In this document: positions 1-29,511 of the stretch, one piece after another
Layout: each line of letters opens with the position of its first letter
Position numbering within the stretch: the stretch's first letter is position 1
Virus record (IMG/VR): IMGVR_UViG_3300030328_002220
Span: 1 to 29,511 of that record
DNA: 29,511 nucleotides
Origin: a virus
Strand: one strand, 5' to 3'
Notes under the pieces: model-generated
Database searches by the model: none
Told to the model about the DNA's origin: nothing
The model's input: the letters and a program-made list of their open reading frames with translations, nothing else
Program-made: the position numbers and the translations under genes

Positions 1-522
1 ACCGACACCTCTGGTATCGATCTTGTTCTTACCGGCCCCGGTCCTGACCTCTGCCTGAGCTATGCTATAGAAGTAATGAGCTCCTCCTCGAGGAGTACGC
101 TGGGTCAGAGGCGATCGTGTGATGTTGCCTTCACTGATCCATGCCATGGCCTCATCACTATCCGCATCGATGACGGCAAAGTTTATCCCTGTGATTGCCG
201 CCCAGTTCGCTGCTGGGAATTCATGATGCCAGGCCTTGACTTCCATATCACTTGGCTGCGTGCGCTGATAGTGTGACCAGTTGACACGGGGGGTCTTCGC
301 CCACTTCGCTTTTAACTGAGGCTCATCATCAAACGGATGTCTTTTCCTAAAGTATTGCGGGATCGTATCGTGCGGACTACCACAGGGGATGATGTGTATG
401 CCGTACTCGAGCAGCTCGTTTAGCCACTCTCCCTTTTGCTCGAAGCTGATTGATTCGCCAGAGAACTCAGGTTGGAAAAGCCTGACCTCATGTGAGCCGA
501 TGGATTCTACGGTTCCGCTCAT
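1..522 (-). CDS. Primase-polymerase, N-terminal part (cut by left window edge)
   Basis: The minus strand is open from an ATG at 522-520 to the window edge, 174 codons with no stop. The translation carries the marks of the bifunctional DNA primase/polymerase (Prim-Pol, archaeo-eukaryotic primase fold) domain: VIDADS near residues 118-122, with metal-binding aspartates D119 and D121; RTPRGGAHYFY near 142-152, with the conserved His; and KIDTRGVG at 167-174. In phages such proteins make primers and often carry a C-terminal helicase, which would lie outside the window. The ATG is the first start after an in-frame TAA and overlaps the end of the 98-aa gene upstream (35 bp), which suggests translational coupling. 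AAAGGGA lies about 10 nt before the start. The family call is from motifs; the domain past residue 174 is unseen. Confidence 0.88.
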   Translation of the reverse strand, partial: MSGTVESIGSHEVRLFQPEFSGESISFEQKGEWLNELLEYGIHIIPCGSPHDTIPQYFRKRHPFDDEPQLKAKWAKTPRVNWSHYQRTQPSDMEVKAWHHEFPAANWAAITGINFAVIDADSDEAMAWISEGNITRSPLTQRTPRGGAHYFYSIAQAEVRTGAGKNKIDTRGVG

Positions 523-784
523 CCTCTTTGGTTCCCTTTATTGTTATGCCTATCTTCTTGGCGTGATAGCTTATGGCCTGGTATTGAGCGCGGTTCTCAT
601 CGTCACCCTCATCAATCACAAACGAGTCACCGATGTCCATTTTTAACAGAGTATCCCGCCACTCATTGTCAGGCTCCTTCCTAAAGCTTTTGCCGATAGG
701 AATTCCCTTCTCGATCTGAACGTCCATTTCATCCTCATATATTTCCGGTTCGCACATCTTAGGTGGAAGAACTTTCTGTGTCAA
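488..784 (-). CDS. Conserved small phage protein, 98 aa (DUF7303-like)
   Basis: A 98-aa charged, soluble protein with the pattern KGIPIG, then WRDTLLKMDIGDSFVID, then YHAKKIGITIKG and a basic C-terminus. This arrangement (a GDSF core, a helix, a short strand) resembles a small phage and plasmid family that I associate with DUF7303; its role is unknown. The longest reading starts at TTG (784-782) just after an in-frame TAA and has no clear Shine-Dalgarno. An ATG ten codons in is the alternative start. It is the first gene of the leftward pair and overlaps the primase-polymerase start. It diverges from the rightward operon, so the 94-bp gap at 785-878 probably holds control elements for both directions. 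I am fairly sure it is a gene and unsure of the start and family. Confidence 0.72.
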   Translation of the reverse strand: MTQKVLPPKMCEPEIYEDEMDVQIEKGIPIGKSFRKEPDNEWRDTLLKMDIGDSFVIDEGDDENRAQYQAISYHAKKIGITIKGTKEDERNRRIHRLT

Positions 785-806
785 AAAATATTATGAGTAA
801 TTAGTG

Positions 807-835
807 TTGACATTCTGTAAAGCATTCTGGACAAT
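807..835 (+). promoter_or_regulatory. Sigma70-like promoter of the rightward early operon
   Basis: A perfect TTGACA (807-812) is followed after 17 bp by GACAAT (830-835), four of six matches to the -10 consensus. Transcription would begin near 842, about 35 nt before the ATG at 879, which has AGAGGAG at 866-872 as ribosome binding site. The position in the divergent gap 785-878 fits a host-polymerase early promoter. This is inferred from consensus only. Confidence 0.6.
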
Positions 836-878
836 GGGTCCAGTGTAGAGAAGAGAAGTGTGATAAGAGGAGTAGCCT

Positions 879-1292
879 ATGGACTACGATGAACTAGTAC
901 GTCAGTACGACACTGCGAAGAAAGAGATTGCGAAGCTTCAGCAACGAGCGAAGAAACTTCAAGGTCAAATTCTCGACACCAAAGAAGCGCGTGAGATTCT
1001 TCTACCGCTTTCCAATCAAGGTGGGCAAAGCACCGAATCTGGTGTGACATTCGAAATCAAACGTAAGTATCACTGGGACCAGGATCACCTGCACACCCTC
1101 TGGTATCAACAACCTGACGAAAGTCTTCCCTCCTTTCTAACTCGACAGACCGTCTATACAGTCAACATGAAACAGTACAAGGAATGGATGATCGCGAATC
1201 CAAGCGAAGCATCCAGGATAGGTGCTGCTCTATCGACTGAGTTGGCGGACCCGTCGATTAAATCAATCAACCTCAAGGAGGAAGTAGCATGA
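879..1292 (+). CDS. Phage protein with N-terminal coiled coil, 137 aa
   Basis: First gene of the rightward operon, with a strong ribosome binding site (AGAGGAG, 7 nt before ATG). Residues 1-40 are a charged helix with coiled-coil heptads (LVRQYDTAKKEIAKLQQRAK). The remainder is a compact alpha/beta segment containing YHWDQDHLHTLW and a C-terminal helix. There are no catalytic motifs, signal peptide or membrane segments. The stop overlaps the start of the Sak4-like ATPase gene by 4 nt (ATGA), so the two are probably coupled, and a helper role in recombination or replication is an inference from that position. I do not recognise the family with certainty. Confidence 0.8.
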   Translation: MDYDELVRQYDTAKKEIAKLQQRAKKLQGQILDTKEAREILLPLSNQGGQSTESGVTFEIKRKYHWDQDHLHTLWYQQPDESLPSFLTRQTVYTVNMKQYKEWMIANPSEASRIGAALSTELADPSIKSINLKEEVA

Positions 1293-2074
1293 GCCTACTC
1301 GATACAGTGCAGACAACTGCATTGCCAGAAGGCCCAAGCGGTTACCCTCCCATGAAGATGAACATCCAAGGCACAGATGGTATTGGTAAATCTACCTTTG
1401 CATCTCAGGCTGACGATGTGATCTTTCTGCAAGCGGAAGATGGACTCAAGTTTATTGAGGCACCACGCTTCCCCGTTGCAGAGACATGGGAGGATCTGCT
1501 CAATCAGGTCAGAGGTCTGGCCAACGAAGACCATGCCTTCAAAACTGTGTGTCTGGATACCACCGATGCCGCCTCGATTCTTGCAGAGCGACATGCTTGC
1601 GAGAAGGAAGGCTGGGAAGGTATCGAAACACCTGGCTTCGGCAAAGGTCATACAAAGGTCAAAGAGTTATGGACTCACATGCTCGATGGCTTTCAGTGGT
1701 TGTATCAGAACAAGAACATGAACGTCATCTTGCTATCGCATGTGGCGGTCAAGCCTTTCAATGATGCAATCAACGAGCCTTACGATCGTTGGGAGATGCG
1801 TTGCCACAAGCAGGTCAATGCATTGATCAAAGACTGGGTGGACTTCAATTTCTTTGCGAACTTTGAAGTGAACCTGCAGAAGGATGGCTCGAAGAACCGT
1901 GCGATCAGCTACGGCAATCGAGCTCTCTTCACAAAGTTTGCTGCGGGGTACGATGCGAAGAGTCGCATTGAGCTTCCCAACAAATTGAATTTCGACTGGA
2001 GTAGTTTCATGGATGCCTATCAAGCAGCCCTTGCTCCTCCTAAACCACAACCCGTAAAGAAAGGAGCTAAATAG
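1289..2074 (+). CDS. Sak4-like AAA ATPase, single-strand annealing/recombination
   Basis: A 261-aa RecA-fold NTPase. Walker A is GTDGIGKS at residues 28-35. A Walker B-type strand ends at VCLD90, and ILLSH near 147-151 fits the following core strand. The length and the N-terminal MKMNIQG strand leading into the P-loop match the phage Sak4 / AAA_24 family, small RecA-like proteins that promote single-strand annealing and work with a partner SSB. The next gene, 2 nt away, is a DUF669-type ssDNA-binding protein, the expected partner. The last residues (PPKPQPVKKGAK) are a basic, proline-rich tail. The start overlaps the upstream gene by ATGA, and AAGGAGG at 1274-1280 is the ribosome binding site. 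The activity is inferred from the family. Confidence 0.85.
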   Translation: MSLLDTVQTTALPEGPSGYPPMKMNIQGTDGIGKSTFASQADDVIFLQAEDGLKFIEAPRFPVAETWEDLLNQVRGLANEDHAFKTVCLDTTDAASILAERHACEKEGWEGIETPGFGKGHTKVKELWTHMLDGFQWLYQNKNMNVILLSHVAVKPFNDAINEPYDRWEMRCHKQVNALIKDWVDFNFFANFEVNLQKDGSKNRAISYGNRALFTKFAAGYDAKSRIELPNKLNFDWSSFMDAYQAALAPPKPQPVKKGAK

Positions 2075-2076
2075 CT

Positions 2077-2592
2077 ATGGGTATTCTTGATTCAAATATC
2101 GACTGGGACAACGTCGATGAAAACCAACAGGGCGATTACGCGCCCGTGCCTGAAGGCACCTACACCATTGAGGGTGTTTCTTTTGAGGAGAAGCAGTACC
2201 GATCTGGTAATGAAGGCATCGACATTCAGTTCAAAGTCGTCGGCCCTTCTCATGAGAACAGAAGGATCTTTGAAACTTTTGTACTGACTGGCGGTAACCC
2301 TAACGTAGCGATCGGGCGGCTCAAAGCATTCGTCAAAGGGGTTGGCATCAATGTCGATACGACACCGCTCAACACTCAGACCTTGGGTGCTGCTATGAAC
2401 CAGCCGCTGCAGGCCAGCGTTAGCATTGAGCCTGGTAGCAATGGTTATCCACCTAAGAACAAGATCAAGTCGTTCTTGTCGCCTAACGCAGAGCCTGCTG
2501 TTCAGCAGCCTGCACAACAACAGTCTGCTCCAGCGGCTGCACCTGCCCAACAGGCAGCGCAGCCCACGGGTCAGCAGGTCAATTGGAGCTAA
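2077..2592 (+). CDS. ssDNA-binding protein, DUF669 type
   Basis: A 171-aa protein with an N-terminal beta-rich domain. PEGTYTIEGV (26-35), the central IDIQFKVVGP strand and the GRLKAFVKGVGI helix match the DUF669 family of phage proteins that sit next to single-strand annealing recombinases. From about residue 137 it becomes a Gln/Pro/Ala tail ending in VNWS. This resembles the disordered tails of SSB proteins, which recruit partners through a short C-terminal tip, although the usual acidic DDDIPF tip is absent. The ribosome binding site is AAAGGAG at 2060-2066. Placement right after the Sak4-like ATPase supports a role in coating single strands during phage recombination or replication. Confidence 0.8.
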   Translation: MGILDSNIDWDNVDENQQGDYAPVPEGTYTIEGVSFEEKQYRSGNEGIDIQFKVVGPSHENRRIFETFVLTGGNPNVAIGRLKAFVKGVGINVDTTPLNTQTLGAAMNQPLQASVSIEPGSNGYPPKNKIKSFLSPNAEPAVQQPAQQQSAPAAAPAQQAAQPTGQQVNWS

Positions 2593-2616
2593 GGGCCTAG
2601 GGAGTGAACGGGGTGA

Positions 2617-2680
2617 GGCGGCATCCTTACATCTACTGTGGACCCTAGGTGCCTCTCCACACCACAGTAGATGATCCGCC
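2617..2680 (+). promoter_or_regulatory. Long inverted repeat, regulatory hairpin candidate
   Basis: In the 105-bp gap after the ssDNA-binding gene, CATCTACTGTGG (2630-2641) is perfectly complementary to CCACAGTAGATG (2662-2673), separated by 20 nt. An outer GGCGG (2617-2621) can pair with CCGCC (2676-2680) across an uneven internal loop. No T-run follows, so a simple Rho-independent terminator is unlikely. The next start codon lies 17 nt past the structure behind a strong GGAGGA site (2689-2694). It could be an RNA hairpin that sets the ratio of SSB to downstream products, a processing site, or an operator. The function is not known. Confidence 0.6.
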
Positions 2681-2697
2681 ACTAATTTGGAGGAACA

Positions 2698-2874
2698 ATG
2701 GTTAGTTACTTTAATGAACATGCTCAGTTGTTTTACGCGATCGAGAAGAAAGAAGGTCGGGTGTACCTGGGATACGCGCCAGACAGATCAGAAGCAGAAG
2801 CCTATTGTTTTGAACTTGTTGAAGAAAGAAAAAAGGAAATCGACCATGGGACAGGTGAAGAACTTGTACATTGA
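2698..2874 (+). CDS. Small hypothetical protein, 58 aa
   Basis: A 58-codon gene with a strong ribosome binding site, GGAGGA, 3 nt before the ATG. The product begins MVSYFNEHAQLFY, continues with GRVYLGYAPDRSEAEAY and ends in a charged helix (ELVEERKKEIDHGTGEELVH). It is soluble, with no motifs that I recognise. The 3' end overlaps the next small gene by 29 nt in another frame. The ribosome binding site and the sensible composition support it as real. The longer reading that starts at 2687 in another frame would run through this gene antagonistically and is less likely. Confidence 0.6.
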   Translation: MVSYFNEHAQLFYAIEKKEGRVYLGYAPDRSEAEAYCFELVEERKKEIDHGTGEELVH

Positions 2875-3013
2875 TATGCTCGAGAACATGTCTGAAGAAG
2901 AACGTGAGCAGCATGAGATTAATGAATTGATGTCTGATCCAGATGTCTACGATCAATCAGTTCACAAAGAGTTGTCAGGAGAAACATCCGCGCCTGACTG
3001 CTCTCACAACTAG
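2846..3013 (+). CDS. Small acidic hypothetical protein, 55 aa
   Basis: The ATG at 2846 follows AAGGAAA by about 6 nt and opens a 55-codon reading frame (MGQVKNLYIDMLENMSEEE at the start). The product is acidic and mostly helical (EEEREQHEINELM), with one cysteine near the C-terminus and no membrane segment. The same frame can be extended upstream to 2687, but that extension translates the preceding 58-aa gene out of frame and gives an arginine/lysine-rich, unlikely sequence, so the internal ATG is preferred. Function unknown. It lies 30 bp before the Cas7-like gene. Confidence 0.6.
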   Translation: MGQVKNLYIDMLENMSEEEREQHEINELMSDPDVYDQSVHKELSGETSAPDCSHN

Positions 3014-3043
3014 CGGATGCAAAAAAAATAGGAAATTAAAATC

Positions 3044-3685
3044 ATGAGTATTTTAAATCAAACAATAGAAAGCAAGATCAATCCTCACCAGGACACTCAA
3101 ATTGAAATAGGCATTGAGGGCATTAGTCCGTTGTTAATGCACGCATGGTCTGAAAAGGCTTTGCGTATGCTTGGACTGACTCCTGGAGAGAGGAAGAAGC
3201 TGCCGAAAGAAAAACGCACTCCAGAGGCTACAGCTAAAGAGTGTGCTTATTACACTGACGATGGTTCTTATGGCCTTCCATTAGTGGCTTTCAAAGCTGC
3301 TCTTATCAACGTAGCGCATAAAGATGAAGGCATAGAAAAAACTCTTGTCAGAAAATCTGTCTTCATCCCCAGCACAGATTCAAACATGTGCGTGCCTTTA
3401 TCATATGACAAAGAACCATATGTTCGTACTGACACCGTGCGTGTCGGAGCAGGTTCAACCGACCTTAGATATAGATTGTGCTTTGAGAGCTGGAGAGCTA
3501 CTTTCAAGCTTTGCATCGACACTTCTAGGTTATCAGTTCAGGATGTTGTCATCCTTGCCAACAAGGCAGGATTCTCAACTGGGATTGGTGATTGGCGACC
3601 GGAGAAGGGAGGAGAGATGGGACGTTTTCGCGTCGATACGTCTGTGCCTGTGACTGAAAGTCGTACCTTTCAAGAGGTGGCGTAA
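3044..3685 (+). CDS. Cas7/RAMP-like conserved phage protein, 213 aa
   Basis: The protein begins with a beta strand leading into GISPLLMHA (26-34), has YGLPLVAFKAALINVA (76-91), a strand pair around RVGAGSTDLRYRL (133-145), and ends with GIGDWRPEKGGEMGRF (180-195). The opening G-x-x-PLLMH and the closing G-x-G-D-[WF]-RPE-x2-G-x2-GRF pattern define a family found widely in phages and prophages beside recombination genes. The fold pattern and glycine-rich end remind me of Cas7-type RAMP proteins, which bind RNA as filaments. That link is inference, not proof. The stop overlaps the next start (TAATG), and a pentamer repeat array follows one gene later. The ribosome binding site is AGGAAA at 3031-3036. 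Confidence 0.65.
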   Translation: MSILNQTIESKINPHQDTQIEIGIEGISPLLMHAWSEKALRMLGLTPGERKKLPKEKRTPEATAKECAYYTDDGSYGLPLVAFKAALINVAHKDEGIEKTLVRKSVFIPSTDSNMCVPLSYDKEPYVRTDTVRVGAGSTDLRYRLCFESWRATFKLCIDTSRLSVQDVVILANKAGFSTGIGDWRPEKGGEMGRFRVDTSVPVTESRTFQEVA

Positions 3686-4188
3686 TGGAGGTTCGTTGGA
3701 GATCAGGCAGTCGCTTTAACAACATTAGAGCAGAAGATGCATACAACGAACTCGAAGATATCAAGCAGGATCAAGGGGGTGTCATAACCCCCGCTGCTGT
3801 TGTTGAACGAGCGAGAGATGACACCAATGTTCTGCATGATGGCTTTGAATGGAACAACGATGTTGCTGCTGATAAGTACAGACTGAATGAAGCGCGTAAC
3901 ATGATCCGATCTATTCATGTGATCAGAGAAGGTAAACCTGTTGAACCAGGTGTCCCTATTTATCACAACGTGGTGTATTCAAATGTCTCTGAAGATTCCA
4001 AGCAATCAAAAGTCTACATGTCGTTGGACGACATCATAAATGATCCTATTTCTCGAGATGATCTTTTGAAAAGAGCAATCAACGAAGCGATTGCATACAG
4101 AAAGAAATACCATCTTTTAAGCGAGATCTCTCAGATCAGCGAGGCAATTGATACCACTATTGGTAGTCTGGATTTGGAAATTAAATAA
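3685..4188 (+). CDS. Conserved phage protein, partner of the Cas7-like gene, 167 aa
   Basis: This 167-aa soluble protein carries a recognisable pattern at residues 33-77: VITPAAVVERARDDTNVLHD, then FEWNN, then ADKYRLNEARNMIRSI. It resembles a phage family in which an 'LHD-x2-EW-x4-AA-x2-YRL-x2-AR-x-LIRS' segment is followed by a strand and a helical C-terminus. I know no function for it. The start codon overlaps the stop of the Cas7-like gene (TAATG), with AAGAGGTGG at 3672-3680 as ribosome binding site, so the two are made together. Its stop at 4186-4188 directly abuts the pentamer array. Real gene, unknown role. Confidence 0.8.
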   Translation: MEVRWRSGSRFNNIRAEDAYNELEDIKQDQGGVITPAAVVERARDDTNVLHDGFEWNNDVAADKYRLNEARNMIRSIHVIREGKPVEPGVPIYHNVVYSNVSEDSKQSKVYMSLDDIINDPISRDDLLKRAINEAIAYRKKYHLLSEISQISEAIDTTIGSLDLEIK

Positions 4189-4492
4189 GGCAGGCGAGGT
4201 GAGGCGTGGCGGGTTGTGTTGAGTCCCGGTACGGTTAGGCGAGGTATGGCAGGCTAGGCGGGGTGAGGCTGGTCGAGGTCTGGCAAGGTGCGACAAGGCA
4301 AGGCAGGCATGTTCAGGTTAGGCCAGGTTGGGTGCGGTGCGTTCAGTCTTGGTATGACAAGGTATGGCAGGCGAGGTGAGTTGCGACATGGCATGGCTAG
4401 GTCCGATCTGGCACGGTAAGTCGAGGCAGGCAGAATTCTGTAGGGTACGATCGGGTTTGGCTACGTTTGGCCCGTTATGGCTTGGCAGGCGA
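4189..4492 (+). repeat. Noncoding array of 54-64 bp units made of G-D-Y-N-N pentamers
   Basis: Starting at the base after the upstream stop codon, the sequence is a run of pentamers of the form G-[G/T/A]-[C/T]-N-N, interrupted at intervals by a 4-nt GGCA that shifts the phase. GGCA followed by GGC occurs at 4189, 4248, 4302, 4366, 4425 and 4484. The units are therefore 59, 54, 64, 59 and 59 bp, each 4 plus 10-12 times 5. Of the 55 pentamers in the five complete units, 52 have G first, none has C second (39 G, 10 T, 6 A), and all 55 have C or T third. Positions 4 and 5 vary freely. The 4-nt steps and the period of 5 argue against coding. It ends where AT-rich sequence begins, 35 bp before the next gene. 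Confidence 0.93.
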
Positions 4493-4527
4493 GGATAAAA
4501 TTTGAAATTACTTAACTGGAGCACTAA

Positions 4528-4791
4528 ATGAGAACTATAGAAGAACACCAACTGGCAAAAAAACAAATTCTTGAAGAGTTTCAAGGAAAATTTCGAGAGT
4601 TTTTAGAACTCTACACCACTGATGAAGTTCATTTTGCAGAACTAGTACAGGAGTGTTTAGGTTTTTCTCTTATGTACATTTACGTTAATGCTGATAACCC
4701 AGAACAGGTTGATTTCTTTATTAGGAAAATGAAACAACTTGCGGCCAAAGAACGTGAAGAAATTTTTAATGATGAGGAGTTAATACACTAA
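4528..4791 (+). CDS. Small acidic helical protein, 87 aa
   Basis: An 87-aa acidic protein, predicted mostly helical (MRTIEEHQLAKKQILEEFQ at the start; FFIRKMKQLAAKEREEIF near the end), with a hydrophobic centre (LGFSLMYIYV) that is probably a buried helix rather than a membrane span. TGGAG at 4517-4521 is the likely ribosome binding site. It is clearly more AT-rich than the array before it and the helicase after it, so it may be a recent insertion. It ends one base before the helicase start codon, and a GAGGAG inside its last codons serves the helicase. Family not recognised. Confidence 0.72.
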   Translation: MRTIEEHQLAKKQILEEFQGKFREFLELYTTDEVHFAELVQECLGFSLMYIYVNADNPEQVDFFIRKMKQLAAKEREEIFNDEELIH

Positions 4792-4792
4792 G

Positions 4793-6490
4793 ATGGAATT
4801 AAGAAACTATCAGAAAAAAGCTTTGCAAAAAGCTCTCTGCTGGTTTGAAGAAGAGACAGGCTACCCACTTATCGTGCTACCTACGGGTGCTGGTAAGACA
4901 GTAGTGTTCGCGACTTTGATCAAGCAGTTATACGAACAGGATCCAACCAAGCGATTCTTGATCTTAGCGCACCGCCAGGAGTTGATTTCCCAGGCGGTCG
5001 ATAAAATTAAAACGGTATGGCCAGAGGCACCAGTCGGTATTCTTGCCGCTAGTCTCAAACAGTATGACCATACCGCATCTATTGTAGTTGCCAGTAGAGA
5101 CACGTTGGCTTCAAAGAAACGACTTGAAAAGTCCTTCCCTTTTAACTACATCATCATTGATGAAGCCCATCACGTTGGTCCTGAGATGAGGAGTCGGTAT
5201 CGAAAGATCATTGATCACTTCGAAGATATAGGATGTCCACAGATACTGGGTGTGACGGCTACGCCATACCGTATGGGACAGGGCTACATCTATGGTATGC
5301 AGGACCATTTCTTCAGCGGCATTGCCTACCAGGCAAAGATCCCTCAACTAATTAAAGAGGGATACCTGTCCCGACTGTCAGCGTTCAAGGTTGCAGATAA
5401 CGCAATTATTGATGCAAGTAAGGCGCGACTTAAGTTCAAGGGTGGTGACTACCGTGAGTCTGATCTTGAATCCTTGGCGATCGTTGATCAGACGATGTAC
5501 GCCATCATCAATGACTGGATCGATAAGGCATACACTAAAGGTCGAACCAGCACCGTCTTCTTCTGCGTCAGCGTTCTGCACGCTCAGAAGATGGCTATGT
5601 TCCTACGGAACCATGGCATTGTTGCAGAGTCAGTGACGGCTGAGACACCGGCAGATGAGCGTGAGAGGATCCTCACAGACTTTGAGAAAGGCAGGATCAA
5701 CGCACTATGCAATGTCGCTGTACTGACTGAGGGTTGGGATGCACCACGCACAGATTGCATAGCGTTACTGCGACCAACCAAATCGCTGGGTCTGTATGTC
5801 CAGATATGCGGACGGGGTATGCGCCCCTGGGGTGACAAGCAGGACTGTTTGCTCTTGGACTATGGCGGCAACATGGCACGCCATGGCTGCATCGACACGG
5901 CTAGACCGGAACGCAACAAGCGGGATGAAGAGCTCAACGATGTAGAGATTAAGATCTGGATCTGTGAGGCAGAGAAAGACAATGGCAACCCATGTCTTGC
6001 AGTGAATGATTCTGACTACAGTCATTGCATAGAATGCGGAGAGCCTAAGCCCAAACCTAAACCTAAAGAACCCCTTGGTCTTGTCATGGGGCTTGCGGAG
6101 GAAAAGGACGCTTCTGAAACAACTCAGGCTGTTGAAGGGAATGTGTTATCAGATGAACTGGGTGAGCAAGCTGCGACTGAAAGACAGGAAATTGTTAAAT
6201 GGGTCCGCGCTGAACGTGCGACCAGTAAGAATGGCAATGATTACCTGAAAATCAATTTCAAGTCTGAAGATCAGTACTGGCCTTACTCCACTGCCTTGAT
6301 GGTGGAGATGCACGGTAAAGCCAGGGAGGTTGCTGAAAAGAAGTGGGGCATTATGTCAAAAGGAATGCGTTTGCCTTACAGCATCGACACCGCTGTTGCT
6401 ATGGTGAATGACGGTGCTTTCGATAAGGTCAGGAAAGTTAATGTAAGAAAAGAGGGTAGGTATTGGAATGTCATCGGCGTTACTTTTTGA
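4793..6490 (+). CDS. SF2 DEAD/DEAH-type helicase with Cys4 knuckle
   Basis: A 565-aa superfamily 2 helicase. Motif I LPTGAGKT is at 29-36, Ia LAHRQEL at 58-64, II IDEAHH at 122-127, III GVTATP at 153-158, V NVAVLTEGWDAP at 307-318 and VI QICGRGMRP at 337-345. This is the UvsW/RecG-like or type III restriction-like arrangement common in phage replication modules. After the core come four cysteines (C391, C401, C412, C415), probably a zinc ribbon, then a Lys/Pro linker (PKPKPKPKEP) and an unassigned C-terminal domain of about 115 residues containing WVRAERATSKNGNDYLKI. It likely unwinds or remodels branched DNA for replication or recombination. The 3' end overlaps the nuclease gene by 23 nt. 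Confidence 0.9.
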   Translation: MELRNYQKKALQKALCWFEEETGYPLIVLPTGAGKTVVFATLIKQLYEQDPTKRFLILAHRQELISQAVDKIKTVWPEAPVGILAASLKQYDHTASIVVASRDTLASKKRLEKSFPFNYIIIDEAHHVGPEMRSRYRKIIDHFEDIGCPQILGVTATPYRMGQGYIYGMQDHFFSGIAYQAKIPQLIKEGYLSRLSAFKVADNAIIDASKARLKFKGGDYRESDLESLAIVDQTMYAIINDWIDKAYTKGRTSTVFFCVSVLHAQKMAMFLRNHGIVAESVTAETPADERERILTDFEKGRINALCNVAVLTEGWDAPRTDCIALLRPTKSLGLYVQICGRGMRPWGDKQDCLLLDYGGNMARHGCIDTARPERNKRDEELNDVEIKIWICEAEKDNGNPCLAVNDSDYSHCIECGEPKPKPKPKEPLGLVMGLAEEKDASETTQAVEGNVLSDELGEQAATERQEIVKWVRAERATSKNGNDYLKINFKSEDQYWPYSTALMVEMHGKAREVAEKKWGIMSKGMRLPYSIDTAVAMVNDGAFDKVRKVNVRKEGRYWNVIGVTF

Positions 6491-7568
6491 ACAAATCGAT
6501 CAATGGATCGAAGATAACAATGAGGGTCAGCGAGGCCATCTAGGGATGAGCCAGATCGGTGATGAAGATGAACGCAAGTTGTGGCTACAGTACCACTGGT
6601 GCTTACCATCTGACTTCAAAGGCCGGATGCTCAGGTTGTTTGACCTGGGCAATCGGATCGAAGACCAACTGGTTCACTTCATTAAAGAGAGCAAGGTCTT
6701 TGATCTTTCTGCAGTTGATGCGGAGGGCAATCAGTACAGAGCATCGTTCCTTGGCGGACACTTCGGCGGTAGTTGTGACGGCTTTGCGAAACGTGTTGTA
6801 CCGGAGGATCCGGAACAGATTCTAGTCTTTGAAAGCAAGTCAGCTAACGACAAGCGTTGGAAAGAGCTCAACAAGTCTGGTGATTATCAGGGCTGGTCTA
6901 GATCCTACAAGTGGCAGCTCCACTGTTACATGGGCTGCTTTGGTCTAACGAAATCCATGGCTGTTGTGGTCAACAAAAATGACAGTAGCATCTATTCTGA
7001 AATCGTAGACTTTGAACCTTCGATCTGGGAGCAGGCTCAGGAGAAAGCGCAGCGCATCATTACTTCTGACGCACCACCACCTGGTAAGAGCGAGAATGAC
7101 TGGGAGTTAAAGCAGTGGAACACTTCACGGTATCGTGAGATCTATCTAGGCAAACGATTACCAGGCTCAGTCAACTGCAGGAACTGTCACTCATCGTCAC
7201 CTGTAATGGACGGCACTAATGCAGCATGGCGTTGTGCTAGGTTCAACAAAGAGTTAACGATCGAAGAACAACGTGCTGGCTGCAGGGACCATCGATGGAT
7301 GCCTAGCCTAGTCAAAGCTGACTTCGTACCTGAAGAGAGCAATGATGATGTCATGACCTACCAGGTTGGCATCTTTACGTTTCACAATGTCACGGCTGAT
7401 AAGCTGGGTGACAAGCACTTCAGCAGTCCTGAGATGCGTGAGCTATCCAAGATTGAATATCGATTTGGTGATACGGCTGACCTCGAGAAGTTGCGTAACT
7501 TTTTTGACGGCACCCTCGAAGACTTCAAGAAGATACAGGTAATGAACGAGGATAGAACGCCGTTCTAG
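6468..7568 (+). CDS. PD-(D/E)XK nuclease, RecB/Cas4-like
   Basis: A 366-aa protein with the RecB/Cas4 nuclease signature: GNRIED (E65) in a helix, GGSCDGF (D104), VFESKS (E122-x-K124) and QLHCY (Q150-x3-Y154). C237, C240, C256 and C272 follow and could bind zinc or, as in Cas4 and AddB, an iron-sulfur cluster; in those families, however, one cysteine lies N-terminal to the nuclease core. The product probably trims DNA ends for the Sak4/SSB recombination system and may act with the overlapping helicase gene upstream. The ATG at 6468 follows GGTAGG. The last 44 bp overlap, tail to tail, the DUF1064-type gene on the other strand, so the two transcription units collide here. Confidence 0.87.
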   Translation: MSSALLFEQIDQWIEDNNEGQRGHLGMSQIGDEDERKLWLQYHWCLPSDFKGRMLRLFDLGNRIEDQLVHFIKESKVFDLSAVDAEGNQYRASFLGGHFGGSCDGFAKRVVPEDPEQILVFESKSANDKRWKELNKSGDYQGWSRSYKWQLHCYMGCFGLTKSMAVVVNKNDSSIYSEIVDFEPSIWEQAQEKAQRIITSDAPPPGKSENDWELKQWNTSRYREIYLGKRLPGSVNCRNCHSSSPVMDGTNAAWRCARFNKELTIEEQRAGCRDHRWMPSLVKADFVPEESNDDVMTYQVGIFTFHNVTADKLGDKHFSSPEMRELSKIEYRFGDTADLEKLRNFFDGTLEDFKKIQVMNEDRTPF

Positions 7569-7914
7569 GTAACTCCCTTGGGTCTTTGATGATCTGGATA
7601 ACAAGCCCTGGATACAGGGCTTCAACCAGCTTCTTCTTTAGAGAAAACACCTGGGTAATCACGCCTTTGGTATCTTCTACCATGACATCATCACCGCATC
7701 TGTACCTGAAGTCAGCAATGTATTTGCAGATCTTCTTACCTTCTACCACACATTCGTATGGCACCTGAACCTCGAGTTCGCATATCTCTCCCCGGTCCTG
7801 CATCTCTTTCAGTATTTTGTAACGGGCACCCTCGAGCTTGGAGTCGAACACGATACCATCGTACTCAACCTTCTTTGCGTAGTACTTGCTCTTTCGTTTG
7901 CGCTGCGGGATCAA
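7525..7914 (-). CDS. DUF1064-type PD-(D/E)XK nuclease, resolvase-like
   Basis: A 129-aa protein starting KRKSKYYAKKVEYDGIVFDS, followed by KLEGARY with E29, then YIADF (D68) and VEDTKG (D81-x-K83). This order matches DUF1064, a phage nuclease family of the PD-(D/E)XK fold, probably cutting branched DNA or acting as a Holliday junction resolvase substitute. The start is TTG at 7914, one base after the TAA of the 1352-aa gene. The conserved N-terminus requires this start, since the next ATG is at residue 38. TAGG lies about 9 nt upstream. It is unusual for a DNA-processing gene to be last in the virion transcription unit. Its 3' end overlaps the RecB-like gene on the opposite strand by 44 bp. 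Confidence 0.85.
   Translation of the reverse strand: MIPQRKRKSKYYAKKVEYDGIVFDSKLEGARYKILKEMQDRGEICELEVQVPYECVVEGKKICKYIADFRYRCGDDVMVEDTKGVITQVFSLKKKLVEALYPGLVIQIIKDPRELPRTAFYPRSLPVSS
7603..7622. terminator. Perfect hairpin near the convergent junction
   Basis: AAGCCCTG (7603-7610), GATA loop, CAGGGCTT (7615-7622) form an 8-bp perfect stem 34 bp past the stop of the rightward operon. No T-run follows on either strand, so it is at best a weak or factor-assisted terminator or an RNA 3'-end stabiliser. It lies inside the leftward DUF1064-type gene, where it encodes part of a conserved helix, so the symmetry may be chance. Confidence 0.3.
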
Positions 7915-10900
7915 TTAGTCAATGCCTAACAGTTTATTTATCTCTTGTCTCCTTAATGCTTGAGAAGATTCGCGATTATTTGGTAATGATGGGCTACTTC
8001 CTGCAGACCTGCTAGGCAGTAAACTATAATCAGGTGTTGGCGTAGGTGCAGGCAAAACTGGAGCAGCAGGTAGTTCGCTGGTTCTTGCTTCTCCAAATGT
8101 CCTTCTCATATCGGCTAAAGGCACAATGTTTCTAATTTTGTTTTGATCTTCGCTTAATTCTTTTTGTTCTATATAAAGATCAGGGTTTGGCATTGATGGT
8201 AAGAATTTACCCCGCACAATGCTTCTCCACCTAGGAACATTCGCATCGCTTAAAATAGCGTTAATCTTTTCATTGCTAACACCTAAATATTTTGCATCAT
8301 CCATTGCAACTTTTAATTCAGAAGCCAACCTTCTTTGTGTCTCGACTAACTTTTCATAGTTATAAGCAAACTCTTCAGGGCTTCTATACTCTTTTGTTTT
8401 GGCCAACCTTCTTAAATCTATTCCAGCGTTACTAATTCTATTTCCTAAGTCAACAGCCTTGTACTCTAACGACCTTTCCATATCTAACTTAATTGTTTTA
8501 ACGCCTGTCATGGCTTCAAACATCTCACCATAAAAATCAAGTTGTTTGTTTTTTGAAACCCTGTATCGGGGATCAACCAACCCGCTGCCAACAAGAGCGG
8601 AAACAGGTGCGTCTTTTATATTTAACACCCTAGAAAGCCCATAAAAACCTTTTGCGCCCACAGGTTCTTCATCAGGAGATATTTTCCCAACTTCCCAAGG
8701 CCGCACATCTGCATTAAATTCAGCAGGCGATATCGTAGGAACTAATCCGTTTAAAACATGCATAAATCCTGAATACATCCTGTCAGCTACAGGTGCATCT
8801 TCTCCAGGGCCAATAAGCGCACCTGTAGCAGTTCTGCCATTCATTGCTTCAAAAGTTCTTTGGGTCAACATTGATTGGCCCATAAATGGCCTAAAAAATT
8901 CGCTATATACTTGACCCATAGCATCACTAGCTATTCCAAACATATCTTTTTCATTCCTAACGCCGTTGTCATATGCGTTTTGAACCGCTAAGAACGGAGT
9001 AATCATGTACTCATATGGCATCGTGTAAGAAAGGTTAATAACTTCTTCTGGGTTACCGTTACTATCTGACTTAACTACCGCTAAACTAGCATTCCTGTCC
9101 CAGCTTGCCGCACCAGATCTTCTATATGAATCTAACTGTTCCTCTGTTGAGCCTGTGGCCATTAAGCTCATAGATGTTATGCCGGAAGGTATACCAACTG
9201 CTATAGAAGAGTAGCCAAGGATTCTTTCCATACCCCTAGCTCTCATTAATGGATTTTCACTTGAAAGTTCAGTAATCGCTCTGCCTAATATATTTGTGCT
9301 TGTTCTTATAATTTCAGCAGGATAAGCAATGAAATTACCAATCGGCAGTTGTCTTATTTTTTGAACAATCTCCGGGACTCTTTCGTAGGTAGGAACTACA
9401 TCTCTTGTAATTGATGCTGCTTCTTCATCGATAAAATCATCAAAGCTTTTTTTAGAAAGCTTTGTAACATCAAAGCTTTTTGGATCAAGACCAGCGTCGG
9501 TAACAATTCTTGTTTGTTGTGGTGTAGTTGCTTTCATTATGAAAGGAGATCCTTTCACCTCAGAGGCAGCAATCATAGACCTTAGCTTTTCACTTTCAGT
9601 TTTGAAGTTAAATATACGCCAGACATCATCACCTGCCTGGTAGAGCTTGGTCATAATGCTGTTCTGATAAGCTTGAATTCCTTTTGATCCAAATATTTTT
9701 GCATTAAGCTGGGATGCTTCTGCCGCTTCATCAATTAAATTGTTTAATTCTCCTAACTGAGCTTGTTGACCTATAACCCCAAGTCTGCTGTATTTCTCAG
9801 CCATCGCTTTGCCAGAGGCATCTTTGCCAAATTCATTTTTTATTGACTTAGAAACAAACGAAAAAGCTTCAGCCATGGTCTGGCCGTTAGGGACATTACC
9901 GTTTGCTATGGCAAAGCCCATTGCGCTGGTAACATTTCTAATTTGCCCGACTGGGTTGTAAGCTGTTTTACCTAATTGACTCAGACCTTTTAACCCAAGA
10001 AAAAAAGCATAACCGGGGCCAAGAACAGACGAAAGTTTCCAAGAGTCTTGCTCTAATGCATTAAGATAATCTTGTCTAACGTACTTTCCTTTAAGTTCTC
10101 CGTACTTAAAACTATCACTTAACTTAACGTAACTCTTATCGCCTTGTATGTCGATCAAACCAGGAGGGACCTCATCCAAAAAGACTTTATTGCCAGCAGG
10201 CAAAGTGTCATTGTACTCATTAAGGTATTTAAGATAATTACCCTTACTGATGATGCCTGATTGTCTTTTGAGCGTTTCATTTAACTTTACAGAAAGATCT
10301 GATCTTCTAGACTCAAGACTTACGCCTGGCTTACTTCTTCCCGTGTACTCACCCAGATATTCTCTAATTGCTTTGCTGTTTAAAGTTCTACCTTTTAAAG
10401 CACCATCATTCATCTTGGCCAACACAGAATCTTCTGTTAGATTTTTTGGGCTTAATTTTGAATTTACAAAACCAGGTTTTTGAATTAGTTCGCTTAACTG
10501 ACCTCTAGCTTCTGCCTCAGTAATAATGTCTCCATTTTTTTGATTAGCTTTTATTATTGAGGCAACAGCTTTATCTTGAAGTGCTTGAGAGGGTTGGTAG
10601 TTATCGTCTAAAAAAGCGCGATATTGTCTTGTGCCGTATAATCCTAGTTGACCACCAATGGTATCTGCTACACCTTTAGGTAATAACTCAGGATTTTTTA
10701 ATATTGCATCGCTGTAAGCATCAATTGATTGTCTAGCTCTTTTAGCAGATCGAAACAAACTGTAATCAGAACGAATATTGTCAACATTGGAATTAATATT
10801 AAGATTTTTTCCAGTTAAACCATAAGCTTTATCTGCTTCGACAAGAACTTCAAATGCTTTTATTTGCTCCGCTTCAAGAGAAGCTCTAGCTTTTGCTGCT

Positions 10901-11973
10901 TTTGCAGAGTCTTCTCCTGCCTGAAAAATTTCATCAGCAGGAAAGACCGCTTTATCCCAAGCATCCATTATGTCTTTTGCGGTTATACCGTTGACATCAC
11001 CTCTTTTAAATATCAAGTCTAGGCTTTGTTGTGCGTCATCAAGCGCGATTTTGTTAGCTTGCAATAGCGAAGCAAACTCAAGGGATCTTGCATCCCTTAT
11101 TTCTGCAAGCTCTTTTGTAGGTAGCATACCTCGATAGCGAAACTGCCCTGCTAGTTTATCTAGAGTCGGTGATTCTTTTAGAACTTTATCAACGCCTTGA
11201 CCAATTAGTTCTCCTGCATCTTTTGCAGCTTTAAAGCTTACTTGTAATGCATCACCTACAACAGGCAATGCTGCGGTTTTTGCTGCTAGAGGAAGACCAA
11301 CTTGGGCTGCTTTTGCAAACAAAAAAGGCGCACCTATTGAAACAGCAGCACCTTCAAGAGCTACCTTGCCTTTGTTCTCTAAAGCAGCAAAGGCTTTTTC
11401 TTGGCCATCTAAATATTCTAAGTCTCTTGTTTTGGTGGGACCGGCCCCAATAAAAGAATCACCGAAAGTCTCCATATCAGGAGAAGCTACAGTAAATTCA
11501 GCAGCGGCAAGCGGAACTAAAGCTGCTCCTTTTCTAAAACCTTTAGTCGCTTTAAGAACCGCGCCACCAGGTGCTCCGAATTGAACCAAAGCTTTTGGTA
11601 TTTCTGCAGCTAAACCAAGTCCTCGAATATCGGGGGCATAAACTTCTTGAATGGCTTGTGCTCTAGCAACCAAATCTTTTCCAGTTTCTTCTTGGCCTGC
11701 GAGTTGTAAGCCATAACCTATGGTTGATGCTGTTTCTGTGCCTATAGAAACAAGCCCATTTAAAGCTCCTCTTCCCGCTGCTCCAAATGTGCCTATATCT
11801 TCTTGGAGTAGTTCAGTCGCCGGATTATTTTCAACAGAATTAGCAAACTTAACTCGCTCTTTTTCTTGGCTAATGGCCAAGTTTCTTTCTTTTATTTGCC
11901 GTCTTACTTCGTTAGGATCATCATCATCTGACCAACTAAAATAAGAACCGTCATCTAAGACTTGATACTTCAT
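7915..11973 (-). CDS. Very large internal virion/ejection protein, 1352 aa
   Basis: The largest gene in the window. The 1352-aa product has an acidic N-terminus with SDDDDPNEVRRQIKER, then a long Ala/Gly-rich amphipathic region from about residue 55 to 270 (for example LVPLAAAEFTVA and ALPVVGDALQVSFKA), then extended helical stretches. It ends with a proline-rich tail (PAAPVLPAPTPTPDYSLLP) and a charged C-terminus. No lysozyme or transglycosylase motif was seen. Size, composition and position next to other internal-type proteins resemble ejection proteins of podoviruses (T7 gp16 or large internal proteins of marine podoviruses), which leave the capsid with the DNA and cross the envelope. That role is inference. 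The ATG at 11973 has no clear ribosome binding site, 2 nt after the preceding stop. Confidence 0.8.
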   Translation of the reverse strand: MKYQVLDDGSYFSWSDDDDPNEVRRQIKERNLAISQEKERVKFANSVENNPATELLQEDIGTFGAAGRGALNGLVSIGTETASTIGYGLQLAGQEETGKDLVARAQAIQEVYAPDIRGLGLAAEIPKALVQFGAPGGAVLKATKGFRKGAALVPLAAAEFTVASPDMETFGDSFIGAGPTKTRDLEYLDGQEKAFAALENKGKVALEGAAVSIGAPFLFAKAAQVGLPLAAKTAALPVVGDALQVSFKAAKDAGELIGQGVDKVLKESPTLDKLAGQFRYRGMLPTKELAEIRDARSLEFASLLQANKIALDDAQQSLDLIFKRGDVNGITAKDIMDAWDKAVFPADEIFQAGEDSAKAAKARASLEAEQIKAFEVLVEADKAYGLTGKNLNINSNVDNIRSDYSLFRSAKRARQSIDAYSDAILKNPELLPKGVADTIGGQLGLYGTRQYRAFLDDNYQPSQALQDKAVASIIKANQKNGDIITEAEARGQLSELIQKPGFVNSKLSPKNLTEDSVLAKMNDGALKGRTLNSKAIREYLGEYTGRSKPGVSLESRRSDLSVKLNETLKRQSGIISKGNYLKYLNEYNDTLPAGNKVFLDEVPPGLIDIQGDKSYVKLSDSFKYGELKGKYVRQDYLNALEQDSWKLSSVLGPGYAFFLGLKGLSQLGKTAYNPVGQIRNVTSAMGFAIANGNVPNGQTMAEAFSFVSKSIKNEFGKDASGKAMAEKYSRLGVIGQQAQLGELNNLIDEAAEASQLNAKIFGSKGIQAYQNSIMTKLYQAGDDVWRIFNFKTESEKLRSMIAASEVKGSPFIMKATTPQQTRIVTDAGLDPKSFDVTKLSKKSFDDFIDEEAASITRDVVPTYERVPEIVQKIRQLPIGNFIAYPAEIIRTSTNILGRAITELSSENPLMRARGMERILGYSSIAVGIPSGITSMSLMATGSTEEQLDSYRRSGAASWDRNASLAVVKSDSNGNPEEVINLSYTMPYEYMITPFLAVQNAYDNGVRNEKDMFGIASDAMGQVYSEFFRPFMGQSMLTQRTFEAMNGRTATGALIGPGEDAPVADRMYSGFMHVLNGLVPTISPAEFNADVRPWEVGKISPDEEPVGAKGFYGLSRVLNIKDAPVSALVGSGLVDPRYRVSKNKQLDFYGEMFEAMTGVKTIKLDMERSLEYKAVDLGNRISNAGIDLRRLAKTKEYRSPEEFAYNYEKLVETQRRLASELKVAMDDAKYLGVSNEKINAILSDANVPRWRSIVRGKFLPSMPNPDLYIEQKELSEDQNKIRNIVPLADMRRTFGEARTSELPAAPVLPAPTPTPDYSLLPSRSAGSSPSLPNNRESSQALRRQEINKLLGID

Positions 11974-11975
11974 GC

Positions 11976-13838
11976 TTACGGATTACTTTGATATCTCATT
12001 AATATTTTTCGAGTCGCTGAGTCAGCGTTATCAGTTCTGAAAAGGCTTTGAGTGTTTTCATCTATTATATCCGGCGCAGTTGCCAACATTTTAACGAGAG
12101 TAGCGTTGTCTTTAGAATCTTGAAATATACTTTGCAACAATTCATTTTCTTCAGCAGGATTTAAGGCTGTACCTGTTTGTCTTTCTATAAACGTTTTTCT
12201 AAGATTAAACTCTCTTTCTACATCAAGCATTGATTGATCAATAGCTGCAGCGTCCTTGGCTTGATCAGATTGAATTTTATCATAAGCCATGCCAGCTTCT
12301 ACTGCTTGAGTAAATGCGTTAACTGGAACAATGCCCTCTGTGGGCTTCATCATTTGACTGGCAATATACAAGCCTTTCTGAGGATCAAGATTTCTTAATT
12401 TGCTTGTTAGTCTTTCGAGTATATTGCCGCCTCTTTTATTTGCGTCAGATTCAGTATTATTTCTTTCTTCTATTAGTGCGTTTAATCTTTCATTTTCAGC
12501 TCTTAATCTAGCCAATTGCTCTGCTACTTGTTTTGTTTCACTTGGGCTAATATTAGTTGATAGTGTTTCTTCTAACTCTTTAATCTTTTCTTCAAGCTGC
12601 TGCTTTTGAGAGGATTCACTCAAGCCATAGAAGACGGCTGCGCCGGGAATACCTGCGTATGCAGTCCTTTTAAGAAGCCTGCTTCCAAGACCTGCAGATG
12701 TTTCAGTGCCAGATTCGACTATTTCATCTGCCGCCTCATCTCCAAGGTTGCCAAGAGGTCCAGGCCCTTCAGGCTTATCACCTTTCTTACCAATTTGTTC
12801 TGCTGCATCGTCAATTCTTTTGACCAATTCACCGGAAAGTTTTGGGTCTAAATCCACAAATTCAGCTTCTTCTCTTAAGTTATCAAGAGCTTTTGAATCT
12901 CCTTTTTTAACTGCTTCTTCAATTCGTTTAAAAACCTTGCCCAAAAATTCTGCACCTAAATCAATTGCTTTACCTGTATTAAGCTTCATGATGCCGCCAG
13001 CAGCTTTGTCTTCAACTTTCTTGATGTACTCGCCTAGGTCTTCATCAAAGTCCATTGCATTTAAATAAGCTCTTAATGAACCAAGTCCTGACTTTTCTAC
13101 ATCTTCTGCAGTAACTGCAGCAAGCTCTTTGTCATCTCGCATAAAGGTCGGCGCCTTCATGTCTCGCGCTTCACCGATGTTAGTCGCGATCTTAGCGATA
13201 CCACGTATTGAATGCGGAGAGCCTACATCCTCTAATGGTATCTCTATCTCTTCTTCAGCCATCGCTGTTTCAGGAGCCAAAATACCTAACGCACGATTAG
13301 TTCCTATTTGAGCCAATCTATCGCCTACGCCTGCTCCTTCTCCTGGAGCAATTCTATTACGAGCAAATTTTTCTAATCTTCCAGCGTCTGAGCTGGCACC
13401 TAATGTGTTTTGAACATTTTCAACTTTATCGAGAACTTTCTTAACTTTAATGCCTTTGTATCCCAATCTCGCTAACTGCGCAGCAATAGCCGCTGGCGGA
13501 AATCCAATTAATCCTGCGCTGATACTTGCAATTGCTACGTCAACTGGATCGTCAGGATCGATTATAAGAAAATTAGTTATATCTCTAGCGTTAATCCCCG
13601 ATCCTGCTTCAGTTTTTTGAAGATTAAAAAAGTCATCAGCTAAATTTATTCCACTAATTTCATCATAAAAAGCACCAGGCACCTCTCGCAGCATATCCAT
13701 GATCCCAGGATCACCGCCATCTTCTAACCTCATCGGCCCCATAAACTGGTTGATCGGGGCAACACCAGCCATGATTCCCCCGCCTGCTCGTTGTTGCGGG
13801 TTCTGAAACATTGGTCGATTGTATATATCAGCGATCAT
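11976..13838 (-). CDS. Putative internal virion protein with coiled coil, 620 aa
   Basis: The N-terminus (MIADIYNRPMFQNPQQRAGGG, then APINQFMGPMRLEDGG) is of the short glycine-rich type common at the start of marine phage internal proteins. A hydrophobic stretch near 104-125 (VDVAIASISAGLIGFPPAAIAA) and another near 396 (AYAGIPGAAVFYGL) could be membrane-active. Residues about 405-460 form a strong coiled coil (KQQLEEKIKELEETL; EQLARLRAENERLNALIEER). The C-terminal third is helical. It lies between the 310-aa and 1352-aa genes, which look like a single set of ejection proteins. The ribosome binding site is TTAGGAGC, 7 nt before ATG. No enzymatic motif was seen. Confidence 0.75.
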   Translation of the reverse strand: MIADIYNRPMFQNPQQRAGGGIMAGVAPINQFMGPMRLEDGGDPGIMDMLREVPGAFYDEISGINLADDFFNLQKTEAGSGINARDITNFLIIDPDDPVDVAIASISAGLIGFPPAAIAAQLARLGYKGIKVKKVLDKVENVQNTLGASSDAGRLEKFARNRIAPGEGAGVGDRLAQIGTNRALGILAPETAMAEEEIEIPLEDVGSPHSIRGIAKIATNIGEARDMKAPTFMRDDKELAAVTAEDVEKSGLGSLRAYLNAMDFDEDLGEYIKKVEDKAAGGIMKLNTGKAIDLGAEFLGKVFKRIEEAVKKGDSKALDNLREEAEFVDLDPKLSGELVKRIDDAAEQIGKKGDKPEGPGPLGNLGDEAADEIVESGTETSAGLGSRLLKRTAYAGIPGAAVFYGLSESSQKQQLEEKIKELEETLSTNISPSETKQVAEQLARLRAENERLNALIEERNNTESDANKRGGNILERLTSKLRNLDPQKGLYIASQMMKPTEGIVPVNAFTQAVEAGMAYDKIQSDQAKDAAAIDQSMLDVEREFNLRKTFIERQTGTALNPAEENELLQSIFQDSKDNATLVKMLATAPDIIDENTQSLFRTDNADSATRKILMRYQSNP

Positions 13839-13847
13839 TTTTTGCTC

Positions 13848-14780
13848 CTAACCGAACAAGCTTTTTAAGCCAATTAAAGCTCCCAACCCTTTCGAGAAAG
13901 AACTTGGGTCTTGATACGCCCCCATCTGGCCCATGCCACCACCAAAACCAGAGGTATAAGCTGGGAAGAACGGAGATAGTCCCTGCATAAGAGCCATTGC
14001 TCTTTGCATACGCATATATGGCTCATCAGCCATTTGAGTTGCTGCGGTATATTGATTAGCAAATGCAGCATCCTGTATTCCTCTGCCCATCTGACCCAAG
14101 CCACCCAACATACCAATCTGACCACTCAGCATGTCATAACCTTGTTGGCCCAGACCAGCCATACCTGCTGCCGCACCTGCCCTTCTACCTTGCATGTCTT
14201 GAAATGCGCCCATTGAACGATCCATTGAATCACCATAGCCTCGATAAAGCAGGTCGCCACTGGCTTGAGCCTGCCGTTGCATGGTGTTTCTATCTATCTC
14301 TGCTTCTTGAAGTCCGCCTCGAGATCCGCCAAATGCACCAGTCTGTGCTTGTCTTGACCTTGCATCTCTTTTTTGTTGTTCGCCAATCCTACTAATCTCT
14401 TCCATCTGAGGCTGGTAAACATTCTGCATGTAAGGATTCATAAATGACTGAGCAGCCATTGGGTTATAACCCATGGCACTTTGCTGGTAATACTGAGAAG
14501 CTTGATTGAGTTGAGGAGCAAAACCGCCTAAACCGCCAGCAAGATTCCTTGCTTGCATTTCAAGCGGTGATAAACCAGCAGTTTGTTGAATTGGAACAGG
14601 TATTGGTTGACTCAACATACCCGGCTGACCGGGACCACCAAAATAAGAGGCTAATAGTTGTCTTGCTGCATACTCCATTGCCGGATCGGCATATGTTCTA
14701 CCAGCTTCAGGTATAACATAAGGCTGACTTTGATCAACAAGCTCTGTATCTGATTCAAATAAATCGTCAAAAAAACCCAT
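13848..14780 (-). CDS. Putative DNA ejection/internal virion protein, 310 aa
   Basis: A Met/Gln/Gly-rich protein starting MGFFDDLFES. The middle contains SFMNPYMQNVYQPQMEEI and AQTGAFGGSRGGLQEAE. The 'NPY-x-QNV ... GAFGGSR ... EAE' signature recurs in internal or DNA-transfer proteins of marine podoviruses and siphoviruses. The rest is long helices rich in Ala, Gln and Met, with glycine-rich turns (GMAGLGQQGYDM, GMLGGLGQMGRG) and a C-terminus containing GLGALIGLKSLFG. It starts by sharing one base with the stop of the 632-aa gene. A role in DNA ejection through the tail is inferred from resemblance and neighbours. Confidence 0.78.
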   Translation of the reverse strand: MGFFDDLFESDTELVDQSQPYVIPEAGRTYADPAMEYAARQLLASYFGGPGQPGMLSQPIPVPIQQTAGLSPLEMQARNLAGGLGGFAPQLNQASQYYQQSAMGYNPMAAQSFMNPYMQNVYQPQMEEISRIGEQQKRDARSRQAQTGAFGGSRGGLQEAEIDRNTMQRQAQASGDLLYRGYGDSMDRSMGAFQDMQGRRAGAAAGMAGLGQQGYDMLSGQIGMLGGLGQMGRGIQDAAFANQYTAATQMADEPYMRMQRAMALMQGLSPFFPAYTSGFGGGMGQMGAYQDPSSFSKGLGALIGLKSLFG

Positions 14781-16678
14781 TACGACATCCTCGCTGCTTG
14801 TTCGCCTGCTCTTTGAAGGGCATACATCATCCTTGCTCCCTCCATTCGCTCTTCTCGTTTGCTCTTAGGCTTCTTTCTGCCTAATAAATTACCTATACCT
14901 CTGACGGCTTTTGCATTAACGACAAACTCACCATCAGATAGCATAGCGGGTATATCGTCTGAAGTCTCTGTTCCTGGACCCGCTATCTGGCCATTCTTTC
15001 TAGGGAACCCGCCGCCTGCGACTGTCGCAATCTGGTTATACTGATTGAATGGCATAAACCCAGGAGGAATTGCCCCAGGTGGCATACCGCCCGGAGGCAT
15101 ACCCCCAGGTGGCCCTACTGGCACATAGTTTGGTTGTGCCGGTATTGGTGGAAACGCACCATCTCTTACGAGCGGTTGCATTGATGCGATACCACCCATG
15201 GGTCCAGCAGTTCCACCGAACCCAGAGCCTTGGTAGTTTGCGTACATTTGCCCAGGTACGCCACGATACCCTAGATTAAAATTTGGCACCTCGCCTGTCG
15301 GCATAAATGTTCGAGAGTTTCTTAATCGCGGATCTATTGTCTGTAAAATAGAAGGGCCAAACGGATCAAACAGATCTTTATTACCATACACTTCCATGGA
15401 TCTTAGTGCAGCCGCTTCCTGTAATGAGCTAGGTTGAGGTCCATCTGTTCCTGAAGTTGCTGCCGCTAGGCCAAGAGCTGCCAATAGCCACGCTGGAACA
15501 CTGCCTGGTGGTAAATTCCTAATGTACTCATCGAGTGTTGCTCGTTGTGTTTCAGTTAATCCATCAACAGTTCCATGCTCCAGCGTTGAATCAAATACTT
15601 CTTTCCCTGTAGCATCTTTAGAAAGATCTGCATGGGGATTTTCACCTGGAGTAGTTGTGCCGTCACCTGGAGTAGGTGTGCCGCCACCTTCAATAATATC
15701 CTCTACAGTTCTTACATCTTTTTTAGAGGGACGCTTTTTCTTAAAAATATTTCCTAAGCCCAATGCGCCCAGTCCACCTGTAAGAATACCTGTCCCTGTT
15801 GGCAAGTTAAGACCTGCAAAAAAATCTGCAATTCTTTTTAAAAGAGTTTTCTTTTCTTCTTCGCTTGTATCGGGATTTTCTTTGACCTCATCTTCTAACT
15901 GTTTTTGAGTAACTGTTTCACCTTCTTCCGGTGACTTTCCTGTGTTATCTCCATCAATAATCGCAACTGAATCAGTTTCACTTCCACCTTTTTTTGGAGG
16001 CGGTGCATCACTTCCGGGTAATTTGTCTATACCTCCTTTTTTTGTCTCATCAGTTTCTTGACCAGAAGAATCTTCTTGTCCAGAAGGTGGCAAATTGTCT
16101 TGAAGCCGGGTTGGTTCTTTTCTATTTGCAACGTCATCGGCTGGGCCAATAGTAACGGTTCTTTTAGCTTCTCCGGTTTTGTCATATTGATCGTACAGTT
16201 GCCTAAACTCATATACTGATGATACAGGAACCCCTAAACCTACTATTAATTTTCCAACCTGCTCATCAGACATTGAATCTATTTTGCTTTTAGGAAAACC
16301 CATGGCCCCTTCTAAAGCAACAAAGACATTTGTAAAATTTTGATTGTCTGTAGCAGCACTAGTCAGTTTCCCAAAACCAATGCCTGGGTCAGGATTACCA
16401 TGAGAAGACATGTAAGGATTAGTATTTCTGGCATCGTAAACAGAAGTCCCTGGACCCTGGTAGTCCATGCCATGTCTAGATCTAACTGTTTGCGCGCCTG
16501 TAGTAAAATCAGTGCCTGTAAACGGACCTGCTCTTCCTCCAGGAATCTGATTCGGATTAGCAGCTGCTAGTATTGCTTGCACTTCCGGATCTAACTTATC
16601 CCAAGCAGTTTCTCCCCCGCCGAAATTACCGGGATCAAAAATAAGTTGCGTTTTATCTTTGTCTTCATTTAAAGACAT
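14780..16678 (-). CDS. Putative internal virion protein with SDGEFVVNAKAV motif, 632 aa
   Basis: This long, low-complexity protein has an acidic, disordered middle (ETDETKKGG, NPDTSEEEKKTLLKRIADFFAG), a hydrophobic glycine-rich helix near 300-315 followed by FKKKRPSKK, and another hydrophobic stretch (AWLLAALGLAAA). A collagen-like Pro/Gly segment (GPPGGMPPGGMPPGAIPPG) precedes PGTETSDDIPAMLSDGEFV and the following NAKAVRG. The last motif is a widely shared module of phage tail-tip and internal proteins. Function is not proven; it may help form the ejection channel. GGAGGTG precedes the ATG. The 36-aa gene upstream ends directly at its start codon. Confidence 0.78.
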   Translation of the reverse strand: MSLNEDKDKTQLIFDPGNFGGGETAWDKLDPEVQAILAAANPNQIPGGRAGPFTGTDFTTGAQTVRSRHGMDYQGPGTSVYDARNTNPYMSSHGNPDPGIGFGKLTSAATDNQNFTNVFVALEGAMGFPKSKIDSMSDEQVGKLIVGLGVPVSSVYEFRQLYDQYDKTGEAKRTVTIGPADDVANRKEPTRLQDNLPPSGQEDSSGQETDETKKGGIDKLPGSDAPPPKKGGSETDSVAIIDGDNTGKSPEEGETVTQKQLEDEVKENPDTSEEEKKTLLKRIADFFAGLNLPTGTGILTGGLGALGLGNIFKKKRPSKKDVRTVEDIIEGGGTPTPGDGTTTPGENPHADLSKDATGKEVFDSTLEHGTVDGLTETQRATLDEYIRNLPPGSVPAWLLAALGLAAATSGTDGPQPSSLQEAAALRSMEVYGNKDLFDPFGPSILQTIDPRLRNSRTFMPTGEVPNFNLGYRGVPGQMYANYQGSGFGGTAGPMGGIASMQPLVRDGAFPPIPAQPNYVPVGPPGGMPPGGMPPGAIPPGFMPFNQYNQIATVAGGGFPRKNGQIAGPGTETSDDIPAMLSDGEFVVNAKAVRGIGNLLGRKKPKSKREERMEGARMMYALQRAGEQAARMS

Positions 16679-16789
16679 TTAACACCTCCACCGCTTACGC
16701 GCTTGACGTAATCTGGAATTGGGATCTTTTGCGGCTTTCGGAAATTGCTTCATCTGACCCGCGTTTTTACTAGCAGAATTACATTTCAT
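16679..16789 (-). CDS. Tiny basic protein, 36 aa
   Basis: The only reading frame in the 137-bp gap before the 632-aa gene. It starts MKCNSASKNAGQMKQF and ends RLRQARKRWRC. It is strongly basic, with Cys at residues 3 and 36. The stop TAA is directly followed by the next ATG. No Shine-Dalgarno precedes the ATG. The upstream AT-rich stretch holds TATAAT (minus strand, 16795-16800) with no good -35; as a promoter it would start transcription at about the ATG itself. The real start could therefore be the Met at residue 13. Possibly a DNA-binding or packaged peptide, or no gene at all. Confidence 0.4.
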   Translation of the reverse strand: MKCNSASKNAGQMKQFPKAAKDPNSRLRQARKRWRC

Positions 16790-16815
16790 GTTTTATTATA
16801 CTTTTAATTTTTAAA

Positions 16816-17142
16816 TTATCCCACTTCTACTACAATTGAACCGTTAGTAACTACTTGAACACTAGTCAAACTAGCAGTCATGCCTAGTGTATTATCTTCA
16901 TATGTAATTGTTTTAAAAGAATCTCCGTTGTACACCTGTAGCTTTTCCAAGCTCGTATTCCAGATGACATCACCCTTAACAAAGCTTGATGTATCAATGG
17001 TTGTCTGATTGTACTGCGGGGTATTGTCAACATCGACGGCATTCAGATTAAGCTCTAAAACCCTGATCGCACGATTAAACGTGTCAGAACTTACTTGTTG
17101 TTCTTGAGCAATCGGCAGATTAGTTTGAAGAATCTTAGCCAT
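16816..17142 (-). CDS. Small structural protein, 108 aa
   Basis: A 108-aa protein with an N-terminal helix (QVSSDTFNRAIRVLELNLNAVD), then NTPQYNQ and FVKGDVIWNTSLEKLQVYNG, a beta-hairpin of the 'GDIIWNT...LQVYDG' kind found in phage tail and fibre-associated proteins that display a cell-surface-facing beta strand. The C-terminal 30 residues are beta-rich. The start codon shares its last base with the stop of the nozzle gene (17142), so it is coupled to tail assembly. Likely a minor tail or tail-tip protein; the exact role is unknown. Confidence 0.7.
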   Translation of the reverse strand: MAKILQTNLPIAQEQQVSSDTFNRAIRVLELNLNAVDVDNTPQYNQTTIDTSSFVKGDVIWNTSLEKLQVYNGDSFKTITYEDNTLGMTASLTSVQVVTNGSIVVEVG

Positions 17143-19004
17143 TAGCGTTTACCGTTGGGCTGCATATCTAACCTATTTCGCCCTAATCTAAAACCAACGC
17201 CAGCATCTTCAGCCTCAAACCGCAAAGCGGCCTGCCTGCCTCTGGCTCTCATATCTATCTTTGTTGTACTACCTGTAAAAGATGTAGTCTGATCTGTAGT
17301 AAATGAATCACCAGGATAGTTTCTAACTTTTAAAACTGCGTTGATGGCCTGACCGCTACCACCCGATCCAGTAAAGTTAACGTCTGGAACCATGCGCTTA
17401 ATAAACTGAAAGTCTTCGCCATCACCTAAATCAAAATCGCCTGATTGGATATACACAGATGTCATGGCAGAACCATCGTTATCGTTACCGATCTCATGAC
17501 TATACAGATATGGTGTGCTGCTACTCTTACCTGCTGCTATTGGGTTTGCGAAAATACCTTCATCGACCCAGGCAGTTCTGGATAACTGTCCGATAGCCCA
17601 ATTGTTTTCTTCGTAGTTGTAAGTAACATAACGATCAATAGAGTCTGAGCTGGAAGAACAATAAAACCAACCAACCTCATTAAATTCTTTATTTACAAAT
17701 CCAAAGAATTGATAAGATTGTGATTGATTAAAGTCATCATAAACATACGATTGTACTGTGCATGGCACACTTTGCACTGTACCCGCATAACGATAGAAAC
17801 CTTTGCGATCCATCCAAAATATACCAGCCGGTGTATTGACTGCACAGTTTGGTCCGATAAGAGTGACACCTTCATTAACAAGGTTAAGACCAAAAGTTAA
17901 AGGTGTGCCGATAAACTGTAAGCTGTACAGCGCGACATCAGTCCAGATTAATGTCTCCTGTCTAGCTCTGATGCCTCCTACAATCTCTGAACCAGCAGAA
18001 CATCGTAATGATCCAGCCGTGTTTGTTGATCGAGGCTCCCATTCTGCTGCGTTCTCCTGGTCAGAGAAAGCGATAAGAAGAGGATCAATGCTGCCACTCC
18101 TTGCACCGTTTTCAATAGGATCTGAGCCTAATACCAGGACATGACGATCTACGTCAGACACAATAACCTGAAGTCCTTTAGTCGGAGCGAGATTAGCACC
18201 CGACAAAGATGTCAATGGTACTGCTCTAGTGCTTAAACCAGTGGTGTTATCCCAGTAATAAATACTGCCTGCGCGAGGATTAAAAATTAAGTCCTCGCCA
18301 AAATTATCCATGGACCACAATCGCAACTGATTAATTGCCGTTAAAGAAGATATAGATCCCCAAGTGCTGTCACCCCATGTGCTTGTTCCCCAGCCAGTTC
18401 CATCAACGAAGACATCAAGACCAACATTAATTTGATAAGCACCAACTGTTGATCCACCGCCATTGCCTGAATCACTAGAATTTGCGGTAACCGCATCTCC
18501 ATCTGTATCTTTAGCGGTAATAGTATAAGTGTTAGTAGTTGGCACTGTTGCGATCTGATATTCCTGGTTTAGCACTGTAGCGGTAACAAGACCGCCTAAT
18601 GTTGCTGCTCCAGAAAATGTAACAAAATCGTTTACAATTGCGCCATGCGAGGCATCAGTGACTGTCAGCGTTGAAGAACCATTAGTAGCAGCAAACGTAA
18701 CGTCACCTGCACCAGTGGTTAATCTGATCGGTGTAACATCGTTGTAGATGTTGCCTTCTTGAATATAAAGTTTAAATCGAGTTCCTAAACCAAGCAGTTT
18801 TGTACCAGCAAGATTGACCCAGTTATGAAGTTTTCTGCCAGTCCCTTCGTAAGATACTGAAACATACTTCTGCCAGCCGCCTATCTTTTCAGCAAACCCT
18901 TTTCGAAATCGAACAAGATTGCCATCAAACCAACCGCCTTCAGCAGTATAGCTTGTGCTTTCTTTGTTAATCCCTGGTCTAAAATCTAAAGGTTGTAATG
19001 GCAT
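17142..19004 (-). CDS. Tail nozzle/DNA stabilisation protein (P22 gp10/T7 gp12-like)
   Basis: A 620-aa beta-rich protein. The N-terminus LDFRPGINKESTSYTAEGGW, followed by FDGNLVRFRKGFAEKIGGW, is the signature of podovirus tail nozzle proteins, which close the tail and hold packaged DNA; P22 gp10, T7 gp12 and the SU10 nozzle have this role. Repeated blades such as LRLWSMDNFGEDLIFN, LIWTDVALYSLQFIG and GIFWMDRKGFYRYAG fit a beta-propeller. A Gly/Ser/Thr-rich beta insertion at about 95-190 (DTDGDAVTANSSDSGNGGG at its end) probably forms an extra domain. The gene ends 3' against the small tail protein and begins 1 bp after the lysozyme stop. The call rests on the N-terminal signature and the length. 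Confidence 0.85.
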   Translation of the reverse strand: MPLQPLDFRPGINKESTSYTAEGGWFDGNLVRFRKGFAEKIGGWQKYVSVSYEGTGRKLHNWVNLAGTKLLGLGTRFKLYIQEGNIYNDVTPIRLTTGAGDVTFAATNGSSTLTVTDASHGAIVNDFVTFSGAATLGGLVTATVLNQEYQIATVPTTNTYTITAKDTDGDAVTANSSDSGNGGGSTVGAYQINVGLDVFVDGTGWGTSTWGDSTWGSISSLTAINQLRLWSMDNFGEDLIFNPRAGSIYYWDNTTGLSTRAVPLTSLSGANLAPTKGLQVIVSDVDRHVLVLGSDPIENGARSGSIDPLLIAFSDQENAAEWEPRSTNTAGSLRCSAGSEIVGGIRARQETLIWTDVALYSLQFIGTPLTFGLNLVNEGVTLIGPNCAVNTPAGIFWMDRKGFYRYAGTVQSVPCTVQSYVYDDFNQSQSYQFFGFVNKEFNEVGWFYCSSSSDSIDRYVTYNYEENNWAIGQLSRTAWVDEGIFANPIAAGKSSSTPYLYSHEIGNDNDGSAMTSVYIQSGDFDLGDGEDFQFIKRMVPDVNFTGSGGSGQAINAVLKVRNYPGDSFTTDQTTSFTGSTTKIDMRARGRQAALRFEAEDAGVGFRLGRNRLDMQPNGKR

Positions 19005-19005
19005 A

Positions 19006-19497
19006 TTAACCTTCTAAGTCATCCATCATTACTAAAACACGATCGCGTAAACGTGTAGCTCTTTCCGGTGTTTGCTGCGCCCATCGAGAGTCCATCATCT
19101 CTAAAGAAACTACACCCCAGGCTTCCTGGGCAACACCTGCATTCATATTCTTAAACCGGCTAAGTCCAGTCCGGCCTAATTGAAAACACATGTTAACCAA
19201 GATGTGGCGCATTTCCTGTGGAATTTCTTCCCAGTTATGGTACAAGCCTTTACATCCATCGATCGCTAATTGTATGTCATTTTGAAAGAGCTCATAGCAT
19301 CGTTCTTCCGTAATACATTCTTCTTCAGACACATCATCGTAAACACCATGGATTGGCAGATTAGCTTCTGCGTCAGTGTTTAAAACCTTATGGCCAATCC
19401 CTATGGTTGGATGCGACTCTGAGCAAAGATACTTGTGTAATACCTTTCCTTCATCAGCAGCTATTTCTTCATATACTTGTGTTACATCTACGCTCAT
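19006..19497 (-). CDS. Endolysin, T4-type lysozyme (GH24)
   Basis: A 163-aa muramidase that cuts the glycan strands of peptidoglycan. E16 in ADEG and T31 in HPTIGIGH align with T4 lysozyme E11 and T26. The place of T4 D20 is taken by C25, giving the E-x8-C-x5-T form known from some phage endolysins. The GIGH turn and a C-terminal half with LVNMCFQLGRTGLSRFKNM and ATRLRDRVLVM fit the family and its usual length. There is no signal peptide or N-terminal membrane anchor, so release needs a holin. The start overlaps the stop of a 22-aa membrane peptide by ATGA, and that peptide overlaps the EF-hand membrane protein in the same way. Confidence 0.92.
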   Translation of the reverse strand: MSVDVTQVYEEIAADEGKVLHKYLCSESHPTIGIGHKVLNTDAEANLPIHGVYDDVSEEECITEERCYELFQNDIQLAIDGCKGLYHNWEEIPQEMRHILVNMCFQLGRTGLSRFKNMNAGVAQEAWGVVSLEMMDSRWAQQTPERATRLRDRVLVMMDDLEG

Positions 19498-19562
19498 CTA
19501 TACCTCGCAACTATGTAACCAATACAAAAACCTAGTAGCATTCCTACTGCCAGATCCATCAT
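19494..19562 (-). CDS. 22-aa transmembrane peptide between holin candidate and endolysin
   Basis: MMDLAVGMLLGFCIGYIVAR followed by YR: almost the whole peptide is one hydrophobic helix of about 18 residues ending in basic residues, typical of a small membrane peptide. Its ATG overlaps the TGA of the EF-hand protein (19559-19562), and its TGA overlaps the ATG of the lysozyme (19494-19497), so all three can be translated by re-initiation. The position between membrane protein and endolysin suggests a holin partner, antiholin or pinholin-like role, which is inference. A second ATG follows directly, which is reminiscent of dual-start holins. Confidence 0.6.
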   Translation of the reverse strand: MMDLAVGMLLGFCIGYIVARYR

Positions 19563-19888
19563 TTGTTCTTACCCGCGTACACCTGACTACCAAAAAACAC
19601 ACTGACCACACCCCCCGTCGCTAAAAAGTACATGTTCGCCATGTCACTTAACAAAGCTGCTGCATCGTTTAGTCCAAGAAACGAGCACGCTGCTACGCCA
19701 GATGGATACAACAAAAGCCCCCAAAGCGCGAACCAAACCATATGCCTCTGAGCCACATTCTTCTCATGCAGCATTTCTAACTCTTGTAACCGCGCACTTA
19801 TTGCTAACTCATCGTCACTGACTACGCCGTCACCGTCAGTGTCATATCTAGCGTAGCTGCTTTCTGGTTCTAGTTTTTTAGGGTTCAT
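19559..19888 (-). CDS. EF-hand membrane protein, holin candidate, 109 aa
   Basis: Residues 16-27 (DTDGDGVVSDDE) form a complete 12-residue EF-hand loop: D16, D18, D20, G21, a hydrophobic residue at position 8, and E27. A charged helix (ELAISARLQELEMLHEKN) follows, then two hydrophobic segments at about 51-70 and 83-105, ending in basic residues. A single EF-hand with two membrane spans resembles a family I know from marine phage contigs. The soluble EF-hand should lie in the cytoplasm. The place just before the endolysin, with ATGA coupling through a 22-aa peptide, makes it the best holin candidate. Calcium control is suggested only by the motif. Confidence 0.78.
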   Translation of the reverse strand: MNPKKLEPESSYARYDTDGDGVVSDDELAISARLQELEMLHEKNVAQRHMVWFALWGLLLYPSGVAACSFLGLNDAAALLSDMANMYFLATGGVVSVFFGSQVYAGKNK

Positions 19889-19890
19889 TT

Positions 19891-20040
19891 CTACTTATTT
19901 ATTTTAGGTGTGTAAACTTCTACAAAAGCATTGCATTCAGGACAAGACAAGTTAGTGACCATAGAAAAAGACTCACTTTCTTCTTCAATATCCTGATCTC
20001 CACCCCAAATTAATTGATGCTTACAAATCCAACAATTCAC
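19891..20040 (-). CDS. Zinc-ribbon small protein, 49 aa, GTG start
   Basis: The gap between the lipase and the EF-hand gene holds a 49-codon frame starting at GTG (20040-20038), 8 nt after AGGAG. The product has two CxxC pairs, C3-W-I-C6 and C33-P-E-C36, with KHQLIWGGDQDIEEE and MVTNLSCPECNAFVEVY between and after them. This pattern of two CxxC knuckles and a WGGD segment resembles a short protein common in marine phages, including cyanophages. It probably binds zinc; its role is unknown. The ribosome binding site and conserved pattern make the gene convincing despite its size. Confidence 0.8.
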   Translation of the reverse strand: MNCWICKHQLIWGGDQDIEEESESFSMVTNLSCPECNAFVEVYTPKINK

Positions 20041-20052
20041 AAATTAAACTCC

Positions 20053-20628
20053 TTAATAATAATCTGGAGATTTGTTCATTTTTACATAGTTCAACATGTA
20101 GTGATCTTTAATATAGCTCTTTCCGGGCCTACCAAACTCTAACAGTTTTTTGTGTCTTCGCATCAGAGGGGGAACCATCGGCACAATGTCTTTACCGTGT
20201 CGGTACATCGTTACTGGTACTTGGTCTAATATCTTTAATCGTCCACATCTAGGTGCGCCAAATGTTACGATCTGTAACGGTGGTATCTCATCCCTGGTCA
20301 TCAGAGCACCAACTATTAAGGCAACTGCTCCACCAAGGCTATGGCCTGTTAGCTCGATTTTTTTATGGTCTAAATCTCTTTCAAGACAAACAGAAGTTAC
20401 TTTGTTGACCAGCCGCCGACTTGCTTTAAGAAAACCTGCCGGACACCAGCCCAATTCGCGGGTCCATAATGGCAGGATTCTCAAATCACGGAGTGCGTCT
20501 TTGGGTTCATCTGTTCCGCGAAAAGCGAATACATTCTCCCTGACAATGACTTCGATATTAGCTTCCTCGAAGTCTGATCCCTGATAACTTTCAGCACAGT
20601 AGCGGCTAAGATCTTGGTGACTAATCAT
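20053..20628 (-). CDS. Class 3 lipase/esterase in the lysis block
   Basis: A 191-aa alpha/beta hydrolase. FAFRGTD (35-40) supplies the oxyanion loop, GHSLGG (95-100) the nucleophile S97, VTFGAPRCG (121-129) the following strand, HGKDIVP (144-150) the acid D147, and DHYML (175-179) the base H176. This is the order of class 3 (fungal-type) lipases. No signal peptide is seen. A GTG five codons upstream is possible, but the ATG at 20628 is preferred because AAAGGA lies 6 nt before it. It overlaps the lipoprotein gene by 8 nt. Its place among lysis genes suggests it attacks envelope lipids at lysis, comparable in idea to LysB of mycobacteriophages, though it could instead modify host lipids. Confidence 0.85.
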   Translation of the reverse strand: MISHQDLSRYCAESYQGSDFEEANIEVIVRENVFAFRGTDEPKDALRDLRILPLWTRELGWCPAGFLKASRRLVNKVTSVCLERDLDHKKIELTGHSLGGAVALIVGALMTRDEIPPLQIVTFGAPRCGRLKILDQVPVTMYRHGKDIVPMVPPLMRRHKKLLEFGRPGKSYIKDHYMLNYVKMNKSPDYY

Positions 20629-20818
20629 CTGGATTCCTTTCACTAGGATCTAACTCACAGTCAACATGGTCGTTACTTCTGGATATTTCAAATGGCTCAT
20701 TACCCATAAACGGAACCGCTGAAGGTAGTTGTATCTTTATACTCTTTGTACCACAGGTAGGTATCGAGGAGCAGCTAGACAGCAATAATACTATTAGAAA
20801 GGATGATACTTTTATCAT
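20621..20818 (-). CDS. Small lipoprotein, o-spanin candidate
   Basis: A 65-aa protein with a lipoprotein signal: MIK, then a hydrophobic run (FLIVLLL), then the lipobox L13-S14-S15-C16. The mature part would be 50 residues including the lipidated Cys, with five prolines and an acidic end (CELDPSERNPDD). Two further cysteines, in PTCG and VDCE, could form a disulfide. The length and lipobox fit Rz1-like o-spanins, which sit in the inner leaflet of the outer membrane and help fuse the membranes at lysis. Its ATG overlaps the stop of the 72-aa membrane protein by ATGA, as in spanin pairs. Role inferred. Confidence 0.65.
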   Translation of the reverse strand: MIKVSSFLIVLLLSSCSSIPTCGTKSIKIQLPSAVPFMGNEPFEISRSNDHVDCELDPSERNPDD

Positions 20819-21033
20819 TCAAATAACTCCGTTCCACGTGGAACCATTTTTGGAACACAGTATGCACTTACATTCTTTTGCATTCGATACCTCTTTATAT
20901 TCTCTGAACTACCTCGCCCTTCTTCAATAGCAATAGCAAACTCATTACACCTGTAGATGCTTTGAAACAACATTCTATCATCAGATACAGTTTCTCCGCT
21001 GACCACTACTACTAATAAAAACGCGATAATCAT
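20815..21033 (-). CDS. Small secreted or membrane-anchored protein, 72 aa
   Basis: The N-terminus MIIAFLLVVVVSGETVSDD is a hydrophobic segment of about 12 residues, a signal peptide or short anchor, followed by a charged periplasmic-type domain with two cysteines (YRCNEF and AYCVPKM). It is unlike a classic i-spanin, which would have a long coiled coil, but its ATGA overlap with the downstream lipoprotein gene places it as a partner. The start also overlaps the stop of the 154-aa membrane protein by 4 nt. Function not recognised; a lysis role is an inference from position. Confidence 0.62.
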   Translation of the reverse strand: MIIAFLLVVVVSGETVSDDRMLFQSIYRCNEFAIAIEEGRGSSENIKRYRMQKNVSAYCVPKMVPRGTELFE

Positions 21034-21494
21034 TCAACGGGTGTGTTCTCCAGTATCCAAACTAATGCCCAAACACAGCACATAAAGAACACCCAAGCAA
21101 ATGCTACCGTCCCACCTATCTTTATGTATTCCCTAATTTCTTTTCGTCTTTTCTTAATCCTTGCGACTTCTTTCTCATGGGCTATGCGAGATTCTTGCAT
21201 CCTAGCTTTAACAGAGTTATATAAATCTCCTTGCCCCTGAATTAAACATATGTCTTTGAATTGTCTGTCAAAATTCTCTAATTGGCGTTTGGCTGACTCC
21301 ATTGCCAAAGCTTCTCTGTATGACATCTTGCCAGCCTTGGCTCGCTCGACATCGTTATATTTTTCGCTTGCTTCTCCCCATTTACCAATTAATCCCTGTA
21401 AAGACTTGCCATGCCCTGCTGATTCTTTAAGGGTAGCTAATCCTTCGTTCAGAGCCTTTAGAGCGGAGAGAACGGCTGCGACTTCGCCAATCAT
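21030..21494 (-). CDS. Coiled-coil protein with C-terminal membrane span, 154 aa
   Basis: Mostly helical: residues 1-25 amphipathic (IGEVAAVLSALKALNEGLATL), a central segment with KWGEASEKYNDVERAKAG, and a charged helix at about 95-122 (ARIKKRRKEIREYI). One strong transmembrane helix lies near 126-148, rich in Phe, Val and Trp, ending close to the C-terminus. Such C-terminally anchored coiled-coil proteins recur near the lysis and tail genes of marine phages. It may be a holin-like or spanin-like inner-membrane protein. There are no catalytic motifs. The stop overlaps the next start (ATGA). The start codon has no obvious ribosome binding site. Confidence 0.68.
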   Translation of the reverse strand: MIGEVAAVLSALKALNEGLATLKESAGHGKSLQGLIGKWGEASEKYNDVERAKAGKMSYREALAMESAKRQLENFDRQFKDICLIQGQGDLYNSVKARMQESRIAHEKEVARIKKRRKEIREYIKIGGTVAFAWVFFMCCVWALVWILENTPVE

Positions 21495-21500
21495 AACAAG

Positions 21501-21683
21501 TCACAGATACCGCGCTAAAAACACTGACGCTAAAATAAACGGGTAAACTCCAACCGTCACCATAAACAAACTATTCATTCGAGCCTCCATACGATCCATG
21601 CGCGCACTGCCACGCTCTAGGCGTTCCTCTATCGCCTTGAAACGTAACGCGCACTCTTTCTCATGAGACTCTAATTTGTCCAT
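21501..21683 (-). CDS. XhlA/holin-like small membrane protein, 60 aa
   Basis: Residues 1-36 form a charged coiled coil (KLESHEKECALRFKAIEERL, then RMDRMEARM), followed by one hydrophobic helix at about 39-58 and a short basic end. This layout, N-terminal coiled coil and C-terminal span in about 60 residues, is that of haemolysin XhlA-like and related phage accessory holins. It starts one base after the stop of the 288-aa fibre gene without a clear ribosome binding site, so translation may depend on coupling. It is the first gene of the lysis block when read on the minus strand. Confidence 0.65.
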   Translation of the reverse strand: MDKLESHEKECALRFKAIEERLERGSARMDRMEARMNSLFMVTVGVYPFILASVFLARYL

Positions 21684-21684
21684 A

Positions 21685-22551
21685 TTAAGAAACCGGATAA
21701 CTTCCGCTAAGAACTATCTTATTATTACTTCCAGTTGTAATTTCAGAAACTAAAAGAATAGAAGGACCGGCTGCTGCATCCCAAAGCCCCATTCGAATAG
21801 CTTGTTCTCCTGACTGTACAAGACCAACTGGCACATATCCTGCTGTTATACTAAAGGCTTGGCCAATACCACAATTTACTGTTGTAACAAGACTAGTTTG
21901 AGTTTTACAAGCTTCTGGTAATCCACCGATAAACACCTGGTTGCTGGCCGTCATACTTCCTTTGCTAGAAAGCTCAACCGTAAGATCAAAAAATAATCGA
22001 TTACCAACTTTTGTATAATTGCCAACCTGAGTATTATAAGCCTGGCTTCTATTTGTAATACTCAGGTCATCGCCTAAAGTAGGAGTAAAAGTCCCACTTG
22101 TTACTGCTGACGTTGATTCATTATTAGCAAGCGCGTCAACAACTGCTGCGCCACTGCCAGCACCATCTAAATAAACAAGCTTAGATTTCCCTGTAGCGAT
22201 AGTAATGTTTGCACCACTACCCTGGCTAATTGCAATAGACTGAGAACCCGTAGTGGCATTCTCTATAAACATTACGCGAGAAATTGTATTAGGCTCAATG
22301 GTTAAAGTTCTTGTAGCACTTAGCGTTGCACTGCTAGTAACTTTAAAATACATAGCTCTAGCAGGATCAGCAGAACCGTCTGCAACAGTTGTTGTGGCAT
22401 TAGCATCACTACCAAAACTAGCCTGTGTGCCGTAGCCAAAAGCATCCGCAATTAAACTAAGATTAGTATTAGTACTTGTACCCCAGGTTCCAGATTCAGA
22501 TCCGGTTTCTATCTCTTTAAGACGTAAATCGTTGTCATAACTCGCTGCCAT
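21685..22551 (-). CDS. Second tail fibre, same N-terminal anchor as the 607-aa fibre
   Basis: A 288-aa beta-rich protein. Residues 1-140 match the first 136 residues of the 607-aa fibre (TWGTSTNTNLSLI; DGSADPARAMYFK; ENATTGSQSIAISQGSGAN; VYLDGAGSGAAVVDA), while the C-terminal half is different and has NYTKVGNRLFFDLTVELSS, a pattern common in phage fibre tips. The shared part is probably the virion attachment domain and the variable part the receptor-binding or tip domain. RBS TTTAGGAG stands 8 nt before the ATG. The phage may therefore carry two kinds of fibre; which one binds the host receptor is not known. Confidence 0.8.
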   Translation of the reverse strand: MAASYDNDLRLKEIETGSESGTWGTSTNTNLSLIADAFGYGTQASFGSDANATTTVADGSADPARAMYFKVTSSATLSATRTLTIEPNTISRVMFIENATTGSQSIAISQGSGANITIATGKSKLVYLDGAGSGAAVVDALANNESTSAVTSGTFTPTLGDDLSITNRSQAYNTQVGNYTKVGNRLFFDLTVELSSKGSMTASNQVFIGGLPEACKTQTSLVTTVNCGIGQAFSITAGYVPVGLVQSGEQAIRMGLWDAAAGPSILLVSEITTGSNNKIVLSGSYPVS

Positions 22552-22566
22552 TACTTTGCTCCTAAA

Positions 22567-22617
22567 TTAGCTTGGGGGTGTGGGCCAATCACCTACTCCA
22601 TTTTTAGCTACTTGCAT
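22567..22617 (-). CDS. Possible 16-aa peptide
   Basis: The 78-bp gap between the 121-aa gene and the fibre contains the frame MQVAKNGVGDWPTPPS followed by TAA, with GGCGAG a few bases before the ATG. The VGDWPTPP motif looks protein-like, so this may be a minimal peptide or the remnant of a longer tail-associated protein. Without homologues it cannot be separated from chance. Confidence 0.22.
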   Translation of the reverse strand: MQVAKNGVGDWPTPPS

Positions 22618-22629
22618 AATCTCGCCCTG

Positions 22630-22995
22630 TTACTCTGCTCTTTCTCGGACAACCCAAGACGTTGTTTCTTCATTCCATTCATATAGATTGCCGTCGTTAG
22701 GCATTGCTGTTGGAGGCCCCCAAACACAACTATCTTCATCTAAGATCCAACTTGGGTAAGGTTTTGACTGATAAAAAGCATCTCTTGTTGCATCATAAAC
22801 AAACCCTGCCCCAGCATAGTTTTTACGAAGGGCTACACCACCATCAGGATTACCATCTTGTCCATAGTGGATACCTCTTCTCGTGTTATAGCTAGTTTGA
22901 ATCCACGTTCCTTCGCAATGTTCGTCAATAAAATCTTGCTCTGCGACAATAACGGTCGTCACAATTCCATCCTCAACTTTTGCAAAATGACTCAT
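22630..22995 (-). CDS. Tail-associated conserved phage protein, 121 aa
   Basis: It starts MSHFAKVEDGIVTTVIVAEQ and contains WIQTSYNTRRGIHYG, NPDGGVALRKNYAGAGFVYD, FYQSKPYPSWILDE and a final tryptophan-rich strand. This is a very recognisable small protein of marine myoviruses and podoviruses, particularly cyanophages, where it lies among tail and fibre genes; its function is unknown. A fold with short beta strands and repeated aromatic turns fits a structural or chaperone role for adjacent fibres. It begins 2 bp after the stop of the glycine-rich gene. Confidence 0.75.
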   Translation of the reverse strand: MSHFAKVEDGIVTTVIVAEQDFIDEHCEGTWIQTSYNTRRGIHYGQDGNPDGGVALRKNYAGAGFVYDATRDAFYQSKPYPSWILDEDSCVWGPPTAMPNDGNLYEWNEETTSWVVRERAE

Positions 22996-22997
22996 AA

Positions 22998-23936
22998 TTA
23001 GTTACTAAAAGTTCCGCTGGATGTAAACGTGTGATAGGTATAACCACCACTTTCAGCCACTGTACCACCAGTCGCTACTTGACTTCCTGAATATCTAATA
23101 ATTACCAGACCTGAACCTCCAGCTCCTGTATCACCTTGCCCTGCACGATTTCCAGCAGCACCTCCGCCTGATCCTGTATTAACAGTTCCAGCAACAGCAT
23201 CCGATGAAGTTGTACCACCCGCGTTTGAAATACCAGCCCTTCCTCCTCCACCAGTTCCGCCTAGCCCATGGCCTGTTGTCGTAGAATATCCACAGGCTCC
23301 ACCACCTCCAGCATAGACCCCAGAAACACCTGTCGATGTTGCAGATGCCCAAGCTGAATATGAACTTGTCCCTGCGCCTCCGTCACCGCCTTTAGCAGTT
23401 GCCGCATTCTCTCCAACAGCCCCAGCACCACCGCCTCCGCCGCCTCCAAATACACCGGGATTTGAAGGATCAACAGCATAAATGCCATCTCCTCCATCAT
23501 TCCCTTGACCTGAAGTCCCTGATCCTCCAGAAGCGTCACCGGTTGGAGCACCTGAGCTACCTCCACCCGAACCTCCAGTGCTACCTTGATAAATCGTGGG
23601 CCAGTCACCTCGCCCACCTCCGCCGCCGCCAACAGAAGTAGTGTCAATACCGGCAATCGTTGAAGATGTTCCGTTATTCCCCTGTTGTGATACGCTTGTG
23701 CCCACGGATATTGAAGCTCCTCCAGCACCGACTGTTATGGTGTGTGAGGCTCCGCCTGACACGGTAGCTGTGCTTGATACAACACCTCCGGCTCCTCCGC
23801 CTCCTGAACCAGCACCACCATAATCTTGTTTACCACCTGAAGCTCCTCCGGCAATAATCAGATATGTGATGTCAAGCGGTGTTCCCCGATTTGGGAAAGC
23901 ACCAAAACCAAGAACATTGTAGCCAAAACTACTCAT
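22998..23936 (-). CDS. Glycine-rich adhesin/receptor-binding protein, 312 aa
   Basis: After a short N-terminus and DITYLIIAGGASGG, nearly the whole protein is made of Gly-rich runs (GGAGSGGGGAGGVV; GGGGGGGAGAVGENAA; GGTGGGGRAG) ending in GAGGSGLVIIRYSG and a beta-rich tip with YTYHTFTSSGTFSN. The start YLIIAGG and end GLVIIRY are those of the glycine-rich phage domain related to tail-fibre adhesins, where polyglycine II helices pack into a sandwich, as in Salmonella phage S16 gp38. It likely binds the host surface or caps a fibre. Its start overlaps the 607-aa fibre stop by ATGA. Confidence 0.82.
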   Translation of the reverse strand: MSSFGYNVLGFGAFPNRGTPLDITYLIIAGGASGGKQDYGGAGSGGGGAGGVVSSTATVSGGASHTITVGAGGASISVGTSVSQQGNNGTSSTIAGIDTTSVGGGGGGRGDWPTIYQGSTGGSGGGSSGAPTGDASGGSGTSGQGNDGGDGIYAVDPSNPGVFGGGGGGGAGAVGENAATAKGGDGGAGTSSYSAWASATSTGVSGVYAGGGGACGYSTTTGHGLGGTGGGGRAGISNAGGTTSSDAVAGTVNTGSGGGAAGNRAGQGDTGAGGSGLVIIRYSGSQVATGGTVAESGGYTYHTFTSSGTFSN

Positions 23937-25756
23937 GCGTCATTTGCTGCGTCAGTGGTAAAAAACAGTTTAATACCTAACAACCTTGCGTCACCTGTTT
24001 GATCATCAGCAGATACATCACGCATGATTTGAAAATAGGTCATTGTGTCGGCAGCAGCATTAGCAATAGTGACCGCACCTGACGTCGCAGAAACAGTCAT
24101 GTCGTTAGAAGTTCCGCTAAAGGCTTTTGCGGTTGCTACCACGTTGGTTCCAAAAGCGGTGTTAATTGAGGCGTCATCTGCTATTGATCCTCCTGACAAG
24201 CCCCACGCCACGGTTCCTGTGTTTGTTCCTGTCACCGTCCAGAAGGCTTGAAATGTCACAGTGCCTTCGTTCCAACTCTTAGGAAAACAAACAGTGAACT
24301 GTGCGTTTTCGTCAGACGAAGCATCGAAATCTAAGCATTTAAGTTCTGGGCCATTTGCCAACTCCACTTGAGCTAAAGCTGCACAACCAGATGTTGAGTT
24401 TGGATACATGGCTGCAGCTGGAACGTAAATAGTCTCAAGCCCTGCTTGTTTTAAAACACCGACACCATCTAGCTTGTTTAGTTCTGCTGCTGTCGCAGTA
24501 ACATTAGTTCCACCAATATCGAGGGTAGTCATGCTGACTTCCCCTGCTACCGTTAAAACGCCATCTGCTACCGTTAATAAATCTGTGTCGTCAGTGTGGC
24601 CTATCGTTGTGCCATTAATAATGACGTTATCAACAGTCAGAGTCGTTAGTGTGCCTAAAGACGTAATATTAGATTGCGCTGCTCCTGTTACTGTGGCAGC
24701 AGTTCCTGAAACATTACCTGTTACATCACCTGTTAATGGCCCTGCAAAAGCATCTGCAGTTACAGTTCCATCAAAGAAAGCATCTTTGAATTCATTGTCA
24801 GACTTACCAAGATCAATAATATTATCTGTGCCGGGATACAACGCACCATCTTCAAGGATTAATTGCTTTTCATTCCCAGCATAAAAGTTAATCTTGTCAG
24901 CATCTTCAAAATCAATCTTAGTTTCGTTGTCTTCACCGATTTTTATATCGGTAGCAAGCAACGATGTAATACCCGTCTGTGCCGCATCTACACTTAATGT
25001 GTTAGTACTAAGGCTTAACCCTGTACCAGCCGACAAAGCTGTAGCTGACATAGGTATATTAGACAGGGTGTTATTAGACGCATTAATTGTTTTGTTGGTT
25101 AGTGTTTGTGTAGCACTGTCACCAACCAAATTACTTGTTGTTACTGGCAAAGTAAGCGTGACGTTTCCGCTGTAAGCAGCATGAGCGGCAGACTTTATTT
25201 CAGCGTAGTGGGCATTAGAAGATTCGCAATAAAATCTCATGTACGATGCTGACCCAGAATTTTTAAGATCAATCGCACCATTTGTAATTGAAACACCATT
25301 AGCCGCTGTGCCAACAGTAAAAGTACCGCCAACATCAAGGTCAACAAACGCATCAACAACCGCCGCGCCACTTCCTGCGCCATCCAAGTAAACGGCCTTC
25401 ACTCCACCAGCAGCGATAGTGACGTTTGCGCCACTACCTTGGCTGATAATGATAGATTGGCTACCGCTTGTAGCATTTTCAATAATCTGGAAGCGTTTTA
25501 TGGTATTCGGGCCAATCGTGATAGTACAGGCAGAGTCAAGCGTACCCGTGTACTTTAGGTACATTGCCCTTGCTGGGTCAGTTGATCCGTCTGCAACAGT
25601 TGATGTGTGGGTATCGGCATTAGTCGTAATAGCTTCAGTACCATAGCCCAATGCTTCGCCAATTAACTCAAGGCTAGTATTAGTAGTATTGCCCCAGTTT
25701 GAATCACCGTCTGCTGGCTCTGCTACTCTTAAATTATTTACAAATGTTGCTGCCAT
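23933..25756 (-). CDS. Tail fibre/appendage protein, 607 aa
   Basis: A long beta-rich protein. Residues 1-136 are the anchor shared with the 288-aa fibre. The shaft has motifs of phage fibres: SATQTLTNKTINASNNTLSN, DNIIDLGKSDNEFKDAFFDG (the repeat that attaches to a carboxy-terminal tip in many marine phages), and DGTVTADAFAGPLTGDVTGN followed by VSGTAATVTG. The C-terminal 160 residues are a separate Cys-containing beta domain (AALAQVELANGPELKCLDF, VTFQAFWTVTG), perhaps the tip. The start has no strong ribosome binding site and lies 3 bp from the 126-aa gene stop. Host recognition is likely and unproven. Confidence 0.83.
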   Translation of the reverse strand: MAATFVNNLRVAEPADGDSNWGNTTNTSLELIGEALGYGTEAITTNADTHTSTVADGSTDPARAMYLKYTGTLDSACTITIGPNTIKRFQIIENATSGSQSIIISQGSGANVTIAAGGVKAVYLDGAGSGAAVVDAFVDLDVGGTFTVGTAANGVSITNGAIDLKNSGSASYMRFYCESSNAHYAEIKSAAHAAYSGNVTLTLPVTTSNLVGDSATQTLTNKTINASNNTLSNIPMSATALSAGTGLSLSTNTLSVDAAQTGITSLLATDIKIGEDNETKIDFEDADKINFYAGNEKQLILEDGALYPGTDNIIDLGKSDNEFKDAFFDGTVTADAFAGPLTGDVTGNVSGTAATVTGAAQSNITSLGTLTTLTVDNVIINGTTIGHTDDTDLLTVADGVLTVAGEVSMTTLDIGGTNVTATAAELNKLDGVGVLKQAGLETIYVPAAAMYPNSTSGCAALAQVELANGPELKCLDFDASSDENAQFTVCFPKSWNEGTVTFQAFWTVTGTNTGTVAWGLSGGSIADDASINTAFGTNVVATAKAFSGTSNDMTVSATSGAVTIANAAADTMTYFQIMRDVSADDQTGDARLLGIKLFFTTDAANDA

Positions 25757-25759
25757 AAT

Positions 25760-26140
25760 TTATGCCGCTATGTCTGTCCAATTTGGTGTTTGTGAGTCAC
25801 TGACTGCTGACCAGCTAGGCGTTTGTGAATCACTGATCGCTGACCAATTCGGTGTTTGCGAATCACTAATTGACCCCCAAATGTTAATAACTCCAGCAGA
25901 ACCTGTTGCAGCTATCCCAGTAAGCTCTACCGTAATTCCTTCGCCTTGACCAATAGTTACTGAACCTACAGCAGAAGTTCCTGCAAGACCTGTAACCTCT
26001 ATGTCTTCTGCAATAGCAACAACAACACTACCTACAGATCCAGAAAGACCCGTAAAAGCTACATCCTGGTTATAACCACCAGAGTTGTAGGTTTGGGTTA
26101 TGCTGTTATAACCCCCAAAAAATATGGTTACATCGGCCAT
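25760..26140 (-). CDS. Structural protein with three SDSQTPNW repeats, 126 aa
   Basis: The N-terminal two thirds have small beta repeats of the type VTGLAGTSAVGSVTIGQGE. The last third has three copies of an 11-residue unit (SAISDSQTPSW and variants), ending in TDIAA. Marine phages often have such 'SQTPxW' proteins among head and tail genes. It is non-enzymatic and probably a minor virion or decoration protein. It shares one base with the stop of the 142-aa gene. The repeat is visible in the DNA as well (25778-25876). Confidence 0.72.
   Translation of the reverse strand: MADVTIFFGGYNSITQTYNSGGYNQDVAFTGLSGSVGSVVVAIAEDIEVTGLAGTSAVGSVTIGQGEGITVELTGIAATGSAGVINIWGSISDSQTPNWSAISDSQTPSWSAVSDSQTPNWTDIAA
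25778..25876 (-). repeat. 33-bp tandem repeat, three copies, inside a structural gene
   Basis: CCAATTTGGTGTTTGTGAGT at 25778, CCAGCTAGGCGTTTGTGAAT at 25811 and CCAATTCGGTGTTTGCGAAT at 25844 start successive 33-bp copies, equal to 11 codons each. The substitutions are mostly silent or conservative, so selection keeps the protein repeat. Copy number may vary by slippage or recombination. Confidence 0.85.
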
Positions 26141-26568
26141 TAGGCGATCCTAATTATCGCTGTAGCAGCAGCCGCTGCTGGAAACTGAATTGTAAAGTCT
26201 CCAGAAGAAGAAGCTTTATCGGCACCAAAATCTAAAACTAGTACCGCTTTATCAGAAACAGAGTCATTATAAATCAACGCACCTCTCGCTGTAATCGAAG
26301 AGCTAGAAAACGTCAAATCAGCAAAGTCTGTTATAGCAGTAGTGCCATCCGCTGATGGAGTTACATTGGTAAGAGCAGCACCTGCTGCGGTGTAACCAGT
26401 CCCAGAAACTTCGTTACTAGTGGTGTAAGCCGTAGTTCCTGCTCCTAAAGAAGCACTGCTTGTATATAAAGCCAGCTTAAATGTGTTACCACTGCTGTTA
26501 GTAAAATTATGTGTTCCTGTCAGTAATTCTGTTTTAAAAGACGTACACATTGCTTGAGTAATAGCCAT
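26140..26568 (-). CDS. Small beta-rich structural protein, 142 aa
   Basis: It begins MAITQAMCTSFKTELLTGTH, then NTFKLALYTSSASLGAGTTA, YTAAGAALTN, FADLTFSSSSITARGALIYN and KAVLVLDFG. This pattern (an N-terminal helix with TSFK-ELL, FKLALYTSSA, a strand with ARGALIYN) is a well-known small virion protein of many phages with no agreed role. It lacks signal or membrane segments. It overlaps its two neighbours by a single base each, so it is part of the tightly packed structural gene run. Confidence 0.78.
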   Translation of the reverse strand: MAITQAMCTSFKTELLTGTHNFTNSSGNTFKLALYTSSASLGAGTTAYTTSNEVSGTGYTAAGAALTNVTPSADGTTAITDFADLTFSSSSITARGALIYNDSVSDKAVLVLDFGADKASSSGDFTIQFPAAAAATAIIRIA

Positions 26569-26858
26569 TACAATTTCCTCAATATTTCCGCCATGTCATC
26601 ATGGCCTTGTTTTTTTAACTGGTTATAGAGCGTTGTTCTGTCACTTTCTACCGCTTGATTTAAAGCGTGAAAAATAACGTAAAACATACGTTCTTTAAAC
26701 GCTTCAGCTTGTTGCCTGATAATAGGATCTGCTGTATCAGCAATATTAATAATTTTATTTACCGCATTGGCTGATAACTCTTGCGTGTTATGCCCACGAT
26801 TCTGGGTAGTTTGAACATTAACTTCACCAGGAGACATATTGATTTCTATGTCAAACAT
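26568..26858 (-). CDS. Helical phage protein, 96 aa
   Basis: The N-terminus is beta-like (MFDIEINMSPGEVNVQTTQN). From residue 30 it is helical, with FKERMFYVIFHALNQAVES and TTLYNQLKKQGHDDMAEIL. The helical half resembles small internal or assembly proteins of phages. It has no known motif. It lies between the adaptor-like gene (2 bp from its stop) and the 142-aa structural gene (1-base overlap). The role may be head or tail assembly, by position only. Confidence 0.65.
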   Translation of the reverse strand: MFDIEINMSPGEVNVQTTQNRGHNTQELSANAVNKIINIADTADPIIRQQAEAFKERMFYVIFHALNQAVESDRTTLYNQLKKQGHDDMAEILRKL

Positions 26859-26860
26859 AA

Positions 26861-27502
26861 TTAGATCATGCCTCTTGCAATATCGCCTCTGTACTCATCT
26901 CTTCGACCATAGCCATCACCCATACCTGCTAATGATTTTAGAGCCATATCAAAGCGTTGTTGATACAAAGCAACTTCTTCAGGAACTTTAAGAAAAGTCG
27001 CTGCTTCTACTAAAGTTCCGTACAACATAGCGTCAGGCGCATTAATAGAAAGCCAGGTAGAAGTTCCGTCTGCGCCAGCAGTTAAAGATACAGGCCTATA
27101 TTTGTAATGAAGTTCTACGCTATAAGTTTGATCTGGCGTTGGAGCAATAATAAATGTGTCATCATCAAATGTAGCGTAATACTTAGGCTGGCCTGTAGTT
27201 GATGCATTTGTTGTGTAGTCTCGAATAAAAGACACATGCTTAAACAACAAATACGAATACACGTTGCTTGCAATAACAGCCAAGCTATAAGGGGCTAAAA
27301 AGTCATCAGGCATTGAAAGATAAGTATTACTAGAAGCTACTTGACCTGTTTGATTCTTTCTAAAAACAGGCATTTCTATGTTTTTAAGTATTCTTTCTTC
27401 TGCTTCTTTAATAAACGTAGGCAATGTAGAAACAAAAGTTGTTTCTGCTGTTTCACAGTAGTTTTGAACTGCTGTTTTTAATTGTGCATAGGTAAAACTC
27501 AT
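26861..27502 (-). CDS. Head-tail adaptor protein, SU10 adaptor/T7 gp11-like
   Basis: A 213-aa protein starting MSFTYAQLKTAVQNYCETAE with a long helix (FVSTLPTFIKEAEERILKNI), then YLSMPDDFLAPYSLAV, QPKYYATFDDDTFIIAP and YSVELHYKYRPVSL, ending with VEAATFLKVPEEVALYQQRF and a C-terminal helix. This order (N-terminal helix pair, central beta with LPDDFL, C-terminal helices) matches the adaptor family seen in podoviruses including SU10, which joins portal and nozzle. The nozzle gene of the window fits this call. The start overlaps the Zn-ribbon gene by 4 nt. Confidence 0.8.
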   Translation of the reverse strand: MSFTYAQLKTAVQNYCETAETTFVSTLPTFIKEAEERILKNIEMPVFRKNQTGQVASSNTYLSMPDDFLAPYSLAVIASNVYSYLLFKHVSFIRDYTTNASTTGQPKYYATFDDDTFIIAPTPDQTYSVELHYKYRPVSLTAGADGTSTWLSINAPDAMLYGTLVEAATFLKVPEEVALYQQRFDMALKSLAGMGDGYGRRDEYRGDIARGMI

Positions 27503-27837
27503 ACTGTCACCGTTACGGTTCCCACACTCGTTGTAGCTTTCAGCCCGTCAAAAGCTGAACCTATCGAGTCACCTGTTACCGTTATCATCTGGTTAGGGTT
27601 AATTGTCCGCACTACACCCGCTCCTGCAATAGATGAGGCGGATAAAGATGGTCTAGGATGTCTTAAAGCTTCAGGGTCAGCAAGATTTCTAGGCGGTTCG
27701 AGTTGCGGATGTTTAGGCTCATAACACTCAGAACAGACTCTAAATCCAGTCCATTCTTTTTTTAGTTTAGTGTATTTGTACCTGAAGCCACACCTGTCAC
27801 ATATGGCAACTGAATGTTTGCCAGATGCATAAGCCAT
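27499..27837 (-). CDS. Zn-ribbon structural protein, 112 aa
   Basis: The N-terminus has a CxxC pair C13-D-R-C16 and a second pair C35-S-E-C38, in CDRCGFRYKYTKLKKEW and FRVCSECYEPKHPQLEPP. This is a distinctive phage protein, common in the structural clusters of marine and soil phages. The C-terminal half is a beta strand-rich segment with hydrophobic and small residues. It likely binds zinc; it may be a scaffold-like or head-completion component. Its stop overlaps the adaptor start by 4 nt and its start shares one base with the stop of the 226-aa gene. Confidence 0.8.
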   Translation of the reverse strand: MAYASGKHSVAICDRCGFRYKYTKLKKEWTGFRVCSECYEPKHPQLEPPRNLADPEALRHPRPSLSASSIAGAGVVRTINPNQMITVTGDSIGSAFDGLKATTSVGTVTVTV

Positions 27838-28517
27838 TATGACCTCCTGGTAGAAGAAATGCCTGGGGCAATCTTCAAAGAAGCTCTACTCTCATCTTGG
27901 TCCGCTGCTCGTTGAAACTCTTCTTCGTAGAATCCTTTCAACATTTGAACTCTGTCAGGAGCTCTCTTCAAAGCAATGTAATAAGCAAGTCCTGCAGCAA
28001 GACAAGGATAGAACCTAAATGGCATATCAAGAGTATTGACACTGGCATCCGCATCTTCAATGCGAATTAATCTATTAATAACCAGTTTATCTGTGCTGTT
28101 TTCAGCAGCAGGCCAAAAATACAATCTAGGTGTGACTTGCTTGTCCAAGAACCATTGTGTAGGCCTGGCTTTGCTTGATTTGTTTGGAATATTCCAATAT
28201 CCAGATCGACTTAGCTGCTCCATCGAAATATCAGTTGTTGTGCTACCCTCAGTTCTTCTGAGGATAACATCAAGCACATCGATCGTCGTTGCAGTCAGAT
28301 CTAGGTATTCATCACCTTCCGTTACTGTGGTTGCTGAATTAGTAACGGTCCATTGGTTTAACCCACGGTTTGCCCAATCAGCGAACAGCAGGTTAAGGGA
28401 TCGCCTTGCGGTGACCCCGTCATACCCGGTGCGAAACTCAAGACCACATCGTTCAAATGCTTCTTCTATGTACTCCGCAACATCTGGCTCAAAATCTCTA
28501 GATCCCGATGTAGCCAT
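27837..28517 (-). CDS. Head-tail connector/adaptor protein, P22 gp4-like
   Basis: A 226-aa protein that begins with helix FEPDVAEYIEEAFERCGLEF, has TARRSLNLLFADWANRGLNQW, VTEGDEYLDLTATTIDVLDV and RPTQWFLDKQVTPRLYFWPA, and ends with helices (PCLAAGLAYYIALKRAPDRV). This order resembles the gp4-like head-completion family that forms the first ring below the portal in P22-like phages. It lies upstream of the Zn-ribbon gene and the SU10-like adaptor. The name is a family-level inference; the exact ring position is unknown. Confidence 0.78.
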   Translation of the reverse strand: MATSGSRDFEPDVAEYIEEAFERCGLEFRTGYDGVTARRSLNLLFADWANRGLNQWTVTNSATTVTEGDEYLDLTATTIDVLDVILRRTEGSTTTDISMEQLSRSGYWNIPNKSSKARPTQWFLDKQVTPRLYFWPAAENSTDKLVINRLIRIEDADASVNTLDMPFRFYPCLAAGLAYYIALKRAPDRVQMLKGFYEEEFQRAADQDESRASLKIAPGISSTRRS

Positions 28518-28529
28518 TCACCAATTCCT

Positions 28530-29153
28530 TTAAGAAAAGAATGTTGTCATTGCAGTTAAATCTGTCACTGCAGTAAAAGTTACATATCCGCCATCTTTAA
28601 ACAAAAGGCCATCATCTGGCACATCAGGGTAAGAGTTGGTACTTGCTCCAGCAACAGTAGCAAATTGCATAACAATTGTTCCTGTACCAGAACCTTCTCT
28701 AAACACAATGGTTGCTGCACCACTACCGTTTACTACATAGATACCTCGTAAACGACAACGTGCTGCTGATATAACACCGCAACAACTAGTGCCGGAACCC
28801 GCGCTAACATTACCCGCTGAAGAACCAGAAGTAGCTATCTGAGTCACTGTTTTAAAGAACTTAGTCCCCGTTGCAGTGGTAGAGTCAACTCCTGTAATTA
28901 CTTCAGTTTGAGCAGCACTAGACTCATCAGTGCCAGTAACCGTAAAAGTAATACCGGAATCATCACCGGCAGAAAGTATGGTGACATTTCTAGGAGAATC
29001 CATAGTAACGGATCCTCCACTAGCTAATGCGCCACCAATAGTTAAATTGGCGGCTCCGCTAATACTAGCGGCTGTAGAAATACCATCTGGGTCTGCGGCA
29101 GCAGCCGTTATAAAGCTGGATGTTACATCACTACCTGAACCTTTAAGGGTCAT
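28530..29153 (-). CDS. Ser/Gly/Thr-rich structural protein, 207 aa
   Basis: This beta-rich protein has SGGSVTMDSPRNVTILSAGD, then SGITFTVTGTDESSAAQTEV, FFKTVTQIATSGSSAGNVSA and an end domain with VPDDGLLFKDGGYVTFTAV. It resembles decoration or minor capsid proteins from marine phages in which 'SPRNVTIxSAGDDSGITFTVTG' is the hallmark. CC at residues 123-124 is unusual. No enzymatic motif was found. It is 21 bp from the partial gene at the right window edge and 12 bp from the connector gene. Confidence 0.75.
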   Translation of the reverse strand: MTLKGSGSDVTSSFITAAAADPDGISTAASISGAANLTIGGALASGGSVTMDSPRNVTILSAGDDSGITFTVTGTDESSAAQTEVITGVDSTTATGTKFFKTVTQIATSGSSAGNVSAGSGTSCCGVISAARCRLRGIYVVNGSGAATIVFREGSGTGTIVMQFATVAGASTNSYPDVPDDGLLFKDGGYVTFTAVTDLTAMTTFFS

Positions 29154-29174
29154 AACAAACTACCTCTCTTACAA

Positions 29175-29511
29175 TTATCGCTCAACTGCCGCAAAAATGT
29201 AATCAACGGTCATTGTTTTTGCTGCAGCGGCACCATTTTGAATGCCGAAACTGACAGTAAGATCTTCGTCATCAGGCGCGTTTGTTAACGTAGTTTCAGT
29301 TGCAACTTTTGAGTCATCTATAAACACTTCAAAAGCCCCTCCGCCGGAACTTCCGCCATTTGGGTTGTAATGAAAAGATGCAGTCAAAAACGTATCGTCA
29401 GATATCGTAGCAACTGAACTATTGGTTGTCGCAGAATTATCTTTTTCAATAAGAAAATCCATGGTGGCAGCACCATCAGCTTTTATGAAAAAGACTCCAT
29501 CTGTTGTATCA
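29175..29511 (-). CDS. Structural protein, C-terminal part (cut by right window edge)
   Basis: The frame is open from the right edge, so the true start is outside; the ATG at 29462 is probably internal, as DTTDGVFFIKADGAATMDFL reads through it without a break. The visible 111 codons form a beta-rich domain with SDDTFLTASFHYNP, FEVFIDDSKVATE and DEDLTVSFGIQNGAAAAKTM, ending VDYIFAAVER. The 'FINGxKV ... LxVSFxVQNGxAAAKTMxVDYI' pattern belongs to a beta-sandwich virion protein common beside phage capsid genes. Function unproven. Confidence 0.8.
   Translation of the reverse strand, partial: DTTDGVFFIKADGAATMDFLIEKDNSATTNSSVATISDDTFLTASFHYNPNGGSSGGGAFEVFIDDSKVATETTLTNAPDDEDLTVSFGIQNGAAAAKTMTVDYIFAAVER

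Follow-up and report, generated by a model that had tools for sequence, protein, structure and literature searches.

What is the strictly periodic block at positions 4189–4494 of the window, the whole 29,511-nucleotide stretch of viral DNA analysed here (IMG/VR record IMGVR_UViG_3300030328_002220)? Our analysis indicates that it is almost certainly a guide-RNA (vrRNA) array of a VIPR (Viral Interference Programmable Repeat) system in a marine tailed phage. The earlier note on this DNA asked that its novelty be tested; since VIPR was published in 2026 (preprint, April/June; PMC13142463, doi 10.64898/2026.04.26.720920), the locus adds a marine example to a kind already known. According to the preprint, VIPR consists of a phage-encoded CRISPR-RAMP-like protein, Vipr, and vrRNAs built from 9–16 tandem GGY/NN repeats. 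These vrRNAs read double-stranded DNA through their NN letters, skipping one base per step, and the genes of competing phages are repressed. RNA production, DNA binding, repression and phage interference are reported there for the SUSP1 and P. fulva systems. The features of the locus are as follows.

3044–3685, + strand: vipr, encoding a 213-aa Vipr protein with a predicted RAMP/RRM fold (phrog_4652)
3685–4188, + strand: candidate vipr-accessory gene (vap), encoding a helix-rich protein of 167 aa (phrog_15946)
4189–4494, + strand: putative vrRNA (guide) array, whole, with pentamer grammar and period-5 signal
4189–4247, + strand: guide unit 1, NN letters GA GA GT GG GT GA CC AC TA GA AT
4248–4301, + strand: guide unit 2, NN letters TA GG GA TG GA CT AA GC AA AA
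4302–4365, + strand: guide unit 3, NN letters AT CA TA CA TG GC GC CA TT AT AA AT
4366–4424, + strand: guide unit 4, NN letters GA GA GC AT AT TA CC CT AC AA GA
4425–4483, + strand: guide unit 5, NN letters AG TC AG AC CG TT TA TT CC AT TT, plus one degenerate pentamer
4484–4494, + strand: closing GGCA head followed by a stub of one pentamer, GGCAGGCGAGG, present also in the sister locus L003

The units start at 4189, 4248, 4302, 4366 and 4425, measure 59, 54, 64, 59 and 59 nt, and contain 11, 10, 12, 11 and 11 pentamers; all five heads read GGCA and then GGC. Among the 55 pentamers, position 1 is G in 52, position 2 is G in 39, T in 10, A in 6 and never C, and position 3 is T in 29 and C in 26 and never a purine, while positions 4 and 5 are mixed. 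AATTC, TGTAG and CGTTT in unit 5 depart from the GDYNN consensus. The earlier description of five units, their lengths, the 55 G-D-Y-N-N pentamers and the GGCA openings was exact to the base, but it overlooked the sixth, truncated head and stub at the end of the array. A pentamer HMM scored the array at 88.5 against its own base composition, whereas none of 300 dinucleotide shuffles scored above 12.3, and the strongest signals of a period-5 scan of the whole window all fell within the array.

Situated between genes and on the coding strand, the array begins right at the stop codon of the accessory ORF (4188); the next ORF starts at 4528. RNA folding of the array was no more stable than that of shuffles (z = 0.5), and neither the window nor 16 loci with arrays had an Rfam family at the gathering score, so no hammerhead ribozyme was found there. 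A promoter-like site was looked for and none was found. Elsewhere in the window, at 25760–26140 on the minus strand, 33-bp repeats encode SDSQTPNWSAI-type protein repeats and look ordinary.

The gene upstream connects the array to VIPR. By profile comparison and structure prediction, the 3044–3685 product is a Vipr homologue with a RAMP fold. Its profile matched the SUSP1 Vipr protein in the PDB (36pp_D) in hmmsearch with an E-value of 2.3e-13 over profile positions 8–184, the single sequence matched 36pp Vipr in phmmer at 5.5e-8, and hhalign against the SUSP1 ORF gave 4.7e-15. The AlphaFold2 model (pLDDT 90.5) had Csm3/Cas7 RAMPs as its best Foldseek matches in the PDB (E about 4e-6 for Csm3). 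The protein has a glycine-rich loop, GFSTGIGDWRPEKGGEMGRF, close to its C-terminus and a conserved TDLRYR motif. The ORF at 3685–4188 shares one base with the stop codon of vipr and had tblastn homologues in 111 of the fetched loci; judged by this conservation, it is a conserved companion and a candidate vap gene. It showed no relation to the SUSP1 accessory ORF in hhalign, and Foldseek returned nothing below an E-value of 0.8 for its model, hence no confident fold match. Pfam, PHROGs and PADLOC gave neither neighbouring protein a named function, and neither had a Pfam or PADLOC defence match.

The pattern recurs far beyond this phage. Loci were fetched by DNA pattern alone: IMG/VR was scanned for exact matches to two versions of the grammar, and all totals are at least the numbers given. 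A further scan covered one genome for each prokaryote species and also yielded at least some matches; many of those in GC-rich genomes are due to chance. A reversed-sequence control of the array scanner gave some high scores and was dropped as a null, because a reversed array retains its period. Over 272 parsed arrays, the first two positions were G in 94% and 87% and the third was C or T in 95%, with positions 4 and 5 mixed. The only common break in the rhythm was a 4-nt step (1307 cases, 873 of them GGCAGGC), and the distances between steps were nearly all 4 modulo 5, mainly 39–69 nt and most often 49 nt. The 4-nt phase reset described earlier is therefore real and recurrent, although its role as a guide boundary, discussed below, had been missed.

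The note had proposed looking for the same grammar in unrelated phages beside the same genes, and this is what was found. An iterated HMM detected Vipr in 190 of 334 loci among the matches listed. Where a strong array had 1.5 kb of sequence on either side (n = 109), a Vipr-family gene lay within 2 kb in 98, at a median gap of 49 nt, and a vap-like gene within 2 kb in 80. Genes for Sak4, DUF669, a helicase and a Cas4-like exonuclease do occur near the window array; the link to recombination genes that the note mentioned was far rarer in the wider sample, where Sak4, DUF669 and helicase matched 18, 4 and 20 of the fetched loci.

The positions that had been called free are better understood as the letters of a guide, spelling out its DNA target. 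Each array was split into guides at its resets, and array-masked phage DNA was scanned for the resulting NN strings with 0–4 bases skipped between dinucleotides. Exact matches of eight NN numbered 5, 77, 6, 6 and 14 for skips of 0, 1, 2, 3 and 4, and whole-unit matches at p<1e-8 numbered 3, 44, 6 and 6 for skips of 0 to 3. The independent count at skip 1 is 21 guides and not 77, because one guide of L076 alone gives many matches to homologous vipr genes. Counted as distinct guides, the matches were 3, 21, 6 and 6 for skips of 0 to 3, against means of 5.1, 6.9, 3.8 and 4.4 for NN-shuffled guides; the shuffled maximum at skip 1 was 13, and the other spacings stayed at the shuffled level. In 45 of 55 guide–target pairs, the NN letters kept a single fixed codon phase (34 sense, 11 antisense), and TA was depleted among the NN letters (0.74 of expected), as would be expected if the targets are sense-coding. 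Thus, targeting with a 1-nt skip holds for sister arrays of the same grammar. The rule was recovered independently, from arrays other than that of the window, and this supports the published code.

Among the targets were the vipr genes of other phages, matched by guides of L076, L096, L253, L297 and L313, a share that is inflated because the locus sample centres on VIPR genes. The L076 guide corresponds to the stretch encoding the glycine-rich loop and the L313 guide to the DLRYR motif. In L052, a single site at about 994–1020, in a region resembling a Sak4-type annealing gene, was matched by guides of L191, L088 and L070 and by an overlapping guide of L261. A search of the window's five guides against 2.9 million viral contigs gave no convincing target. 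In that search, the 9-NN cores of units 1 and 4 had zero matches, and the 8-NN cores of units 2, 3 and 5 had 6, 12 and 10 matches with flanking letters at chance level. When the guides of the window and of L003 were searched locally in all loci, a skip of 1 did not outperform the other spacings.

Two observations bear on the reset. The L191 and L088 guides matched at 9 of 9 NN, with both ends of the match at GGCA, and when guides were read across the reset the letters of the next unit matched in 0 of 47 cases, in a sample dominated by one guide. Because the matches fill the units in the best cases and the letters of the next unit are unmatched, the reset separates guides, and we infer that GGCA marks a guide boundary or a processing site in the window array. 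Array ends consisting of GGCA and one to three pentamers were found in 47 of 135 arrays, and the window array ends likewise. Perhaps each RNA extends slightly beyond its own unit, and the terminal GGCA stub would then be accounted for; by analogy, such ends are compatible with “staggered arrays with overlapping vrRNAs”, named in the preprint as another VIPR architecture.

The window resembles the published VIPR systems in its phage location, in a small RAMP-fold Vipr with a glycine-rich loop and an adjoining candidate accessory gene, in tandem GGY-NN guides in the flanking intergenic region, and, through the sister arrays, in the 1-nt skip and in targets that include other VIPRs. Its units of 10–12 pentamers lie within the published range of 9–16 GGY/NN (YNNGG) repeats beside vipr. 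The type II system of SUSP1, the best studied, has separate vrRNAs of ~100 nt, each with a structured tail, as also seen in L335, whereas the units of the window stand head to tail with a GGCA reset. No conserved 3' tail was present in the window array, only GGCA stood between units, and no stable fold was found. Such a tail is a reported feature of the SUSP1/P. fulva type, and other array architectures are described as well, so its absence argues against type II and not against VIPR. The accessory proteins of SUSP1 and the window are also unrelated by profile comparison. We consider it possible, but on balance doubtful, that arrays with a GGCA reset form a VIPR architecture of their own: the head would act as a processing or end signal in place of a structured tail, each RNA would overrun its unit by a few bases, and the accessory family would have no known fold. 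In that case, these arrays would be a tail-less, very compact and multiplexed guide format.

Class 1 CRISPR-Cas systems (Csm3/Cas7 with crRNA) share with the locus the RAMP fold, a guide array and a protein that presumably forms polymers along an RNA whose bases are left unpaired at regular intervals. The window differs in having no CRISPR repeats and spacers and no cas1 or cas2 by the array, and in a code broken every two letters. A CRISPR array was rejected, as no repeat exceeds GGCAGGC and no PADLOC or Pfam defence match was found in the two neighbouring genes.

Homologues of Vipr and the accessory protein are encoded by Mycobacterium phage Donkeykong and other cluster F phages and by the Gordonia phages UmaThurman, ODay and Ecliptus. 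BLASTN of the array against phages gave a weak match to Donkeykong alone, which later proved to be a genuine VIPR array. Like the window, Donkeykong has a GGCA-reset array, there directly upstream of the vipr homologue, but its guides are unlike those of the window. The Donkeykong array (L336 1969–2312; NC_051648.1 36889–37232) lies under the annotated gene 48, “hypothetical protein”; gene 49 after it is the vipr homologue and gene 50 is vap-like, and gene 48 is likely a spurious call.

At this locus, two other IMG/VR contigs, L003 and L116, have a sister array longer than that of the window, with a helicase 99% identical. Together with the many unrelated contigs that share the grammar, they exclude the assembly artefact that the note had named as a way for its observation to fail. 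The L003 units are partly kept, partly changed by whole pentamers and partly different: unit 1 is common to both except for one added GA, and the last seven NN of unit 5 are identical. L004 (helicase 94% identical) aligns with the window at 2003–2916 and from 4554 onward and has no vipr, companion or array; a GNAT-like ORF (L004 3310–3744) replaces the VIPR module. L002 (99%) has the same GNAT-like ORF at 3–392, where its contig covers the locus. The VIPR module is thus absent from near-identical marine phages.

The short period and the whole-pentamer indels between the window and L003 could be taken as signs of a slippage-prone microsatellite of no present function. We give this reading practically no credence: Tandem Repeats Finder called no array at 4189–4494, the units are not copies of one another, positions 1–3 are constrained while 4–5 vary, and the grammar and its GGCA delimiter recur beside the same gene in hundreds of unrelated loci, so that gene linkage and target matches both contradict it. 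The earlier proposals that selection acts on the pattern rather than on the sequence and that the block is neither an ordinary tandem repeat nor a strict CRISPR array were right. An element acting as DNA, namely a binding-site array or a recombination hot spot for module swapping with the pentamer as a protein footprint, would suit the intergenic position of the arrays, the fast turnover of units, the Sak4-type annealing protein encoded nearby and the presence or absence of the whole module between L003 and L004/L002. It is nevertheless very improbable, because the array and the Vipr gene share a strand in 97 of 98 linked loci, Vipr appears to be an RNA-binding RAMP protein and no recombinase, and the NN letters match DNA targets under the 1-nt-skip rule only; a recombination site would have no need for hypervariable letters that spell codons.

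A third reading accepts a genuine VIPR array and regards it as an inactive relict in this phage. The failure to find a target for the window guides among the viral contigs, and the three off-consensus pentamers of unit 5, speak for it. We nonetheless judge it unlikely, as the Vipr and accessory ORFs are intact and 97–99.5% identical to those of L003 at the protein level (Vipr 99.5%) while the guides have changed, a combination that looks like ongoing use.

We therefore favor a working VIPR array and, by analogy with the published systems, infer that the five units of the window, too, are expressed and work as published vrRNAs do. The array would be transcribed in the same direction as the upstream vipr and accessory genes, and one guide would be the unit between GGCA heads, with 10–12 GGY-NN repeats. 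Vipr subunits may align along this RNA, one per pentamer, with the GGY triplet held by protein and unpaired. The NN dinucleotides would pair with double-stranded DNA at NNx-NNx-NNx, the skipped target base usually being the codon wobble position, and the bound complexes would stop transcription of the genes of competing phages or satellites.

Only recently described, VIPR is a form of RNA-guided DNA recognition thought to be older than CRISPR. Almost identical genomes differ here in whether they carry the module and in how it is armed, so this clean marine-phage example gives direct access to guide turnover, and the GGCA delimiter offers a simple rule to find and split guides in metagenomes.

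Other loci show further layouts. Paired short GGCNN arrays without resets occur in L162 (428–503 and 1069–1144), L149 (1310–1374 and 1973–2037) and L193 (1618–1694 and 2358–2423); the members of a pair are spaced about 640–740 bp apart, enclosing about one gene's length, and are probably another VIPR layout. Very long arrays are found in L185 (7607–9177), L143 (6297–7022) and L315 (1–904), at least some of them free of resets for well over 100 pentamers. In L132 (8309–8668), a contig of 40% GC, GGYNN tracts of 10–14 pentamers alternate with a recurring AT-rich spacer, GGTATAAGTTTTTAAGAGG..., a layout that reads as separate vrRNAs with a repeated tail-like sequence. In L091, where the array is on the minus strand, GGGTTCGAATCCC lies close after the array at about 7194; it looks like the 3' half of a tRNA and is perhaps an attachment site.
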